This document shows positions 1 to 64,000 of a stretch of 64,000 bases of DNA, piece by piece. The DNA comes from Planctomycetota bacterium. Its GTDB lineage: Bacteria; Planctomycetota; Phycisphaerae; UBA1845; UTPLA1. Location: positions 1 through 64,000 of the forward strand of contig JACRIM010000058.1 of the NCBI GenBank assembly GCA_016235815.1, read 5' to 3'. The notes under the pieces are model-generated. The model was not told where the DNA came from and ran no database searches. It was given only the letters and a program-made list of their open reading frames with translations. The translations under genes and the position numbers were made by a program. Position 1 is the first letter of the stretch, and every line of letters begins with the position of its first letter.

Positions 1-123
1 ATTTAACTGGCGTCCCGCAAAGTAACCCACGACGAGGCAAACGAAAGCAAGTACCAATGACTGTCGTGATAGAAGAGAGGGCGTCACTTGGCCCAACACC
101 CGTTCATGCCCGCCGTTCACCAT
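1..123 (-). CDS. N-terminus of a membrane protein, cut by the window edge
   Basis: An open frame starts at an ATG (121-123 on the complement) and stays open to base 1, giving 41 residues. It begins MVNGGHERVL and then has a hydrophobic stretch, LVLAFVCLVVGYFAG, that looks like a single membrane anchor or signal anchor after a short cytoplasmic leader. A GAGG-type ribosome binding site lies just upstream (GTGAGGTGAGTT before the ATG). The rest of the protein is outside the window, so no family can be assigned. The start, RBS and membrane segment together make it more likely real than chance. Confidence 0.6.
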   Translation of the reverse strand, partial: MVNGGHERVLGQVTPSLLSRQSLVLAFVCLVVGYFAGRQLN

Positions 124-979
124 AACTCACCTCACATCCTAATCTCTCACCGTCGTACTTGCCGAATCGCTCCACGGGGTCGCCGCAGTGACCGGCTGAG
201 GCATAGTACCATGTAGTGCGCCGACTTGCCCGCCTCATTGCCTGAATACTCCACAATAGCCGGAGAGCGCGTGGCCAACAACAGGAAGCGCAGATCGCCC
301 GAACCGATATGCGTCGAATCGCCCAGCGCCGTCAATTTCACCCAACCCTCCGCCCCAAAAAGCCCACGGATTGCAATCCGTGGGTTCCCCCTCCGAGCCT
401 AAATCCGCGAAGTCCCGGTTCCACGCAGCGCCCCCTTTCGACTTTTCGATGGTTCGACTTTTCACCGTGTCTGCGATCCCAACTCCTTACCTAACAAATA
501 CCTACAACAATTCACACCCGAAACGAAACGGTGATCAAGATTATTGAGTAGACAATGCAAGAAAACGTCTCGCCGCAAACGCATCATGCGGCGGTCGCGC
601 CGACTCCGCTCCGCAGACTTTCCGGACCAAGATTGGAGCCAATCCCATGCCCCGTGGCAACCGCCTTCCGATTTCGCCATTCGCTATTCGACATTCTGCA
701 TTCCCTCCGTCTCACTTCGTCCCACCTAATCCCACCTTTTTTTCATCCGGGAACCTGGGATTCCGCACCAACGCTGTCCCCATCGCGATCATCGGACAAA
801 AAACCCAAAATGTGCCTCAACCCACACCCCGCGTTGCGAAGCAACCGCTTCATGCACTCGGCCCCTTAAACCCTCGGCTCCTCTCGCCCAAGTGCGACGG
901 CAAACGCCAGCAAACGACAGCTGTTTTCAGAATCCGACCCGAAAAAACCCAAATTGTGCCGCCTGCGAAATCTGCGGTT
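124..979. other. Non-coding spacer with palindromic and low-complexity repeats
   Basis: No convincing gene is seen in this roughly 850-bp stretch. Open frames here are Arg/Pro/Ser-rich and antisense-like. It holds a perfect 22-bp palindrome (363-384), runs of TTTCGACTTTTCGA type (436-463), a block at 470-556 that is partly repeated at 41208-41300, and the phrase GTTGCGAAGCAACC (about 833-846), which recurs as TGTTGCAAAGCAACC near 41500. It looks like a decayed relative of the repeat-rich leader in front of the gene at 41635. Confidence 0.5.
363..384. repeat. Perfect 22-bp palindrome (REP-like)
   Basis: The arm CCCACGGATTG is followed directly by its exact reverse complement CAATCCGTGGG. It could form a cruciform or hairpin. 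Short perfect palindromes like this are scattered through planctomycete intergenic DNA. There is no T-run next to it, so it is not a standard terminator. Confidence 0.6.
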
Positions 980-1924
980 TCACTCCCCCACCACCGCCAA
1001 CACCCGCTCCGCAATCCCCTCCCCCGGCTCATCCCCCGCCACATCCACCCATCGCGTCATGGGGAACTTATGAAACCACGTCCGCTGGTGTTTCGCGAAC
1101 TGCCGCGTCAACACCTTGATCTTCTCAACCGCCTCCTCCAGCGAAGCCCGCTTCTCCAGATAATCGATCATCTGCGCATACCCCAGCGCCTGTCGCGCCT
1201 GCGTCCCCAACCCACCCGGCTCAGCCAGCAACTGCTTCGTCTCTCGCAGCAACCCCGCGTCCATCATCTCATGCACCCGCACATTGATCCGCCGCGACAA
1301 TTCCTCCCGATCGCGGCGAATCCCCACCACCAGAGCCGGATAGCGCATGACCCCCGCCGCCCACTGCCCTTGCTGCGTCGAAAGCGGGATGCCGGTCAGG
1401 TGAAAAACCTCCAGCCCGCGCTCGATCCGCTTCAGATCATTGGGATGAATCCGCGCCGCCGCGTTCGGGTCAACGCGAATCAGTTCTTCGTGCAATGCCG
1501 GCACGCCGTCCCGCTCGGCGCGCTGTCGAAGGTCCGCCCGAAACGCCTCATCCGCCGACGGCCCGTCGAACATGCCATACATCAACCCCATCAGATAAAG
1601 CGGCGTCCCCGCAGTCGCGAGCACTCGCCCCCCACGCCCCGTGACTTCGCCGATCGCCGCGTCCGCCATCTCCACAAACCGCGCCACGCTGAACGACTCG
1701 CTCGGTTCGGCCACGTCGATCATGTGATGCGGCACCAGTCGTCGCGTCTCGTCGCTCGCCTTCGCCGTCCCGATGTCCATCCGGCGATAGACCTGCATCG
1801 AGTCGACGGAAAGCACCTCAGCCCCGAGAGCCCGGGCAAGCGGAATCGACGCCGACGACTTGCCCGACGCCGTGCAGCCGAGAAGCAGGATCATCTGGTT
1901 GGATTGGATACTCGTATCGAACAC
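980..1924 (-). CDS. miaA: tRNA dimethylallyltransferase MiaA
   Basis: This 314-residue protein is of normal length for MiaA, which transfers a dimethylallyl group from DMAPP to N6 of A37 in tRNAs that read codons starting with U. Visible motifs are the P-loop GCTASGKS (residues 16-23), the catalytic-Asp segment SVDSMQVYR (about 39-47), IGTAK, the HHMID segment, AGTPLYL and the tRNA-binding region NDLKRIERGLEVF. The start used is the first ATG. An in-frame ATG at residue 11 (MILLLG), immediately before the P-loop strand, is an equally good start. It is a single gene with no operon partner visible. A 305-bp spacer separates it from the divergent gene at 2230. Confidence 0.95.
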   Translation of the reverse strand: MFDTSIQSNQMILLLGCTASGKSSASIPLARALGAEVLSVDSMQVYRRMDIGTAKASDETRRLVPHHMIDVAEPSESFSVARFVEMADAAIGEVTGRGGRVLATAGTPLYLMGLMYGMFDGPSADEAFRADLRQRAERDGVPALHEELIRVDPNAAARIHPNDLKRIERGLEVFHLTGIPLSTQQGQWAAGVMRYPALVVGIRRDREELSRRINVRVHEMMDAGLLRETKQLLAEPGGLGTQARQALGYAQMIDYLEKRASLEEAVEKIKVLTRQFAKHQRTWFHKFPMTRWVDVAGDEPGEGIAERVLAVVGE

Positions 1925-2072
1925 GCCAAACCCTCAGACGATTCGCATTATAACTGCGGGCAAGGCAAGAGGTTATGGCGTGACAAAGCGTTACACGATT
2001 CCGAGGGAATAGCCCCACCCGATTTGCCGGTTAACCATGCAAGGAGAATTGCGGTCTACACCCACTCAAGGT

Positions 2073-2115
2073 CGCGTACCGCGAGCACGAACCGTTATAA
2101 TGCGAATGATTATCA
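2073..2115 (+). promoter_or_regulatory. Probable promoter with TATAAT and a TGATTATCA dyad
   Basis: The 1925-2229 spacer contains a perfect -10 hexamer TATAAT at 2096-2101 and, right behind it, the near-palindrome TGATTATCA at 2107-2115. The -35 region (about 2073-2078) is weak. The dyad resembles half of an iron-regulator (Fur-type) box and sits over the expected transcription start of the Cys-rich gene at 2230, but a 9-bp match is weak evidence. The rest of the spacer shows no gene. Confidence 0.4.
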
Positions 2116-2229
2116 ATGGGGGCTTCGGCTCACCTGAGAGAAAAGTATCGAAAACGACAGCGAACTGACTCGGCGGCAAGGTGCCGTCGATCGAACGAAC
2201 ACGGGAATTATCCCAAAGGAGATTGGATC

Positions 2230-3231
2230 ATGCGACGATTGTTCACCCTTGCTGCGGCCCTGGTCTGCATGTGTAGCTTCACCGCCGCCAGTGTCTTTGC
2301 CGGACCTGCCTGCTGTTCAGGCGACAAGGACAAGGGCACCAAGATGGCCAAGTCCGAAACCTCCTGCACCAAGACCTGCGGCGGAACGACCGAAGGTTTC
2401 CCCACGATGGCCATGGTCGTCAATGGCAAGAGCTACGAGTGCTGCATGTCCGCCGCGAAGGCCGCCAAAGAAGCCAAGACCGGCATCATCTATCAGGTCG
2501 CCGATCAGAAGTTCGACTGCAAGGACAAGGCCATGGCCGCCCTTGCTGATATCAGCGAAGAGTATGTTGAGAACTACATGACCATCGCCTGCGTGGCCGA
2601 CGGCAAGGTCATGCTCTGCAAGGACAAGACCAGTTGCTGTGCGGAAAAAGGCGCAAAGGCCGAGGGTGGATCGTGCTCGAAAGGCGCGACCGTCTCCGCC
2701 AAGTCCGAAGGCTCCTGCACCAAGGGTGAGACCACCGTCACCGCCAAGTCCGAAGGTGCAACTTGCACCAAGTCCGGCGAAAAGACCACCGCCGTCGCTG
2801 CCAAGTCGGATAATGCCGGCTGCTGCAAGAGTGGCGCAAAGGCCATCGCCGCCAAGTCCGAAGGCTGCTGCAAGGATGGCGCCAAGGCCAAGGCCGTCGC
2901 CATGACCAAGGAAGAAATCGAGGCCTGCTGCAAGAACGCCAAGGAAGTCAAGTACATGGTCATGGGCCGCACCTTCAAGACCCGCGATGAGGCCGCAAAG
3001 GCCCGCGAAAGCGCGATGACCGCCGTCAAGCCGATCGCCATGAAGTACATCGTCGATGGCAAGGAAGTCTCCTGCGCCAGCGAAGTCTGCCCGAAGGCCA
3101 AGGCCGAAGGCAAGGTCAAGTACATGGTCAATAAGGACAAGATGGACTGCGAAATCGAAGCCCGCATCGCACTGGCCAAGGCCAAGTTCGAGGCCGCCCG
3201 CGACTTCGCCGAGAAGCTCGCAAAGATCTAA
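2230..3231 (+). CDS. Secreted Cys/Lys-rich repeat protein, possible metal binder
   Basis: The ATG at 2230 is preceded by AAAGGAG and opens a clear signal peptide (MRRLFTLAAALVCMCSFTAA...FAG), so it is preferred over an upstream in-frame ATG at 2116. The mature part of about 310 residues has more than 20 cysteines, many as CC pairs. The N-terminal third and the C-terminal third contain copies of a roughly 40-residue unit of the form 'YMVNGK..xC...A..A', as in MVVNGKSYECC, YQVADQKFDCK, YIVDGKEVSC and YMVNKDKMDC. Between them lies a low-complexity linker with about five AKSEG-(S/T)C copies. This layout suggests an exported thiol-rich metal-sequestering or metal-transfer protein; that is inference, and I recognise no named family. 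The stop codon is the first base triplet of a 52-bp tandem repeat. Confidence 0.8.
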   Translation: MRRLFTLAAALVCMCSFTAASVFAGPACCSGDKDKGTKMAKSETSCTKTCGGTTEGFPTMAMVVNGKSYECCMSAAKAAKEAKTGIIYQVADQKFDCKDKAMAALADISEEYVENYMTIACVADGKVMLCKDKTSCCAEKGAKAEGGSCSKGATVSAKSEGSCTKGETTVTAKSEGATCTKSGEKTTAVAAKSDNAGCCKSGAKAIAAKSEGCCKDGAKAKAVAMTKEEIEACCKNAKEVKYMVMGRTFKTRDEAAKARESAMTAVKPIAMKYIVDGKEVSCASEVCPKAKAEGKVKYMVNKDKMDCEIEARIALAKAKFEAARDFAEKLAKI

Positions 3232-3436
3232 GACGCCTGCTCAGAGCCGCGCCCGTTAGGAAGCGGGTTCGGTTACAGACTAAGACGTCTGTTCAGAGCC
3301 GCGCCCGTTAGGAAGCGGGTTCGGCTACAGACTAAGACGTCTGTTCAGAGCCGCGCCCGTTAGGAAGCGGGTTCGGTTACAGACTAAGACGCCTGCTCAG
3401 AGCCGCGCCCGTTAGGAAGCGGGTTCGGTTATAGAC
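3229..3436 (+). repeat. Four tandem copies of a 52-bp hairpin unit
   Basis: Units are at 3229-3280, 3281-3332, 3333-3384 and 3385-3436. Each begins TAAGACG(T/C)CTG and contains AGAGCCGCGCCCG, a TTAGGAAG loop and CGGGTTCGG, so each can fold as GCCG-CCCG/CGGG-CGGC hairpins. They differ only at a few C/T positions. The first TAA is the stop codon of the preceding gene. A related single copy (AGAGCCGCGACCG...GAGCGGGTT) is at 41366-41397, so the unit belongs to a dispersed family. Confidence 0.9.
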
Positions 3437-3451
3437 ACAATCCAAATGAAC

Positions 3452-3484
3452 AAAGGCCCGTCGCGTCATGCGGCGGGCCTTTTT
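3452..3484 (+). terminator. Rho-independent terminator
   Basis: AAAGGCCCGTCGC, the loop GTCAT and GCGGCGGGCCTTT pair with one G-U mismatch and run into TTTTT at 3480-3484. It terminates the Cys-rich gene and its repeat array. On the other strand the stem is followed by only a short T-run, so termination of the convergent DUF4286 gene there would be weak. Confidence 0.85.
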
Positions 3485-3512
3485 AATTTGTTCACAACAG
3501 AAGAAGGTCTAA

Positions 3513-3827
3513 CTAACGATACGCCTGACCATGTTCGATGGTGCCCGACCGGCGGACATACGTGATGGCATCGGCGCCGAATCGCTCCAACCCCTCGGCC
3601 CGCAACCGCGGCGCTTCGTTCTGAATGTACGCGTCAAACTCTGCACGATCGGCAAACTCATACTGCGAAGCGTAGGTGCGAACGGCATCGAGTTTCACCA
3701 GCCGAGCCGACACGGCCCCCGCGACGATGACATCCGTGAAGTGCTTCGACTTAATCCAAGTCAGCCACGCCGACTCGGTCGCTTCGTCGGCAATCGTGGC
3801 CTGCACTTCGTAAAAAACTCGACTCAT
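3513..3827 (-). CDS. DUF4286 family protein
   Basis: This 104-residue protein starts MSRVFYEVQATI and contains the pattern of the DUF4286 family: a ferredoxin-like small domain with W..W(I/M)K..H...V...G and, later, YA.QYEFADRAEFDAYIQNEAPRLR. The family is widespread and its function is unknown; the fold resembles the dimeric alpha-beta barrel (EthD/ABM-like). It lies 26 bp downstream of the LolA-like gene, is transcribed the same way and may be cotranscribed. The length is normal for the family. Confidence 0.8.
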   Translation of the reverse strand: MSRVFYEVQATIADEATESAWLTWIKSKHFTDVIVAGAVSARLVKLDAVRTYASQYEFADRAEFDAYIQNEAPRLRAEGLERFGADAITYVRRSGTIEHGQAYR

Positions 3828-3853
3828 GGACGCTTCGCCTGGGTGTCAACCCG

Positions 3854-4645
3854 TTAGTCTTTCTTCTTCTCATCGCCCTTCTTCGGTTTTTCGTCGCCTT
3901 GCTTGTGTCGATTCTTCATGGCCTCGGTATCCATGAACTTCACGCCCTCGGGAGCCTTGAATCGGTCGCCCGGGATGTCCGGGTTGATCTTTACATTGTT
4001 CATCAGCACGGTCGTCATCGGCTTTCCTGCCTCGTCGAACATGACGGACTTCACCACGATCCCGGTGTCCTTTTGCAAGTAATAATGACTCCGGCTGACG
4101 CTTAACCCCGCCCCCTTCGACTTCGGCACGACCTCAAGAACGAAGGCCTCCTTGCCGTCTACTTTCTCATCGGAGAGCAGCTTGAGGTTGTTATCCTTCT
4201 TGAGTGTGTCGAAGAATCCTTTGCCGGCCACAGACATGTCGTTCTTCTGAACGGCCGACTTCATGGCCGTCTTCTGCCCCATCGAATCGCTGATGGTGTA
4301 GTTGAACTTTCCGTCACAGATCATCGTCATCTTCTGGTCCATCTTGACCTGATTGCCGGCGACGGTGGTGACGCTGGTCGTTTCCGATTCCAGTCGAAAG
4401 AGCGTTGTGTCACCCTTCCGCACAAACTCATACTTGCCCGAGGTGTGGCTCACCATCTTGAAGTCGGCTGTTTCCGAGTTCACTTCGACGATCTGCGCGG
4501 CAGACATCGATTTCAGTTTCGCGCCGACTTCTTCAAGCCGTTTGACGACGGCCTCAAGGTTCTCTCCGGCTTGTGCCGTCGTGGAGACGAGTGCGCCCAT
4601 CACCAGCGTGACGATCTGTACGATGCGTTGCCATTTCCGTGCCAT
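3854..4645 (-). CDS. LolA-like exported protein
   Basis: The 263-residue protein has an N-terminal signal peptide (VTLVMGALVSTTAQAGE). A beta-rich body follows with the LolA/LolB/DUF2092 type of pattern: KFNYTISDS near the middle, then VDGKEAFVLEVVPK and HYYLQKDTGIVVKSVMFDEAGKPMTTVLMNNVKINPDIPGDRFKAPEGVKF. This pattern is usual for periplasmic lipoprotein-carrier-like proteins of planctomycetes. The C-terminus is a Lys/Asp/Glu tail (KPKKGDEKKKD) that I cannot interpret. A direct role in lipoprotein transport is an inference from fold only. It sits between the DinB-like gene and the DUF4286 gene on the same strand. Confidence 0.7.
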   Translation of the reverse strand: MARKWQRIVQIVTLVMGALVSTTAQAGENLEAVVKRLEEVGAKLKSMSAAQIVEVNSETADFKMVSHTSGKYEFVRKGDTTLFRLESETTSVTTVAGNQVKMDQKMTMICDGKFNYTISDSMGQKTAMKSAVQKNDMSVAGKGFFDTLKKDNNLKLLSDEKVDGKEAFVLEVVPKSKGAGLSVSRSHYYLQKDTGIVVKSVMFDEAGKPMTTVLMNNVKINPDIPGDRFKAPEGVKFMDTEAMKNRHKQGDEKPKKGDEKKKD

Positions 4646-4686
4646 GGGTTTCGACCTTTCTGAAAAACCGCGAACGACTTCCGTGA

Positions 4687-5220
4687 TTACTTGGCAGCTT
4701 GGACCGCTGCAATATACCGGGTTAATTGATCGATGTGCGAAAGATCGTGCCCCGCGTGCATCTTGAGCATGGTCCCAAGCGACTCCCGGCCTCGCTCGTT
4801 ATGAACGCCGCAGCGGTTCAGGTCCATCGGCGACATGGCCCGCCATAGGCCTATGTTCACCTGTCGCAATGGACGGAATTGCTCAACCAGCTCTCGTGGA
4901 TCGCGCAGGCTGTACCGTTGCGCCGATACCCACAGATCCTGGTCCATCCCGATGATCGTGGGTTCCACCTCGGAGAAGATCAGTCGCACGCGAAAACCAT
5001 AGACCCATTCCGAGTCGATCAGGTGTCCGATGATCTCGGTTGGTGTCCACTTTCCGGGGAATGGCCGAGCCTGCAAGTCCGCGACAGTGTTCGCCCGGAC
5101 CATGTCGGCCAGCACATCCGCGGTCTTGCTCAGCGCATCGATCGGGTCGCGCACACCCAACAAACCCATCAACTTATCCTGATAGCTGCTGCTCTTGCTG
5201 ATATCCGTCATGGTGCTCAT
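4687..5220 (-). CDS. DinB superfamily protein
   Basis: The start used is MSTMTDISK (ATG 5218-5220), preceded by GAGGAG; a longer frame to 5358 lacks such a site. The 177 residues match the four-helix DinB/YfiT metalloenzyme fold: FPGKWTPTEIIGHLIDSEW near residue 55 supplies the first metal-ligand His, and HAGHDLSHIDQLTRYI near the C-terminus supplies the H...H pair. Relatives bind a divalent metal and often act as thiol (bacillithiol or mycothiol) S-transferases, but the substrate here cannot be inferred. The 42-bp gap to the LolA-like gene downstream permits cotranscription. Confidence 0.8.
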   Translation of the reverse strand: MSTMTDISKSSSYQDKLMGLLGVRDPIDALSKTADVLADMVRANTVADLQARPFPGKWTPTEIIGHLIDSEWVYGFRVRLIFSEVEPTIIGMDQDLWVSAQRYSLRDPRELVEQFRPLRQVNIGLWRAMSPMDLNRCGVHNERGRESLGTMLKMHAGHDLSHIDQLTRYIAAVQAAK

Positions 5221-5386
5221 GCCTGTTTCACTCCTCGGCTCGTCCGGTAGTGTAATCACCGGCGTCGATCCTGACACCGCGGCCGATAAGGGAAGTACCT
5301 GCCCTCCCTCTCCATCCTTGAACCCCCTTCCAACAACTGCATAGCATCTTCCGTTCAAGCGCCCGCGGATTCAGAGGGGGAATCCC

Positions 5387-5848
5387 ATGAAGCGTTTCGC
5401 CGTCGCATCACTGTTCATGCTTGCCCTGGCCTGCGGTTCAGGCGTTGTGGCGCCGCTGCGCCCCAATCTGAATTTCAACATCGATGTTCCGCCCGCCCCC
5501 GCGGTCCTTGTGAACTTGGATGGCCGCTGGACCCTCACAGGGTTTGACGGCGTCCAATCCTGCCTGGTGATTCAGGAGTCGCGCGTTTCAATTCTCGATC
5601 TGACGTGCTCATCCGACGGACGCGGATTCGTCGCCGCCATCACCAACAGCCCGGTCATCACCCGCGCCGGCGATCTGATAACCCTTACTCTCACCTACCG
5701 ATTCAACAATCAAACCGATCTTCAGGGTCGGCTCTCGTTCACGGGCAGTTTGCAGATTGACGGCGCTTTTGTGGGCACCCGCCGTGACGAGATCATCGGT
5801 GACAAGAACGGTCCTGCGATCACCCCCGCATTGATGGCGCGATCGTAG
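5387..5848 (+). CDS. Small lipoprotein of unknown function
   Basis: The 153-residue protein starts after GAGGGGGAATCCC and has a lipoprotein signal, MKRFAVASLFMLALAC, with Cys16 in a good lipobox. The mature part is beta-rich: GRWTLTGFDGVQSCLVIQESRV..., ITLTLTYRFNNQTDLQGRLSFTGSLQIDGAFVGTRRDEI. The C-terminal 'Y-F-...-L.G....G.L..DG...GT' pattern recurs in the lipoprotein at 7023-7454, so the two may be distant paralogues. It is convergent with the lipocalin gene 35 bp downstream. Confidence 0.75.
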   Translation: MKRFAVASLFMLALACGSGVVAPLRPNLNFNIDVPPAPAVLVNLDGRWTLTGFDGVQSCLVIQESRVSILDLTCSSDGRGFVAAITNSPVITRAGDLITLTLTYRFNNQTDLQGRLSFTGSLQIDGAFVGTRRDEIIGDKNGPAITPALMARS

Positions 5849-5882
5849 CCACATCTCAAATGACAAGGAAATGGTAGTGGTC

Positions 5883-6410
5883 CTAGGGCTGCGGAGTGAC
5901 GACCAGCTTGCTCGGGTCGTAGCCCCGATCCGGCAGACGCGACAAAATTCCCTGATACGTCGCATCATTCATTGTTGAAGTTCGCGACAGGATCCACAGC
6001 GTCGACCGGCTCGGCTCACCTACGACCGCGTATTCATAGTTCGGTCCGACCTCGAGAATCCAATACGCCCCCTCAAACGGACCGAAGAACCCCACAGCCA
6101 GTTTTGCGTTCGTCGAGGTATCCACGATTCGCGCCCTTCCTTCAATCGAGTCGACCGTTCCGTCGGCCGTCTGGCACCTGTTGATGACTTGGACGCGCCC
6201 ATCATCCAATACCGCATACTCCGCCGTGGTCCCGCCGACGCATTGCTTCTGGAACGGATTCGGATATTTGGCAATCTCGTACCATTTTCCGACATAGCGC
6301 GAGACGTCCACATTGTCGACCGTCGCCAGCGGTGGATAGAAAGCGTCATACGCAGAACAACCAGCACCAAGCATCGCAACGAATGCCGCCATCAAGACTC
6401 GATTCATCAT
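5883..6410 (-). CDS. blc: Outer-membrane lipocalin (Blc/ApoD type)
   Basis: The 175-residue lipoprotein has a lipobox LGAGC with Cys18. The lipocalin signature GKWYEIAKYPNPFQKQC lies near residue 41, and the second conserved segment YAVVGEPSRSTLWILSRTSTM lies near residue 125, both typical of bacterial Blc. Blc proteins bind lysophospholipids or fatty acids at the outer membrane and are linked to membrane stress. The length is normal. Two adjacent start codons (MM) are available. Its promoter region is the 168-bp spacer shared with the divergent gene at 6579. Confidence 0.9.
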   Translation of the reverse strand: MMNRVLMAAFVAMLGAGCSAYDAFYPPLATVDNVDVSRYVGKWYEIAKYPNPFQKQCVGGTTAEYAVLDDGRVQVINRCQTADGTVDSIEGRARIVDTSTNAKLAVGFFGPFEGAYWILEVGPNYEYAVVGEPSRSTLWILSRTSTMNDATYQGILSRLPDRGYDPSKLVVTPQP

Positions 6411-6578
6411 GTGCTCCAGATATTCGCGAAGTCCATTTGCCTCTTACACCGTGAGGCGTTGCATCAGGGTTGTGATAGCGTCGGTCCCGGCCGATTTCCA
6501 AAGGCCGAAACACGCCTGCGATCGTGCCCCAAACTCGGCCCTGTAAATCGTTCATGTCTTGAGTCATAATCAGCCCCC

Positions 6579-6932
6579 ATGTCAGCCTCCGACGCTCAAA
6601 AACCGCTCCACCTCGTTGCCAGGGCCGAACAGCCGGCCAAAATCATTCACCTGACGGCGTCGCTGGTCGCGGTCGCGCTGATTGGAGTTTCCGGAGATCT
6701 GCTGTTAACCGTCGCCGTTTTTTTGCTCATCGTCGCACTGATTGCCGAAGGGGTTCGCACCGTGCGCCTCTCAGCCCTGCGTCGGGCGTTGCAGGAATGT
6801 GACTACCAGCGGTGTCTCCATTGCGGCGCCCCATTGGGAAAAGACCGCCGCCCCGCCTCGTGTTCGAAATGCAAATCCTTGTGGCCGATCGGCAAGTTGC
6901 GCGACATGTGGGAGTCGGCCCTTGACCTATAA
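6579..6932 (+). CDS. Small membrane protein with a zinc-ribbon tail
   Basis: The 117 residues contain a hydrophobic hairpin (about residues 21-60, IIHLTASLVAVALIGVSGDLLLTVAVFLLIVALIAEGV) that would span the membrane twice. A cytoplasmic tail carries two Cys pairs, CLHCG and CSKCK, separated by about 15 residues, as in a zinc ribbon. No named family is recognised. It stands alone between the divergent lipocalin and the next lipoprotein gene. Confidence 0.7.
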   Translation: MSASDAQKPLHLVARAEQPAKIIHLTASLVAVALIGVSGDLLLTVAVFLLIVALIAEGVRTVRLSALRRALQECDYQRCLHCGAPLGKDRRPASCSKCKSLWPIGKLRDMWESALDL

Positions 6933-7022
6933 CTCCATGCCATGAAAAACGGCGACCCCCGCGTATAATCACATGCAACCTGCCCTCGCCGAACCCGCCT
7001 CGCGAATGATTGGAATGCTCCC

Positions 7023-7454
7023 ATGTCTCGACAACGATCGCTTCTGACTTTCGTGCTCCTCGCACCAATCCTCGGATGCAATGGAATCCCTGGTTTTCTT
7101 TCGCCGCAGGACGGCACCTGGATTGGCACACCCACGCAGATTGTGCTTGGCAGCGCAACCTACATCGTGCAAATCAGTCAGGATCGAATGGTCCGCGTCA
7201 ACGTCAACAGCACCGAGTGGAGCGTCCAGCAATCCAATCCGGCGACCCGCACCGGTACACAGATCATCTGGAAGTCCGTGGCCGCACCGCCTGCTGGTTC
7301 TGTTATTAGCCTCACCAACATCGAGTACACCTTTGACGTTGCGGTACAACTGGACGGCAGCCTGATGGGCACTGTCACACAGGCAATCCCCATCATTCCC
7401 GGTGTCGTCTCCATTCCAACGACGACGACGCCGGTAACGCTCCGACGTATTTGA
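7023..7454 (+). CDS. Small lipoprotein of unknown function
   Basis: The 143 residues start MSRQRSLLTFVLLAPILGC, with lipobox Cys19. The mature part is beta-rich (GTWIGTPTQIVLGSATYIVQISQ, ...YTFDVAVQLDGSLMGTVTQAI) and ends in a Thr/Ile-rich tail. The 'YTF...LDGSLMGT' segment resembles the C-terminal half of the lipoprotein at 5387. It ends 15 bp before the EEP-family gene, so the two are probably cotranscribed. Confidence 0.75.
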   Translation: MSRQRSLLTFVLLAPILGCNGIPGFLSPQDGTWIGTPTQIVLGSATYIVQISQDRMVRVNVNSTEWSVQQSNPATRTGTQIIWKSVAAPPAGSVISLTNIEYTFDVAVQLDGSLMGTVTQAIPIIPGVVSIPTTTTPVTLRRI

Positions 7455-7469
7455 TATAATGGGCGTCGG

Positions 7470-8777
7470 GTGGAGCCGATGGTCTTTGGCATTCGTAAAT
7501 TCGGGATCGTTGTAACGATTTCCTGGTTGCTTGCCGCGCCGGTGATTGCGCTTAATCCGTTGACAGGCGATTACTCGAAGGATAATCCCCTCGACATTCG
7601 CATCATGGCCTACAACACACTCGGGCGCTTTATCGCGACTCCCTCGGCTGATGCGGCGTTCAATAGAATCTTCACCGCCATTCAACCCGACCTCATCAGC
7701 CTTGAGGAAATCCCTTCGTCTGTCTCGGCGGCGACAATGGCCGCGCGGTTCAACTCGATCATGCCCATCGGCGGTGCCGGCTGGCAGATTCATTTTGGCA
7801 TTCTTGGCGGCACGAGAAACGCCATTGCGTCCCGATTTCCCCTTACCTTAAAGCGGACGGACACTATTCCTGTTTCGTCCACGCGTGGCGTCACGATTGC
7901 CCTCGCCGATCTGCCCAATGCAACCTACCCCGTCGATGTCTATCTGCTCAGCGTACATCTCAAATGCTGCGGCAATCCCGGCGGTACTGAAGATGCCAGT
8001 CGTCAACGCAGTGCCGATGCCATTGCCAATTGGCTCGGCGATGCCCGTGGCGTGGTGCGTCCCGCGGGCGACAACATCGCACTTCCTGCGAACACTCCGA
8101 TCATCATCCTTGGTGACTTCAATCTCGTGGGCGGACCGCAACCTGAAACAACCCTTCTCACCGGCGACATTCAAGACAACGCCACCTTTGGCGCGGACGT
8201 AAAAGGCGACTGGGACGTCACCAACCTGACCAATCTCAATCCGCTTGACCCATTCACCGGCAACAACTTCACCTGGCAGGGAAGCACATCCTTCCCGCCG
8301 TCCGCCCTTGACCGGTTCATGACCGCCGACTCCGCGTTCAATGCCGTCAACAAATTCATTTTGAACACCAACACCATGACACCAGCCGCCCGGACGGCCG
8401 CGGGGCTACAGGCAGGCGACACACTCGAAACTTCGACCTCCGATCACCTGCCGATTGTCGTTGACCTTCGCGTCGCAAACCCCTGCGCCGTGGACACAGA
8501 CAACGACGGCACACCGGACTGCTCGGACGGTTGCCCCACCGATCCCACGCGCATCGCTCCGGGCCTGTGCGGTTGCAACGTATCCCTGAGTTTGCAGGGT
8601 ACCGGCGATGTGAACGGCGACACGCGCGTTGACGCGCAGGACATCCAGGCATTTGTTAAAGAACTCATCACCCCCACCGCACCAAGCCTTTCCGCCTGCT
8701 CCGCGGACACCAACGTCAGTGGAACGGTTACAGATGCCGACGTCGATTCATTCGTGAATAAACTGCTTGGCTCGTAG
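7470..8777 (+). CDS. Secreted EEP-family nuclease/phosphatase with dockerin-like tail
   Basis: The 435-residue protein has a signal peptide (VVTISWLLAAPVIA, cut near residue 27). An endonuclease/exonuclease/phosphatase domain spans about residues 42-335: RIMAYNTLG, DLISLEEI (metal-binding Glu), LSVHLKCCG, IIILGDFNLVGG (catalytic GDFN) and STSDHLPIVVDL (catalytic Asp-His). A thrombospondin-3-like calcium segment follows, DTDNDGTPDCSDGCPTDP. The protein ends in two dockerin/EF-hand-type calcium loops, GDVNGDTRVDAQD and ADTNVSGTVTDAD. It probably acts outside the cell on DNA, RNA or phosphodiesters; the substrate is not readable from sequence. The 15-bp gap links it to the upstream lipoprotein gene. 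Confidence 0.88.
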   Translation: MEPMVFGIRKFGIVVTISWLLAAPVIALNPLTGDYSKDNPLDIRIMAYNTLGRFIATPSADAAFNRIFTAIQPDLISLEEIPSSVSAATMAARFNSIMPIGGAGWQIHFGILGGTRNAIASRFPLTLKRTDTIPVSSTRGVTIALADLPNATYPVDVYLLSVHLKCCGNPGGTEDASRQRSADAIANWLGDARGVVRPAGDNIALPANTPIIILGDFNLVGGPQPETTLLTGDIQDNATFGADVKGDWDVTNLTNLNPLDPFTGNNFTWQGSTSFPPSALDRFMTADSAFNAVNKFILNTNTMTPAARTAAGLQAGDTLETSTSDHLPIVVDLRVANPCAVDTDNDGTPDCSDGCPTDPTRIAPGLCGCNVSLSLQGTGDVNGDTRVDAQDIQAFVKELITPTAPSLSACSADTNVSGTVTDADVDSFVNKLLGS

Positions 8778-8844
8778 CGCGTTCACAGATTCCACCCTAA
8801 CTCGCGCCGCCGCAGAAAGTTATACCCTTTTTGCATGAATTGCA

Positions 8845-8872
8845 TTGACATGCTTCGCGCACGTCCTATACT
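8845..8872 (+). promoter_or_regulatory. Strong sigma-70-type promoter
   Basis: TTGACA at 8845-8850, a 16-bp spacer and TATACT at 8867-8872 form a near-consensus promoter. It would give a leader of about 100 nt ahead of the 8978 gene. The leader shows no obvious hairpin. Confidence 0.75.
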
Positions 8873-8977
8873 CCTAATGACACGCCGAAAGAGATCCCCC
8901 ACCGAAGCCTGCCCTGCCGTTTCCTTCCCGCCCGTCCACCGACAAACCCCGGACGAGCAAACGTAGGAGGCCTAAAA

Positions 8978-11900
8978 GTGTGCCAGTCGCCGAATCATCC
9001 AAATGCTGGAAAAATCTCGTTCTTGTTGATACTCCTTGTCTTGCCATGCCGGCTTTTGGCACAGCCATCAAATAACTACGACTGGTCCGATCGTTTCGTC
9101 GGCTCGTCACCTCCTCCGATTTGGCCCAGCCGAATCGAGGCCATGTGCAGGTACGACCATGGATCGGGACGACCCAGGCTCGCCATTGGCGGACAGTCCG
9201 GGGGTGACAAAGTCCGCGCGTGGACCGGAAATGCATGGACGCCCCTACACGCTCCATATACCAATGGACCCATCGGATTTCCGTCGTCGCTTACGCCGTT
9301 CGATCCCGATGGCGCCGGCCCTTTGCCTCGGACACTCACCGTTGGCACATGGGGGGATACCGTGCCATTTCAATTGGGCCTCAGTCAATTAATTGACTCG
9401 CGCTGGCAACTGGCCGGAAAGAGCATTGCGGGTAATGTTCATGCCCTCGCCATTTTCGACGACGGAGCCGGTCCAGCGCTTATTGCAGCAGGCGCGTTTC
9501 AACGAGTCGATGACCGCCCCATTGCCAACATAGTGAAATGGGATGGGGAACTCTGGCATTCGCTGGGCGCGGGGCTGACCGGAGAACTCAGTTCTCCGGC
9601 TGTGTCGGCGCTCGCCGTATTTCCAACCCCAACAGGGTCAATTCTCGTGGCAGGTGGCTCGTTTCATTCGGCCGACGGCACATTTGTGAATTGCGTCGCC
9701 GCATGGAACGGCCGGACATGGTCGTCCCTTGGAACTGGGATGACGGGGTATGGAAGCGAGACGCGCGTTTCCGCGCTCTTCGTTCATGATGACGGAAATG
9801 GACCGGTCCTCATCGCGGGCGGCCGGTTTCAGATAGCCGGCGGAATCCCGGCCGGCAACATCGCCTTCTGGAACGGAACTTCATGGAACGCGCTCGGCAC
9901 TGGAACAAATGGCGCTGTTTCTGCACTCGGGTCGTACTACGACGGTGATCGTCGGAGACTCGTCGCAGGCGGCGAATTCACCGAAGCTGGAGGCTTGCCC
10001 GCAATTCGTGTCGCTTCGTGGGACGGTGGTAATTGGCAAGCAATGGGCTTGGGACTGGGCGATCCTTCGTATTCCCTTCAGTCGGTACGCGGTTTCATTG
10101 AACATGATGACGGCCTCTGTCATCGCCTCGTGGCGTGCGGGCAGTTCTATCGTGTGCGTGACACATATTCAGTCGATTCCGTCGCGGTGTGGGATGGCAC
10201 AGATTGGGATCGGTTATTTGACCAAAAAAAGCGAAATGGACTGGGCAGTTCGTATTCAGGCAACGTTATGCAGTGCCTTGCCGTCATGGATCCGGATGGC
10301 TCCGGGCCGTTGCCAACTTCACTTTATGCAGGGGGATATCTTGAGTATTTCTACAGCCCAGCCGATCCTGACCGACCGATCAGTGGAATCACCAAGTGGA
10401 CGAAAGAGGGTTGGGTGGCCCTGGATGATGGCGTCCAATTCGGCGGATTCTACGGCGTAAACGTCCGAGCAATGCTGCCGATGGATGATGACGGGGCCGG
10501 CCCCGATCCAACCAGACTCTATGTCGCCGGCGCGTTTGCACAGGCAGGACAAGTCGCCGCGGCCAACGTCGCTCAATGGGATGACACATCGCAACAATGG
10601 CAAGCGCTCGGGGTTGGGGTCAATGAAATGGCTCGCGCCCTCTGTGAGTGGGATCGCGGAGACGGGTCGGCGCTTTATGTCGGCGGCCATTTTACAACGG
10701 CAGGCGGCTCCGATGCCGCATACATCGCCTCATGGAATCCCCGTACTCACATGTGGTCGCCGCTTGATTCAGAAATGAACGGGCAGGTCAACGCCATTGC
10801 GAGCTTTGACGACGGTTCCGGTCCGGCGCTTTACGTCGGCGGCCGATTCAGCAAGGCGGGTGGGTTCGAATGCAATGGCATTGCCCGATGGGACGGAATC
10901 ACGTGGTCCCCTGTCGGAGGCGGCGTGGGCGGCACTTATCCTTTTGTTTATTGCCTGAAAGTGTACGACGATGGTGCCGGGCCGGCGCTGTATGCCGGCG
11001 GAATGTTCTCCTCCGCCGGAGGAATCCCTGCGAGCTTTGTTGCCAAGTGGGACGGAAGTAAATGGTCTGCAGTCGGCGGCGGTATCGCCGGTCATTACAG
11101 CTCCAACTCAGCAGGCGTTTTCTCACTGACGGACTTCGACGATGGAGATGGTCCTGCTTTGATCGCGCACGGTAGCTTCCTTGCAGCCGACGGCAAGCCG
11201 GCCAAATGCCTTGCAAAATGGAATGGCAAGTCGTGGAGCGAAGTCGGCGGCGGCCTCACGGCGCTTTCTCCCTCCGAATCCCTTTCATACACTCGCGGAC
11301 TTATTTCATTTGACGATGGAACCGGCCCGTCGCTGTGGGTCGCGGGCCAATTCAGAGACGCCGGGAATCAGCGATCAGACAACATCGCAGTCTATCAACC
11401 AGCGGGGCCGACGATCGAAGCGCACCCACATGACTTCTCGACATGCGCGGGCGGTCAGGCTGTTTTCACGGTGAAGGCTGTGGGAGTGGCGCCCCTGACA
11501 TATCAATGGCGGCGGCACAACGAGCCTCTTCATGATGGATCAACGATTGATGGTGCTTCGACCTCTACACTGTCCATCACGTCCGCGTCCTTCCAGGATG
11601 CCGGCGTCTATGACGTCGTTGTTGCGGATGCGCGGGGACAGGTGACCAGTTACCCGGTGCAGCTTTTTGTTTTTGATCCGAATCGTGACTACAGCGTCGA
11701 GCCACAGACAATTACGTCGTGCCCGGGAGGTTTGGCCGAATTCACTGTGGAACCTCCGGGGTTGGCGCCCGCGTCCTACCAATGGAGACGCAACGGCATC
11801 CCCATCGCAGGGGCCACTCAGCGCGTATTGAGGTTCGATCCTGTTGCTTGGGAGAACGCGGCAACATACGACGTCGTCGTGGCGGACTCCTGTGCCGTAC

Positions 11901-12901
11901 AAATCGGCCGAAGTGCCGAACTCGTCGTAAATGCAACAATGCCAACGATTAGCGAGCAGCCTGTCAGTCGTACCACCTGTCCGGGAAGTACGACGACATT
12001 CACGGTAAGCGCGTTTGGCAGTCCACCGTTCAGCTATCAGTGGCGCAAGGACGGAGTGAATATTCCCAATGCAATTTCCGCATCCTTCACAATTGCGACG
12101 GTCGATGCCGGTTCCCAGGGCGACTATGACGTCGATGTCAGCGACCGCTGTGGTGCCATTCGAAGCACGATCGCACGGCTTACCGTAGCCCCGGTAACAC
12201 CAGCGATCGTTACAGAGCCGGGCGATCTACATAAGTGTCCCGGGACTGCGGCCATATTCTCCGTATATGTTCAGGGCGTGCCGCCAATTCGCTATCAATG
12301 GTACAAAGATGGTTTTCAATTGTCGGGAGCCAGTTCCAACGTGCTCTTCGTCGATCCCGTCACGACGACGTCCGCCGGAGAATACGTCGTCGAGGTACGC
12401 GACCAGTGCGGCATGGTTCGAAGCCGAACTGCGATGCTCACCATCGGAGGACCGGTACTCTCAAGTCAACCGGGCACTACCTATGTTTGCCCTGCAGGGG
12501 ATGCTTCCATGTCGGTCGAGGCTAACGGAGTAGGAGCCTTGACCTATCGGTGGCATCGAAACAACCAGCCGCTCGTCGAATCAGAGGTATTTCAAGGCGT
12601 AAGTACCCCGACACTGACCATCAGGCATTGCACGCTTGCCGAACAGGGCTATTACAACGTCAGTGTAACAGACAGTCAGTGCCCAACCTGGTCCACGCAG
12701 GCGGCACTATTTCTTTCTGGAGGCGGCTCGGGAGATGGAACTGGTGACGGGCTGTGCGATACCGACGACATCCCCTTCTTCGCGGCCGAACTACTCCGAA
12801 CGGATGGTTCAAACGGTAATTGCGAGTTTGACATGGACTACAACGAAATCGTCGACGGGCGCGACATCCAGTGGTTCATCTATCTGATGATTGGATACTA
12901 A
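8978..12901 (+). CDS. Giant secreted propeller/Ig-like/dockerin protein
   Basis: The GTG start at 8978 sits 7 bases after TAGGAGG, and a signal peptide follows (ISFLLILLVLPCRLLAQ). Of 1307 residues, about 60-800 are repeats of 45-55 residues with the pattern 'DDG.GPALY.GG.F..AGG....IA.WDG..W..LG.G..G', which is expected to fold as one or more beta-propellers. About 807-1250 are five Ig-like domains of I-set type, each with C..G....V.A.G..P..YQW....PL and YDV.V.D. The last 55 residues are a calcium-binding dockerin-like pair (GDGTGDGLCDTDD, FDMDYNEIVDGRD). No catalytic motif is seen, so it is probably a surface adhesion or scaffold protein. It follows a strong promoter and appears monocistronic. 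Confidence 0.85.
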   Translation: MCQSPNHPNAGKISFLLILLVLPCRLLAQPSNNYDWSDRFVGSSPPPIWPSRIEAMCRYDHGSGRPRLAIGGQSGGDKVRAWTGNAWTPLHAPYTNGPIGFPSSLTPFDPDGAGPLPRTLTVGTWGDTVPFQLGLSQLIDSRWQLAGKSIAGNVHALAIFDDGAGPALIAAGAFQRVDDRPIANIVKWDGELWHSLGAGLTGELSSPAVSALAVFPTPTGSILVAGGSFHSADGTFVNCVAAWNGRTWSSLGTGMTGYGSETRVSALFVHDDGNGPVLIAGGRFQIAGGIPAGNIAFWNGTSWNALGTGTNGAVSALGSYYDGDRRRLVAGGEFTEAGGLPAIRVASWDGGNWQAMGLGLGDPSYSLQSVRGFIEHDDGLCHRLVACGQFYRVRDTYSVDSVAVWDGTDWDRLFDQKKRNGLGSSYSGNVMQCLAVMDPDGSGPLPTSLYAGGYLEYFYSPADPDRPISGITKWTKEGWVALDDGVQFGGFYGVNVRAMLPMDDDGAGPDPTRLYVAGAFAQAGQVAAANVAQWDDTSQQWQALGVGVNEMARALCEWDRGDGSALYVGGHFTTAGGSDAAYIASWNPRTHMWSPLDSEMNGQVNAIASFDDGSGPALYVGGRFSKAGGFECNGIARWDGITWSPVGGGVGGTYPFVYCLKVYDDGAGPALYAGGMFSSAGGIPASFVAKWDGSKWSAVGGGIAGHYSSNSAGVFSLTDFDDGDGPALIAHGSFLAADGKPAKCLAKWNGKSWSEVGGGLTALSPSESLSYTRGLISFDDGTGPSLWVAGQFRDAGNQRSDNIAVYQPAGPTIEAHPHDFSTCAGGQAVFTVKAVGVAPLTYQWRRHNEPLHDGSTIDGASTSTLSITSASFQDAGVYDVVVADARGQVTSYPVQLFVFDPNRDYSVEPQTITSCPGGLAEFTVEPPGLAPASYQWRRNGIPIAGATQRVLRFDPVAWENAATYDVVVADSCAVQIGRSAELVVNATMPTISEQPVSRTTCPGSTTTFTVSAFGSPPFSYQWRKDGVNIPNAISASFTIATVDAGSQGDYDVDVSDRCGAIRSTIARLTVAPVTPAIVTEPGDLHKCPGTAAIFSVYVQGVPPIRYQWYKDGFQLSGASSNVLFVDPVTTTSAGEYVVEVRDQCGMVRSRTAMLTIGGPVLSSQPGTTYVCPAGDASMSVEANGVGALTYRWHRNNQPLVESEVFQGVSTPTLTIRHCTLAEQGYYNVSVTDSQCPTWSTQAALFLSGGGSGDGTGDGLCDTDDIPFFAAELLRTDGSNGNCEFDMDYNEIVDGRDIQWFIYLMIGY

Positions 12902-12973
12902 TCGCTGACGTGCGCACAATAATCAAAATTCGATCGCTTCACCGACGAACTCCATGAGCGACCAACCACTCGG

Positions 12974-13519
12974 CTAGAGCTGCTCCACCGTCACATGCTC
13001 GTTCGTATGAATGTTGATGCCCCCTGCGATTCGAAGCGCCGCAGCGACAATTTCTCCAGATGCCATCGTCGTATGGTTCAGCAGTGCACGTGCCGCGGCT
13101 AATGCGCACGATCCACCGCTCCCGATGGCGAGAATCCCGTCCGTCGGCTCGATCACATCGCCGTTGCCGCCGATGATCAGGCTCACGTCGTGGTCGGCCA
13201 CCGCGATCAGACTCTCCAGCCGTCGCAGGGCGCGGTCGGTTCGCCAATCCTTGGCCAGCTCAATCGCAGCCCGCTTGGTGTTCCCCTTGAACTCGTCCAG
13301 CTTCGCCTCAAATCGTTCCAGCAGCGCGAACGCATCGGCCGCCGACCCGGCAAAACCCGCAAGAACCTTGCCTTTGAACAGCTTTCTGACCTTCACGGCA
13401 TCGGCCTTGAGGACCGAATCGCCGAGGGTCACCTGCCCGTCGCCCCCCATGGCCACGGAGCCGTCGCGACGGACGGAAAGAATGGTCGTCGATCGGATTT
13501 TCGGATGGCGGGTCGGCAT
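12974..13519 (-). CDS. hslV: ATP-dependent protease proteolytic subunit HslV
   Basis: The 181-residue protein, starting [10 protein letters not shown] behind a GAGG site, is the N-terminal-nucleophile threonine protease of the HslUV (ClpYQ) complex. Thr11 in [12 protein letters not shown] should be the catalytic Thr after removal of a 10-residue propeptide. Other HslV features are [11 protein letters not shown], the [18 protein letters not shown] segment, [32 protein letters not shown] and the C-terminal [14 protein letters not shown]. The longer frame to 13552 lacks an RBS. The usual partner hslU is not next to it: convergent and divergent neighbours fill both sides. Confidence 0.93.
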
Positions 13520-13571
13520 AAGTGAAACCTCGAACCATGGCCAAGGTATCATGTTTCCGCGGAGCGTGCCA

Positions 13572-14108
13572 ATGCGACAAAGATCAAATGCACCAACGAT
13601 GGGTTTCCGAAGCGGATTCGCGACGATCGCTTACCACACAGCGGCCCCTGCGACGTGGTTATTGACCATGGTGCTCGCCTTCGTAATCGGCTGCAAAGAG
13701 AACGCACGTGTTACCGACTCGCAGCCCGCAAAGGAGCCTGCCTCCACGCCGCCGCCGGTAAGCATCGAACAAACCGCCGTAAAACCACCCGAACCGCCGC
13801 CACCCCCCAAACGGCCGAAGGACTCCTGGTTACTGTTCCGCGAGGCCGGCGACGAAAAAGTCGACGCCTCCATCGTTGCCGACTGGACCGGCGGCAATCG
13901 CCTGGAGGTCAAAACGCGAAACGTGCGGAAGGTCGTGCTCGACCTGACGAAGCTTCCCGAGGGCGCCCCAACGCGCGGCCCTTGGACGCTTCAGATCGAC
14001 GGACAGGGGATTGAAATCTTCGGCAAGAAAGGGCGCGTGATGGACTTGTTCCGTTCACCCAACGGCGACTGGGCCATCGTGCCGGACAGCCACCGGGCCA
14101 AACCCTGA
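13572..14108 (+). CDS. Proline-rich lipoprotein
   Basis: The ATG at 13572 follows CGGAGCGTGCCA; an in-frame ATG at 13599 is an alternative. The N-terminus carries a hydrophobic segment ending in a lipobox ([13 protein letters not shown]). A Pro-rich spacer ([15 protein letters not shown]...[11 protein letters not shown]) follows, then a compact domain of about 100 residues with [22 protein letters not shown] and [37 protein letters not shown] recognise no family. The Pro-rich linker suggests an outer-membrane-anchored domain displayed away from the surface. It ends 3 bp from the convergent DUF167 gene. Confidence 0.65.
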
Positions 14109-14111
14109 CTA

Positions 14112-14405
14112 CTACTCGAGCTTGAGGACCGCTCGGAGTTGCTCCGCGTTCACCCCCTCAATCCGCACCCGCTTGCGTGGATTGGAGTGCCCGGAGATCA
14201 CCCTGACGGAGCCTTTGGACAGCCCCAATGTCACCGCCAATAGCGACTCAATGGCAGCATTTGCACGCCCTTTCTCGGGCGGCTCGGCCACCTGAATCTT
14301 CAACTCCTCCCCCAGCGGCCCGACGATACGGGTCCGCGACGCCCCCGGCACAGCCTTCACGAGCATCTCCACCCCACCGCCAGATTCTCGAATCGAAATG
14401 GGCAT
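14112..14405 (-). CDS. DUF167 (UPF0235/YggU) family protein
   Basis: The 97-residue protein carries the family pattern: VKAVPGASRTRIVG, LKIQVAEPPEKGRANAAIESLLA and VRVISGHSNPRKRVRIEG. The KGRANAAI segment is diagnostic. The family is conserved in all domains without a firmly known role and often lies next to YggT or septation genes, but not here. Length and domain are complete. Confidence 0.9.
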   Translation of the reverse strand: MPISIRESGGGVEMLVKAVPGASRTRIVGPLGEELKIQVAEPPEKGRANAAIESLLAVTLGLSKGSVRVISGHSNPRKRVRIEGVNAEQLRAVLKLE

Positions 14406-14509
14406 CGTTGGATCCGTTCACCCCTCGCTCGATCACAAACCCTTGAAAATCTGCGGCAAGGGGCGTCCTTGACACCCGGCCACAGGGTGGCGATCATCCT
14501 CCGTATTGC

Positions 14510-14530
14510 AATTGAGACTCAGTCTCAATT
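14510..14530. promoter_or_regulatory. 21-bp perfect dyad, Fur-like operator candidate
   Basis: Two 10-base arms, AATTGAGACT and AGTCTCAATT, flank a central C. The dyad ends 36 bp before the heme oxygenase start, in the promoter interval. The TTGAGA...TCTCAA arms resemble Fur-family operators of several bacteria. Iron control of a heme-degrading enzyme would make sense; binding is inferred, not shown. Confidence 0.65.
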
Positions 14531-14566
14531 AGGCACACGATAACGCTTTATCAATCGAGGAACCAA

Positions 14567-15262
14567 ATGCTCGCTGCCAATGATACGCGACCCATCATGT
14601 TCGAACTCAAGGAGTCCACCCAGGCCCTTCACGATCAAACCGAACACGGCAATTTCAACAAGGAACTCGTCAACGGCCGACTACCGCTGGCCCAGTTCGT
14701 CGAGTCCCTCGCCCAGTTCTACCTGATCCACCGTGCCTTGGAGTCGCAAATTCGCAGCCACCGCCCCCACTCCCCCGCCATGTCAGCCGTAGTCTTGGAC
14801 TATCAATTTCAGGAGCCTTATCTGCTCAACGACCTCGCATACTTCGGGCGAAATTGCGAGACGATTCACCCCCTCCCGGCAACCACGGATTTCATTGCCC
14901 GAATCGACGCAGCCGCCGCCGAATGCCCTGTCGCGCTGCTCGGTATGCACTATGTCTTAGAGGGCAGCAACAATGGCTCAAAGTTCATCGCCAAGGCCAT
15001 TCGACGCGCATACAACCTGACCGACCGGAACGGCACCCAATACCTCGACCCCTACGGCGACCAGCAGCGCGAGTATTGGCAGGCCTTCAAGGATGCCATG
15101 AATGCGCAGGACTTCAGCGACGTCGAGCGACGCCAGATCGTGCGCGCGGCCACGGAGACCTTCGCCGCGGTAATGCAGCTTCACAGGGAATTGGATGCCG
15201 GCTCCTCCCCCACGCCGCAAGCGACCGCCCCCAAGACCGGTGGCTGCCCCTTCCATCGCTAG
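14567..15262 (+). CDS. Biliverdin-producing heme oxygenase
   Basis: The 231-residue protein would open heme to biliverdin, CO and Fe2+ and so release iron. In LKESTQALHDQTEHGNFNKEL, His22 is the expected proximal heme ligand. The heme-oxygenase signature occurs as MHYVLEGSNNGSKFIAK near residue 125, in place of the more common YVLEGSTLGG. Near the end, TFAAVMQLHREL closes the helical core. The final residues GGCPFHR form a Cys-Pro motif like the heme-regulatory motifs of other heme proteins. The ATG at 14567 follows CGAGG; an in-frame ATG at residue 11 is possible. The upstream 21-bp dyad suggests iron-responsive repression. Confidence 0.87.
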   Translation: MLAANDTRPIMFELKESTQALHDQTEHGNFNKELVNGRLPLAQFVESLAQFYLIHRALESQIRSHRPHSPAMSAVVLDYQFQEPYLLNDLAYFGRNCETIHPLPATTDFIARIDAAAAECPVALLGMHYVLEGSNNGSKFIAKAIRRAYNLTDRNGTQYLDPYGDQQREYWQAFKDAMNAQDFSDVERRQIVRAATETFAAVMQLHRELDAGSSPTPQATAPKTGGCPFHR

Positions 15263-15328
15263 ACGTTGGAGAATGGCCCCCTTGCCCGTACCATGCGGCT
15301 TTCAGGGCCATATGAGGTCGGACGACGC

Positions 15329-16312
15329 ATGAAGGTACTCATCACCGGTGGCGCTGGGTTTATCGGTTCGCACTTGGCGGAGCGCCTCCTCGCGCAGGGC
15401 GACGAAGTCACGGCCCTCGACAACCTCAGCACGGGCTCGCTCCGCAACATACGCCACCTGCTCGATCACCCGAAACTCCGTTTCGTGAACGACGACGTGC
15501 GCGACGACAAGACGCTCCATGTCCTGATCGAACAATGCGACCTGATCTACCACCTCGCCGCGGCAGTAGGCGTCCAGCTCATCGTCGACCAGCCGGTGCA
15601 CACCATCGAGACCAATATTCACGGCAGCGAGGTCGTGCTCGGGATCGCCAATAAGTTCCGCAAGCCGGTTCTGGTCGCCTCCACCAGCGAAGTCTACGGC
15701 AAGAGCGAAAAAGTCCCCTTCCGCGAGGATGATGACACCGTACTCGGAGCGACGCGATTCTCCCGTTGGTCATATGCCTGCTCCAAGGCGATCGACGAAT
15801 TCCTCGGCCTTGCCTATCACCAACAGTTCGGCCTGCCGGTCGTCGTGGCCCGCTTCTTCAACACCGTCGGCCCGCGCCAGACCGGCCAATATGGCATGGT
15901 GATCCCTCGTTTTGTGGAAAAGGCGCTTTTGAACAAGCCCATCGAAATCTATGGCTCCGGCAATCAGGCCCGCTGCTTCGGCTTCGTGGGAGATGTGGTC
16001 GGCGCGATCATGAAGCTCATGGCCTGCAAAGAAGCGCCCGGTCGCGTCTATAACGTCGGCGCCACCCAGGAAATCAGCATCAACGCCCTTGCCGATAAGA
16101 TCATTGAGATGACCAGGAGCAAGAGCACGAAGAAGTATCTCACCTACGAAGAAGCGTACGGGCGCCCCTTCGATGACATGATGCGGCGCATTCCCTGTCT
16201 TGACCGCATTCGCGAAACGATCGGGTATGAGCCCAAGACCGGCCTCGATGAAATCCTGCGCCTGGTCATTGCCGAGAAGCGCGAGCAGATCGCCGCCGGG
16301 GAGTTGAAATAG
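15329..16312 (+). CDS. NAD-dependent nucleotide-sugar epimerase/dehydratase
   Basis: The start MKVLITGGAGFIGSHL (327 residues) is preferred over a frame opening at 15266, because the Rossmann GGAGFIGSHL motif then lies at the N-terminus and GAGG precedes it. It is an extended short-chain dehydrogenase: GxxGxxG, YHLAAAVGV, STSEVYG, the catalytic YACSK (Tyr/Lys) and RFFNTVGPRQTGQYGMVIPRFV. Relatives are UDP-glucose 4-epimerases and UDP-glucuronate decarboxylases; the exact substrate is unresolved. It is 3 bp from the methyltransferase gene, so they form a pair at the edge of the exopolysaccharide locus. Confidence 0.85.
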   Translation: MKVLITGGAGFIGSHLAERLLAQGDEVTALDNLSTGSLRNIRHLLDHPKLRFVNDDVRDDKTLHVLIEQCDLIYHLAAAVGVQLIVDQPVHTIETNIHGSEVVLGIANKFRKPVLVASTSEVYGKSEKVPFREDDDTVLGATRFSRWSYACSKAIDEFLGLAYHQQFGLPVVVARFFNTVGPRQTGQYGMVIPRFVEKALLNKPIEIYGSGNQARCFGFVGDVVGAIMKLMACKEAPGRVYNVGATQEISINALADKIIEMTRSKSTKKYLTYEEAYGRPFDDMMRRIPCLDRIRETIGYEPKTGLDEILRLVIAEKREQIAAGELK

Positions 16313-16315
16313 CCC

Positions 16316-17149
16316 GTGGCGTCGATCGTGCATCGCATCAAGGACCTTCTCGTAGGCCTTCCGGCCGTTTCGCCGTTGGTCATTCCGCTCATGCTGCGGA
16401 ACCCAAAGCGACTTCCAGTTTTCCTTGCCGATACGTATCGCACCTATCGCGCCCATGCCCGCCTGCGTGTCCCGTCAATCGAGCCGTGGGAACTGCTTGG
16501 CTTCAAGGGCGAGATCACAATGAAGCTCGGCGAGAACGGCCTCTTCGCCGCTATGGAGCCGAGCTTCCTGATGATGCAACTCGTGGCCATGCTCAAGCCC
16601 GAACGAGTCTTCGAGATCGGTACCAGTCAGGGGCGTTCGACGGCGTTGATCGCAATGAACACGCCACCGGCCACAAAAATCTTCACGCTCGATCTGCCGC
16701 CCGAATCGCAAGTGCCATCCGGCGCGAGCGATTTGCATCTGATCGAACTGGCCCGCAAGGAACTGGGCATCGCATTTCGGGACACGAATTGGTCCTCCCG
16801 AATTACGCAACTGCTCGGCGATAGTGAAGGATTCGACTTCAAGCCCTATTACGACAGCATCGACCTCGCCACGGTCGATGGTTCGCACACTTACAAATTC
16901 GTACGCTGCGACAGCATGAACGCCTTCCGCATGATCCGCCCAGGCGGTGTGATCCTCTGGCACGACTTTGAATCCATGCGAAGTGAATATGGCGTCAGCC
17001 GATTCGTCGACGAAATGCGCGACCGCCACGGATTCAAAGTCTATCGCCTCGGCCGAGAGCAGGGCGACAGCCGCTACGCCGTGATGCGCGTGGATGCCGA
17101 ATCGAAGAAGCGCCTCGCGGCCTTCGCGGCGAACCCTTCCACTTTCTAA
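16316..17149 (+). CDS. Class I SAM methyltransferase (Methyltransf_24-like)
   Basis: The GTG start lies 3 bp after the upstream epimerase stop, giving 277 residues. The SAM-binding motif is VFEIGTSQGRSTALIA (about residue 100), followed by KIFTLDLPPE, the post-motif segment DLATVDGSHTYKFVRCD and GGVILWHDFES. This is the layout of Methyltransf_24/CmcI-like enzymes, which often O-methylate sugars. Its place beside a sugar epimerase suggests modification of a polysaccharide building block (inference). It converges with the ATP-grasp gene 12 bp away. Confidence 0.8.
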   Translation: MASIVHRIKDLLVGLPAVSPLVIPLMLRNPKRLPVFLADTYRTYRAHARLRVPSIEPWELLGFKGEITMKLGENGLFAAMEPSFLMMQLVAMLKPERVFEIGTSQGRSTALIAMNTPPATKIFTLDLPPESQVPSGASDLHLIELARKELGIAFRDTNWSSRITQLLGDSEGFDFKPYYDSIDLATVDGSHTYKFVRCDSMNAFRMIRPGGVILWHDFESMRSEYGVSRFVDEMRDRHGFKVYRLGREQGDSRYAVMRVDAESKKRLAAFAANPSTF

Positions 17150-17161
17150 CCTGTAATTTGT

Positions 17162-18376
17162 CTAACGAGGAGTTTTCTTCGACCCACTGGAGAGCCGCAG
17201 GCGTTCAGCCAGCAGTCGCGGGTCAAAGAGCGCGGAGAGATTTTCGAGGAAGTAGCCCATGATCGGGCCGGGATCCTTCGCTCGAATGAGTTGATAAGCG
17301 GTGTCATCAGCGAGGAAGCGAAACCAGCTTGGCCACGTGCCGAAACGCTGATCGTTGCTAACACGGAGGAACCACATGAGATCGCCGGGCAGAAACCGCA
17401 AGAAGCGATTCTTGGGGTAGTTGAGCACCGGCTCAACAATCTCCCCGCGGCCCATTTTCAGCATCATCATCGGGAAGTCGATGCCGACCGAGGGGCCGAT
17501 GTTGAAACACTCCGGGAATCTCGGGTTGATCTCCATCAGCTTCGCAACATGATCGCGCGGATCATCAACAAAGTCGAAGTCGCAGAAGCCCGTCCACTTG
17601 TATTGCACCAGCATCCGGTGGGCGAGGTCGAGAATGTCCGGCCGATCCGCGGAGAAGTTGAGCACACTGCTCCCCCCTTCCGGAGGATACATGCGTGTCT
17701 TTCCATAAACGATGCCGGCGAGGCGCGTCTGCCGGTCGTCGACCAGCATATCGACTTTGTACTGCATCCCACCCGGCGGCACGAAATCTTGCAAATAGCT
17801 CTCGCCATGGGCCGCCACGATTTCGGGATACAGTTTGCGAACGGAATCCGCATCGTGGCACCAGGTAATCCCACGCGCCCCGACGCCGATGCTTGGCTTT
17901 ATCAGCACCGGCCATCGCGTGATGTGGCGCAGCGAGCCTTCCAAACCATCCGGATCATCCGCCGGAAACCACGAATCGGGAATCGGCACGCCCGCGGCCA
18001 GCGCCGTCTTCATGGTAGGAATCTTGTCGTAGGCGGCTCGAAAGGTTGCCGCGTCGGGCAGGATCAGTCGCGTGTGCCTGCGAATCTCATCCTGAATCTC
18101 ACTGACGGCCAGTGCGCCGTAATGCCCTACCGCGAACAGCATCTCGATCTTTCGGCGGGAAAGAAATCGAACCAGCCACGCCTTGAAATCGTCCGGGCGA
18201 TGTCGCGGTGACGGGTAAACAAATCGCTCGCGCGTATACCGCGAGTAGAATCCGCTGTTGTAGCGCCGCTCGCTGCCCGCCGCGACGCGAATGCCCGCGC
18301 GGCCCATCGACTCGATCACCGGGAGAGCCGCCTTGCCCTGGGCCTCCATCACGAAAACGGTCGGACGAGTGGACAT
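17162..18376 (-). CDS. ATP-grasp carboligase, last gene of the EPS operon
   Basis: The start MSTRPTVFVMEAQGKAALPVI gives 404 residues; a longer frame to 18436 would overlap the upstream gene. The pattern is that of CarB-like 'predicted ATP-dependent carboligases': an N-terminal pre-ATP-grasp domain, KIPTMKTALAAGVPIPDSWF, WPVLIKPSIGVGARGI (ATP-binding Lys), LQDFVPPGGMQYKVDMLVD, and the metal-binding end GFCDFDFV...KLMEINPRFPE (Glu/Asn). Such enzymes join a carboxylate to an amine or thiol. In this locus it may attach an amino acid or similar acid to a sugar (inference). It lies 13 bp after the GT4 gene. Confidence 0.8.
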   Translation of the reverse strand: MSTRPTVFVMEAQGKAALPVIESMGRAGIRVAAGSERRYNSGFYSRYTRERFVYPSPRHRPDDFKAWLVRFLSRRKIEMLFAVGHYGALAVSEIQDEIRRHTRLILPDAATFRAAYDKIPTMKTALAAGVPIPDSWFPADDPDGLEGSLRHITRWPVLIKPSIGVGARGITWCHDADSVRKLYPEIVAAHGESYLQDFVPPGGMQYKVDMLVDDRQTRLAGIVYGKTRMYPPEGGSSVLNFSADRPDILDLAHRMLVQYKWTGFCDFDFVDDPRDHVAKLMEINPRFPECFNIGPSVGIDFPMMMLKMGRGEIVEPVLNYPKNRFLRFLPGDLMWFLRVSNDQRFGTWPSWFRFLADDTAYQLIRAKDPGPIMGYFLENLSALFDPRLLAERLRLSSGSKKTPR

Positions 18377-18389
18377 GAGTCGCGGCGAC

Positions 18390-19607
18390 CTATCGCCTTG
18401 CGGCCTCCGAAAAAAGCTCGGCCATACGCTTGGCAATCATCTTGCGGTCATAGCGGTGGAAGCCAACCTCGCGAGCCTTGTCGCCGATGGCCTTTCGTTT
18501 GGCCGGGTTGTCAGCCCACTCGCGAATCTTGGCTGCCAGATCGGCCGCATCACCGGGTTTGCTGGCATAGCCAGCGCCATCGGCCGTCACCATATCCGCC
18601 GTCGTGCCTGCGAAGTTCACGATGCTGGGAATACCGGTGAACATGTAGTCGAAGATCTTGTTAGGCGTCACCCAGCGCGGTCGCTTGATCTGCTTGAGGA
18701 TCATCAACCCAATATGACACGCTGCGAGGATGCCGGGAAGCTGAGTCTTGGGGACGGGATCGATCAAGTGGAAGTTCGTCAACTTCCGATCGGCGGCCTG
18801 CTGGCGAAGAGTTTCCTTCATCTTCCCTTCGCCGAGCAGCACGATGGCGATATCCGGGCGGTCGCGCAATTTCTCGGCCACGTCCAGCAGCTGGTCGAGG
18901 CCGTTGGCGTCGCCGTGCGCGCCGGTGTACACGCAGAGTATTTTTCCACCAAGGCCGCGCTTTTCGAAGAACTCCACATTGGGGTGCAAGTCGGAATAAA
19001 GGGCGCTGTCACCGCCGAGGACCACAGTCTCCAATCGCATCGGGTCGAAGCCACGCTCAAGAAGCCGATTGTGAAAGCCGCGTGAGACAAGCAGGATTTT
19101 CTTCGCCTTCTTGTAACTGAAAAGCTCCAGCCACTCCCAAATTTTGTATTGCAGGCCGGGCTTGAGTCGTCCGGCGTCAAGCAAATCCTCGGGCCACAGA
19201 TCGCGCACTTCGAAGATATACGGAATGCCTTTCAACGCAGCGCCAATGCGGCCCGGGATGCCGACGGTAAGCGGTGTGCTCGTGGCGAAAATCAGATTCG
19301 CGCCGCGCTCCTTCAGCGTGACCAATAGCGCCACCATCGCGAACTTGAGGAAACACCAGATTCGCTTGGGTACGCCGAGCTTATTACTATAAAACGCGTT
19401 GCACGCCACGACCTTGATGCCGTCGATCCAGTGGGTACGCCACAATCGCCAAAACGGCATCCGCGGCAGCGAGCTTTGGTCGTGCAGGCCGCAAACCATC
19501 GTCACTTGCCAGCCCATCTGCACGAGATAGCGGCTCACGTCATAACTGCGCGTGCCGCTCGTTCCCTCATTGGTGACGAAATGCTGATGGATGTAAATGA
19601 GTTTCAT
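18390..19607 (-). CDS. Glycosyltransferase family 4 (WbuB-like)
   Basis: The 405-residue protein begins MKLIYIHQHFVTNEGTSGTRSYDVSRYL, the typical opening of WbuB/WcaI-like GT4 enzymes. The N-terminal acceptor domain ends near VSRGFHNRLLERG. The C-terminal donor-binding domain has LCVYTGAHGDANGLDQLLDVAEKL, VLLGEGKMK and the EX7E-like region PNKIFDYMFTGIPSIVNFAGTTADMV. It is expected to add a sugar on the cytoplasmic face. It is 6 bp downstream of the heparinase-like gene in the same operon. Confidence 0.88.
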   Translation of the reverse strand: MKLIYIHQHFVTNEGTSGTRSYDVSRYLVQMGWQVTMVCGLHDQSSLPRMPFWRLWRTHWIDGIKVVACNAFYSNKLGVPKRIWCFLKFAMVALLVTLKERGANLIFATSTPLTVGIPGRIGAALKGIPYIFEVRDLWPEDLLDAGRLKPGLQYKIWEWLELFSYKKAKKILLVSRGFHNRLLERGFDPMRLETVVLGGDSALYSDLHPNVEFFEKRGLGGKILCVYTGAHGDANGLDQLLDVAEKLRDRPDIAIVLLGEGKMKETLRQQAADRKLTNFHLIDPVPKTQLPGILAACHIGLMILKQIKRPRWVTPNKIFDYMFTGIPSIVNFAGTTADMVTADGAGYASKPGDAADLAAKIREWADNPAKRKAIGDKAREVGFHRYDRKMIAKRMAELFSEAARR

Positions 19608-19613
19608 CGTCGA

Positions 19614-21662
19614 TCAGTCGTGAAAGTTGATTCGCGTTGAGAGGCTTAATGGCAGCGTCACCCGCCCTGTCAATTCAACCGTCGGCCGCGGCGTCTTCTT
19701 GCGATAGTGGCGTGAGGACCACCCGCTGACCTCCCCCGCTGTCTCGACGCCGCGCTTCACGGACAATTTCATTTCCACCGGACTCACAAACAAAAGCGTC
19801 ATAGTCCCTTTCGGCAAATCGACAACGATCGCCTTCCCGCCCTCGTCGATGCGATACGGATAATCGGCGAGATGCCAACGCAGCGTCACCAGTTGCTCGC
19901 CGTGGCCGGATAGTTCGTCCGATACTGTCCACACGCCGCCGACGTGCTCAATCATCCGCCGATGCGTGACGTGCCACGGCGAACGGGCGTATCCATCATG
20001 TTCGCCGACCCATCGCGCCCCGCCATGCTCAATCACCCGCGCCTCTGGCCAGGGCAGCCAAAGAAACCGCGATGCAAGATCCAACGGGCCGCGCCCGCCA
20101 ATCTCGACGGTGTTATGGGCGCGAATGTCTTTGAAATACTTTTCGGCCCCCGGCGACTCAGGCGCGAAATACTTATACGACCCGCTGTCGGACAGGACGT
20201 TTTCGCCACGATGCCACAGGTCAACGTGAAGCATATCGACATGCGCCGGACGATCAGCGTAAGAATGACATCGAACCATGCACCATGAATCAGCGCCACG
20301 CACGGTGTAATAGCCGCCTGCGTCAAACCGTCGTGATGTTGGCTTGCGCGGTTCGGCAGCGGCGCTGAATGCATCGCTCCCGTAGAGCCAGCGTGTCATC
20401 TCGTTCCAGGGTCCATCAGGGAGGGCGCGCCGCTTTTCTTTCAGATACATCCCCGCCTGCACGGTCGCCCGGAAATCTTCATAGGGGCAAGACGAAAGCG
20501 GCAGCACGAGAGCCCCGTCATTGGCGCCATAATTCGGCACACTGCCGGACTCAGTGTCCATCATCTCAAACAGCCACTCCGCCGCCAAACCCACTCGGCG
20601 TACCAATTCTGCGGACAGCGGGCGACCGTTCACTTCGCAAAGCCGAATCGACCAAAGACAGTCATGCAACATCACGCGGTGGTAGTTCGTCGAGTGTTGC
20701 ACGAAGCTGCCGTCGTCGTAGATCTGCCGCCGGACATCGCTTTCAAGTATGTGCTCGCCCCGGTCAAACCATTTTCTTGCTTCTCGAAACTCGGGGAACA
20801 GCAGCGCGACCGTCATCATGCCGATCGCTTCGCTCATGCTGTGGTTGTTCTTCTGCGAGATCGCAAAGTCAATATTGTGGTAGATTCGCTCGGCCTGAAT
20901 CGCCATAAGCCGGGCCATCGACGCGACGCGATCCGGCGTTGTGCTCGGCGAGTTCCAGAATGCGTAAAGGGCGAAGGCCCATCCAAAGAGGCGAATCCCC
21001 GTCTCCTGGCCGCACTTCCAGTTCGGCCCGAGGTTCGGCGGGTTCTGACTCGCCCACGACTCAAACAAATCCCAAAACGCCTGCGGGTATTTCTCTTCCC
21101 GGGTCAGCGCATAGGCCCGCGCCAACCAGTAGGCGCACGCAAATCGCGACGGCTCCCAGACTTCCTTGATATCCCCCAACTCTGGCGAAAACGTCGGATA
21201 GTCGCACCAGTGCGTCCGCGTGTGATGCGTGCCGCCGGTGTACGGGTTGAGCAACCAATTCGGCGGCCGGCCGAGGTCGAACGACTCCGAACTAAAGTAA
21301 AGGAATCGCCCGCGACAATAATCATCGGCCACGGAAACAGCGCGGGCCTGTGCGTCCGCGCCGATGACCTTTTCCAATTCGCCCGCGGTCGGCAATTCAC
21401 CGGCGGGAAAGAAAAACGCCCCGCCCTTTTCACCGCGAAACGCCTTGTAGGCCGACGGCTCCGACGGCACGCCCGGCCGGACGAGATCGGCAAGCGTAAC
21501 TCGGTCCCAATCGCTTGTTGGAAACTTGCGCTGCAGCAGTCCCGTCTTGCGGCGCAATGAGTATGCCCCACGGTAGGCCACCCAATGAAGGCCCAGCCGC
21601 TGCGCCATTTCAAGATACTGAAGCGTTCGCATTTGTTTTGATGAAACGGTCGCGACCGACAT
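19614..21662 (-). CDS. Heparinase II/III family polysaccharide lyase
   Basis: The ATG at 21662 overlaps the previous stop by one base (TGATG), so MSVATVSSKQ is preferred over a frame opening at 21833; the product is 682 residues. About residues 40-330 form the alpha-toroid domain, with FPTSDWDRVTLADLV, ETGIRLFGWAFALYAFW and KNNHSMSEAIGM. A heparinase II/III beta-sandwich follows, with FDAGGYYTVRG, HVDMLHVDLWHRGENVLSDSGSYKY, HNTVEIGGRGPL and HRRMIEHVGGVWTVSDELSG. Such lyases cleave uronic-acid polysaccharides. No signal peptide is visible. Inside a synthesis operon it may trim or turn over the polymer. Confidence 0.88.
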   Translation of the reverse strand: MSVATVSSKQMRTLQYLEMAQRLGLHWVAYRGAYSLRRKTGLLQRKFPTSDWDRVTLADLVRPGVPSEPSAYKAFRGEKGGAFFFPAGELPTAGELEKVIGADAQARAVSVADDYCRGRFLYFSSESFDLGRPPNWLLNPYTGGTHHTRTHWCDYPTFSPELGDIKEVWEPSRFACAYWLARAYALTREEKYPQAFWDLFESWASQNPPNLGPNWKCGQETGIRLFGWAFALYAFWNSPSTTPDRVASMARLMAIQAERIYHNIDFAISQKNNHSMSEAIGMMTVALLFPEFREARKWFDRGEHILESDVRRQIYDDGSFVQHSTNYHRVMLHDCLWSIRLCEVNGRPLSAELVRRVGLAAEWLFEMMDTESGSVPNYGANDGALVLPLSSCPYEDFRATVQAGMYLKEKRRALPDGPWNEMTRWLYGSDAFSAAAEPRKPTSRRFDAGGYYTVRGADSWCMVRCHSYADRPAHVDMLHVDLWHRGENVLSDSGSYKYFAPESPGAEKYFKDIRAHNTVEIGGRGPLDLASRFLWLPWPEARVIEHGGARWVGEHDGYARSPWHVTHRRMIEHVGGVWTVSDELSGHGEQLVTLRWHLADYPYRIDEGGKAIVVDLPKGTMTLLFVSPVEMKLSVKRGVETAGEVSGWSSRHYRKKTPRPTVELTGRVTLPLSLSTRINFHD

Positions 21663-22705
21663 CAGGAGTCCGTCAAATCGGCGCAGACCAGTCGCCCATC
21701 GAGTTGCCGCAACGCCTGACCGCTGAAGACGATCGTGTCTCGGTCGCTCTCTCCGCGCGGCAGAACAAGTGACCCATACTGAAAATACTTCGCGTCCCAG
21801 CCGTCCTTCTCCGCCTCCAGCACCTTGTTCCATCGTGTGCCGTCAGTTGAGACCCACATCGTCGCCTTTTTTGAATGATTCACGCTCGAAGGTTCCACCG
21901 TAGTGGAAATCGTGTAATACCGGCCGAAGCGCGTCGCATAGATACAGCTTCCCTCAATCGACTGCAGCCGCTCCACCTTGCCGGATTTCTTGTCGAGCGA
22001 AACAATCCAGTTCGCTTCCTTCTCGGTATCCATGCCGTAGATCAGGCGGCTGCCGAAATCAAAGACCTCCACAGCACGAAACTGCTGCTGACCCTTCACG
22101 AGCCAGTCGAAGTCTTTCAAGTCGGCGCTCAGCATACCAATGCCCGGCTCATGGTTGTGATCGCCGGCCAGCAACCAATATTTCCCGATCGCCGCGTCGT
22201 ACAGCAGATTGTGGACGTGCAGGATGCTGCCGCCTTCAAACACCCGAGCGACTTGATACGTCCGCCCCCTGTCATCCGACACATACAGTCGCACCGGCTT
22301 GCCGTGCGCCGTCCGCGAGTCGTATTCACCCCATAGAACGCGATCTCCCGGCCCCACCGTCATGCACATTGGCGGAAATAATCGTTGCGTGCCTTCCTCG
22401 ACGTTGGCCCGTGACATCGTTCTCTCGCCGGGGTGCCCCACATAGACCCATTCACGATTGGCCGAAACCAGCGTGCCGTCGGACAAGACGCCCATGGCAC
22501 GGACTTCCTGACGTAGCAACCGCTGACCAAGCCGCAGAACACTCGCGGTGCCACGCACGAATTTCGTGGGCATCGACGTGACGAATTGCCACGAAGCGCC
22601 GTCATCGACCGAGCGATAAATGCGATAGGAACGACCCGCGTAGATCGTGCCGTCACGCTGAATCGCCACGGCCCGGCCGGGGGCCCGATGTCGAAACGTA
22701 AGCAT
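21662..22705 (-). CDS. BNR/sialidase-like propeller protein
   Basis: The ATG at 22705 overlaps the asparagine-synthase stop by one base (TGATG), and the product is 347 residues. The body carries repeated beta-strand blades with Asp-box-like segments: IYRSVDDGASWQFV, LYVSDDRGRTYQV and MWVSTDGTRWNKV. That indicates a BNR/sialidase-type beta-propeller. There is no clear signal peptide and no sialidase arginine triad that I can place, so activity is unknown. It is flanked by an amidotransferase and a polysaccharide lyase, so a sugar-related role is likely but unproved. Confidence 0.65.
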   Translation of the reverse strand: MLTFRHRAPGRAVAIQRDGTIYAGRSYRIYRSVDDGASWQFVTSMPTKFVRGTASVLRLGQRLLRQEVRAMGVLSDGTLVSANREWVYVGHPGERTMSRANVEEGTQRLFPPMCMTVGPGDRVLWGEYDSRTAHGKPVRLYVSDDRGRTYQVARVFEGGSILHVHNLLYDAAIGKYWLLAGDHNHEPGIGMLSADLKDFDWLVKGQQQFRAVEVFDFGSRLIYGMDTEKEANWIVSLDKKSGKVERLQSIEGSCIYATRFGRYYTISTTVEPSSVNHSKKATMWVSTDGTRWNKVLEAEKDGWDAKYFQYGSLVLPRGESDRDTIVFSGQALRQLDGRLVCADLTDS

Positions 22706-24636
22706 CAGAGCGTGACTTCTTCTCCGGGTCGGTCGATAAACGTCTGCATCCAAAGCTCCAGCGTGAGCAGGCAGTAAAGCAGGTAGGCGTGATCGGCCTT
22801 GTTGGCCCGGTTCTCGGCGATGATCTCCTGAATCACGTTCGGCTCAAACAATCCGCGGCTTGCCAATCGTGACGGCGACAACAGATCCGCCAATACATGA
22901 TCGAGGTCCATCGCAATCCATTTCCGCAGAGGTGGGCCGAATCCCGTCTTGCTGCGGTGAAGGATATCGTGCGGAATGTACGGCTCCAGCGATTTCTTCA
23001 GCAGGTATTTCGTGGTCTGCCCTTTCAACTTGAGCCGTTCGGGGATTCGTGCGGCGAGCCGCATAAGTTCGACGTCGAGGAACGGCACACGCACCTCCAC
23101 CGACACCGCCATGCTCGATTTGTCGGTATAGAGGAAATTATGCGCCGCGAGGAATGTCTGAATCAGAATATGCGATCGCCGATTCAACTCGCCGGTGCCG
23201 ACGAAGCTGTCATAGTATTTTTGCAACGATGCCGGCGGCGCGTCGGAAAGATCCAGCCTCGACGCAAAGCCTTTGGCATACACGCGCCGACGAACCAGCG
23301 GGCTGGACCAGTCGGACAATTCCAGAAACCGCCGCACACCGTCGCCATCCAGCGCTCGCCGGAACTTGCGTAATCGCCGTGGAATCGCACTCTGCGCCCC
23401 CATCATCGCGGAGGCCGCACTTTCGGCGAGCCCAAGCGACGGTGAAAGCAGCGGCCGAGGAATCCACGACAGGCGTTCGAGGAATCGAAGCGCCTTGTGG
23501 CTGCGATAGCCGAAAAAGATTTCATCGCCGCCCATGCCGGAAAGCAACACGGTCGTGCCATCCTCGCGGGCCAGTTTACAGATCAAATACGACGGGAAAA
23601 CGGTCGGATCGGCGTCCGGCTCGTCGTTGTGATACACCATCTTGGGCAAAAGCGAAATCACATCGGGAGCAAGCCTGAAATTCGTCAGTTCCGTTTTGAG
23701 AATGTCCGCAACCCGTTTGGCGTACGGATAATCCGCCTCGTACTGATCCCGGGCCATGTCGCCTTCGTCGAAGCTGTAGGTGTAGCACTTGATCTGCCGA
23801 TCGGGAAAGCTCTTCCTCATACACGCGACGATGGCCGTCGAATCCGTGCCGCCCGAAAGAAAGGCCCCAAGCGGGACATCCGACATCATCTGCCGCTGCG
23901 TCGTCAGCATGAACGTGTCATGCACGTCACGAACCCACTGATCTTCGCTGATTCGCTCGTCCGGTTCGTATGCGATATGAAACCACTGCTTCGTCTCGAC
24001 GCGGCCGTCCTTCCACAACAAATAATGCCCCGGCTCGACCTTGCGAATGCCCTTGAGCATCGTCTCTTCGCCCGGCACCCACAGGAACGTCAGAAACTCC
24101 GGCACGGTCTGCACGTTCAACTCACGGGGTATCTCCGGCACCCTCAACAACGCCTTAATTTCCGACGCGAAGTAAAGCTTCCGCCCGCTATGCCAATAGT
24201 AAAGCGGCTTGATCCCCGCGTGATCACGGGCCAAGAGCAGCGTTCGCTTGTTCGCATCCCAAATGGCGATCGCAAAGATGCCGTTCAAGTCCTGCAGGAA
24301 CTCCGGCCCCTTCTCCTCATAGAGATGAACGATGACTTCCGTGTCGCTGCGTCCGCGGAATTTGTGCCCGCGCGAAATCAACCATTCGCGATGTTGTTGA
24401 AAGTTATAAAGCTCCCCGTTGTAGCTCAGCCAGATCGTGCCGTCTTCATTCGACATCGGCTGATGGCCGGCCGGGCTTAGATCGATGATGGAGAGTCGCC
24501 GATGGCCAAGGCCGACCTCTCCGGCCGTGTCATGCCACGTCCCCATATCATCCGGGCCGCGATGAGCGATGACCTTCGCCATCGGCTCCAGCAGCTCGGG
24601 TCGATTGTCACCGACATATCCGCAGATTCCGCACAT
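22705..24636 (-). CDS. asnB: Asparagine synthase (glutamine-hydrolysing), copy 1
   Basis: The 643-residue protein begins MCGICGYVG, so Cys2 is the glutaminase nucleophile. The N-terminal Ntn amidotransferase domain contains HRRLSIIDLSPAGHQPMSN, SYNGELYNFQ and the RGRSDTEVIVHLYEE segment. The synthetase half has the PP-loop LSGGTDSTAIVACM, LSGMGGDEIFFGYR and VEVRVPFLDVELM. In polysaccharide loci these paralogues usually amidate a carboxylate such as a uronic acid instead of aspartate (family context; substrate not known). It is immediately adjacent to the GT4 gene upstream (TGA followed by ATG). Confidence 0.9.
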   Translation of the reverse strand: MCGICGYVGDNRPELLEPMAKVIAHRGPDDMGTWHDTAGEVGLGHRRLSIIDLSPAGHQPMSNEDGTIWLSYNGELYNFQQHREWLISRGHKFRGRSDTEVIVHLYEEKGPEFLQDLNGIFAIAIWDANKRTLLLARDHAGIKPLYYWHSGRKLYFASEIKALLRVPEIPRELNVQTVPEFLTFLWVPGEETMLKGIRKVEPGHYLLWKDGRVETKQWFHIAYEPDERISEDQWVRDVHDTFMLTTQRQMMSDVPLGAFLSGGTDSTAIVACMRKSFPDRQIKCYTYSFDEGDMARDQYEADYPYAKRVADILKTELTNFRLAPDVISLLPKMVYHNDEPDADPTVFPSYLICKLAREDGTTVLLSGMGGDEIFFGYRSHKALRFLERLSWIPRPLLSPSLGLAESAASAMMGAQSAIPRRLRKFRRALDGDGVRRFLELSDWSSPLVRRRVYAKGFASRLDLSDAPPASLQKYYDSFVGTGELNRRSHILIQTFLAAHNFLYTDKSSMAVSVEVRVPFLDVELMRLAARIPERLKLKGQTTKYLLKKSLEPYIPHDILHRSKTGFGPPLRKWIAMDLDHVLADLLSPSRLASRGLFEPNVIQEIIAENRANKADHAYLLYCLLTLELWMQTFIDRPGEEVTL

Positions 24637-25731
24637 TCAGTTTGCTTTCTGGTTCCCCTGACTCTTCTTGACTGATGTCATCATGCTACGACACAACACA
24701 ACAAACTCTCGCGTCCATCGATCCGCATCGAAAAACGCCCGCTTTGCAAGCACGCCCCTGCGAAGCCGATCACACAACACCGCATCCGTCGCCAATCGCT
24801 TCATGGCGTCGGCTAGTGCATTCACATCGCGCGGCGGCACAAGGACGCCGCTCGTCTCATCCACAATCTCGGGAATCGCCATCCAATTCGTCGTAATCAC
24901 CGGCAGCCCCGCCCCGTAAGCCTCAAGAATGATCCCCGGATATCCTTCGCCCGGCCAAAACGTCGGGAACAGCAGCGCGTCATACGTCGGAAGAATGCGC
25001 AACGCCTCGCCCGGCGGCACCTGCCCCTTATAAGTCACGCCCTTCCGACCGGCGAATTGCTCCGCAGTCAATCCATCCATGAGCGGGCCGTAGATATCCA
25101 CTTCAACGTTGCCGTCTAATTTCTCGGCTGCCGCAACCAACTCATGAATTCCCTTGGTCGGCTTCACGTGGCTCAGAAAAACAAACCGACGACAGCAGGC
25201 GCCGTTGCGGTCCTGAATCTCCGACTCAGGCGGCATCGGCCGATGCGTCGGAAACCACTCCACGCGGCGGAGCCCACCTCGTTTCGCACTCGCCACCAGT
25301 GCCTTGGTCTGCGCCAAGTACAAATCCGTCCGTCGCACCAGCCAGCGAACAATCGATCCGCGAAGCCCGGGCACATCAAGGAAGTCCTCGCCGCCGAACA
25401 TGCGAATCATGAACGGCTTGCCAAACAGCGCCGCCGCAAGCCAGGCAAACGGCCCGATGAAGGGCAGACCGGACGGTACCGGCTGAAGACTCACCACGTC
25501 GGCCTGCAATGCCCCGCGAAATATTCGGCCGACGATCGCAATGAAACGGAATAGGCCGGTAACCCGATGCCCTCGCACTCCACCCGTATTCACCATGATG
25601 ACGCGAACGTCTTCGAGTTGCGTCAATCGCTCGAAAAGCTGCTTCAACGAAACACCCGCGCCGCCGACCGGAGGCGGAAGCGTGCCGATGAGCAGGATCG
25701 TAATCGCTCCGGCCGCCTCGCGCGTTTCCAT
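24637..25731 (-). CDS. Glycosyltransferase family 4
   Basis: The start METREAAGAITILLIGTLPPPVGG gives 364 residues; a GTG at 25749 overlapping the upstream TAG is also possible. The glycine-rich opening LPPPVGGAGVSLKQLFERL is typical of GT4 acceptor domains. The C-terminal half has RFVFLSHVKPTKGIHELVAAAEKL, VDIYGPL and LFPTFWPGEGYPGIILEAYGAGLPVITTNW, which is the EX7E motif. Its position between asnB copies 1 and 2 suggests it adds one sugar of the repeat unit. Confidence 0.87.
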   Translation of the reverse strand: METREAAGAITILLIGTLPPPVGGAGVSLKQLFERLTQLEDVRVIMVNTGGVRGHRVTGLFRFIAIVGRIFRGALQADVVSLQPVPSGLPFIGPFAWLAAALFGKPFMIRMFGGEDFLDVPGLRGSIVRWLVRRTDLYLAQTKALVASAKRGGLRRVEWFPTHRPMPPESEIQDRNGACCRRFVFLSHVKPTKGIHELVAAAEKLDGNVEVDIYGPLMDGLTAEQFAGRKGVTYKGQVPPGEALRILPTYDALLFPTFWPGEGYPGIILEAYGAGLPVITTNWMAIPEIVDETSGVLVPPRDVNALADAMKRLATDAVLCDRLRRGVLAKRAFFDADRWTREFVVLCRSMMTSVKKSQGNQKAN

Positions 25732-25748
25732 TTTTGCTGACGACGACA

Positions 25749-27614
25749 CTATGCGGCGACGTTGTAAAACCGTTTCCAAAGCGAGAGCACCAGCAGTTTG
25801 TATAGCACGAACCAATGGTTCGCCGCCCCACTCGTATGCTCGTTGATCGCGCGCTCAACCGCGGGCCGATCGAGCCACGAGTTGCCTGAATCATCCAGCA
25901 ATACGCCTCGTAGATAACCGTTCAGCGGCCCCCGAAGCCACTGGGCCACCGGCACGCCCAAACCTGTCTTCGGCCCGTCGAGAATTTCATCCGGCACGAC
26001 GCCGCGGAGGGCACGCCGCAGAATGAACTTCTTCTGCCCTCGCTGGACCTTAAGCCGCGACGGGAGCGCCATCGCATAGTCCGTCAGGTTCGTATCAAGG
26101 AACGGCACGCGAATCTCAATACTGTGCGCCATCGTGCTCTTGTCCACCTTCTCAAGGAAAGTGTCCGGTAGCAATACGAGGCTGTCGATGTACAAGTTCC
26201 GTTGAACGGCGTCCAAATTGCTGAATCGTCCCCACAGATCGCGATACCGTTGAAACGGGTCGTGCCGGTCCAGCTCCCGCCGCGAATGATCCGACAACAA
26301 CCGCGTCGGTCGATTGGCAAGCGTCTCCACCGTCATCAACATCGCCAGCCGCAGCGGCGGGTCCGCGATATTCATCGTGTCAAAAAACCGCATGGCCCGC
26401 TGCCGACGCGGACCATTGGGAACGAGCATTCCCGCGATCGCCGCCAGTCCCGATACACCGCGCCAGAATGTCTCGTGGGCGAGAATGTTGTATCGCCGAT
26501 AGCCCGCGAACATCTCGTCGCCGCCGTCCCCTTGCAGGATGACCTTGACTGCCCCCTTCAACTCCTGACACAGTAGGTAGAGCGGGATGTTCGCTGCATC
26601 AGCGAACGGTTCGTCGTGGCTTTGCACAAGGCGCTCGATAACGTCCGACATATTCCCCGCACGAACGAAAAGCTCCTGATGCTCAGTGCCGAATTGGCGG
26701 GCCACCAACTGCGCCTTGGGCCGCTCATCAATGGGGTCAAAATCAAAGTGGACCGAATAGGTCTTCAGTCTTGCCTGATAATGTCGCGATGCAAACGCCG
26801 TGATGGCCGACGAATCAATTCCGCCGCTGAGAAATACGCCGACCGGCACATCGCTGATTAAATGGTCCCGAACTGCGGCCTCAAGTCGTTCACGCACAAC
26901 ACGGGTCGCCGTTTCGAGCGAATCGGAAACCGGCGGGAGTTTCTCAACAGACCAAAACGCCTCCGTTTTTTCGCCGGATCGATCGAACGTCAGCACATGC
27001 CCCGGCAGCAGCCGCTCAATCCCGTCGAACATCGTATGCGTGCCCAGCGCATTGCCGAAATACATGAACTCGTGCAACGCCGGCCACGACACCCGCCGTT
27101 CGCCGCCCCCCGCCGCCAGCACAGCCTTGATCTCCGACCCGAAAACGATCCCATCCTTCACGCGGCGTACATAGAGCGGCTTGATCCCGAAACGATCCCG
27201 CGCCAGCGTCAGCCGTTGTTCCCTGGAGTCCCAAATTGCAAGTGCATACATGCCGTTGCACTTCGGAAAGATGCCGTTACCCCATCGCATGAAAGCATGG
27301 AGCAGCACTTCCGTATCCGATCGCCCCCGAAACGAAACACCGTCCGATTCAAGTGTCGCCCGCAAATCGAGATAATTGTAAATCTCGCCGTTGAAAACAA
27401 TCGTATAGCGTCCATCCGGCGACTGCATTGGTTGGTGCCCAAGCGGCGACAGATCAATAATCGAAAGCCGCCGATGCCCCAAGCCGACCGGCCCATCCGT
27501 GAAGATTCCTTCGTCATCCGGCCCGCGATGTCGAATCGCATCCGCCATGGCGCGCACCCGTTCCGCTGGCACGGGTGGCCCGGAAAAATCTACGATTCCA
27601 CAGATTCCGCACAT
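25749..27614 (-). CDS. asnB: Asparagine synthase (glutamine-hydrolysing), copy 2
   Basis: The 621-residue protein begins MCGICGIVDFSG with Cys2. The amidotransferase domain shows HRRLSIIDLSPLGHQPMQS, VFNGEIYNYLDLR and RGRSDTEVLLHAF. The synthetase domain shows LSGGIDSSAITAFAS, LQGDGGDEMFAGYRRYN and IEIRVPFLDTNLTDYA. All catalytic landmarks are intact. It is clearly diverged from copies 1 and 3, so it probably acts on a different acceptor. It lies 17 bp from the downstream GT4 and 21 bp from the upstream GT4. Confidence 0.9.
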   Translation of the reverse strand: MCGICGIVDFSGPPVPAERVRAMADAIRHRGPDDEGIFTDGPVGLGHRRLSIIDLSPLGHQPMQSPDGRYTIVFNGEIYNYLDLRATLESDGVSFRGRSDTEVLLHAFMRWGNGIFPKCNGMYALAIWDSREQRLTLARDRFGIKPLYVRRVKDGIVFGSEIKAVLAAGGGERRVSWPALHEFMYFGNALGTHTMFDGIERLLPGHVLTFDRSGEKTEAFWSVEKLPPVSDSLETATRVVRERLEAAVRDHLISDVPVGVFLSGGIDSSAITAFASRHYQARLKTYSVHFDFDPIDERPKAQLVARQFGTEHQELFVRAGNMSDVIERLVQSHDEPFADAANIPLYLLCQELKGAVKVILQGDGGDEMFAGYRRYNILAHETFWRGVSGLAAIAGMLVPNGPRRQRAMRFFDTMNIADPPLRLAMLMTVETLANRPTRLLSDHSRRELDRHDPFQRYRDLWGRFSNLDAVQRNLYIDSLVLLPDTFLEKVDKSTMAHSIEIRVPFLDTNLTDYAMALPSRLKVQRGQKKFILRRALRGVVPDEILDGPKTGLGVPVAQWLRGPLNGYLRGVLLDDSGNSWLDRPAVERAINEHTSGAANHWFVLYKLLVLSLWKRFYNVAA

Positions 27615-27635
27615 GAAGTTCTGAAGGACGCTTGC

Positions 27636-28748
27636 TTAAGTGTGGCTCACTCGATCCCGAAGCGCGGACTCATACACCGAATAGAGTCTCGCCCCCATCG
27701 CTTTCATCGTAAATCGCTGCTCGACGGACGCACGACCGCATTCGCCAAGTCGCCGCCGCATGTCATCGTCTGCAAGCAATCGCTCGGTCGCACCCACGAA
27801 TGCGTCGACATCGCCAAGTGGAACAATCAAGCCCTCGCGCCCATCCGTCACGAGTTCTTCCACGCCCGCATAGGCCGTGCTTACCACCGGAATACCAACG
27901 GCCATCGCTTCAAGCAGCGTATTCGCGAGGCCTTCGTAATGAGAGGTCAGAGCCAGCACGTCCGTGGCGCACAGCACATCCGGGATATCGTCGCGAACAC
28001 CAAGAAACCGAACCGACTCGGCGATTCCAAGCCCCGCCGCCTGTTCTTCCAGTTCCCGGCGAAGTTCGCCATCCCCCGCGATTAAAAACACAACACCGGG
28101 CCTCTTCTTAAGAACACGCGCAGCCACATTAAGATACATCGAGACGTTCTTCTGCGGCGAAAGCCGTGCCACAAGAGACACAACAGGCGTCGTTTCCGTT
28201 AGCCCCAGCTTCTTCTTGGCCTCGCCCGGGGTCAGGGTGGAAGCAAACGCCGAAGGGGAAATTCCGTTGTAGACCACATGAACACGTTCCGGCCTCGCCC
28301 CAACTCCCGGCAACAAAGATCGCCGCGTCGCCTCGGAATTGCAGATCCACCCGGTCACCAGATGATTAATGATTCGATGCAAGAAACGGATAAGCCCCTT
28401 GTCTTCGTACTCCACTCGTATCCCGGCGAACACCGCCGGCACACGAGCCATCCATCCCGCGACACCAACGTAAATGCTCGTCGCGCTCATGAACGCGTGA
28501 ACCACGTCGAATCGGTTTGCCCGAAAGTACCGATAGAGTCGCCACAGAAATCGAAAGTAGGTCCCGCGTTTCGGAAAATGGGAGATTCGATCGCGGGCCT
28601 CTTCGGGGATGGGATAATTGTGCTCGGCCCGGTTGTAGTAGATCAGCCGGACGTCATATCCGCAGCGGGCCAATTCCGTGACCGCCGCAAGAGCCTGGCG
28701 TTCCGCGCCCGCACGGATCAAAGAATCAAGGACGATGCAAATCTTCAT
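27636..28748 (-). CDS. Glycosyltransferase family 4
   Basis: The start MKICIVLDSLIRAGAERQAL gives 370 residues with the standard GT4 opening; an ATG at 28781 that overlaps the upstream gene is an alternative. Visible motifs are HAFMSATSIYVGVAGWMARVPAV, CNSEATRRSLLPGVG, VVYNGISPSAF, VSLVARLSPQKNVSMYL, FLIAGDGELRRELEEQA and ALTSHYEGLANTLLEAMAVGIPVVST (EX7E). It belongs to the GT1/GT4 group with GT-B fold. It sits directly downstream of the O-antigen-ligase-type gene. Confidence 0.9.
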   Translation of the reverse strand: MKICIVLDSLIRAGAERQALAAVTELARCGYDVRLIYYNRAEHNYPIPEEARDRISHFPKRGTYFRFLWRLYRYFRANRFDVVHAFMSATSIYVGVAGWMARVPAVFAGIRVEYEDKGLIRFLHRIINHLVTGWICNSEATRRSLLPGVGARPERVHVVYNGISPSAFASTLTPGEAKKKLGLTETTPVVSLVARLSPQKNVSMYLNVAARVLKKRPGVVFLIAGDGELRRELEEQAAGLGIAESVRFLGVRDDIPDVLCATDVLALTSHYEGLANTLLEAMAVGIPVVSTAYAGVEELVTDGREGLIVPLGDVDAFVGATERLLADDDMRRRLGECGRASVEQRFTMKAMGARLYSVYESALRDRVSHT

Positions 28749-28773
28749 GGATCGACGCGCGCCATGGCGCACG

Positions 28774-30123
28774 TCAGGCATAGTCAGTCTGAACGGACGC
28801 GCCCCCATAGGAGCGGTTGAGCTGCCACAAATACCCACACGCCGCGCCGATCATCGGCCACATCAGCCGGTGCTGAAACGTCATCGCCACGATGTCAAAG
28901 AGGATGTTGACCCAAAAGAACGCGACGATCAGGTTTACGACGGCAAAATCGCGCTGAGGTAGCGGCAGCTTGCGGGTTCGTAACAGGAGCGTGAGGAATG
29001 CAAACCGACCGCTGAAGTAAAGGAGAAATCCCGGAATGCCCGTGCACGACAACGTCTCGGATATCGTTGAGTGAGAGAAGTGCGCCACACCTTCGGCGGT
29101 TCGACCAAGCCCCGCCAGCGCAAATCCCCCTTGCCCAAGCCCAATGATGGGGTTCTGGATAGTCACTATTATCGCGCTGATGAAATATTGAAAACGAGGC
29201 TCGTCCTGCATGGCATCGTAGCTGGAAAACGTCTTGATCAATCGATAGAAAAACGGCAGATTGCTGACGTAATACACACTCCCCGCCAGCAGGACCATCG
29301 CAAGGCACACGATAAGGACTTTCTTCATCACATCGCCGCCGCCGGCCTTGCGGAAGTGGTACCAATAAAGACTCGCGGCAACGATGACCGTATTGAGCAT
29401 CGCCATACGCGAGCCTGAGGCTGCAACGATATACAACGCCGACACAAGCGAAACCGTGGTGCAGAGCCGAAGAATAACGCTCTTGTACCCGAGTAGACAG
29501 GCGATCGACGCGATGGCCACGAGTACGCCGAATTCTCCCAGGTCGTTCGCATTGCTGAGCAGTGTTCCGCTCGCACGAGCGCCCTTCACATCCTTGCCCG
29601 CCGAAAACTGTATGGACCGTAGAATCGTATCAATTCCCTGAACAAGAACAATAACAGCCGCAATGCAGAGAATGAGGCAACACACCAGGAGGTCTTTGCG
29701 AGTTCGGACACTTTGAGATGCAATCCACGTAATGCCCATGACCTTGATGCTGGTCATGTAGATCTGCATGAAATAGTCAGTATCCGCCGTGATGATAAGT
29801 CCCGTCGTGGACCATGCCGTAAACGCGACGAAGAGCGTGATCGGCTTGGACCAGGATATCGCCTGACCCTTCGCGAATATTCCAATCACCACCCACATAA
29901 CACCAAGCAGCGCCCCCACCGCCTGCGGAATCCACGCGGTCTGTTCGGATGCAGTACTGAACAATGCGACACTGGCCAGATACAAGCCGGTCAAGATGCC
30001 CAGGAGCGTCGGCATCGATCGCGCTTCGGGATCGAACCGTTGATTGCGAATCAACGCCGCTTCCGCGTCGTAGTCGATCATCGACGGCGCGTATTGAATT
30101 GGATAGTTTGAATACTGCGTCAC
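28774..30123 (-). CDS. O-antigen ligase/polymerase family membrane protein
   Basis: The 449-residue protein has a GTG start overlapping the upstream stop by 4 bases (GTGA). About ten to twelve hydrophobic segments run through it. A large loop with FFYRLIKTFSSYDAMQDEPRFQYF and NPIIGLGQGGF matches the Wzy_C/O-antigen ligase pattern (G.G.G...). The C-terminal part holds further membrane segments. It would polymerise or ligate lipid-linked oligosaccharides at the outer face of the inner membrane, the step after flippase export. It is the only ligase/polymerase candidate in the locus. Confidence 0.82.
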   Translation of the reverse strand: MTQYSNYPIQYAPSMIDYDAEAALIRNQRFDPEARSMPTLLGILTGLYLASVALFSTASEQTAWIPQAVGALLGVMWVVIGIFAKGQAISWSKPITLFVAFTAWSTTGLIITADTDYFMQIYMTSIKVMGITWIASQSVRTRKDLLVCCLILCIAAVIVLVQGIDTILRSIQFSAGKDVKGARASGTLLSNANDLGEFGVLVAIASIACLLGYKSVILRLCTTVSLVSALYIVAASGSRMAMLNTVIVAASLYWYHFRKAGGGDVMKKVLIVCLAMVLLAGSVYYVSNLPFFYRLIKTFSSYDAMQDEPRFQYFISAIIVTIQNPIIGLGQGGFALAGLGRTAEGVAHFSHSTISETLSCTGIPGFLLYFSGRFAFLTLLLRTRKLPLPQRDFAVVNLIVAFFWVNILFDIVAMTFQHRLMWPMIGAACGYLWQLNRSYGGASVQTDYA

Positions 30124-31973
30124 GCAGCGATTTCTCCCGCCCGATCAACAAACGATCGCGCCCACAACTCCAGCGCCGCCAGCGACCATGCCGCTTCCGG
30201 TGCATTGTCCGATCCGTCGGCGTGGCTCCTCATCACCGTCTCCACTCCCTTCGGATCCATCCACCCGCGCTCCCGGAACGACTTGCTCCCTACGATCTCG
30301 TGAATCCTCGCGAGTCCGTCACCCTGAAAATACGCCGGCGGAAGTGCAAACCCAACCTTCGGCCGATCAAACAACTCCCGCCCAAAGCGGGCCTCAACGA
30401 GTCGGAACAACGCCTTTTTGCCCTGCGTTCGGTCCACCTTCAATCTCGTCGGCAGCCTGCCCGCTAACTCTATAACTTTATGATCCAGCAGCGGTACGCG
30501 ATTCTCCAGACCCACCGCCATGGTCATCTTGTCATTTCGCATCAGGATCGAAACCAGATACGTCTTCAACTCATAATAGATGTGCCGATTGACCAGGTCA
30601 TCCGTCGGGGCCTTTGCCAACACCCGTCGCCGTGAGTCCTCCGCCTGTCGCACCGCACCCGGCCCGAACAGCCCTTCCAGATAGTGGCTCGGCAGGTACG
30701 CCGACGACCAGATCATCCGTCCGTCATCGTCGCGCTGCAGCTCTCGGGCGATTCGTCGATACCGCCCCCCCGCGAACCCCCCGACCAGACCGGCCACGAA
30801 ACGGCTCCCGGGAATGGACGAAGCCAGATGCCGAAATCGCATCACCGACCGAAACCGATCGTACCCCCCCATCACCTCGTCGCCGCCTTCGCCTGAGAGC
30901 AGCACCGTCACCTTCGGCCGCGCCAGTTTCGCAAGCTGCCACATGGCCACCGAGTTCGGGTGATTCATCGGCTCATCCATGTGCCACGTCAGTCGCGGCA
31001 CATACTCATAGAACGCATCGGAGTTGAGCACCTCGGTGTAATTCTCCACTCCCAAAATGTCCGACGCCCGCTTGGCATAGGCACGTTCATCCGACGGCCC
31101 GTTGAACCCAATGCTGAATGTCTTCATCGTGGAGGCCGCCGCCTCGCAAGCCAGCGCCGTCACCAGTGATGAATCAACCCCGCCCGACAGCGCGCAACCC
31201 ACCGGCACATCCGAGATGAGGCGATACTTCACGCTGCGAAGCAGTTCGGCCTTTAGCGATTCAACCCATTCGTCATCGCTCCCGCCCTGTCCGGCGTTGA
31301 ACGGAATATCCCAATACGGACTTGTCGTGACATTGCCGCGCGACACGCGCATGCAATGCCCCGGCTTGAGTTCATGAATGTCCTGCAGGAGCGTCTGCCC
31401 GTCGCATACATAACGAAACGCGACATATTCCGGCAACGCGGTTTGATTGATTCGCCGTGGCACGCCCTCGTTCAGCACGATGGCCTTAGTCTCCGATGCG
31501 AAAATAAGCCGCTTGTCATCGCAATAGTAGTAAAGCGGCTTGATTCCCATTCGGTCGCGAACAAGAAACAGGTCGTCCTTCTTGGCATCGTAGATCGCAA
31601 ACGCAAACATGCCGCGAAACCGCTCAACACACGACTCACCCCACTCCGCGTACGCATAAAGGATGACCTCGGTGTCGCTCTTCGACCGAAATACATGCCC
31701 CCGCGCCTCCAACTCCGGACGAATCTCCTGAAAGTTGTACACCTCACCGTTGAAAACAATGATGTTTCCCGTCCGCGCATCGATCATGGGCTGATGGCCC
31801 GCGGGGCTGAGGTCGATGATCGAGAGCCGATTGTGAACGAGGCCGACATGCCCCTTGTGCCACACACCGCTGTCGTCGGGCCCGCGATGCCGCGTCGATT
31901 GCTTCATGCGCTCCAGCGCAGCCGGATCCACCGGGCGGCCGTCTCGCATGTAAACACCAGATATTCCACACAT
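30120..31973 (-). CDS. asnB: Asparagine synthase (glutamine-hydrolysing), copy 3
   Basis: The 617-residue protein begins MCGISGVYM, with Cys2 kept but the usual CGI(C/S)G variant at residue 5. The amidotransferase domain has HNRLSIIDLSPAGHQPM, VFNGEVYNFQEIR and RSKSDTEVILYAYAEWG. The synthetase domain has LSGGVDSSLVTALAC, LSGEGGDEVMGGYDRF and LENRVPLLDHKVIELAG. It is the first amidotransferase gene in transcription order and is translationally coupled to the ligase gene by a GTGA overlap. The acceptor is unknown. Confidence 0.9.
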   Translation of the reverse strand: MCGISGVYMRDGRPVDPAALERMKQSTRHRGPDDSGVWHKGHVGLVHNRLSIIDLSPAGHQPMIDARTGNIIVFNGEVYNFQEIRPELEARGHVFRSKSDTEVILYAYAEWGESCVERFRGMFAFAIYDAKKDDLFLVRDRMGIKPLYYYCDDKRLIFASETKAIVLNEGVPRRINQTALPEYVAFRYVCDGQTLLQDIHELKPGHCMRVSRGNVTTSPYWDIPFNAGQGGSDDEWVESLKAELLRSVKYRLISDVPVGCALSGGVDSSLVTALACEAAASTMKTFSIGFNGPSDERAYAKRASDILGVENYTEVLNSDAFYEYVPRLTWHMDEPMNHPNSVAMWQLAKLARPKVTVLLSGEGGDEVMGGYDRFRSVMRFRHLASSIPGSRFVAGLVGGFAGGRYRRIARELQRDDDGRMIWSSAYLPSHYLEGLFGPGAVRQAEDSRRRVLAKAPTDDLVNRHIYYELKTYLVSILMRNDKMTMAVGLENRVPLLDHKVIELAGRLPTRLKVDRTQGKKALFRLVEARFGRELFDRPKVGFALPPAYFQGDGLARIHEIVGSKSFRERGWMDPKGVETVMRSHADGSDNAPEAAWSLAALELWARSFVDRAGEIAA

Positions 31974-31997
31974 GGGTCGTTTGTTCCCCGCTCGCCG

Positions 31998-33038
31998 CTA
32001 TGAGGCGGCCGTATTCGCTCGCGATTTCAGGTCGTTGAGCAGATCAATCAGGATGGCATCCTGCGGCCACATCGGTCCTTCGTGCCAATTTAACCGGCCG
32101 TCCCAATGGCCGGGGCACGCATGAACCGCATCGGCCAGATAGCAATAGCTGATCTCCACGATGAGGGGCTGACCTGACGGCATCTTCACAAAATCAAACG
32201 CCAGGCTCTGCGTCTTCAGCCGTCGAACGGTTTCAAAAGCAATTTGCACGCACCGTGGATCGATCTTCGACATGTCGTACGAAATGTCGCCGCTGCCCGA
32301 AGCGCGAAAGTCATTCGGCCGCACCCCGCGCGTAAATGCAAACGCCCGATCACCAATAATCGTTACGCGCGTGTCCGTTGTGTTGTTCGGTATGAAGTCC
32401 TGAAAGTATGCGTAGCCCTTCTCGCGGGCAATGGTCCGGTTATACCGAACGACGGTGGCAAGCGTCTTCGGCAATCGCTTGAGCAGCGGAATCAAATCGC
32501 CCTTGCGCCGGTGCTTTCGCATGCGCGTCGAAAAATCCCCGGCAAGCCCCGCAATCGCCTTAAACCCCGGGCCGAACGCCTGGCGACAAATCTTTCGAGC
32601 CTCGTCGCGCGATTTCAACAGAAACACATTCAGTGAGCCAGACCCTCGCGCCAGCTTGAATACTTTTGGAAACTCCGTTCGCTCCACCCACTCCAGCGCC
32701 GACTCCAGCGAGTAGAACGCATACGAGGGCACCATCTCCGCGCCGACTGCCTCCAAAAGATACTTTTGCGCGACCTTGTCGTCATAATGCCAGCACGTCG
32801 CCGAATCCGGAAAAACCCGCAACCCCATCGCCTCGGCCGAACGAGTGACCCGCTCCCCGGCGAGCACGTCGGCCTGAGCCAGATTTTCCCACTCCCACAT
32901 CAGCGCCGAGCAACCCCGGAGCTGCGTCATGATGTCCGTCGAGAAGCAATTCACGATTCGATGTGCGATGCCGTTTGACCGGCAATACTCGATCCACCGA
33001 TCCGAGAAACTTCCAGGCTTGTCGTGAATGGCAATCAT
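31998..33038 (-). CDS. ATP-grasp-like protein
   Basis: The start MIAIHDKPGSFSDRWIEYC gives 346 residues; an ATG at 33098, inside the upstream gene, is the alternative. The ATP-grasp layout is visible: KVAQKYLLEAVGAEMVPSYAFY, FPKVFKLARGSGSLNVFLL (phosphate-binding Lys/Gly loop), YAYFQDFIPNNTTDTRVTIIGDRAFAFTRGV and LAFDFVKMPSGQPLIVEISYCY (metal-binding Asp/Glu). It resembles RimK-type amino-acid ligases. With the other ATP-grasp gene in this operon it may install an amino acid or peptide on a sugar (inference). Confidence 0.7.
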   Translation of the reverse strand: MIAIHDKPGSFSDRWIEYCRSNGIAHRIVNCFSTDIMTQLRGCSALMWEWENLAQADVLAGERVTRSAEAMGLRVFPDSATCWHYDDKVAQKYLLEAVGAEMVPSYAFYSLESALEWVERTEFPKVFKLARGSGSLNVFLLKSRDEARKICRQAFGPGFKAIAGLAGDFSTRMRKHRRKGDLIPLLKRLPKTLATVVRYNRTIAREKGYAYFQDFIPNNTTDTRVTIIGDRAFAFTRGVRPNDFRASGSGDISYDMSKIDPRCVQIAFETVRRLKTQSLAFDFVKMPSGQPLIVEISYCYLADAVHACPGHWDGRLNWHEGPMWPQDAILIDLLNDLKSRANTAAS

Positions 33039-33081
33039 GCGTGATGCGATGGGTTGAGGGGCGAGCGAATGAACCTGATAC

Positions 33082-34323
33082 TCAATTCGGTTGCACACGG
33101 CGCGGCTTCACAATTCCGCGAGACATCAAATCGCGAATCCATGCAGCCATTGCCTTCCCCGCGACGTCATGGGCTGCCTCGTTGTAATGATCGTCGTCGG
33201 GAAAGTTGTGCATGCCCTTGGTGGCTCGCACCATGGCGACAAGATCGGCCGTGAGATCCAAAAATGGAATGCCGAGGCGCTCACAAATCGGCCCGACGTA
33301 ATCCCGCCCCATCTCGTCGATGCGATCATCCAACATGCAGTATGGATCCAGCTCTTTCTTCGCAGGCGTGTAGGTCTCGCCCCGTTCGGCCGCCTTGATC
33401 TCCCGCAGATGCCCGCGAAACGCGACACAGAACGGAATGCCGGCACTGGCACATTCAGACTTCGAGGCTTCAAGCAGCCGTGCAATCAGTTCCCAACTCT
33501 TTTCATAACGCTGGGTTTCAGAAAGCCCCGCACCGCGAAATCGATTGCTGGAGCTACCGGTCAATTCACGCCGTACAATTCCCCCTGGACCTCGCGGGCC
33601 GGCCATCCGATCCAATAACCGCTTTTGGATCAGGAAATAACGGCTGAGCGCCAGTTGTGCCATCATTCGACGAGCGCCGGATCGCTCCCAATAGGAGGCG
33701 CCCATCGGCTCCAGTCGCCCGGCCGAATCTAACGCGAATGCCGGAATCGACGATTCAATCTCCCCGACATACGGCGACGAGTCATACACGTCGTTTTGCG
33801 TGAAGAACAAAATAACGGCGTCTGGTTTGTAATCCAGAATGTAGTGCCGGATCAGTTGATACTCTTGCGCCGTGCCATAGCCTGAACAACCAAACGGATA
33901 GACCTCGGCGCGGTTCCCGGACAAAGTCAGCGTCTTCTCCGCAATGACCGCCATCTGCTTGTCGCATGGCACCTGCATCGCTTCTACATACGAATCGCCG
34001 GTCAGGCAGATCCGAAGTGTCCCAGCCTCACGTGGGAACGAAAAGTCCCGCGGATAATTCCACCCTTGCGCGTTGAAATTGTAGGGCGCGTAAATGCTCG
34101 CACCGGCGATGTTCACCCCGCGCTGATTGGGTTTCCGCCGAATTCCAACGGCTGGATCCCAGAACTGGAATGCAACATTCGTCACCGGCACGAACAGGCG
34201 GAATACGAGCTCCGTTATTCCACAAACAAAAAGCACGCTGCAACCCAGTACGACGAGTTTCAGCAGGAAGCGAGAAGGCTTCTTGGCCGCGGCCGTCGGT
34301 TTGTTCGAAGTATCCGTCACCAT
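33082..34323 (-). CDS. Membrane-anchored SGNH/GDSL hydrolase-like protein
   Basis: The 413-residue protein overlaps the CapA gene by 7 bases. One N-terminal anchor (LLKLVVLGCSVLFVCGITELVFRLF) is followed by an SGNH-like domain. Its landmarks are ICLTGDSYVEAMQVP (block I Ser), VYPFGCSGYGTAQEY (block II Gly), ILFFTQNDVYDSS (block III Asn) and FPDDDHYNEAAHDVAGKAM (block V Asp-His). It would act on the periplasmic side as an O-acyltransferase or esterase on the polymer, like AlgX/AlgJ-type proteins. A related gene with the same architecture is at 39207. Confidence 0.78.
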   Translation of the reverse strand: MVTDTSNKPTAAAKKPSRFLLKLVVLGCSVLFVCGITELVFRLFVPVTNVAFQFWDPAVGIRRKPNQRGVNIAGASIYAPYNFNAQGWNYPRDFSFPREAGTLRICLTGDSYVEAMQVPCDKQMAVIAEKTLTLSGNRAEVYPFGCSGYGTAQEYQLIRHYILDYKPDAVILFFTQNDVYDSSPYVGEIESSIPAFALDSAGRLEPMGASYWERSGARRMMAQLALSRYFLIQKRLLDRMAGPRGPGGIVRRELTGSSSNRFRGAGLSETQRYEKSWELIARLLEASKSECASAGIPFCVAFRGHLREIKAAERGETYTPAKKELDPYCMLDDRIDEMGRDYVGPICERLGIPFLDLTADLVAMVRATKGMHNFPDDDHYNEAAHDVAGKAMAAWIRDLMSRGIVKPRRVQPN

Positions 34324-35642
34324 CTGCTGTCCGATGTTAACTCACAAAAATCGTTTCGAAACGAAGGATCAAGCGGCCACCCATCCCTTGCCAACTCCGT
34401 CGCGCGGACAATGGCCTCGTGGTGTGTGGGACAACGCAACCAGTTAATCAGCGATGTTAACCCCGCCTTGCGACGCCTGCGCGAGCTGCCAAATCGGGCG
34501 ATCATTCCAGTAAGGAACAAACCCGCATAGTGTGGGGCGAGGTATCGAACGCCGTCTTTCAGAACAAATTCCAGTTTCGCCGGCACCAGTCCCGCGGCTC
34601 CGAACAGATTGGAAAAGTACAACCATCGCGCCGAGTGACAGAAATGATCCCACACTCCAGCCACGGCTACAGGCGACGACGCAATCTCATTCATCCGCAG
34701 CAATCGCCCGCGCCACGTCTCAAGCAATGCGCCTTCAAGCGGCATTACGCCATACGCTGCATCGTGCTCAGACTGCTTGCTCAAAAAGCACTCAACGCGA
34801 TGGACACCAGCCTTTGACATAGTCAGACGCGCGATCATCCCGATATGCCAACAAGCCGGCGGTGCTGCATCATCCGGATTCGGAAACAGAAAATTCCCCA
34901 ATCCGTAGAGAATCGGCACCCCGCGATAAACCTCCACGCCTTCAATGATGTGTGCGTGATGCGCGATCACGGCCGCGGCCCCCGCATCCACCAGACCTCG
35001 CAGACATCGTTGCGTGCGCGGGCTTGGAACTGGGTAATACATGCAGCCACAATGCACAACCGCCACAACCAGATCAGCCTCGCGCTTCGCATCCCGAATC
35101 CGGCCGATGGCCCATGCCACGTCAAACGGCGCCGCCCCCGCCTTCGTGGCGGTCGCGCAGGAAAACTCTTCCTCCGCCATTGCAACGACAGCCACCCGAA
35201 GCGACCCATGCGTAAGAATGAGCGGTCGCCCCGCGTCATCCAGATTCTTTCCAATCCCGACGGTGCGGAAGCCGGACTTTTCGCATTCATCACGCGTGCG
35301 AAACATCGAGTCCGGCCCAAAATCAAGAATATGGTTATTGGCGAGCGTCACAGCGTCGAAACGGCCCTCTTTCAGGGCATCGAGCGTCTTGTGCGACGCA
35401 TGCAACGTCGGCCCGAATTTCGAGATCGGCTCATCCGACGCGAACAGCGTGCATTCCAAGTCCGCAATCGAAAGATCCTTTTCCCCGCAGACCGCCGCGA
35501 CATCCGGATGCAAATACCGATTGAAGCCCTGACGGTAAGGCCCATACACCGGTCCTTCCGGCAGCGCCACATCACCCACCGCAAGCAACCGGGTGTTGCC
35601 GGACGGCGAATCACTTAGCTTCAAATCAACAACAGGAGTCAT
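34317..35642 (-). CDS. CapA family protein
   Basis: The 441-residue protein matches the CapA/PgsA metallophosphatase-like fold: LLAVGDVALPEG, IADLECTLFA, the conserved TLANNHILDFG, TVGIGKNLDDA, VVAVVHCGCMYYPVPSP, VIAHHAHIIEGVEVYRGVPILYGLGNFLF. CapA proteins belong to poly-gamma-glutamate and capsule loci. No signal peptide is evident. With the ATP-grasp and asparagine-synthase genes it suggests a polymer with amide or amino-acid chemistry. It lies 15 bp downstream of the flippase. Confidence 0.87.
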   Translation of the reverse strand: MTPVVDLKLSDSPSGNTRLLAVGDVALPEGPVYGPYRQGFNRYLHPDVAAVCGEKDLSIADLECTLFASDEPISKFGPTLHASHKTLDALKEGRFDAVTLANNHILDFGPDSMFRTRDECEKSGFRTVGIGKNLDDAGRPLILTHGSLRVAVVAMAEEEFSCATATKAGAAPFDVAWAIGRIRDAKREADLVVAVVHCGCMYYPVPSPRTQRCLRGLVDAGAAAVIAHHAHIIEGVEVYRGVPILYGLGNFLFPNPDDAAPPACWHIGMIARLTMSKAGVHRVECFLSKQSEHDAAYGVMPLEGALLETWRGRLLRMNEIASSPVAVAGVWDHFCHSARWLYFSNLFGAAGLVPAKLEFVLKDGVRYLAPHYAGLFLTGMIARFGSSRRRRKAGLTSLINWLRCPTHHEAIVRATELARDGWPLDPSFRNDFCELTSDSRW

Positions 35643-35657
35643 GAAACGATCACGCGA

Positions 35658-37202
35658 TCAACTCGCCGCGCCGCCTCCCGCAACCCGCGCCCAGGCCCGA
35701 TGAAAAAACGACTGGATGCGAACACGTTCTTCCACGCCCAGTCCGACGGCAAGCACCAGCAACACCAGCACCGCCTCGCCCGCGCCGACACTGACGAACA
35801 ATTTCCACCAGCGATCCCCGCCAACCTGCCGAATAAGCAGCCATGTCACGGCCGACGCGATCGCTGCCAGCGCGAATGGTTTCATGAGCACTTCATAGAG
35901 CGCGTGCGACATTCGAACCCCGACGGCTCGACACGCCGACAGGAGCATCAACACGCCGCCGCTATTCTGTACGCCGAGCATGCACAATGTCGCGCCCACA
36001 AGATCCCGGCTCACCCAGTGAACATACGCAAGCGCGATCAGCAAACCGCCCACGCCGCGCAGCAGCATCACAGTGCCGGTCGTCGTGACGCGCCCAAGGC
36101 CGAACAAGACATAGGTAGGCGTCATGCCGACACAAAACGGAATCATGAGCAGCAAGAACACATAGAGCAGATTCTCCCCGCCCTCGATTCGATTGCCCAG
36201 CCACAGGTGAAGAAACGGCGCGGCCGCTGCCAGCGGTACAACGCACATCGAAAAGCACGCGATCATCGACGCTTTGGTGCCCGTCAACATCAGTTTGGCA
36301 ACCTGTTCCCCCGCGCCCCGGGCATCGAGTGCACTGATGGCCGGCGAGAACGCATTGGTCAATTCGTCAATGAATCGCGCGATCGTCTGCTGAATCGTAC
36401 CGACGGCGGCAAGCACACCAAGCGCTTTCAAACCCAGACCCGTGCCGATGAAGATGCGAAATCCGTAACTGCCGCAAACTTCCCCAAAAACGCCGACGAG
36501 CGCTGCCCCGGCAAAGGCCCCGATCAGCGCCACCGATTGGCGATTCACCAGTCGAAGCGACTCCTTCATCGCCGGAACGGCGCGCTGCAAAGTCCACCGA
36601 CAAAGCAAACTCGATGCCGACAGTGCAAGAAGATGCGTTGCAACGAAAAACGTGGCGCTTCCGTGCCCCGACGCAAAGACAACAATAACAAGCACCGTGC
36701 GTGCGAGAGTAATAGCGCCGTGCGAATAACCGATCAGGTCATACCGTTGGACCGCCTCCAGCCCTTTGCGATAACCCCACAACGGAAAACCCACGACAAG
36801 CCACACCACGAGGATCCACATCGCGGTGCGCCCATCCGCCGCCAGTTCCGCGGTGACTTGGGCATCCGAAAGCAGCCAGTCGAACGCGAGCCATACACCT
36901 AGGGCCCCAAGAACCCCGACAACCACATAACCGAGCATCGCCGTCGTCATCGTGCGGCTCACCCGCTCAGGATCGTTCGATGCCAAATCCTGCGGGATGT
37001 AACGGTGCATCGACCGCGCGAAAACACTGGAAATCACCTCCACGAACCCCTGCGGCGCGAGCACCATATTTGCCAGGCCATACCCCGCCGCCCCGAGCTT
37101 CCCGATGACAACGGGCACCATGACCAACTGCGTCGCCATCGTCAGAATGGTGAGCGCATAGTTCGAAATCGTATTAAAGATGATCCGGTCGGCTTGACGC
37201 AT
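35658..37202 (-). CDS. Polysaccharide flippase (Wzx/MOP superfamily)
   Basis: The 514-residue protein has about 12-14 hydrophobic segments. The N-terminus is typical of the polysaccharide-export MOP flippases (FNTISNYALTILTMATQLVMVPVVIGKLGAAGYGL). Later segments are ILVVWLVVGFPLWGYRKGLEAVQRYDL and FGLGRVTTTGTVMLLRGVGGLL. It would move lipid-linked repeat units across the inner membrane. It follows the epimerase gene after 41 bp and precedes capA. Confidence 0.88.
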   Translation of the reverse strand: MRQADRIIFNTISNYALTILTMATQLVMVPVVIGKLGAAGYGLANMVLAPQGFVEVISSVFARSMHRYIPQDLASNDPERVSRTMTTAMLGYVVVGVLGALGVWLAFDWLLSDAQVTAELAADGRTAMWILVVWLVVGFPLWGYRKGLEAVQRYDLIGYSHGAITLARTVLVIVVFASGHGSATFFVATHLLALSASSLLCRWTLQRAVPAMKESLRLVNRQSVALIGAFAGAALVGVFGEVCGSYGFRIFIGTGLGLKALGVLAAVGTIQQTIARFIDELTNAFSPAISALDARGAGEQVAKLMLTGTKASMIACFSMCVVPLAAAAPFLHLWLGNRIEGGENLLYVFLLLMIPFCVGMTPTYVLFGLGRVTTTGTVMLLRGVGGLLIALAYVHWVSRDLVGATLCMLGVQNSGGVLMLLSACRAVGVRMSHALYEVLMKPFALAAIASAVTWLLIRQVGGDRWWKLFVSVGAGEAVLVLLVLAVGLGVEERVRIQSFFHRAWARVAGGGAAS

Positions 37203-37243
37203 GAAGAGGTGATTCGCTCAGAAAATAAGCTGCGCGAACCGGT

Positions 37244-38191
37244 TTACTTGTTCGACTGATACCACTTCACAAAGTGGGCCAGTCCTTCGGCAAGGCTTGT
37301 CTTCGGCTGATACCCCAACTCGGCCCGTGCCCGCGAAATGTCCGCGTACGTCCGGTCCACATCCCCCGGCTGAAGCGGCAACCGCTCAATATTCGCCCGC
37401 TTCGCCACGGCCTTTTCGATGGCCCCGATGAGATCCTTCAGCGAAATCGGTTCCGACTCGCCAAGGTTGTAAATGCGATACCCCTTGCATCGTTCCATCG
37501 CCGCAAGAATGCCCGAGAGAATGTCATCAATGTACGTGTGATCGCGCATCATGCTGCCATCACCGAACATCTGGATCGGCTTGCCCGAGTCAATCAGCCG
37601 CGTGAACTTGTGGATCGCAAGGTCCGGCCGCTGCCGCGCGCCATAGACCGTAAAGAATCGAAGACAGTTGATGTTGATTCCAAACAGGTGGTGATAGGTG
37701 TGACAAAGCAACTCCCCCGCCTTCTTGCTTGCCGCATAGGGCGAAATCGGATTGTCGACGTTGTCGCTCTCCGAGAACGGCACCTTCTCATTGTTGCCAT
37801 ACACGCTGGAGCTGCTTGCGAAAACAAACCGCCCCACCTTGAACTTTCGCGCCGCCTCCAGCATCACGCACGTCCCATTGACGTTCACATCCTGATACAA
37901 CAGCGGGTCTTCAATCGACGGCCTCACACCCGCCCGCGCTGCCAGGTGCACGATCACGTCCACCCCGCCCGCGCACGCTTCGCTCACCGCCTTCGGATCA
38001 CGAATATCACCCTCCACCAAGCGGAACCGATCATTCGACACGCACGCGTGAAGATTCCGCCGCTTAATCGCCGGGTCATAAAAACTGTCAAAGCAATCCA
38101 GACCCGTGACTCGCCAGCCGGCCGCAAGCAGTCGCTCCGTCAGATGCGATCCAATGAACCCTGCCGCCCCCGTTACCACTGCGGTGCTCAT
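37244..38191 (-). CDS. NAD-dependent epimerase (UDP-glucuronate 4-epimerase-like)
   Basis: The start MSTAVVTGAAGFIGSHL follows AGGAGA and gives 315 residues. It is an extended SDR: GAAGFIG, DCFDSFYDPAIKRRNL, VDVIVHLAARAGVRPSIEDPLLYQDVNVNGT, FASSSSVYGNNEKVPFSE, catalytic PYAASKKAGELLCHTYHHLFG and FFTVYGARQRPDLAIHKF. The FYDP..KR and AGVRPS segments are typical of UDP-glucuronate 4-epimerases, which make galacturonate donors. That fits a uronic-acid polymer that is amidated or cut by a heparinase-type lyase. It is the first structural gene after the antiterminator, behind a 325-bp leader. Confidence 0.85.
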   Translation of the reverse strand: MSTAVVTGAAGFIGSHLTERLLAAGWRVTGLDCFDSFYDPAIKRRNLHACVSNDRFRLVEGDIRDPKAVSEACAGGVDVIVHLAARAGVRPSIEDPLLYQDVNVNGTCVMLEAARKFKVGRFVFASSSSVYGNNEKVPFSESDNVDNPISPYAASKKAGELLCHTYHHLFGININCLRFFTVYGARQRPDLAIHKFTRLIDSGKPIQMFGDGSMMRDHTYIDDILSGILAAMERCKGYRIYNLGESEPISLKDLIGAIEKAVAKRANIERLPLQPGDVDRTYADISRARAELGYQPKTSLAEGLAHFVKWYQSNK

Positions 38192-38516
38192 CGAAAGTCT
38201 CCTGGCGTCACAGCCCCTCGTTTCACCAAACTCACCCCGCAAAATTCGCCCGCTGTCTGGACTCCGTCCCCATCAGCCGCATGATTGCGCCCGACAGAAT
38301 CCCTTGTCGATAAACGACTTGCGCAACGGCAAGCCCGGAAGACACAGGCAGTAATGATATCGGTCATCCCACCCACGGGCTACAACTCGGAATCGTCGTA
38401 AGCCCTGATAAATAGCGACCTTAACTCCTACGAGCCACCGCCCGCAGAGTTCGCCGGAAACAGCACTTAGACACAACCGATGATCCGCCCCGCCCGCTTT
38501 GTTAATCGGAATCCGC
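38192..38516 (-). promoter_or_regulatory. 325-nt leader between antiterminator and EPS genes, with ops-like motif
   Basis: No gene is seen. On the minus strand the leader contains GGCGGTGGCTCG at 38431-38442, which matches the RfaH-recruiting ops element (GGCGGTAGCGTG) at 9 of 12 positions. Further down are two small hairpins: CTTGC...GCAAG near 38320 and CGACA...TGTCG near 38305. A long untranslated stretch directly after a NusG-type specialised antiterminator gene suggests transcript control by pausing and factor loading. This is inferred from similarity only. Confidence 0.45.
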
Positions 38517-39113
38517 TCAAAACGGTGGGCGGCCCAATCGTTCCAGCGCTGATCGCTCCACCCGAACGCTCACCGCCTGCCCAAGCATCCCGACGTTGAG
38601 GATCAACCGCGCCCGCGACAACCGCCCCGTCACGATTCCCTCCGTCCCCTCCAATGGCCCCGCAATAACCCGAACCCACTCGCCGTCAAGAATCTGTCCG
38701 TGTACCTGATACTCCACCTGCGCCGCAATGACGCGATGGATCTGTCGAAGCTCGCCGACGAACCGCTCTTGCTCAGGCACACGCAACGTCGTCACGATTC
38801 GGTTGGTCACCAGTGCCCGGAGTCGATTCTGCTCATTAGCGTTGAAAAACAGATACCCGCTGAACACCGGCACAATCGAGCGCGAAAGACGACCTGACTT
38901 GCGACTCCGCGTCTGCTTGCGACGAAGCGGCAGATAATAGGGCACGCCCAATCGCGCCAGGTCGGCCGCCAGGAGCTTCTCCGATCGCGGCTTCGTGTGC
39001 GCCACCCACCAATCGCCGCTGAGTCCTTGAGGAATCGCCTCTTCCGGCGATCGCTCCATGATCTCATAGAGGCTCTCGGATTCGTCTGTCGTTTCGGTTC
39101 GTTCGACGCCCAC
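38517..39113 (-). CDS. Specialised NusG paralogue (RfaH/UpxY type) at head of EPS operon
   Basis: The 198-residue protein is read from a GTG at 39113; an ATG at residue 19 is an alternative. The NusG N-terminal domain starts at DWWVAHTKPRSEKLLAADLARLGVPYYLPL and includes IVPVFSGYLFFNANEQNRLRAL. The C-terminal KOW domain is DGEWVRVIAGPLEGTEGIVTGRLSRARLILNVGMLGQAVSVRVERSALERL. Such paralogues bind elongating RNA polymerase and prevent early termination in long surface-polysaccharide operons. It is the first gene of a 22-kb minus-strand operon, which fits this role. Confidence 0.88.
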   Translation of the reverse strand: MGVERTETTDESESLYEIMERSPEEAIPQGLSGDWWVAHTKPRSEKLLAADLARLGVPYYLPLRRKQTRSRKSGRLSRSIVPVFSGYLFFNANEQNRLRALVTNRIVTTLRVPEQERFVGELRQIHRVIAAQVEYQVHGQILDGEWVRVIAGPLEGTEGIVTGRLSRARLILNVGMLGQAVSVRVERSALERLGRPPF

Positions 39114-39206
39114 GAATCCATCATAAAGGACGGCCGTACATCCTGACTACCGACCGTTTCCTCACAACTGGCCGCGACCCCCCGCGAACCATACACTACA
39201 CGGCAG

Positions 39207-40379
39207 ATGTCGCAGCCCCCGATACCCACGTCCACCTGCCCGACGCCGCAGCGACGACGACCACGCATTCGGGTCGTTGCATTGTTTTTCCTGATAAGCA
39301 CATTCTTCATCCTCGGCGCGATCGAAATCGCCCTGCGGCTCTTTCACCCCGCCCCGTTCCCCGAGTTCCTTCAATACGAAATCGACGGCCATATCCGCGT
39401 TCGGCCGATCGCCGGGCAGGTCGTCACCAACCGCGCCAATTACCCTGTCCGCATTAATCGCCACGGATTCCGCGGACCCGATTACTCCTACACAAAGCCG
39501 CCGGGCACCTTGCGAATTCTCGTCTTTGGCGGGTCCGCCGCCTTCGATTTTGAGGCATCCTCCGAGGAAAAATCCTGGCCGGGCGCGCTCCAACTAAAAC
39601 TCTCCCAACAACTCATAATGCCCGTCGAAGTCATCAACCTCGCCGTCCCCGGCTTCGACAGCTTCAATTGCAAGATCAATTACCTCTACACCGGGCGTAA
39701 CTTTCACCCCGACGCTGCCATCCTCTACGAAACCTGGAACGACATGGGCCAATACCGCGACGTGGCCCTGGCCCCCTATCGCAAGGGCGAGTCGCAACTC
39801 AACAAGCCACTTTGGCAACGCATCGCTCGCTATTCGCAAATCGTCCGACACATTCACCCATTCATTCGAAGCCTGCAAGGCAAGCGTCTCGACGACATTG
39901 CGAAGTCCACCGCGAATGCCGGCTCCGACCTCGAAAAACCGGTCGCAAGCGCCTCGCTGGACTGGGGCCGCACGAACTTCACCGATTTCATTGACTTTGT
40001 CACACGCGATGGCGCGCTTCCCATCGTCTCCACCATGGCCTTCCTCGGCTCAACGGACAGTTTGAAGGTTGACAAGATTCGGCAGGCCGTCGCCGAAGGC
40101 TGCATCCAGCGTGGGTTCTCGCCTGATCGTGCGGTCGAAACATTTATGGCCATGTCTGCGATTATTCGCGACGTTGCGGCCGCCAGGAATGCGGTTTTCA
40201 TCGACGGTTACAACGCCGTCCCGCACGACCTCGACCATATACGAGATAACGTGCACCTGTACGACGCAGGCTCGGAGAAGCTCGCCGAGGCCATGGCCCG
40301 GACCCTCTTGGCCGATTCGAAATTTCAGCAGCTTGTCGAACGTGTTCGTAAAGAAGCGACCGCTTTCGGCAAGGGTTGA
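39207..40379 (+). CDS. Membrane-anchored SGNH/GDSL hydrolase-like protein
   Basis: The 390-residue protein has a cytoplasmic Arg-rich leader, one anchor (VVALFFLISTFFILGAIEIALRLF) and an SGNH domain: ILVFGGSAAFDFEAS (block I), VINLAVPGFDSFN (block II), AAILYETWNDMGQY (block III Asn) and DNVHLYDAGSEKLAEAM (block V, with His but Asn in place of the usual first Asp). It shares architecture with the EPS-operon gene at 33082. It is divergent from the antiterminator gene across 93 bp and probably belongs functionally to the polysaccharide locus. The AMMECR1 gene follows after 3 bp. Confidence 0.75.
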   Translation: MSQPPIPTSTCPTPQRRRPRIRVVALFFLISTFFILGAIEIALRLFHPAPFPEFLQYEIDGHIRVRPIAGQVVTNRANYPVRINRHGFRGPDYSYTKPPGTLRILVFGGSAAFDFEASSEEKSWPGALQLKLSQQLIMPVEVINLAVPGFDSFNCKINYLYTGRNFHPDAAILYETWNDMGQYRDVALAPYRKGESQLNKPLWQRIARYSQIVRHIHPFIRSLQGKRLDDIAKSTANAGSDLEKPVASASLDWGRTNFTDFIDFVTRDGALPIVSTMAFLGSTDSLKVDKIRQAVAEGCIQRGFSPDRAVETFMAMSAIIRDVAAARNAVFIDGYNAVPHDLDHIRDNVHLYDAGSEKLAEAMARTLLADSKFQQLVERVRKEATAFGKG

Positions 40380-40382
40380 ACA

Positions 40383-40931
40383 ATGCCGCTCGACCGCGCC
40401 ATTCAACTTCGCCTTCTTCGCCACGCTCGTGACGCCATCAACGAATACCTGAAGGGTGCAGACGCCGACGCCACCAAGGCAACCTGGCCCGACGACCTCC
40501 CGCAATGCGGCGCCTTCGTCACGCTCCACAACGGCGAACACCTTCGCGGCTGCATCGGCGTCTTCCTGACCGACGAATCGCTCCCCGACACCATCGCCCG
40601 AATGGCCGTCGCCGCCGCACGCGACCCGCGCTTTCGATCAAACCCGGTCAGCGCCGACGAACTGGCGTCCATCCGCATCGACATCTCGCTCCTCTCACCG
40701 CTCGAACCCATCGACGACCCCATGGATTTCGAACTCGGCCGACACGGCATCTACGTCAAGCAAGGCCGCCACGTCGGCTGCTTCCTCCCCGAGGTCGCAA
40801 CCGAAGCCGGCTGGGACAAGAAAACATTCCTCGCCGAATGCTGCTCCCACAAGGCCGGCCTCGGCCAAGAAGCCTGGCACGAACCCGGCACCGAAGTCTT
40901 TCGATTCACGGTCGAGAAACTCCGCGAATAA
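40383..40931 (+). CDS. amrA: AMMECR1 domain protein (AmmeMemoRadiSam protein A)
   Basis: The 182-residue protein carries the AMMECR1 signature LRGCIGVF near residue 57, then AAARDPRFRSNPVSADEL, IRIDISLLSPLEPI, HGIYVKQGRHVGCFLPEVATEAGWDKKTFL and a C-terminal AWHEPGTEVFRF. In many bacteria it is encoded with MEMO1 and a radical SAM enzyme, but neither is near here. The role is unknown. It begins 3 bp after the SGNH gene and is probably cotranscribed. The mRNA would end in the hairpin region that follows. Confidence 0.88.
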   Translation: MPLDRAIQLRLLRHARDAINEYLKGADADATKATWPDDLPQCGAFVTLHNGEHLRGCIGVFLTDESLPDTIARMAVAAARDPRFRSNPVSADELASIRIDISLLSPLEPIDDPMDFELGRHGIYVKQGRHVGCFLPEVATEAGWDKKTFLAECCSHKAGLGQEAWHEPGTEVFRFTVEKLRE

Positions 40932-40961
40932 GAATCGTCGCTCGCACCCCTGACTCTTTCT

Positions 40962-41014
40962 ATGCTCGTGCGAGAATCCTTTCTCATGCTCGTGCGAGAA
41001 TCCTTTCTCGCACG
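40962..41014. repeat. 24-bp tandem duplication ending in a perfect hairpin
   Basis: ATGCTCGTGCGAGAATCCTTTCTC occurs at 40962-40985 and, unchanged, at 40986-41009; the motif is given here only as its 12-base halves ATGCTCGTGCGA and GAATCCTTTCTC. The second copy forms the left part of a 10-bp perfect stem: CGTGCGAGAA (40991-41000), loop TCCT, then TTCTCGCACG (41005-41014). It may act as a factor-assisted terminator for amrA, but no T-run follows. Confidence 0.75.
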
Positions 41015-41073
41015 CACCATTAAGGGAATCCTTTCCCGTAAATCCCATCACACATGCTCGCGCGAGTGTGTAG

Positions 41074-41096
41074 GGTGGGTTCTTCCCGAACCCACC
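41074..41096. repeat. REP-like hairpin
   Basis: The 9-bp perfect stem GGTGGGTTC / GAACCCACC has a TTCCC loop. Hairpins of this kind recur in planctomycete genomes as dispersed palindromes. There is no U-tract. Confidence 0.6.
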
Positions 41097-41207
41097 TCAT
41101 TCGCCATGCACGCTAAGTCGCAACTCCAATTATCGAAAAACCATCGCGATATTGTCAGAAACTAGGCCAGACGTGCCGTCCATCCTCTTCTACGAAAATC
41201 TGCGCAT

Positions 41208-41300
41208 TCTGCGGTCCCAACTCCTTTCCCCACAACCACTTCCAATCATTTCACAGCGAATGTGAAACACTGATCAAGATTGATAGGTAGAGAAAGATAC
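41208..41300. repeat. Second copy of a dispersed repeat (first at 470-556)
   Basis: Shared blocks in the same order and orientation are TCTGCG-TCCCAACTCCTT, CACA-GAA-GAAAC and TGATCAAGATT followed by GAGTAG/AGGTAG. Between the blocks the copies have diverged. Both copies also have a TGTTGC(A/G)AAGCAACC-type element further along. They appear to be old copies of one unit that precedes the gene at 41635. Confidence 0.6.
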
Positions 41301-41634
41301 CGAGAACCCCCTCGCGCGACCCGCCCTCGCCCGAGCCGCGCCCACTCCGCGCGCATCGCGGTCTTCACAGAGCCGCGACCGTGAGGGAGCGGGTTCAACG
41401 TCATGCGCCGGCGCCGCCTCGAAAGGAGATACCGCCATGAACGTGGCCACTATTTCGACGTTTCGACGTTTCGTTATTTCGACGTTTGAATCTCCCATGT
41501 TGCAAAGCAACCCCCATCCTCCACTCAGCCCCTCAAACCCTCGGCCCCTTGAACCCTTGAACCCTCGGCCCCTTGAACCCTTGAACCCTTGAACCCCTTG
41601 AACCCCTAAACCTTCAACCCGAAAGGAGCTTCAG

Positions 41635-42711
41635 ATGTCCACCAACTCACGACCCCAAAACGACTTACCCGATATTCAGACAAAAAACCCCAATCCCCCC
41701 AACGCGCAACCCCCCGACCCCGGCTTGCCGATTGGCAGACCACAGGAACGCGAGCGAACCGCCCCGCCCGCCAACCCGTCCAATGACACCAACCCCATCG
41801 CGCCTCAGGACTCAAGACTCGGGTCTCAGGACTCCTCTCCGGGCCGCCCCGCCACCCACGGCCTCCGCCGCCGACGGCTCTTCATCGCCCCCGAAGACGC
41901 CGAACGCTTCGAACGCTTCCGCCGCCACATGATCATCGAACTCCACCCCGAGGATCACACCGAAAACTTCTTCGTCGAGGCCATCATCGCCAAACGCTGG
42001 CTCATCCTCCACTGCGATGAGGCCGAGGCCGCCGCCATGCGCAACGCCTTCGCCAACTGTGAAGAGCACAGCGCCTCCCAAATCGAATCAAAATCCAAAT
42101 ACGCCCCCAAAGACGACGACGAACGTTACGACCGCGCCATCGCCCACACCTGCACCAACGAAAGAGTCCACCTCGTCCTGCGCTACCGCATCATTCACGA
42201 GCGCGCATTGTTCAAATTCGAAACCGCCCTCCGCCAATACCGCCTCACCCGCGAAGCCCGCGAAATCGCCGACCTCCGCCGTGGCACAGGTTTCCAACCT
42301 GTGAACGACAGCAGCTCAACCCCCGCCCCACGCGTCAACGTCGTAAACCACTGGGGCCAAGGCATGACCCTGACGAAACAACCGTGCGACAATGAACACC
42401 GTCACGACGACGGCCTGCCGTTTGGCGAAAGCACACCGACAGCCTCCAAACCTGGCTTGCCGATTAACAGATCGCCCGACGACGAGTGTGGCGCAAGATC
42501 CGCCAACCCACTCGCCACACCCGTCGACGCCCCCTCTGAAATCTCAAATCTCAAATCAAGCCCCCACATCCATCCAACACCGCGCACCGACCCCACCTCG
42601 CGCATCCCCATGCGCGACATCCTCCACAACCTCAATCGCAAACAGAAAAAGAAAGAAATGAACCGTCCACAAAAAGGAATCCGAGTCGAAGAACTCTCCC
42701 CCGATCCGTAA
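41635..42711 (+). CDS. Planctomycete repeat-associated protein of unknown function
   Basis: The 358 residues follow a strong GAAAGGAG. A Pro/Asn-rich disordered first third leads to THGLRRRRLFIAPEDAERFERFRRHMIIELHPEDHTENFFVEAIIAKRWLI, then ERYDRAIAHTCTNERVHLVLRYRIIHERALFKFETALRQYRLTREA. The layout 'THGL...F...L...L.P....E...V..I....W' and a final helical pair that begins RY resembles the large planctomycete family whose N-terminus normally reads ANRANA-STGPKT; here that N-terminal motif is missing. A palindromic repeat (42285-42303) lies inside the frame and encodes TGFQPV, after which the sequence becomes low-complexity. Function is unknown. Confidence 0.65.
   Translation: MSTNSRPQNDLPDIQTKNPNPPNAQPPDPGLPIGRPQERERTAPPANPSNDTNPIAPQDSRLGSQDSSPGRPATHGLRRRRLFIAPEDAERFERFRRHMIIELHPEDHTENFFVEAIIAKRWLILHCDEAEAAAMRNAFANCEEHSASQIESKSKYAPKDDDERYDRAIAHTCTNERVHLVLRYRIIHERALFKFETALRQYRLTREAREIADLRRGTGFQPVNDSSSTPAPRVNVVNHWGQGMTLTKQPCDNEHRHDDGLPFGESTPTASKPGLPINRSPDDECGARSANPLATPVDAPSEISNLKSSPHIHPTPRTDPTSRIPMRDILHNLNRKQKKKEMNRPQKGIRVEELSPDP
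42285..42303. repeat. Palindromic repeat inside a reading frame (TGFQPV element)
   Basis: CACAGGTT, TCC and AACCTGTG form an 8-bp perfect inverted repeat. It is translated as part of TGFQPV. From general knowledge, this peptide and its reverse reading (GWKPV) appear in many unrelated planctomycete and verrucomicrobial ORFs, which points to a mobile or expanding palindrome. Confidence 0.65.
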
Positions 42712-42720
42712 CGCCCCGCC

Positions 42721-44292
42721 CTACCGCATCAAATCAAACGCCACCTGCTTATTCGCCAGCCACTCGCCGGCGCGCGTGCGAACATTCTTAACCTCGGGGT
42801 TCGAGCCGGGGTCGACGCCGATAAGCCGCGAATAGACAAGCGTGATGTCCGCCCAGAGTTGGCCAAGCCACGCAGAGGCGGTGAGGTCGGCCCCATCGAC
42901 GGTGAAAAGCAGCGTCGGCATCTTCTCGCTGCATCGCTTGACGTTGGCGAGGGCAAGGACAAGATCGGTCTCGTTTCGCGTGAGCCCGGCGTGGGCCGGA
43001 TTGATCGCGTCAATCGCCGCGCCCAGCCCGGCCGCCCCCGACGCGATGCGCGTGTCGAGCAGAAAGACAGCGAGCTTGTGTTCGCTGGTGCCGAGGATGG
43101 CCTCCAGGTTCATGTGCGAATCGCGCGGCAAGCCGAGGTACCGCGACATGGTGATGTCGTTGCCGTCACGGTTGACGCCCTCATTCCAGTATTGGCAGAA
43201 CTCGTCGGCACTGCAGCGGAGGCTGGGGGAATTGGTGCCAAGATAGATATGGTTCGCGCCCCGGCGAAGCTGCTGCATGCGAATCCACTGGGCAACCACG
43301 ACCGGAGCCGACGAACGATCGGCAAGATTTATCGCGTCACACGCCGCCTGAATGATCGTCCAATAGCCGGCAACATCAAGACCGGCCACGTGCATTGGAG
43401 CCATGAGAATCGGCGTCTTGTTCCGGCCATAACGACCGGAGACTTCGTCGGGCAGCGTGAGCAAAAGATTGCCGTCGCGCTCGGCCAATGCCCGAAGCGG
43501 ACCGGTGTTGGCAAAAACGATGCGCTTCGCCGCCCGCGGCGTGAACTCGTGAAGCTTGATGGTCTCCTCGGTAATCCCGCTCCGCGAGAACTCAAGGAAC
43601 AGCGTATTGCCCACGTTGCAGTTGGCGGGCAATTCATCCAGCTCCTTCGGCGAATTCGCAAGGAGCCACTGCGGGTGTTGGCCCGCTCGTGCATTGGCCA
43701 GCCGTGCAACGAAATAGTTGAACTGCTCGTTCGCACCGATGCCGCTGTTAATGATGTACGTGGGTCGTCCGCCCGGAAAATGCTGCTTGCAAAACGCGTC
43801 GATCTTCGGCGCAACCTCGTTCAGCCAGGCGCGTGCATAGTCGAGCGGTCGATCACGATACAACACGCCGAGCGGATCGTTCGCCGCCTGCGTCGTGAAT
43901 GCCGTGATCGCCGTGCCGATCGAATCGAGCACAGGCTTCGCGGCCTTCGTCGGCTCGCTAAGCGAGGGCGAAAACGCTCGGATGCGAATGCGCCCGTCGG
44001 CCAGTGCGAATGTGTCATTCTTCGCGAGCGGCGGCCCCGCGATCTCGGCCCCACCGGCCGACGCAACAGGCTTCAACCGCGCGAGAATCGTGCCGAAGCC
44101 ATGCTCGCCGAGGAGCGCGGCGGCCTGATCGGCGGAGATGCGCCACGCCTCGGCGCAGTTGTCGATCAGCCTCTGCGGGTCGATGGTGCCGGCAAGGGCA
44201 TCCTCGAGTCGTGCGTCAGTTGCCGCCGCGACACCGAACCGCTTCGTGGCGTCGGCCGCGGCGGACTTGAGTTGTTCGAGAAGCCTGGACAT
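42721..44292 (-). CDS. pgi: Divergent glucose-6-phosphate isomerase
   Basis: The 523-residue protein has the two-SIS-domain PGI layout. Visible segments are YIINSGIGANEQFNYFVARLA, TLFLEFSRSGITEETIKLHEF (phosphate-binding S.SG.T.ET), VFANTGPLRALAERDGNLLLTLPDEVSGRYGRNKTPILMAPMHVAGLD (matching the usual GGRYS..S..GL) and GVDPGSNPEVKNVRTRAGEWLANK (matching the DQPGVE..K end). The usual GTNGQH(S/A)FYQL active-site block appears only as a divergent LPRDSHMNLEAILG. It would interconvert glucose-6-P and fructose-6-P. It is transcribed 9 bp after the GT2 gene. Confidence 0.75.
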   Translation of the reverse strand: MSRLLEQLKSAAADATKRFGVAAATDARLEDALAGTIDPQRLIDNCAEAWRISADQAAALLGEHGFGTILARLKPVASAGGAEIAGPPLAKNDTFALADGRIRIRAFSPSLSEPTKAAKPVLDSIGTAITAFTTQAANDPLGVLYRDRPLDYARAWLNEVAPKIDAFCKQHFPGGRPTYIINSGIGANEQFNYFVARLANARAGQHPQWLLANSPKELDELPANCNVGNTLFLEFSRSGITEETIKLHEFTPRAAKRIVFANTGPLRALAERDGNLLLTLPDEVSGRYGRNKTPILMAPMHVAGLDVAGYWTIIQAACDAINLADRSSAPVVVAQWIRMQQLRRGANHIYLGTNSPSLRCSADEFCQYWNEGVNRDGNDITMSRYLGLPRDSHMNLEAILGTSEHKLAVFLLDTRIASGAAGLGAAIDAINPAHAGLTRNETDLVLALANVKRCSEKMPTLLFTVDGADLTASAWLGQLWADITLVYSRLIGVDPGSNPEVKNVRTRAGEWLANKQVAFDLMR

Positions 44293-44301
44293 GCTGATCC
44301 C

Positions 44302-45231
44302 CTATCGGCGCCGGCGCAGGAGCGAATCCAGCTCCCAGAACCGGAAGTTTATCAACTGAACAATGACGCCGATGCTCACGGCGACAAGACTCATGGCGGA
44401 GAGTGCGAAAGTGCCAACAATGAGGGCAAGACGATAGCTGGAATCGGGTTGCCAATGACCGAGAAATACGCCAAGCCCACACCCGACGGCCGCGAGAAAC
44501 AGCAGGATGCCGAGGCCTCCGAAAAACGTCAGCGGCTTGTACGACCTGAAGAGGCTGAGGATGCGAAAGATGACCCGGAACCCATCGTGAAACGTGCTCA
44601 ATTTGGAAACGCTTCCCACGGGCCGCTCGCGGTATTCAACAGGAATCTCGCGCACAACCCATCGCCGATACAAGCACTGCACCGACATCTCCGTTTCGAT
44701 GTCAAAGCCATACGCGATGATCGGCAGGTTTCGAGCCACATGCCGGTTAAACGCCCGGTACCCGCTCATGATGTCCGTCAGGCTCGACCCGAAAATCAGA
44801 TTGATCATCGAACACACCAGCCGATTGCCAAACACATGGAACGGCCGGTAGGCCGCCTTCTGATCGACCGCCTCGCGCCGACCAACCACCATATCTGCCT
44901 GTTCAGCAGCAACCGGCGCAAGCAGATCGCGCACCCGGTCGGCGGGATAGGTGTCATCGCCGTCCACCATGACGTAATAGTCGGCGTCCACCTTCTCCAG
45001 CATGGCCGCGACCACGTGCCCCTTGCCCTGCTTCTTCTCGGGGATCACGGTCGCGCCCACCGCACGAGCGGCGTCGGCCGTGCCATCCGTGCTGTTGTTG
45101 TCAAAAACGTAGACGATCGCCTCGGGAATGGCGCGTTTGAAGTCTTCTACGACCTTGCGCACCGTGGCGATCTCGTTATAACAAGGGATAAGGACGGCGA
45201 CGCGGCCAAGTGGAGCTAGCGTTGAATCCAT
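44302..45231 (-). CDS. Glycosyltransferase family 2 (DPM1/GtrB-like)
   Basis: The start MDSTLAPLGRVAVLIPCYNE gives 309 residues. The GT-A domain shows AVLIPCYNEIATV, VYVFDNNSTDGTADAA, KQGKGHVVAAMLEKV, YYVMVDGDDTYPADRV (DxD-type metal site) and SSLTDIMSGYRAFNRHVARNLP. The C-terminus has two membrane segments (FFGGLGILLFLAAVGCGLGVF and a second from about residue 270). Such enzymes load a polyprenyl phosphate with a hexose for later transfer outside the cytoplasm. It is divergent from the PPIase gene. Confidence 0.9.
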   Translation of the reverse strand: MDSTLAPLGRVAVLIPCYNEIATVRKVVEDFKRAIPEAIVYVFDNNSTDGTADAARAVGATVIPEKKQGKGHVVAAMLEKVDADYYVMVDGDDTYPADRVRDLLAPVAAEQADMVVGRREAVDQKAAYRPFHVFGNRLVCSMINLIFGSSLTDIMSGYRAFNRHVARNLPIIAYGFDIETEMSVQCLYRRWVVREIPVEYRERPVGSVSKLSTFHDGFRVIFRILSLFRSYKPLTFFGGLGILLFLAAVGCGLGVFLGHWQPDSSYRLALIVGTFALSAMSLVAVSIGVIVQLINFRFWELDSLLRRRR

Positions 45232-45340
45232 GCCGGTCCTCGTAATTCGACGGGTGAGACGCGTGCTAGCTTCGTCAGTTAGCGGCGTCATGTCAACGGG
45301 CGCGCTTGGAGCCGCGTGTCAATGCGGTAGAATGCCGACT

Positions 45341-46732
45341 ATGAACATGGCGCGGTCTGTCATCATCGTGGTTTGCGCGGCCGGACTCGTCGGCTGCATG
45401 GATGCGTCAGGCAATCGCGTCTCCATGCAGGAATGGTGGGCAAGCCGCACCGAGAAAAAGCAGCCTGAGCCGCGCTCCGAAAAACCCGACGTTGAGGCAG
45501 CCGACACCGCGGATTCGCAATCGCCCACGCAACGGCCGGCTCAGAACGACACACGCCTTGCATCCCAGCAGGAGCGACCCGCCAACGAGACCGCCCCGCG
45601 CAGCGCCGAGGATTCACCCGGCGCCGTCCGCGCCGACCACCTCGTCGTCGACGATGAAATCATCCGCGTGCAGGATATTTTGGAGCCGTTGCAGTCGCGA
45701 CTGCCAACATTGGAGTCGGAGCTATCCACCGACCAATACTGGCGCAAAGTCGGCGAACTCATCCGCCAGCAGATCATCGAAGCCGTCGCCCAGCATCTCA
45801 TCTGGCGGCGCGCGCAGGAAACGTTGCACGACGAGTTGAAGCCGCAACTCGACAAGGCCGTCGAAAAGATGGAAAAGGATCGCATCAACCGCGAATTCGG
45901 CGGGCGCGAAACGGCCTATGCGAAATATCTCTCCAAACACGGCAAATCGCGCGACGAGGTCCGCGAGCGACTACGCAGATCCGTCCTCATCGACAGCTAC
46001 CTCCGCGATCGCTTGCTGCCCATGGTGCCGCTGCCGCGCAAGCAAGAGCTGCAGGCCTACTACAACTCGCACCTCACCGATTTCTCCAAAGAGGGAAGAC
46101 GGGAGATGTACTTAATCGACGTGCCCGTGGCATCGTTTCTCGATCTAAGCCGGCCCATGACCCGTGAGGACGAGCGCATCGCGATTGAAAAAGCACGAGG
46201 CACAATTGACAAGGCGGCGGCCGCCCTAAAGGAAGGTCGGCCCTTCGCAGACGTGGCGAAGGAGTTCTCCTACGGCCTCCACAAAGACGAAGGCGGCTAC
46301 TGGGGCTGGATCACCCAACCCGGCGACGCAAACGCCGCCCCGCTTCAAGGACACTGGGAAGCACCTTCACGCAAGCTATTTGAACTTAAGGCGGGCGAAA
46401 GCAGCGAAGTCATTGACGCTGCGCGGAGCTTCTTTATTGTGCGAGTAGGAGAAATCGAAGAATCGTCGCGCCTGTCGTTCCAAGAAGCACAGCCCGAGAT
46501 CACCAACGCAATTCGACAACAGCGATTCATCAAACTCCGTGCCGAGTTTCTGCAGAAGGAATTGGACCGCTCGACCATCGGCTCGTTGGACGCCTTTGTA
46601 AGAGCCGTGCTCAATGCCGTGCCGACACAGGCGAATGCCTCCGCCGGGTCGGGTAGCGACCAGGACGCCATCCCGAGTCGATCACCAAAACTAAAAACTG
46701 ACAAGGCGAAAAAAGGGCCGCCGCCGCAGTAG
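45341..46732 (+). CDS. Parvulin-type peptidyl-prolyl isomerase lipoprotein (SurA/PrsA-like)
   Basis: The start MNMARSVIIVVCAAGLVGC has a lipobox and gives 463 residues; ATG 45332 is an alternative. An Asp/Pro/Ser-rich linker leads to an N-terminal helical chaperone part (QYWRKVGELIRQQIIEAVAQHLIWRRA...FGGRETAYAKYLSKHGKSRDEVRERLRRSVLIDSYL). A rotamase domain follows: ALKEGRPFADVAKEFSYGLHKDEGGYWGWI...LFELKAGESSEVIDAARSFFIVRVGEI. It should fold proteins in the periplasm or outer membrane. It ends in a Lys-rich tail and is convergent with dapB. Confidence 0.85.
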   Translation: MNMARSVIIVVCAAGLVGCMDASGNRVSMQEWWASRTEKKQPEPRSEKPDVEAADTADSQSPTQRPAQNDTRLASQQERPANETAPRSAEDSPGAVRADHLVVDDEIIRVQDILEPLQSRLPTLESELSTDQYWRKVGELIRQQIIEAVAQHLIWRRAQETLHDELKPQLDKAVEKMEKDRINREFGGRETAYAKYLSKHGKSRDEVRERLRRSVLIDSYLRDRLLPMVPLPRKQELQAYYNSHLTDFSKEGRREMYLIDVPVASFLDLSRPMTREDERIAIEKARGTIDKAAAALKEGRPFADVAKEFSYGLHKDEGGYWGWITQPGDANAAPLQGHWEAPSRKLFELKAGESSEVIDAARSFFIVRVGEIEESSRLSFQEAQPEITNAIRQQRFIKLRAEFLQKELDRSTIGSLDAFVRAVLNAVPTQANASAGSGSDQDAIPSRSPKLKTDKAKKGPPPQ

Positions 46733-46868
46733 GTGGCGTGCAAGATTTTGTACAGGCCCAACGAGGCCCACGCGCCAGCGCGGACTTCTCCACGATCCCA
46801 AGGTGCCGACACAGGCTACTCTCGGCTTCCGCAAACCCGCTCGCAGCCGATGCTCGTCCCGTCTTGTC

Positions 46869-47672
46869 TCACTTGGAAGATTGACCCGCCCCAAACAACA
46901 CATCGCTCATCTGATACATCCCCGCCGGCTTTCCCACGAGCCACTTGGCCGCCCGTAGCGCCCCAAGCGCAAAGGTATCGCGCGAATGCGCCGAATGGGC
47001 AATGCTGATCGTCTCGCCAAGCGTGCCGAACGACACCGTGTGCTCGCCGATGGTGTCGCCGATGCGCAGGCTGTGCAAGCCGATCTCGCCGGCCGGTCGT
47101 TGCCCGGTCTGGCCGTCGCGGCCCTTGATGGTCGCGGGGTTCCCGCCCCGGCCGCGTGCAACCGCGTCGCGCAAAGCGATGGCCGTACCGCTTGGCGCAT
47201 CGGTCTTGAATCGATGGTGGGCCTCGGTGATTTCCACGTCGTAGGAGGTGTCCAACGTTCGACCAAGCTCCTCGGCGATACGCAGCAGGACATTCACGCC
47301 AACGCTCATGTTTGCGGATTTGAGAACCGGAATGCGTCTGGCAGCCTCACGAATGGCGGCAAGATCGGAGTTAGAGTGGCCGGTGGTGCCGATGAGAATG
47401 GGCTTAGCCTTCGATACACAGAGGTCGAGCCACTGTCTCGTCGCATGGGCCGTGGAGAATTCGATGAAGACATCGAACTCAGCGTTAATGGCCGAGCCGA
47501 CCGTAACGCCGGTCGCGCCAATGCCCGCAAGCTCACCCGCATCCCTGCCAAGCAGCGGATTATCTGTGGACTCAGCCGCCGCGACGATCTTCACCTGCGC
47601 ATCTTCTCCGGCCAGCGCAACAATGCGTCGCCCCATCCGCCCACCCGCGCCGCTGAGTGCAATACCAACCAT
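46869..47672 (-). CDS. dapB: 4-hydroxy-tetrahydrodipicolinate reductase
   Basis: The 267-residue protein is of normal length. The NAD(P)-binding opening is IALSGAGGRMGRRIV, followed by VFIEFSTAHATRQWL, ILIGTTGHSN, ANMSVGVNVLLRIAEELG (catalytic region), the DapB signature VEITEAHHRFKTDAPSGTAIALRDAV and the C-terminal LRIGDTIGEHTVSFGTLGETISIAHSAHSRDTFALGALRAAKWL. It acts in lysine and diaminopimelate synthesis. No other dap gene is near. Its promoter lies just downstream of the rRNA operon terminator. Confidence 0.96.
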   Translation of the reverse strand: MVGIALSGAGGRMGRRIVALAGEDAQVKIVAAAESTDNPLLGRDAGELAGIGATGVTVGSAINAEFDVFIEFSTAHATRQWLDLCVSKAKPILIGTTGHSNSDLAAIREAARRIPVLKSANMSVGVNVLLRIAEELGRTLDTSYDVEITEAHHRFKTDAPSGTAIALRDAVARGRGGNPATIKGRDGQTGQRPAGEIGLHSLRIGDTIGEHTVSFGTLGETISIAHSAHSRDTFALGALRAAKWLVGKPAGMYQMSDVLFGAGQSSK

Positions 47673-47791
47673 ATGGACGTCCTTCAGAAGCTTGACGGTT
47701 TTCGATTGCTTAGCATTGTACGCTGGCGAATCGCTGCGTCGGGCGTCAGGTGCTCTGATTGTGCGAATTCGCGCGTTCAGGCGAAACGCTG

Positions 47792-47833
47792 TAAAAAAGG
47801 AGAAGGCCGGACATCTTTCGATGACCGGCCTTC
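47792..47833 (-). terminator. Terminator of the rRNA operon
   Basis: On the minus strand GAAGGCCGG-TCAT and ATG-CCGGCCTTC pair with a CGAAAG-type loop and run into CTCCTTTTTTAC. It lies 7 bp beyond the 3' end of 5S rRNA. Confidence 0.85.
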
Positions 47834-47839
47834 AAAAAA

Positions 47840-47946
47840 GCTGGCACAAACCTACTCTCGCCTACTAAGACTACCATCGGCCCCAGGGACTTTACGGCCG
47901 AGTTCGGAAAGGGATCGGGTGTTTCCCCCTGGGTATGGGCACCAGC
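47840..47946 (-). rRNA. rrf: 5S ribosomal RNA
   Basis: The minus strand carries the 5S hallmarks: GCTGGTGC at the 5' end pairing with GTGCCAGC at the 3' end, AACACCCGATCCCTTTCCGAACTCGG (given here as CCCGATC...CCGAACTCGG) and the GGTAGT...GCGAGAGTAGG end. About 107 nt. It follows the 23S gene after roughly 220 bp. Confidence 0.93.
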
Positions 47947-48063
47947 AAGGCCACGAGCGACCTGTCGGCCGCTCGTGACGCATTCCTAGAGCAGCCCTCG
48001 TCGTCGTCGATAATAATGATCTCTCACAATCAGCTAGGAACGACGGGGCTACCAAAATATTAA

Positions 48064-48164
48064 GAATAGAGTGGATAGTGAATCACCAGATCAGTCGGAT
48101 CCTCGCCGACGAGACATTGGTGATGGAGTGATGGGTGGCTGTTTTTGACAGCCATTCATCAATG

Positions 48165-48173
<9 letters not shown>
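48064..48173 (-). other. 3' half of the 23S processing stems
   Basis: Bases 48155-48173 pair with 51069-51087 to extend the terminal helix of 23S to about 19 bp with two G-U pairs. Bases 48064-48077 (GAATAGAGTGGATA) are exactly complementary to 51269-51282. Between them a small hairpin, GGCTGT/ACAGCC, occurs at 48137-48153. These are typical RNase III precursor stems. Confidence 0.65.
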
Positions 48174-51068
<2,895 letters not shown>

Positions 51069-51077
<9 letters not shown>

Positions 51078-51282
51078 CATCGATGAAGTTCTGTCAGGCC
51101 GTCTCGTCACATCCAGCACTCGCGTGTCAGACACTCCGAAAAAGCCCAGCTCACCCATCGATCAGCCAAGTCGCCGTCGGCGCTCTAAATCCCTGAACCA
51201 CGCTCGATTGCTCGCGCGCGATTCGGAAATCAGAGTTCTTTAGGATCTTTGTGATTAGGTTCATCACATATCCACTCTATTC
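51069..51282 (-). other. 5' half of the 23S processing stems
   Basis: This side holds the partners of the stems just described: 51069-51087 next to the 23S 5' end and TATCCACTCTATTC at 51269-51282, a 14-base perfect complement of the 3' flank. The 23S precursor can thus be closed by an outer and an inner helix. Confidence 0.65.
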
Positions 51283-51285
51283 AAA

Positions 51286-51297
51286 TGTCAAAGAGCA
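51286..51297 (-). promoter_or_regulatory. boxA antitermination site upstream of 23S
   Basis: The minus strand reads TGCTCTTTGACA, one base off the boxA consensus TGCTCTTTAACA, placed between tRNA-Ala and 23S as in other rRNA operons. It should recruit the NusB/S10 antitermination complex. Confidence 0.8.
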
Positions 51298-51334
51298 CCC
51301 TCCGGACTCTCGATCATCCCTGCCGGGATTCACC

Positions 51335-51398
51335 AGAGACTGGAGACTAGAAACAAGACCGTCGCAATTCGACCTCTTGTTTCTAGTTTCAAGTCTCC
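51335..51398 (-). repeat. Imperfect inverted repeat between tRNA-Ala and boxA
   Basis: CTAGAAACAAGA (51347-51358) pairs exactly with TCTTGTTTCTAG (51375-51386); pairing extends imperfectly to about 24 bp per arm with a 16-base loop. It could be a processing hairpin of the pre-rRNA spacer or a dispersed palindrome that inserted here. Confidence 0.6.
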
Positions 51399-51409
51399 TA
51401 TTTTCTGAC

Positions 51410-51482
51410 TGGAGCCGACCGGGATCGAACCGGCAACCCCTAGCTTGCAAAGCTAGTGCTCTCCCAATTGAGCTACGGCCCC
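51410..51482 (-). tRNA. tRNA-Ala (UGC)
   Basis: The minus strand folds as a 73-nt cloverleaf: acceptor GGGGCCG/CGGCTCC, D-arm GCTC..GAGC, anticodon loop CTTTGCAAG with TGC, T-arm GCCGG-TTCGATC-CCGGT, discriminator A. No CCA is encoded. Confidence 0.95.
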
Positions 51483-51541
51483 TTACACCGGCCGATCCTC
51501 GTAGCGCACCAGCAATTGCATTCTTCGCTGGCTGACCTCAT

Positions 51542-51615
51542 TGGGCCCGACAAGATTCGAACTTGTGACCTCGTCCTTATCAGGGACGCGCTCTAACCAA
51601 CTGAGCTACGAGCCC
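51542..51615 (-). tRNA. tRNA-Ile (GAU)
   Basis: The minus strand folds as a 74-nt cloverleaf: acceptor GGGCTCG/CGGGCCC, D-arm GCTC..GAGC, anticodon loop CCTGATAAG with GAT, T-arm ACAAG-TTCGAAT-CTTGT, discriminator A. No CCA is encoded. Ile then Ala is the usual 16S-23S spacer order. Confidence 0.95.
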
Positions 51616-51650
51616 GAATCCGTTAGACCCTTTTCTAATAATGCGGCGAC

Positions 51651-51676
51651 AAAAAAACCACCGGCGACTGCGGTGG
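51651..51676 (-). terminator. Intrinsic terminator between the small RNA and tRNA-Ile
   Basis: On the minus strand CCACCG, CAGTCGC and CGGTGG form a 6-bp stem immediately followed by seven T residues. It stands 35 bp before tRNA-Ile, so it either ends the small RNA or attenuates the rRNA operon. Confidence 0.85.
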
Positions 51677-51814
51677 CATTCGGAGAACCGATTCACCACG
51701 CTCGGCAGCTAGGCCGTGGACTCTTGCGCCAAGTTTTCAAGCTTTCGTTCCAGTTCGGCTCTCCGCCTGTGCTGAAGGACTACTAGCTCTCCAACCGTCT
51801 TATGCGGTTGCAGC
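51651..51814 (-). ncRNA. Structured small RNA or leader of the split rRNA operon
   Basis: The minus strand between a promoter (51820-51847) and an intrinsic terminator (51651-51676) has no reading frame but strong pairing. A perfect 10-bp helix joins 51756-51765 to 51681-51690 (CGGAGAGCCG with CGGTTCTCCG, one G-U). CAACCG/CGGTTG (51792-51797/51805-51810) stacks on a CTGTGCTG/CAGCACAG helix (51811-51818/51767-51774). CCACG/CGTGG (51715-51719/51696-51700) closes an inner hairpin. Its loop CUAGCU (51707-51712) is exactly complementary to AGCUAG at 51783-51788, which would be a 6-bp pseudoknot. I match it to no known RNA class. It could be an independent sRNA of about 164 nt or an attenuating leader for tRNA-Ile-tRNA-Ala-23S-5S. 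Confidence 0.6.
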
Positions 51815-51819
51815 ACAGT

Positions 51820-51847
51820 AATTTAGTGCCCCTGCGCCCTGTGTCAA
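51820..51847 (-). promoter_or_regulatory. Promoter of the structured RNA
   Basis: The minus strand reads TTGACA (51842-51847), 16 bases, then TAAATT (51820-51825). The expected transcription start is about 51813-51814. No better promoter was found between here and tRNA-Ile, so it may also serve the rRNA genes by readthrough. Confidence 0.75.
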
Positions 51848-51990
51848 CCCCCCATTCTGGTTTTCCATCAAACTCTCTTAAGTTTCGGCTCTTTAAGGAG
51901 ATACGAGTGCCTAGCCCCCATCACACCCCCACGCTTGGCCTCGTCTCGCAACGCAAACCGCCGAAGAACCGCCTCAAGCGACCATCGTTT

Positions 51991-52000
51991 GGTATAATCC
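51991..52000 (+). promoter_or_regulatory. -10 element upstream of the 59-residue protein
   Basis: GGTATAATCC includes TATAAT at 51993-51998, about 73 bp before the ATG. The -35 region is not recognisable. Confidence 0.45.
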
Positions 52001-52070
52001 TCACCCCGCCAGACCGTCGGGAGATACAGAATTTCAGGACGATAGAATACGATAATTCGGAGCAATAAAC

Positions 52071-52250
52071 ATGCGAAAGTCAAAGGAAATCAAACGCAAG
52101 AAGGAACTTGCCGCCATCGAGATGAAAAAGGGCAACAAAACCGAGGCCTACAAAATGTACGCCGAGGCAAAAAAGGAAATTGACGAACTCCGAGGCCGAA
52201 ACAAGGCACCGGTCGCTGCCGCCGAAGCCCCAGCCGAACCCGCCCAATAA
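52071..52250 (+). CDS. 59-residue highly charged protein
   Basis: The ATG at 52071 follows TTCGGAGCAATAAAC, and a TAA closes the frame at 52250. The product, opening MRKSKEIKRKKELAAIEMKKG, is Lys/Glu-rich and predicted to be one long helix, ending in a flexible Ala/Pro tail (APVAAAEAPAEPAQ). The TATAAT upstream, the RBS and codon use like that of neighbouring genes support a real gene. The family is unknown; charge and helix would suit an RNA- or ribosome-associated protein, but that is speculation. Confidence 0.65.
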   Translation: MRKSKEIKRKKELAAIEMKKGNKTEAYKMYAEAKKEIDELRGRNKAPVAAAEAPAEPAQ

Positions 52251-52261
52251 GTTTGGCTGCC

Positions 52262-53890
52262 TTATGGCGCCAACAGCGCAGTCACAAAACCCGCGCAGTC
52301 GGCTCCATTAAGCAATGTGTCCGAATTCGTATCGGCCCGCTGAATCAGGCAACAGGGCTGGGCCGAAAGATATGCACTCGGATCGATGAGTGCATCCACA
52401 AAAAGCGGAATGTCGGTCGTGGTGACGTCACCGTCGCAATCCATGTCTCCAATCGGCGTAGCCAAGAGCGGACCAAGACTGCCGTCGCGGCGTACGTTTT
52501 GAGCCAGCAGATCTTGGCTTCCGCCGCTCGCGCCATCCGACCAAACAAGTTTGCTCATTCCACATCCGTCGATGGTCATGTCGAGTCGGCTCTTACCGGT
52601 ATTCCGGGTGCATGGCGTAATCAGTGGACCGGCCCAAAGAAAGGCGCCGTTCGCATCCAGTCGTGCCGCTTTGATGACGCCAGTTAGCGCACCCGTCGCA
52701 TTCTGCCATGCGACGACAGATCCACCGGAAAGCACATTCAGCCTTGCAAACGACGTCTGATCGGAATCCATCGGTTTTACCGAAACGCCTTCACTGCCCC
52801 ACTGCACGGCGCCAGCCGCGGAGATCTTCTGTGCACGGACTCCCCACATATTCTGGGATGGGAGTGACACCTCCGACCACGCCATGAACATGTCGCCGGT
52901 GGCCGGATCGAAACCGGGCGCTGCTGAAATTCGCATTCGATTCACGGTCGGCGCGGTGCAGGCGATGCCATTGTGTGCGTACATTTCAATGCCGGTCGCG
53001 TTGATCCGCTGCACATAGCAGTTTTGTGTGCCGCCCGTCTCATACCAACCATAGACCGCGCCTCCCGCGCCATCCGAAACGAAGGTTGGAAAATATCCGT
53101 TTGCCGTCGACGACGTGTTAAACACGGGAATTGGCGCGCCGGCATTCCACAGGGGCACGCCCGATGAATCGTATTTCTGTGTGTAAAGGTGATGGGCACT
53201 GGTTGCACAATTCGACCCCGTGCATCGGAACCAGAACGCAATAACCGAGCCGCTGTCCGAGGCGTGCAGATCGCACAGGAAAAGACTTCGACTCGTCGGC
53301 GGGTCGGTGTACACCACTCCCGGTCCCCATAAGGGATTGCCGTTTGCATCAAACTTCTGCAAGACGATGCTTAGCACGCCCCCCTCGGACCAGGCGACGA
53401 CGTAATTCCCGTCGGTCGTGGCGGCGACTTTCGGCGAGTGGCTCCCGCCGGGTGTGTTTACCGTGATTCCGCCCGCGCCCCAAAGCGGCACGCCCGACGG
53501 GTCTAACTTCTGGACGCCGAGCGATGAGAAGTTCACGATGCCGTACGCAAGAACTGTGTTGCCGGTTGCATCAACGTCGAGGCCGTAATCTTCCGTGGAC
53601 GAAACCGTCCGGTCCTTGATCAGCACTCCGTTACTCGTCCACAGGGGATTGCCGCCTTCATCCAGTCGCTGCGCAAAGACATCGAATCCGCCAATGCGAT
53701 TGTCGAACCAGCTCAGGACGCTGCCGCCTCCCGGGTAATTGACGATCCTCGGTTGAACCTGATCGCCGGCGGCGTTGCAGACGGACAGATTGGTGTTCGG
53801 GTCTGCGGACCACTGCGCCTCGGCTAACGAAGTGAAAACACTGACATACAGACAAACCGCGACTGCGGTCTTGGATTTCGGCCACGACAT
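52262..53890 (-). CDS. Secreted repeat protein with C-terminal dockerin
   Basis: The start MSWPKSKTAVAVCLYVSVFTSLAEAQ follows GGGGAG and gives 542 residues with a signal peptide. The body is made of repeats of about 45-60 residues of the form 'V.....G..VVAW......V..QK.D..G.PLWG..G', for example LGVQKLDPSGVPLWGAGG, VLQKFDANGNPLWGPG and YTQKYDSSGVPLWNAG, as in propeller-like extracellular proteins. From about residue 480 it ends in two calcium loops, GDMDCDGDVTTTD and RADTNSDTLLNGAD, the dockerin pattern also seen at 7470 and 8978. No enzyme motif is seen. Confidence 0.8.
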   Translation of the reverse strand: MSWPKSKTAVAVCLYVSVFTSLAEAQWSADPNTNLSVCNAAGDQVQPRIVNYPGGGSVLSWFDNRIGGFDVFAQRLDEGGNPLWTSNGVLIKDRTVSSTEDYGLDVDATGNTVLAYGIVNFSSLGVQKLDPSGVPLWGAGGITVNTPGGSHSPKVAATTDGNYVVAWSEGGVLSIVLQKFDANGNPLWGPGVVYTDPPTSRSLFLCDLHASDSGSVIAFWFRCTGSNCATSAHHLYTQKYDSSGVPLWNAGAPIPVFNTSSTANGYFPTFVSDGAGGAVYGWYETGGTQNCYVQRINATGIEMYAHNGIACTAPTVNRMRISAAPGFDPATGDMFMAWSEVSLPSQNMWGVRAQKISAAGAVQWGSEGVSVKPMDSDQTSFARLNVLSGGSVVAWQNATGALTGVIKAARLDANGAFLWAGPLITPCTRNTGKSRLDMTIDGCGMSKLVWSDGASGGSQDLLAQNVRRDGSLGPLLATPIGDMDCDGDVTTTDIPLFVDALIDPSAYLSAQPCCLIQRADTNSDTLLNGADCAGFVTALLAP

Positions 53891-53969
53891 GGAAACTCCC
53901 CTTTCGATCCCCCAAGGCGTGCCGAGCGGCCTAAACAGCGAGTCTAGCTCCGAAAGGCGAACGCTCAGT

Positions 53970-54923
53970 TTATCGAATTGAAGCCGTGGACTCAATTGCC
54001 GGGAGCGACAATCCTGCGCGTCCGCGCCGATCGGCCACATTTAAGACAAAAATCGCACTCGCAACGTGAACCAAGCCCACCCACGTCGGCCACTCACTCA
54101 CCTCGCGCGAAACAGCCTGTGGCGCAAGGAATCCGAGCCGCATGAACAGCAGACCCTGGATCATCAAGAGCAGCCCCGCTGCCGCCCAACGCGGCTGCGA
54201 CCAGCCACGGAGCATCAAAACGAAAAGGGTCAGGAGGATGATCATCTCGCGGACAAACGGAAACACTGCGATTCCGTAGGAAAGCCCGGTCATGGCATTT
54301 CGGACGGATGTTCCCCAGTTCACCTGAGTTCCCTGCGAGGTCGCCACCATGGCCTTTGCCCCGCCCGGCCCCATCCATTCCCCTTCCGGAGTTGTCACCC
54401 ACACATGTCGCAAATCCGTGACCATCGTGGCACGATAGCCGAGCCGGCGCATCAGCGACGCCGCCATCACGGCACGGCCGTCGCAATCCTCTTTTACTTG
54501 GCCACCGTTCTCCTTGGCTTTATCAAACATTTCGCCCACGGTCGGCATGTAGTCGGCGGATCCCCAAAGATTCCAGTCCCACTCGTATTGCACTTTCTCG
54601 AACACAAATCGCTCGACTTCCCGCTGAACGGCTTGCGGCATCCTAGTCGCGCCATTCGGCTGAGTCGTGGCGATCTTCTCAATGCGATTTTTCAGTTCTG
54701 CGTCGTAACGAGCCAGTTCAGGCGCATGGGGCTCGATCATCGATTCCATGTTTCGGAGGTGTTCGATGTTGCGGGCGAGTTGGCGCGGGTAAGGAAAGCA
54801 GACGAAAAGAACGACGAGAAAAAACACCGCCGTTTTGACCGGGATGCGAACGTACCAACGCGAACTCCGGGCTCGGTCAGGCGCCTTGGGGAGCGACGGG
54901 ATTGGCAGGTCGTGCGACGTCAT
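53970..54923 (-). CDS. Membrane protein with transglutaminase-like domain
   Basis: The 317-residue protein overlaps lspA by 47 bp. An N-terminal anchor (TAVFFLVVLFVCFPY) leads to a periplasmic domain with QREVERFVFEKVQYEWDWNLWG, a Cys-containing VKEDCDGRAVMAASLMRRLGYRATMVTDLRHVWVTTPEGEWMGPG. The Cys-Asp-Gly and His-Val-Trp blocks match the transglutaminase/bacterial cysteine-peptidase core. The C-terminus has three further membrane segments. Cotranscription with lspA suggests an envelope role; the substrate is unknown. Confidence 0.75.
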   Translation of the reverse strand: MTSHDLPIPSLPKAPDRARSSRWYVRIPVKTAVFFLVVLFVCFPYPRQLARNIEHLRNMESMIEPHAPELARYDAELKNRIEKIATTQPNGATRMPQAVQREVERFVFEKVQYEWDWNLWGSADYMPTVGEMFDKAKENGGQVKEDCDGRAVMAASLMRRLGYRATMVTDLRHVWVTTPEGEWMGPGGAKAMVATSQGTQVNWGTSVRNAMTGLSYGIAVFPFVREMIILLTLFVLMLRGWSQPRWAAAGLLLMIQGLLFMRLGFLAPQAVSREVSEWPTWVGLVHVASAIFVLNVADRRGRAGLSLPAIESTASIR

Positions 54924-55665
54924 CGCGATCCGTCCAGAAATTGATCAACAAGAGGCCGACGCCGACGACCAACAACGCGTCGGCGATATTGAAAATCCAC
55001 GGCCACAGGTTATACCCGCCGATCTTCGTTTCGATTTGAATGAAATCACGGACGACCGGCTCAACCTTGCTGGCGGCGATCCCGCTTTTCATAAAGGTCT
55101 GGGGGCGTGCACCGGATTTGTAATCCCCAAGCGTGACAAACGTATCCGACTCATCAACCAGGGTGCCGATGGATCGTCCGCCGGACGTAAAATGGAGCAC
55201 TTGTGCCGTCTGCGTGGTGCGGTCGTAGAGATTGCCCAACGCACCGGAGAGAACCAGCCCAAGGGCGATGTGCATTGAACGCCGTGACGCCGTTGAGTGA
55301 GCAAACAAGTAAAGCACAAACATGAGCGCCAGCACGGATGCCCCGACGAACACGGGAGCAAAACCCGCGCCAAGGCCGAACAAGGCCCCGGGGTTGAGCG
55401 ACAACTTCAGGCTAAGCAGATTATCGACGAGTGAACGTGTCTCACCGTGCTTGAGCGTGTGAAAGGCCCATTCCTTCGACCATAGATCGACGAGCAATCC
55501 GATCACGGTAACCGTCCACAGACGGGCGTGGCTGCCCCAATGGGTCAAAGCACCTCGTTCGAACCGGGCGCGATCCGTGTCTGAGGGTGTTTCTGGCGCA
55601 CGAATGGAATCGGCAGTCGTCGACTCGATGACAAGGCTCCTGCAACGCACGTCGTGTGCGGTCAT
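54877..55665 (-). CDS. lspA: Lipoprotein signal peptidase (signal peptidase II), enlarged
   Basis: The 262-residue protein is much longer than typical LspA (about 160). The family motifs are VDLWSKEWAF, SLNPGALFGLG, SGALGNLYDR (catalytic Asp) and WIFNIADALLVVGVG (second catalytic Asp). The extra length is an N-terminal extension of about 45 residues and an insertion of about 65 residues between the two catalytic Asp motifs that includes VRDFIQIETKIGG. It removes signal peptides of prolipoproteins, several of which are encoded in this window. Confidence 0.9.
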   Translation of the reverse strand: MTAHDVRCRSLVIESTTADSIRAPETPSDTDRARFERGALTHWGSHARLWTVTVIGLLVDLWSKEWAFHTLKHGETRSLVDNLLSLKLSLNPGALFGLGAGFAPVFVGASVLALMFVLYLFAHSTASRRSMHIALGLVLSGALGNLYDRTTQTAQVLHFTSGGRSIGTLVDESDTFVTLGDYKSGARPQTFMKSGIAASKVEPVVRDFIQIETKIGGYNLWPWIFNIADALLVVGVGLLLINFWTDRDDVARPANPVAPQGA

Positions 55666-55737
55666 CGAATGATATACCGCGAGCGTGCCTTTGTGGAAGT
55701 TCGGATTTTTGGCGGGAATTACTTTCGGATGGACGCG

Positions 55738-56307
55738 TCAGATGCGGCGTTTGCCGTTGGACTCCTGCGCTCGCTCGTACTCCACGCAATAACTGGCCCA
55801 CGGCTTGATCTGCAGGCGAGTCTTGGCGATGGGTTTCTGCGTGGCAAGACAAATACCGAAGGTCCCCTGCTCAAGGCGTGCCAGGGCAGCGTCAATCTCC
55901 CGAACAACATCGCGCTCATTCGCCACGAGGCCCAGCGTGAATTCCTGCTCGTAGTTGTCGGTACCAATATCGGCCATGTGAATCGGCATGAGCGAAAGGT
56001 CGCCGGATGCGTCGGAACGGTTTTTCCCGAGCGCTTCGTTCTCCATGTGCGTGACATCACCGACGAGTTCGGCCCGCTTTTCAAGCAACATGCGGCGAAA
56101 CTTGTCGAGTTCCACGACGCTCAGATGGGTCCGTGCGGGACCGTCGGCAGGCTGGGCATGACCATTGCCGTTGGTGCCGTTCGATCCGGATCGTTTCGAA
56201 GCGGCCCCGTTGCTTCCGGACGTTCCGTTTCCGGACGAACCGTTGCCTCCATGCGCGTGCTCATTATGCGATAACCGTCCACTGCCTGTGGGGCGTTGCT
56301 TCTTCAA
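55738..56307 (-). CDS. DksA/TraR-like protein without the full zinc site
   Basis: The 189-residue protein starts with a Gly/Asn/Ser/His-rich disordered segment of about 55 residues. A DksA-like coiled coil follows (LDKFRRMLLEKRAELVGDVTHMENEAL...ERDVVREIDAALARLEQGTFGIC). The end GTFGICLATQKPIAKTRLQIKPWASYCVEYERAQE aligns with the DksA zinc finger, but only two of four Cys remain (C-L-A-T and Y-C-V-E). DksA proteins bind the RNA polymerase secondary channel. Whether this one still folds the finger without zinc is unknown. Confidence 0.8.
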   Translation of the reverse strand: MKKQRPTGSGRLSHNEHAHGGNGSSGNGTSGSNGAASKRSGSNGTNGNGHAQPADGPARTHLSVVELDKFRRMLLEKRAELVGDVTHMENEALGKNRSDASGDLSLMPIHMADIGTDNYEQEFTLGLVANERDVVREIDAALARLEQGTFGICLATQKPIAKTRLQIKPWASYCVEYERAQESNGKRRI

Positions 56308-56473
56308 ACGCTTTCCTCCGTCAAACTGGCAATCGGGTCGTTGCTGATTCCCCCGAACGCGGGCATCCGAACTGCCTTACTATATGATTCCGTTGCCGGT
56401 GATGTCAAGCGGGAGCACTCCCGTTTGAGGCCCGAAAAACACAGCGGTGATGGTTTGCACGTCGCGTGAAATA

Positions 56474-56493
56474 TGTGTCACTATTATGACACA
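56474..56493. promoter_or_regulatory. Inverted repeat upstream of tgt, operator candidate
   Basis: TGTGTCA, six bases, TGACACA form a perfect 7-bp dyad. The spacer CTATTA overlaps a possible -10 (TATTAT). It stands 79 bp before the tgt start, in the interval shared with the divergent DksA-like gene. Confidence 0.5.
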
Positions 56494-56571
56494 GAGCGCC
56501 CCTCGGTGCTTCGTTGACGTTGCGCCGACGACCCGCGATCATCCTCACGCGACCTTCATCGGAGTTATGCG

Positions 56572-57699
56572 GTGTCAGCATTTCCATTCATCATTACGGC
56601 GCGCGACGCCGGCACGCGTGCCCGCCTCGGTAAACTCACAACGCCGCACGGCAATATCGAAACTCCTGTTTTCATGCCTGTCGGCACACGCGCCAGCGTC
56701 AAAGGCATCGTTCCCGAGACGCTTCGCCGCGTCGGCACCACTATTCTGCTCGCGAATACCTATCACCTTGCATTGCGACCCGGCGCCGACATCGTTGCCG
56801 AAATGGGCGGGCTGCACCGCTTCATGGCGTGGGATGGACCGATCCTCACCGACAGCGGCGGATTTCAGGTGTTCAGCCTGGCCACGCTCAACAGCGTGGA
56901 CGACCATGGCGTGACGTTCAAATCGCATATCGATGGCGCGGTCATGCGCCTTGACCCCGCGGCGGCGATCGATATTCAGCAGAAGCTGGGCGCGGACATC
57001 ATCATGGCGTTCGATCAATGCCCCGCCCTGCCGGCGACACAGAAGGCCCTCACCGAGGCCGTGGATCGCACGATTCGCTGGGCCGCCGAATCAAAAAAGG
57101 CCCAAACACGCCGCGACCAGGCGTTGTTTGGAATCGTCCAAGGCGGGCTCGATCATGCCCAGCGGACCCGTTGCCTCGAAGCTCTCGTGCAGATCGGATT
57201 TCCGGGGTACGCCCTCGGCGGTCTCTCCGTCGGTGAGCACCCGGACGAAATGGCTGCATTTCTGGACACGTTTGCGTTTCAGATGCCCGAGGATCGACCG
57301 CGCTATCTGATGGGCGTCGGGCGTCCGCTCGATTTAATCCGTGCGGTGGCGGCCGGCGTGGATATGTTCGACTGCGTGATGCCCACGCGTAACGGCCGCA
57401 ATTCCTTTGCCTTCACCGACACCGGCATTCTGCGACTTCGTAATGCCAAACATAAAACCGATCCTCGACCGCTGGAGGAGGGTTGCGATTGTCCGGCCTG
57501 TGAAAAGTTTTCTCGCGCATATTTGCGACACTTGTTCCTGGCGGACGAGATGCTTGGCCCGATACTGGTGTCGATCCACAACATCGCCTACTATCACCGC
57601 TGGATGTCGCGGATCCGAACCGCAATCCAAATGGGCCGCCTAGCAACATTACTCGCCGAGGCCGAAGCCGCCGCGGCAAAGCCCGAGGAACCCGAATGA
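56572..57699 (+). CDS. tgt: tRNA-guanine transglycosylase
   Basis: The GTG start at 56572 follows a GGAG 8 bases upstream and gives 375 residues. Key motifs are PVFMPVGTRASVKGI, ILLANTYHLALRPG, DSGGFQVFSL (catalytic Asp region), YALGGLSVGEHPDEM, RYLMGVGRPLDLIRAVAAGVDMFDCVMPTRNGRN and the zinc site CDCPACEKFSRAYLRHLFLADEML. It exchanges guanine-34 for preQ1 in queuosine tRNAs. It overlaps yajC by 4 bases (ATGA). Confidence 0.97.
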   Translation: MSAFPFIITARDAGTRARLGKLTTPHGNIETPVFMPVGTRASVKGIVPETLRRVGTTILLANTYHLALRPGADIVAEMGGLHRFMAWDGPILTDSGGFQVFSLATLNSVDDHGVTFKSHIDGAVMRLDPAAAIDIQQKLGADIIMAFDQCPALPATQKALTEAVDRTIRWAAESKKAQTRRDQALFGIVQGGLDHAQRTRCLEALVQIGFPGYALGGLSVGEHPDEMAAFLDTFAFQMPEDRPRYLMGVGRPLDLIRAVAAGVDMFDCVMPTRNGRNSFAFTDTGILRLRNAKHKTDPRPLEEGCDCPACEKFSRAYLRHLFLADEMLGPILVSIHNIAYYHRWMSRIRTAIQMGRLATLLAEAEAAAAKPEEPE

Positions 57700-58073
57700 C
57701 CGATCTGCCTTCACTTCTTGCACAGGCCGCCACCACTCAACCGAAGGGACAGCCCGCGCCAAGCCTCTTCAACTCGCCTCTGCCGCTTCTCGTTGGATTA
57801 TTCGCAATTATGTATTTCGTAATGATCCGACCGCAGGGCAAGGAGCGCAAGCTGCGGGAGGCGATGCTCAAAGCCATCAAGAAAAATGATCGCGTCGTAA
57901 CCGTTAGCGGCATACTCGGCGTCGTTCAAAGCGTGAAGGATGACGAAGTCGTCCTGAAGGTGGATGAGTCCAGCAATACGAAGATCACGTTCACGCGATC
58001 GGCCATCGGGCGCGTGATTTCGGCCGGCCCCATGGAACCGGCCGCAACCAACGGCGCAACGGGAAAGAAGTAG
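57696..58073 (+). CDS. yajC: Sec translocase accessory subunit YajC
   Basis: The 125-residue protein has a single membrane segment, PLPLLVGLFAIMYFVMIRPQGKERKLREAML, and the conserved continuation IKKNDRVVTVSGILGVVQSVKDDEVVLKVDESSNTKITFTRSAIGRVI. tgt-yajC coupling is common in bacteria. The usual followers secD and secF are not present; a 264-bp spacer comes next. Confidence 0.94.
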   Translation: MTDLPSLLAQAATTQPKGQPAPSLFNSPLPLLVGLFAIMYFVMIRPQGKERKLREAMLKAIKKNDRVVTVSGILGVVQSVKDDEVVLKVDESSNTKITFTRSAIGRVISAGPMEPAATNGATGKK

Positions 58074-58251
58074 TGCCGAAGCGCTTGGGACCCGCCTCTC
58101 AGGGGTTGACCGCGCAGTTTTCGCCCAAGAAAGTCGGCGTTCGATCCGCTAATCACCGCGTTCTCAATTCGGTGCCGACAGGGGTCTTCCAAGCCTTACC
58201 CGACATGGTCGCGCGGGCCGATACCCGAATGGGCACGCGCGCGTTGTCTTT

Positions 58252-58282
58252 TTGCAACCACTGGGTGCCCATTTGCTATAAT
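58252..58282 (+). promoter_or_regulatory. Probable promoter of the GGTTT-repeat gene
   Basis: TATAAT at 58277-58282 is a perfect -10. TTGCAA at 58252-58257 is a weak -35 with 19-base spacing. It would give a leader of about 50 nt. Confidence 0.5.
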
Positions 58283-58337
58283 AGGACATTGACCGCCGAC
58301 GGGCGTACTCGAGATCGGCGACATGGAGACTCGGAAA

Positions 58338-58934
58338 ATGAATCGCATTAACAGAATTGCGTTTGCCGTGGCTGTCGTCATACCCGCCTTCACAATCGCG
58401 ACGGCCTCCGCTCAAACCACGACCCCTCAGCAGACGCAGCAGGTCGACCTGAACGCGATCCTTCAAAGCCTCGGCGGTCTGGGCGGCCTCGGCGGTCTGA
58501 TCGGCAACGGGACCGGCACAACGGGCGGAACGACGACCGGAGGCACCACGACCGGGGGAACGACAACCGGTGGAACGACCACTGGCGGCGCAACCGGAAC
58601 ATCAACCTCGGCCCCATCCATCGTGGGAAACCAATTCACGACGACATCAGGCGGCGCCTTGCAAGCCCGCAGCCCTGGGCTGTTTATTAAGCAGGCAATC
58701 GGCGTTCAGAACGGCACTGTGGAACTTTCAGGTGAAGGCGAAGCTGTCGAGCCGAACTTCTTTCGCGACACGGCACAAGGGGTTTTCGATGAAATACTCA
58801 AGTCAATAAACGACATCATCACGGCGATAAACACCGGACTTGGGGTGATCACGGGTCTGCCGGGCAGCGGCGGAACCCCGACCATTATCAACCCGGCGAC
58901 CACCGGGACCGGAACGACGACGCCGATTTCGTAA
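58338..58934 (+). CDS. Secreted Gly/Thr-repeat protein
   Basis: The ATG at 58338 follows ATGGAGACTCGGAAA (GGAG), so the upstream ATG at 58323 is probably part of the RBS. A signal peptide (RIAFAVAVVIPAFTIATASAQ) precedes a 177-residue mature protein. It has a Gln-rich start, SLGGLGGLGGLIGNG, then about six TTGG-type pentapeptide repeats, a folded-looking region (FIKQAIGVQNGTVELSGEGEAVEPNFF...FDEILKSINDIITAI) and a Gly/Thr tail. The function is unknown. The repeats in DNA are ACGACCGG-type and prone to slippage. Confidence 0.75.
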   Translation: MNRINRIAFAVAVVIPAFTIATASAQTTTPQQTQQVDLNAILQSLGGLGGLGGLIGNGTGTTGGTTTGGTTTGGTTTGGTTTGGATGTSTSAPSIVGNQFTTTSGGALQARSPGLFIKQAIGVQNGTVELSGEGEAVEPNFFRDTAQGVFDEILKSINDIITAINTGLGVITGLPGSGGTPTIINPATTGTGTTTPIS

Positions 58935-58953
58935 ACGACTCCGCAATAACTCA

Positions 58954-58989
58954 GAAAAAAACAGCGGCCCCGTAATGACCTACGGGGTC
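58954..58989 (-). terminator. Terminator overlapping the stop of the ABC permease gene
   Basis: On the minus strand GACCCCGTA (which contains the TAG stop), GGTCAT and TACGGGGCC form a 9-bp stem with one G-U, followed by GCTG and TTTTTTT. It also lies just beyond the convergent GGTTT-repeat gene. Confidence 0.8.
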
Positions 58990-61253
58990 GTTGTCGTTTT
59001 ACGCGGCACCAACGTGATAATGAGCAAGCCTGTGACAAACGCCGCCGCAAACATCAGCACCCGGCCGTCAATCGCGATGGAACCGGTGTCATGCGAGAGG
59101 CCGTAAAAGTCTCGAATTCGTTCACTCTGCGTGGCAAGAAGGCCCATACTGTTGTTGGCGATATGGACGATCATCGAAACGGCAATTGAGCCGCTGTTCA
59201 GACAGATCAGTGTCAGCACCATGCCAAGCAGGCTCACAATCGGGATCTTTTCGATGTAGATGTGAAAGACGCCGAACAACACGCCGACGATGACAACAAC
59301 CATCCGGTTCGACACCCGCCCACGCAGGCCGGCCGTGAGGAAGCCCCGGAATAGAAGCTCCTCGCACACGCCGGGGACCACGGCAAATGCCGTGAGCATC
59401 GCCGCGAAGGAACCGCTGGTTAGCAGTTTGGCCTGCTGCTCGAAGAGTTGATCGTTCGACCGAAATGCCGGTGAAAGACTCGCGATCCATTGCCCCACAA
59501 CCGATGAAACCGGCACAATGGATGCGGCCATCAACAACGCGCCAACCATGTGTAATGCACTCGGAATGCGCAATGAAAACGTCTCACGCAAATCAATTTT
59601 CAGGTACCACGCGACAACGATCGGCGGTGCGGCGAGCAGAAGAATCTGAGACAAACCAAGCACCACCCGAAACCGCGCGGCACTTTCGCCCGGGTCCACC
59701 AAATACGACTGCCAATAGAAGTACGCGGGAAACAACACCGCAAGCATTAGCAGTGCAAGCGCCGGCCATGGCCGAGGCTCAGGACGGATAAACCGCCGCA
59801 CCAAAAGCGACTTGTAGCTGCCGACATCGGAGAACAGCACAGCTTCATGACCATAAAGCTTTGCTGCAACAACAACGGCCGACACGGCATAGAAGCACGT
59901 CGACAACAGGCAGATGCCCATTGCCGATGGATTGGCGTTGCCCAGGAACAACTCGCGAATCAGCACAACAATGTTTGCCACGGGCATGACCAACAGCACG
60001 CCTTCGAGGCGAATGGTCGGCATGTATGAAACGACGAGCGCCGGAATGATCGATGCCATCATCACGGGCATCATGTAGTTCTGTGCTTCTTTGAAGGTAC
60101 GCGCAAAACTGCATACTGCCAGCATGACGGCCCCCGCCAAAACGGCGAACGGCACCATGGCGAGTAATACAATCGGTGCGGCCCGAGTTACGAACCCCAC
60201 CTTCTTCTCTGCCTCGGCCTCCAACGTGCGACGCTGCTCCAGGTAGTATTTCTGTGTGAACGAGCCGGTCGAGGGCGCGTCCAACTTCTCGATTCGGGCT
60301 TCGACAGCGTCCTTGTCCATCGCTCGCATTAGATTCGCACCGGAGACGATTCGATCCAGCTTCGAAAAATAGACCATCGCGCTCATGGAGCCGAGGTTGA
60401 GGGCGGTGCTGAGCATCGCGATGGTCACGATGACGCTGAATTTCCCCGCGACAATCTGGCCCACCGGCACCGGCGAAACCGCAAGGGTCTCCAGGGTTCC
60501 TCGCTCTCGCTCGCCGGCGGTCAGGTCGATCGCCGGGTACATCGCGCCGGTGATCGTCATGGTGACAAGCAGAAACGGCACAAGCATGGCGAGGATCTTC
60601 GCATACTGCTGCGCAGGGCTGGCCGTGGAAAGGCTGTTGGTGAGGATCGGTTCCAGGCTCGCCGCGCTGCCGGTTGCTTTGATCACCCTTTCGCGAATGA
60701 TGCGGTCCGCTTCCGCCCCGAGAATCCTGTTGAGCCGATCATGCACGAATTCACTGCGCGGGTCGGTATCGCGATAGATGAATTGGACGACGTGGTTCAC
60801 ATTGTCGTGTTCGGCACCTGGCGGCGGCGAAAGCACAATGCCGATGTGGTATTTCTGCCGGTCGACCAGCGTCCAGAGAGATTCACCCGGCTTGGCCACC
60901 ACGATGTCAACCTTGTCCGAGCGAAGCGTGGCTCGCAGGCCCATCGTTGGGTCGACGTCCGGCGATTTGTGTGTCGTGTTCTGAGCGGCATCTTGCTCTT
61001 CGTGCAATTCCTTGTCCCGAGCAAGGACTCCCTGAAGCCATGCCGCGTGCGCCTCGTCCGGCACAACGATTTGGTAGCGCTCTTCCTGCCGACGACCCGT
61101 TTCCTTGCGAAGGGCCTCCACCAGAACCAGCATCAACGCGGGGTATAGCACGATCGGCACAACCACCATCGCCATGAGCGTCCGACGGTCGCGCAGTGTC
61201 TCCACCAGCTCCTTCTTATAGACAATCCATACTCGGCGATAACGATTGAGCAT
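58980..61253 (-). CDS. ABC-2 permease fused to a CPBP intramembrane protease
   Basis: The ATG at 61253 overlaps the ATPase stop by one base (TGATG); 757 residues. The N-terminal half is a NatB-type permease: RRVWIVYKKELVETLRDRRTLMAMVVVPIVLYPALM, a large extracytoplasmic loop, LVTMTITGAMYPAIDLTAGERERGTLETLAVSPV (the ABC-2 signature) and further membrane segments. The last 250 residues are a CPBP (CAAX-type) protease: VVPGVCEELLFRGFLTAGL (EExxxR), VLFGVFHIYIEKIP (FxxxH) and MIVHIANNSMGL. Cotranscription with the ATPase makes a sodium- or peptide-export-like transporter with an attached protease. Confidence 0.85.
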   Translation of the reverse strand: MLNRYRRVWIVYKKELVETLRDRRTLMAMVVVPIVLYPALMLVLVEALRKETGRRQEERYQIVVPDEAHAAWLQGVLARDKELHEEQDAAQNTTHKSPDVDPTMGLRATLRSDKVDIVVAKPGESLWTLVDRQKYHIGIVLSPPPGAEHDNVNHVVQFIYRDTDPRSEFVHDRLNRILGAEADRIIRERVIKATGSAASLEPILTNSLSTASPAQQYAKILAMLVPFLLVTMTITGAMYPAIDLTAGERERGTLETLAVSPVPVGQIVAGKFSVIVTIAMLSTALNLGSMSAMVYFSKLDRIVSGANLMRAMDKDAVEARIEKLDAPSTGSFTQKYYLEQRRTLEAEAEKKVGFVTRAAPIVLLAMVPFAVLAGAVMLAVCSFARTFKEAQNYMMPVMMASIIPALVVSYMPTIRLEGVLLVMPVANIVVLIRELFLGNANPSAMGICLLSTCFYAVSAVVVAAKLYGHEAVLFSDVGSYKSLLVRRFIRPEPRPWPALALLMLAVLFPAYFYWQSYLVDPGESAARFRVVLGLSQILLLAAPPIVVAWYLKIDLRETFSLRIPSALHMVGALLMAASIVPVSSVVGQWIASLSPAFRSNDQLFEQQAKLLTSGSFAAMLTAFAVVPGVCEELLFRGFLTAGLRGRVSNRMVVVIVGVLFGVFHIYIEKIPIVSLLGMVLTLICLNSGSIAVSMIVHIANNSMGLLATQSERIRDFYGLSHDTGSIAIDGRVLMFAAAFVTGLLIITLVPRKTTTTP

Positions 61254-62050
61254 CAGGTTCCCGACGCGGAATGCGCAGATAAGGTTCCCAGCCCCGCCCC
61301 CAAATCCAAGACATGCTCTTCCTTGCCGCATAGCGACAGGAAGATTTCGCTCAGGCGCTTCTTTTTCGCCCGTTCCTGCAACTCCGGCAGCGTCCCCTCC
61401 CCCACCAATCGACCTTCATGGATCAACCCAAATCGGCTGCAAAGCAACTCAGCCTCGTCGAGGTAGTGCGTCGACATGATGATCGCCTTGCCGCGTGCGC
61501 CCTCGGCACGAATAAAGTCGAGCACAACACGATTGGTCAGCACATCCAGTCCCAGGGTCGGCTCATCCATGATCAAAATCGGCGGGTCGCCCATCAGGGC
61601 GCGGGCGATGTTGGTGCGTTGTTTCTGCCCGGTGGAGAGTCCGCCGCACCGGAGGTTGGCAAATTCTGACATATCCAGCCAGCGGACAAGATCTTCGATC
61701 CGCTTGCGCACCGCGGCCCGATCAAGTCCGATCAATTCGCCAAAATATTGCAGCAATTCGCGCGGACTAAGTCGCTGATAAAGCCCTGTGCTGGCCGTGA
61801 GGTAGCCCAGGTTTCGCTTGGCCGCCTCGCGGTCCGCTACCGCATCAACGCCCGCGAGCCGGGCATACCCCGACGTGGGCGTGACCAACCCGCTGATCAT
61901 GCGTAGCGTGGTGGTCTTGCCGGCGCCATTCGGGCCGAGCAGACCATAGATTTCGCCCGCCTTCACATGAAACGTAATTCCGTCCACGGCGCGCTTCTCG
62001 CCGCCCTCGGTCGTCGGGAAGAGCTTGGTGAGCGCGTGAACTTCAACCAT
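61253..62050 (-). CDS. ABC transporter ATP-binding protein (NatA-like)
   Basis: The start MVEVHALTKLFPTTEGG gives 265 residues; a frame running to 62218 adds unsupported sequence that would overlap priA. Motifs are Walker A GLLGPNGAGKTT, Q-loop region YLTASTGLY, signature LSTGQKQRTNIARALMGDP, Walker B ILIMDEPTLGLD and the H-loop STHYLDEAELL. It pairs with the downstream permease by a TGATG overlap. It is divergent from priA across about 67 bp. Confidence 0.92.
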   Translation of the reverse strand: MVEVHALTKLFPTTEGGEKRAVDGITFHVKAGEIYGLLGPNGAGKTTTLRMISGLVTPTSGYARLAGVDAVADREAAKRNLGYLTASTGLYQRLSPRELLQYFGELIGLDRAAVRKRIEDLVRWLDMSEFANLRCGGLSTGQKQRTNIARALMGDPPILIMDEPTLGLDVLTNRVVLDFIRAEGARGKAIIMSTHYLDEAELLCSRFGLIHEGRLVGEGTLPELQERAKKKRLSEIFLSLCGKEEHVLDLGAGLGTLSAHSASGT

Positions 62051-62117
62051 CAAAGGAACTGTACGGGCGGCCGCACCGATTGCAAACGTCGTTGGGGACG
62101 ATGCTATCATGGCACCC

Positions 62118-64000
62118 ATGGCCCGAGCTCGCCGACTTGAAACGCCGTCGCTCCTCGACCCGCCGGAATTGCAAACCGGCCTGGTGGCGACGGTCGCGCT
62201 GCTCAAACCCCTCGACAAGCCTTACAGCTATCGCGTTCCGTCTGAACTCGGGGATCAACTCCGCCCCGGAATGCGCGTGATCGTGCCGATCGGGCGGGAC
62301 CAGCGCGGCGAGATCGGAATCTGCTTGAGCGTTTCAGAAGAAACGTGGACGTCCACCCTCAAACCGATCCTGTCGGTACTCGATGAATCGCCGGTGCTCA
62401 GCGCAAGCATGATGGAATTGGGACTATGGATCGCACGGTATTACTGCTCCCATCTTGGTCGAACGCTGGATCTGATGGTCCCGTCCGCCGCAAAGAAGCA
62501 GGCGGGATGGAAGACGGTTCGCTATGTTTCACTGAATCATGGTTGCGATGGCCCCGCGAAATCGCCGGGTGAGACGTCGCGCCGCGCCGGCCTGACAACT
62601 CGCCAGGCGGCGGTAATTGCGACGCTAGAAGCGGCGGGAACTCGCGTGGAGGCGATTGAATTGTGTCGCCGCGCCAACTGCACGCCAGCGACACTGACCA
62701 CCCTGGGCAAGAAAGGCCGAATTCGATTTGAATCGGTGCACGAACCGGTCCTGCCTGATTTGCCGGCAATCGAACGGCATGATCCGAACTATGAGTTGAA
62801 CGCCGAACAGAAGACTGCAATCACAGAGATCGCCACAGCCATTGCGGCGCGGCGGTTTACCGTCGACGTTCTCTATGGTGTCACGGGCAGCGGAAAGACG
62901 GAGGTCTACGTTGCGGCGATTCGCCAGGCCTTGGCCGAAGGGCGACAGGCGATCCTGCTGGTCCCCGAGATTGCCCTGACCACGCAGACGGTTCGACGGC
63001 TGCAGGCGAGATTCGATCGCGTCGCCGTGATTCATAGTGCCTTGTCCGGCGTGCAGCGATCGCGCACATGGGCCGCGGTAGCATCCGGTGCGATTCCCGT
63101 TGTGATCGGCACGCGCAGTGCGGTCTTTGCTCCTTGCCCAAACCTCGGCGTCATCATCGTCGATGAGGAGTCGGAGCCTAGTTATAAGAGTCAATCGGCC
63201 CCGCGATATCACACACGCGATGTGGCGATTCGACGGGCGCAGCTAGAGGGCATTCCAATCGTCCTCGGATCGGCGGCCCCGTCGCTGGAGACGTGGCGAA
63301 ATGTGCAAACGAAAAAGCACTTCCGGCTCATTCGCCTGAAGAATCGCGTGCGTGATCTGCCGTTGCCGACCGTGCACCTCGTGGATATGCACACCGAACA
63401 CAAGGCCCGACGCGGCGTGCACCTGCTCTCGCGACAAATGGAAGAATTCATCGGCCAGACCCTGCAACGAGGCGAGCAGGCGGTCTTGCTGCTTAATCGC
63501 CGTGGATACGCGAGCTTCCTGCATTGCCCCAAGTGCGACGCTGTCGTGCAGTGCCCGCATTGCTCGGTGCGAATGGTCTTCCACGCGACCACGGAACTCG
63601 CTCACTGTCACTATTGCCAAACACGAATGCCAATTCCGAACCGTTGCCAGACGTCCGGCTGCGGCGGCACCCTTGTACGCTTCGGCATCGGCACGCAACG
63701 CGTGGAGGAAGAATTGCACGCCAAGTTTCCATCCGCCCGTGTTCGGCGAATGGACTCGGACACAATGGAAAAGCCCGGCGACTATGCCGACATCCTCGGC
63801 GGCTTTGAGCGGCGCGAGTTTGATCTGCTGGTCGGCACGCAAATGATCGCCAAGGGGCTTGACTTCCCATTCGTCTCGTTTGTTGGCGTTGTCTCTGCGG
63901 ACACCGCGCTCGCCCTCGACGATTTTCGAAGTGAGGAGCGGACGTTTCAACTCGTTCTTCAGGTCGCCGGACGCAGCGGCCGTGGCGATATTCCCGGCCA
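62118..64000 (+). CDS. priA: Primosomal protein N' (PriA helicase), truncated by window end
   Basis: The frame opens at ATG 62118 (an in-frame ATG is at 62109) and runs off the right edge after about 627 codons. The N-terminal DNA-binding domain has VATVALLKPLDKPYSYRVP. Walker A is GVTGSGKTEVY near residue 255, then LLVPEIALTTQ, GTRSAVFAP, VIIVDEESEPSYKSQSAPRYHTRDVA, GSAAPSLETW and LLLNRRGYA. Four Cys pairs form the zinc-binding region (CPKC, CPHC, CHYC, CQTSGC). GTQMIAKGLDFPFVSFVGVVSAD and VAGRSGRG are present. The Walker B box reads DEES where PriA normally has DEEH. It restarts stalled replication forks. Confidence 0.94.
   Translation, partial: MARARRLETPSLLDPPELQTGLVATVALLKPLDKPYSYRVPSELGDQLRPGMRVIVPIGRDQRGEIGICLSVSEETWTSTLKPILSVLDESPVLSASMMELGLWIARYYCSHLGRTLDLMVPSAAKKQAGWKTVRYVSLNHGCDGPAKSPGETSRRAGLTTRQAAVIATLEAAGTRVEAIELCRRANCTPATLTTLGKKGRIRFESVHEPVLPDLPAIERHDPNYELNAEQKTAITEIATAIAARRFTVDVLYGVTGSGKTEVYVAAIRQALAEGRQAILLVPEIALTTQTVRRLQARFDRVAVIHSALSGVQRSRTWAAVASGAIPVVIGTRSAVFAPCPNLGVIIVDEESEPSYKSQSAPRYHTRDVAIRRAQLEGIPIVLGSAAPSLETWRNVQTKKHFRLIRLKNRVRDLPLPTVHLVDMHTEHKARRGVHLLSRQMEEFIGQTLQRGEQAVLLLNRRGYASFLHCPKCDAVVQCPHCSVRMVFHATTELAHCHYCQTRMPIPNRCQTSGCGGTLVRFGIGTQRVEEELHAKFPSARVRRMDSDTMEKPGDYADILGGFERREFDLLVGTQMIAKGLDFPFVSFVGVVSADTALALDDFRSEERTFQLVLQVAGRSGRGDIPG

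Follow-up and report, generated by a model that had tools for sequence, protein, structure and literature searches.

In the 64,000-nt stretch of planctomycete DNA analysed here (the window), a heme oxygenase (HO) gene is preceded, 36 bp upstream, by an inverted repeat, AATTGAGACT-C-AGTCTCAATT, and encodes a protein that ends in KTGGCPFHR. This locus raises the question of whether the gene is controlled twice, by iron at the promoter and by heme at the protein, as a preliminary description of the DNA had proposed. The two features behind that proposal are present as described, since the dyad is exact over its 21 bp and the GGCPFHR sequence forms the C-terminus. The best explanation for the data as a whole, which we consider quite probable, is that the HO gene would be repressed by iron through Fur and would serve to salvage iron from heme, with the CPFHR tail tuning the enzyme. 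The features of the locus are listed in Table 1.

Table 1. Features of the heme oxygenase locus, with positions in the window
Feature	Position	Strand	Basis or remark
Sigma-70-like promoter TTGACA, 17 nt, GATCAT	14469..14497	+	Consensus match, predicted
21-bp perfect palindrome, putative Fur operator	14510..14530	.	7-1-7 core TGAGACTCAGTCTCA at 14513-14527
GAGGAA, possible ribosome-binding site	14557..14562	+	By eye
Heme oxygenase gene, 231 aa, ATG	14567..15262	+	PF01126, E 1.9e-30
His22 codon; the residue aligns with the region of the proximal heme ligand in HO	14630..14632	+	Invariant in 56 relatives
VLEGSNNGSK, residues 130-139, distal Gly-rich helix	14954..14983	+	Alignment
Flexible linker, residues 212-226	15200..15244	+	Block mean pLDDT 64, 58 from residue 211
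CPFHR, Cys227-Arg231, candidate CP-type heme regulatory motif	15245..15259	+	Conservation, recurrence

The position of the palindrome was assessed by searching positions 14380-14620 for promoter-like sequences. A single site was found, with TTGACA at 14469-14474 and GATCAT at 14492-14497; it matches the consensus at 10 of 12 positions, and shuffled sequences contain 0.2 such sites on average. The dyad starts 12 bp downstream of the predicted -10 element, so that it would extend over the start site and the first bases of the transcript. Contrary to the earlier placement, it overlaps neither the -35 nor the -10 element of this site. The 15-bp core of the palindrome conforms to TGAnAnTnAnTnTCA, the 7-1-7 inverted-repeat form of the Fur consensus, and with the predicted promoter it has the location expected of a Fur box. 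When up to three mismatches were allowed, the dyad itself was the sole match in the window (0.01 expected), and only 1 of 100 window shuffles gave any match. Four neighbouring genes were compared with Pfam, and heme uptake genes were not among them, in agreement with what had been noted before. On the minus strand, positions 12974-13552 encode the HslV protease subunit (NCBIfam E 8.8e-77), and this gene is overlapped on the opposite strand by a long lipoprotein-like ORF (13011-14108).

Further copies of the box were searched for in the genome of the same organism (4.58 Mb, 95.5% complete). Three exact sites of the 17-bp core TTGAGACTNAGTCTCAA were found, with 0.0004 expected from the base composition of the window; on the grounds of this expectation and of the window shuffles, a chance palindrome was rejected. 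The three cores precede the HO gene, a feoA-feoB pair (FeoA, PF04023, E 1.3e-23; FeoB, PF02421, E 5.7e-56) and a CbiX-like gene. At feoA the arrangement of the HO gene is repeated, with TTGACA-17-TATCAC followed by the box. The CbiX-like gene starts 18 bp after the core; its match to CbiX is weak (E 0.00047, below the Pfam cut-off), and by eye its product is lipoprotein-like with a His-rich insert. From its sequence, the product may belong to the iron regulon as an exported protein for metals or tetrapyrroles. Such a gene with an exact box occurs in two genera (L001:517-1482, minus strand, box 18 bp upstream; L071:518-1486, minus strand, box 14 bp upstream). Close to the CbiX-like gene and to an ORF resembling an efflux pump, there are two related small Cys-rich (CxxC) ORFs (L006:1508-1849 and L006:3597-4097, both on the plus strand). 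With up to two mismatches, the 17-mer has four sites in the genome, compared with one for the reversed control. The fourth site (C44:11029-11045, equal to L004:1501-1517) has one mismatch and lies between ORFs that by eye are TetR-like and prepilin-like; no iron gene was evident by eye beside it. For the 15-bp core with up to two mismatches, 12 sites were obtained versus four for the reversed control, and eight two-mismatch sites, near which no clear iron gene was seen by eye, were taken as background.

A sample of 120 genomes of the class contains 12 exact cores, spread over nine genomes, while the reversed control gave none. Their neighbours are HO genes (three sites: the window, L070 and L074), feoAB (one), sufB (two: L067 and L073), a gene for an FTR1 permease (L072), one for a DtxR-family regulator (L069) and CbiX-like genes (two: L001 and L071); the remaining two sites have no clear iron link (L066, and L068 next to a Kelch-repeat protein gene). 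FeoA, FeoB, SufB of L067, FTR1 and the DtxR-family protein were confirmed with Pfam, and SufB of L073 and the CbiX-like protein of L071 were named by eye because they resemble their counterparts in L067 and L001. The scan of the genome, which had been suggested as a check, and that of the class thus show exact copies mainly by iron genes, clearly so (HO, FeoAB, SufB, FTR1 or DtxR-family) at 8 of 12 sites. Promoter-like sites were also looked for at 48 boxes, of which 40 belong to HO genes and eight others were chosen by hand, with L066 and the C44 site left out. At 24 of the 48, such a site ends no more than 25 bp before the box; shuffles gave a mean of 0.47 and a maximum of 3. At the sufB gene of genome G460 (L067:1501-1525), only 7 bp separate the exact box from the ATG, and a TATAAT lies 3 bp upstream of the 15-bp core. 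Here the operator would sit over the start of transcription, with little leader left. A literature search named no described iron-regulon operator for this class among the matches listed. We offer TGAGACTnAGTCTCA as such an operator for genomes of the Phycisphaerae class, with which the iron genes of the class become mappable by sequence.

Fur-type iron control is known for several bacterial HOs. A search for HO homologues gave a match in 35 of 392 genomes for the phylum, in 39 of 114 for the order and in 84 of 397 for the class, and 14 further loci came from genome contigs. By HO protein, the closest named relatives are Phycisphaerae and Phycisphaerales assemblies. Identical proteins show that some of these assemblies coincide with genomes of the window's order or class, and this assigns the window to that class. 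The class contributed 100 rows, which after removal of seven duplicates represent 93 different proteins; HO-like hits outside the class (L023-L039 and five without loci) were not counted. A box was scored when at least 12 of 14 positions matched TGAGACTNAGTCTCA within 450 bp upstream, and L096, with just 14 bp of upstream DNA, was omitted. By this measure, 40 of the 92 class homologues have the box upstream, 13 of them in perfect form. Controls were close to zero: the reversed motif gave 0 of 92, Markov-shuffled upstream regions a mean of 0.12 (maximum 1), the first 450 bp of the genes 0, and permuted palindromes a mean of 0.085 (maximum 2). The scores are two-humped, with 48 rows at 7-10, 40 at 12-14 and four at 11. 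In the clade of the window's family, 11 of 13 rows carry the box, which together with the count for the class supports the iron-type transcriptional control proposed earlier on the basis of the dyad. The 52 homologues below the threshold include two of the same family (L084 and L087, score 8). No other Fur-like palindrome that matches TGAnAnTnAnTnTCA (with 9 or more of the 10 fixed bases and 5 or more of the 7 pairs) was found at the homologues that score 11 or less. The half-site varies most at its sixth base, which is C in 31, A in 6 and T in 3 of 40; this gives the natural variant TGAGAAT, a half-site of classical Fur boxes.

The genome encodes one Fur-family protein (PF01475, E 4.7e-30). 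Among the NCBIfam models, those for Fur score best on this protein (78.6 and 68.6 bits), followed by PerR (64.8) and Zur (46.5), all of them below the cut-off. The presence of the box goes along with that of the regulator, with a Fur-family protein in 35 of 36 box-bearing and 33 of 42 box-less HO genomes (p 0.017, related genomes being counted separately). This comparison started from 79 of 85 HO genomes, leaving aside those with a box score of 11 (G384, G732, G693 and G649) and less complete ones (G603 and G479); G527 was then removed since its upstream DNA is missing. The only box-bearing HO genome in which no Fur was found, G567, is 85% complete. Near the fur gene itself the best box match is 11 of 14, with 242 bp to the contig end. 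PMC7536154 describes the Fur box as two inverted heptamers round one base (7-1-7) in a 21-bp site. The HO palindrome shares this layout, the promoter site and the iron genes downstream; its half-site TGAGACT is richer in G+C than TGATAAT, and unlike in that scheme it sits just after the -10 element. Fur is favoured as the reader because of this layout and the co-occurrence. Taken together, transcriptional iron control of the HO gene is well supported, and the palindrome is likely to be read by Fur, as far as sequence comparison can tell.

A DtxR-family repressor could instead read the palindrome as an iron or manganese operator. One DtxR-family protein is indeed encoded in the genome of the window, which is the genome that this search covered, and in G453 a DtxR-family gene has an exact box 47 bp upstream, which autoregulation would explain. 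DtxR operators are of the TTAGG type and thus look different from the box, whose natural variants contain TGAGAAT. Upstream of the window organism's own dtxR gene, the best box score is 9. Moreover, among the 10 HO genomes that lack Fur and whose upstream DNA can be read, nine are without the box, and the core of the box fits the 7-1-7 layout that PMC7536154 gives for Fur. We therefore regard a DtxR-type reader as improbable. It seems even less probable, and indeed very unlikely, that the Fur-family protein acts as PerR or Zur and that the regulon answers peroxide or zinc. The PerR and Zur models match the protein too, below the cut-off, and HO could serve heme detoxification in oxidative stress. 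However, the Fur models score highest, and the neighbours of the box are genes for iron import and Fe-S assembly (FeoAB, FTR1 and SufB).

With Fur as the likely reader, the second part of the question concerns the enzyme. An AlphaFold model of the protein (pLDDT 93.8, pTM 0.88), made with an alignment of 56 of the 91 homologous proteins, was compared with solved structures by Foldseek, and HmuO of Corynebacterium diphtheriae and human HO-2 were the nearest folds, HmuO with a TM score of 0.81 and 26% identity. The protein has the fold and His22 in common with HmuO and other PF01126 HOs. In contrast to HmuO, it carries Ser134 in place of the distal Asp and a C-terminal CPFHR tail, and has no adjacent heme uptake genes. 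The sequence VLEGSNNGSK, pointed out before as a variant signature, is present, but the variant is the conserved form in the clade: in the 56 relatives of the alignment (56 of 91 proteins), V130, G133 and G137 are invariant and E132 and N136 nearly so. It aligns with YMGDLSGGQ of HO-2, and Ser134 takes the position of the HO-2 Asp. The GDxSGG sequence with Asp that marks the HO-1/HmuO branch is thus replaced, and Ser134 is a clade-wide trait. For this reason we file the HO under PF01126 and not in the HO-1/HmuO branch.

From residue 211 on, the pLDDT block means are 64, 58 and 45, so the Cys-Pro lies in a flexible segment. In 10 of 91 homologues (L021, which is cut, and L125, which is interrupted and has 61 aa, were left out), CPF falls within the 25 C-terminal residues, compared with a mean of 0.098 and a maximum of 2 in composition shuffles, and it occurs nowhere else in these 91 proteins. 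A looser CP, found in 14 of 91 tails, is weaker (shuffles 2.4, maximum 9). A Cys-Pro in a flexible segment and an occurrence beyond chance in relatives are what is expected of a CP-type motif. Of the 13 rows in the window's clade, seven have a C-terminus of the CPFH type, such as GKCPFHHG, GGCPFHR and PKCPFHAAAR, and the linkers before it vary in both length and sequence. The other six rows lack CPF, so the basic enzyme can do without the tail. Elsewhere in the tree CPF is found in L020 (GKCPFGHG), L097 (PKCPFHEK) and L098 (RRCPFAHG). On the HO tree the CPF label requires five changes versus 9.6 for shuffled labels, and at least three are forced by well-supported branches. Judged from this tree, which leaves gain and loss undistinguished, the CPF tail has been gained or lost repeatedly. 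The box is also present at 8 of 10 CPF-tailed HO genes. That CPFHx is a common protein end was rejected, as its very-end form TGYCCNTTYCAYNNNTRR was found once in the genome, at the HO. In another HO clade (L126, L129, L132 and L144), a common His-bearing HSVHV stretch lies near the C-terminus.

A similar sequence, GKCPFH, lies near the N-terminus of E. coli KatG. The heme-sensing role that we propose for the tail is drawn from its likeness to motifs of Irr and HO-2. According to PMC11442138, the heme-binding CP motif of Irr is GCPWHD (Gly-Cys-Pro-Trp-His-Asp), with which the tail shares G-C-P-aromatic-H; Irr is a Fur-family regulator, whereas the motif here sits on an enzyme. Human HO-2 resembles the window's HO in that its core is followed by a flexible Cys-Pro segment, and heme bound to its heme regulatory motifs (HRMs) lowers activity in vitro, as stated in PMC11900463. 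HO-2 has two such motifs, while the HO described here has one at its very end, and, unlike for HO-2, no membrane anchor is seen in the model, in which CPFHR is a candidate heme site. On this analogy, heme binding by the tail is speculative, and heme control through it appears plausible from the sequence. There is a little less than an even chance, in our estimate, that CPFHR is unrelated to heme and represents a metal-binding, redox or docking tag or a near-neutral sequence. Cys plus His can bind other metals, and 77 of 91 homologues lack a CPF, CPV or CPA tail (81 lack CPF). A non-heme tail is, on the other hand, at odds with the excess of CPF over composition on differing linkers, with the low number of tree changes and with the close likeness to the Irr motif.

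We propose that, when iron is plentiful, metal-loaded Fur would occupy the palindrome just after the -10 element and block transcription. When iron is short, HO would be expressed together with the other box-bearing genes, feoAB and the CbiX-like gene. The enzyme would then open heme to biliverdin, CO and Fe2+, and the CPFHR tail might bind a second heme with a regulatory role, or serve as a thiol sensor, and in this way tune activity or the contact with a redox partner, like the HRMs of HO-2. Repression as the sign of the regulation, the catalytic activity of the HO and the source of its heme are parts of this proposal that we infer. Searches of the 95.5% complete genome gave neither a Plug domain of TonB receptors nor the PHY domain of phytochromes. 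Accordingly, heme uptake of the TonB type and a supply of bilin to phytochrome were both rejected, and the most likely job of the HO is to salvage iron, without a TonB receptor, from endogenous heme or from heme that enters otherwise. What is new here is a Fur-type box specific to the lineage, placed at an HO whose core is ordinary and whose CP tail is unusual and recurrent. Human HO-2 as a model of HRMs is complicated by its two motifs and its membrane anchor; if the tail binds heme, the HOs described here would be simple soluble models for the effect of an HRM on HO.

At 38 of 93 loci (among them L011, L013, L075, L086, L133, L140, L051 and L052), a short ORF of the form xRLGxxGFxFFxxKGLLWLxxPA, which corresponds to a single-helix membrane protein, lies within 450 bp before the HO gene. 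Its starts are uncertain, and L012 is without an in-frame start codon. Upstream of the window's HO the small ORF is absent, and two search patterns match nowhere in the 64-kb window. No family model was matched in Pfam (one sequence) or NCBIfam (three), and two sequences run against PHROGs gave nothing significant (E 0.14 and 0.36). The box is present in 19 of the 38 loci and lies upstream of the small ORF in all 19, so that box, small ORF and HO gene look like one transcription unit. Combined with the findings above, a wider reading can be put forward tentatively, although we think it rather less probable than not: Phycisphaerae would repeatedly have fitted a soluble, Fur-controlled HO with a C-terminal Cys-Pro heme sensor, and the small protein may tether the HO to the membrane. 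The sensor would be a bacterial equivalent of the mammalian HO-2 HRMs, and control would then have two layers, with the promoter answering to iron and the protein to heme. The membrane tether would parallel the C-terminal anchor of eukaryotic HO. In 37 aligned cores of the small ORF, two Phe are identical throughout, K, G and W being fixed by the search pattern. Variation is highest at the third codon position (0.56, versus 0.38 and 0.24 at the other two), as is usual for a real protein.

Follow-up and report, generated by a model that had tools for sequence, protein, structure and literature searches.

The window, a 64,000-nt stretch of DNA from an uncultured planctomycete, carries on its minus strand an rRNA operon preceded by a leader. 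Genes for tRNA-Ile (GAU, 51542–51615 bp) and tRNA-Ala (UGC, 51410–51482 bp) were identified by ARAGORN and Rfam, and those for 23S rRNA (48164–51076 bp) and 5S rRNA (47839–47946 bp) by Rfam. The initial annotation had described an operon without 16S, and indeed the whole assembly (G000) yielded no 16S rRNA gene. This assembly is rated ~95% complete, and the absence is probably an assembly gap. In relatives the 16S gene is unlinked and located elsewhere in the genome, behind a promoter similar to that of the window and then a boxA-like element, with no comparable terminator. In the window a boxA-like sequence (TGCTCTTTGACA, 51286–51297 bp, minus strand) lies in the tRNA-Ala/23S spacer, as it does in relatives. 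The same spacer contains an inverted repeat of the type GAGACTAGAAAC...GTTTCTAGTCTC (51345–51400 bp); similar tracts repeat near tRNA genes of L007 and L092, and are perhaps a small mobile or processing element.

A consensus scan of 51000–52600 bp detected a single promoter-like site, the annotated rRNA-type promoter TTGACA-16-TAAATT (51847–51820 bp, minus strand). The hexamers and the 16-nt spacer recurred in relatives, whose leader promoters matched this consensus at 9–10 of 12 hexamer positions. Transcription would be expected to start near 51814, giving a predicted leader RNA of ~160 nt (51813–51651 bp), and the distance from promoter to U-run was conserved in relatives. The leader ends in an intrinsic terminator, also as annotated, with a hairpin at 51677–51657 bp and a U7 run at 51657–51651 bp; the hairpin is conserved, with compensatory changes in relatives. 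tRNA-Ile begins at 51615, confirming the spacing of 35 nt.

The leader had been put forward as a candidate for a new structured RNA, with a definite fold. As reported, it could not be assigned to a known RNA class: Rfam, T-box and other leader families included, gave no match up to E = 10. 6S RNA (RF00013) was rejected since the leader did not match it, and a 6S gene was found instead at G000:C37:77922–78113. The dense pairing was borne out only in part. The leader folded better than shuffled sequences, but just moderately (z = −1.94, 10 of 200 shuffles being equally good), so that structure alone is insufficient to carry the claim. RNAalifold recovered only the terminator as a common fold for the whole leader, and for the 5′ half, poorly conserved in sequence, no common fold was found among relatives. 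The listed helices other than the terminator were not generally conserved. The 10-bp helix (51765–51756/51690–51681 bp), described as perfect, exists with one G-U pair, but only the two nearest relatives retain part of it. CUAGCU (51712–51707 bp) and AGCUAG (51788–51783 bp) are both present, but the pseudoknot proposed between them had no counterpart elsewhere and was rejected, its loop being the end of a reading frame and its partner not being conserved. The conserved parts beyond promoter and terminator were an ORF with its Shine-Dalgarno (SD) sequence and stop codon, and a segment pairing with the terminator, so the proposal is not well supported.

Relatives in the same family were found by short DNA-search matches to both leader ends, immediately upstream of tRNA-Ile; across the order tRNA-Ile was used as an anchor, giving a picture less biased than the DNA search. 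Promoter, leader and terminator were present in 15/15 genomes of the window's own family (f1) with a detected tRNA-Ile, and also in members of f2, f5, f6 and f7, i.e. in five families of the order. The common layout was TTGACA-16-TANNNT, an SD sequence, an ORF of 9–20 codons (mostly with a TTG start), a stop codon 21–40 nt before the terminator, and tRNA-Ile. The distance from the −10 hexamer to the end of the U-run was 160–193 nt in nearly all relatives, the exceptions being genus g29 (69 nt) and the longer leader of L097. The f5 genome L095 was without the unit on inspection, and the inspected f4 and f8 genomes had the promoter and no comparable terminator. A T5 run with a weak hairpin was seen in L088. 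A T7 run upstream of tRNA-Ile in the f8 genome L113 was rejected as the same element, since its hairpin is weak and it lies upstream of the promoter.

A covariance model built from f1 only found f5 leaders at the expected place (E from 8 × 10−7 to 1 × 10−3), including a previously unseen one (G060), which lies 27 nt before tRNA-Ile, with tRNA-Ala and 23S further downstream. The model gave no convincing second copy away from tRNA-Ile. A promoter-pattern search of genome contigs returned no new leaders, only those already known and a chance match in a Clostridiaceae contig without tRNAs; in the rest of the class, a pattern search limited to some of the gap lengths and to a single tRNA start sequence did not detect the layout. 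In genus g29 (L164 of G033 and L171 of G045) the operon is split, with a lone tRNA-Ile and the 23S gene elsewhere. This tRNA-Ile has a 63-nt leader with a terminator and without an ORF, which counts against a translated attenuator; in G045, tRNA-Ala and a promoter-like sequence lie upstream of the separate 23S gene. The element thus accompanies tRNA-Ile first, and 23S where both share a transcript. In L177 (G022, family f7) 173 nt separate the leader-ORF-terminator unit from the tRNA-Ile downstream, and a promoter-like TTGACA...TGTATT occurs between terminator and tRNA-Ile, so that the unit may be separable from the tRNA.

In 22 of 23 leaders the stretch from terminator to tRNA-Ile, which can be as short as 14 nt, had no recognisable promoter. 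None was recognised from tRNA-Ile up to boxA in f1, f2 and f6, so in these families the 23S gene should depend on readthrough of the terminator. For the window's own family, a separate promoter of tRNA-Ile or 23S was rejected on these grounds; four f5 genomes have a 23S promoter of their own, which counts against attenuation of 23S there. A boxA-type rRNA antitermination leader, with boxA upstream of the terminator, was also rejected: no boxA was found between promoter and terminator, and it sits only after tRNA-Ala.

The initial annotation reported no reading frame in the leader. This was overturned by an ORF scan, which revealed a 14-codon ORF (51753–51709 bp, minus strand; LERKLENLAQESTA) with a CTG start and a TAG stop (51711–51709 bp). 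A GGAG SD sequence (51764–51761 bp) lies 7 nt before it, within the 10-bp helix. Counterparts were found in almost every terminator-bearing relative, and the anti-SD sequence of the relatives is canonical. The ORFs start 57–74 nt into the leader (the longer L097 excepted), run for 9–17 codons (20 in G028) and stop 21–40 nt before the terminator. The start codons were TTG (17), CTG (4) and ATG (1); the CTG of the window is a rare start codon and counts against a translated leader.

In a strict test, an SD sequence 3–10 nt upstream, an NTG start, 8–18 codons and a stop 25–40 nt before the terminator were required. Seventeen of 20 leaders passed, as against 1.1 expected; the resulting P of ~3 × 10−20 is optimistic, the limits having been set post hoc and the species being related. 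Limiting the start to ATG, GTG or TTG left 13 of 20 (0.9 expected). Two of the three leaders that failed have a 14- or 15-codon ORF in the same place with a poor SD sequence. A fairer check than the P-value came from control terminators and held-out leaders. Of 92 other terminators taken from these genomes, just 2 passed, and all three leaders that had not been used for setting the test, one of them from a new family, had the ORF, in one case with its stop slightly beyond the strict limit.

The short-ORF scan of the leaders showed the conserved stretch TCGGCGTGACTGCTGA to be the end of the reading frame. In most of f1 the ORF ends in Ser/Thr-Ala-stop, with Ala encoded by GCG, GCT, GCC or GCA and all three stop codons in use; these last positions vary as codons do, which we count in favour of a translated ORF. 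The leader peptides showed neither sequence conservation nor codon-position GC bias, which fits a role in positioning the ribosome rather than a functional peptide. They contained no clear run of one codon that would point to an amino-acid-specific leader, and Ile (16 vs. 10.6 expected) and Ala (28 vs. 19.3) were in mild excess. The ORF is presumably translated.

When the transcript was folded only as far as the terminator loop, about two thirds of the positions in the terminator's 5′ arm and loop were on average paired with upstream sequence in the species examined. In the window the 5′ strand of this putative antiterminator (51710–51694 bp, minus strand; AGCUGC at 51710–51705 bp and GUGGUG at 51699–51694 bp) starts inside the ORF stop codon, and its 3′ strand (51677–51666 bp) is the 5′ arm and loop of the terminator, making the two structures mutually exclusive. 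As pairing is possible between any two GC-rich segments, it was set against four controls: dinucleotide shuffles, leaders exchanged between species, the 60 nt immediately upstream, and other terminators from these genomes. In f1 the pairing of each leader with its own terminator reached −7.59 kcal/mol, 2.03 kcal/mol better than in swapped pairs (p = 2.5 × 10−4), and was equalled in 0 of 60 shuffles. The proximal segment stood out against all four controls, but the distal segment did not. No matched pairing was found in the next 60 nt upstream, nor was there species-matched pairing at the other terminators. Covariation, checked on the alignment, was evident as compensatory change in the terminator helix, but column-wise covariation of the distal antiterminator helix was not significant. 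The antiterminator thus appears well supported as a matched pairing, but less so base by base.

We consider the region to be probably a ribosome-mediated (leader-peptide) transcription attenuator of the tRNA-Ile-tRNA-Ala-23S-5S operon. An attenuator had been the second reading of the initial annotation, and the conserved ORF and matched antiterminator now support it well. The features expected of such a leader are an intrinsic terminator between promoter and first gene, present in the window and relatives; a short ORF with a ribosome-binding site upstream of the terminator, present in the window with a CTG start; and a mutually exclusive antiterminator at the ORF stop, present without significant column-wise covariation. 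The rRNA-type promoter would start transcription of the leader, and the nascent RNA would bear the SD sequence and the 14-codon ORF, whose stop codon extends into the 5′ strand of the antiterminator. This strand would compete with the terminator hairpin for the terminator's 5′ arm and loop, so that only one of the two structures could form at a time. A ribosome at the stop codon would mask the antiterminator strand, which the codon overlaps, favouring termination and release of a ~160-nt RNA. With the ribosome held upstream, or with none, the strand would be free to trap the terminator arm, and polymerase would read through into the tRNA and rRNA genes. This reading draws support from the common layout, the conservation of the ORF, the species-matched pairing and the lack of another recognisable promoter. 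A ribosome footprint imposed on the folding raised the terminator probability from 0.74 to 0.86 on average; the effect was small and uneven, so that the direction of the switch is something we infer, as is a response to ribosome availability or speed rather than to one amino acid. In the window, as in the two relatives nearest to it, the SD sequence lies in a helix with a pre-terminator segment, and this helix may link translation initiation to the switch.

The evidence for the antiterminator pairing does not involve translation. The choice between terminator and antiterminator might instead depend on polymerase speed, Nus factors or a bound protein or ligand, with the ORF incidental; the unconserved peptide, the lack of codon-position GC bias and the ORF-less terminator of genus g29 would agree with this. 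We regard it as unlikely, since ORFs with an SD sequence are found at a fixed distance from the terminator far more often than chance would give. Still less probable is an independent trans-acting sRNA that happens to precede the operon, readthrough being incidental or the operon promoter unrecognised. Most relatives retain the promoter, terminator and size, G022 has a promoter-like sequence between terminator and tRNA-Ile, and UpsM of Rhodobacter offers a precedent for an abundant sRNA made by leader termination (PMC5089854). Against this stand the poor conservation of the 5′ half in sequence and fold, the lack of a convincing second copy elsewhere, gaps to tRNA-Ile down to 14 nt, and genus g29, which retains little except the terminator. 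A constantly leaky, unregulated terminator, which would do no more than fix the amount of tRNA and 23S relative to other transcripts, is conceivable as a fixed correction because the unlinked 16S genes of relatives have boxA leaders without a comparable terminator, and f4 and f8 manage without the element, but it leaves the ORF and the species-matched antiterminator unexplained and is very improbable.

Ribosome-mediated attenuators with leader peptides are established in the trp, his and ilv operons. The leader attenuator proposed here would share with them a short ORF with an SD sequence, a stop codon before the antiterminator strand, an intrinsic terminator and structural genes downstream, but its targets are tRNA and rRNA genes rather than protein genes, and it has no single-codon run, a mild Ile/Ala excess and weak TTG/CTG starts. 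In E. coli rRNA leaders, control is by boxA antitermination, and leader attenuation is known from older work. Both systems would control elongation of an rRNA operon between the promoter and the first mature RNA; here, in contrast, there are a true intrinsic terminator and an ORF, and boxA comes only after tRNA-Ala. A study of one E. coli rrn spacer found no intrinsic terminator there and called the lack of strong terminators reasonable (PMC5179076). T-box leaders likewise couple a terminator/antiterminator choice to the translation machinery, but the present leader has an ORF instead and lacks a T-box match.

The literature search returned leader-peptide attenuators of other genes, and the nearest architectural parallel was UpsM of Rhodobacter sphaeroides, an abundant sRNA produced by termination in the 5′ leader of the dcw cluster (PMC5089854). 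UpsM resembles the present leader in having one promoter, a leader terminator, an RNA of ~200 nt, operon expression by readthrough and alternative pairing of the terminator, but differs in its phylum and sequence, in the protein genes downstream and in a possible small ORF that spans the terminator (PMC5089854). No leader-peptide attenuator of an rRNA or tRNA operon was found in the open literature, subscription papers lying mostly outside the search. The class of mechanism is already known, but for an rRNA operon it seems not to have been reported before and is likely to be new.

To our knowledge, the usual picture of rRNA operons is one of control at initiation (by ppGpp and NTPs) and through boxA antitermination, in which translation plays no part. 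A leader peptide placed ahead of tRNA and 23S genes would tie rRNA output directly to the activity of ribosomes, and would give the old idea of ribosome feedback regulation a concrete form that can be tested. More tentatively, and with rather less than even confidence, the leader ribosome may sense ribosome availability directly: by translating the leader, free ribosomes would block the antiterminator and shut off 23S and tRNA synthesis. If so, ribosomes would exert a built-in negative feedback on their own RNA in bacteria with unlinked 16S and 23S genes, and a leader attenuator would suggest how the two could be balanced.

A further shared feature is GTCG (51650–51647 bp in the window, minus strand), which comes right behind the U-run. 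It occurs there in 17 of 24 leaders, whereas 0 of 56 other terminators in these genomes have it. Being located past the expected end of the RNA, it would act in DNA or in readthrough RNA, or be a relic of something else.
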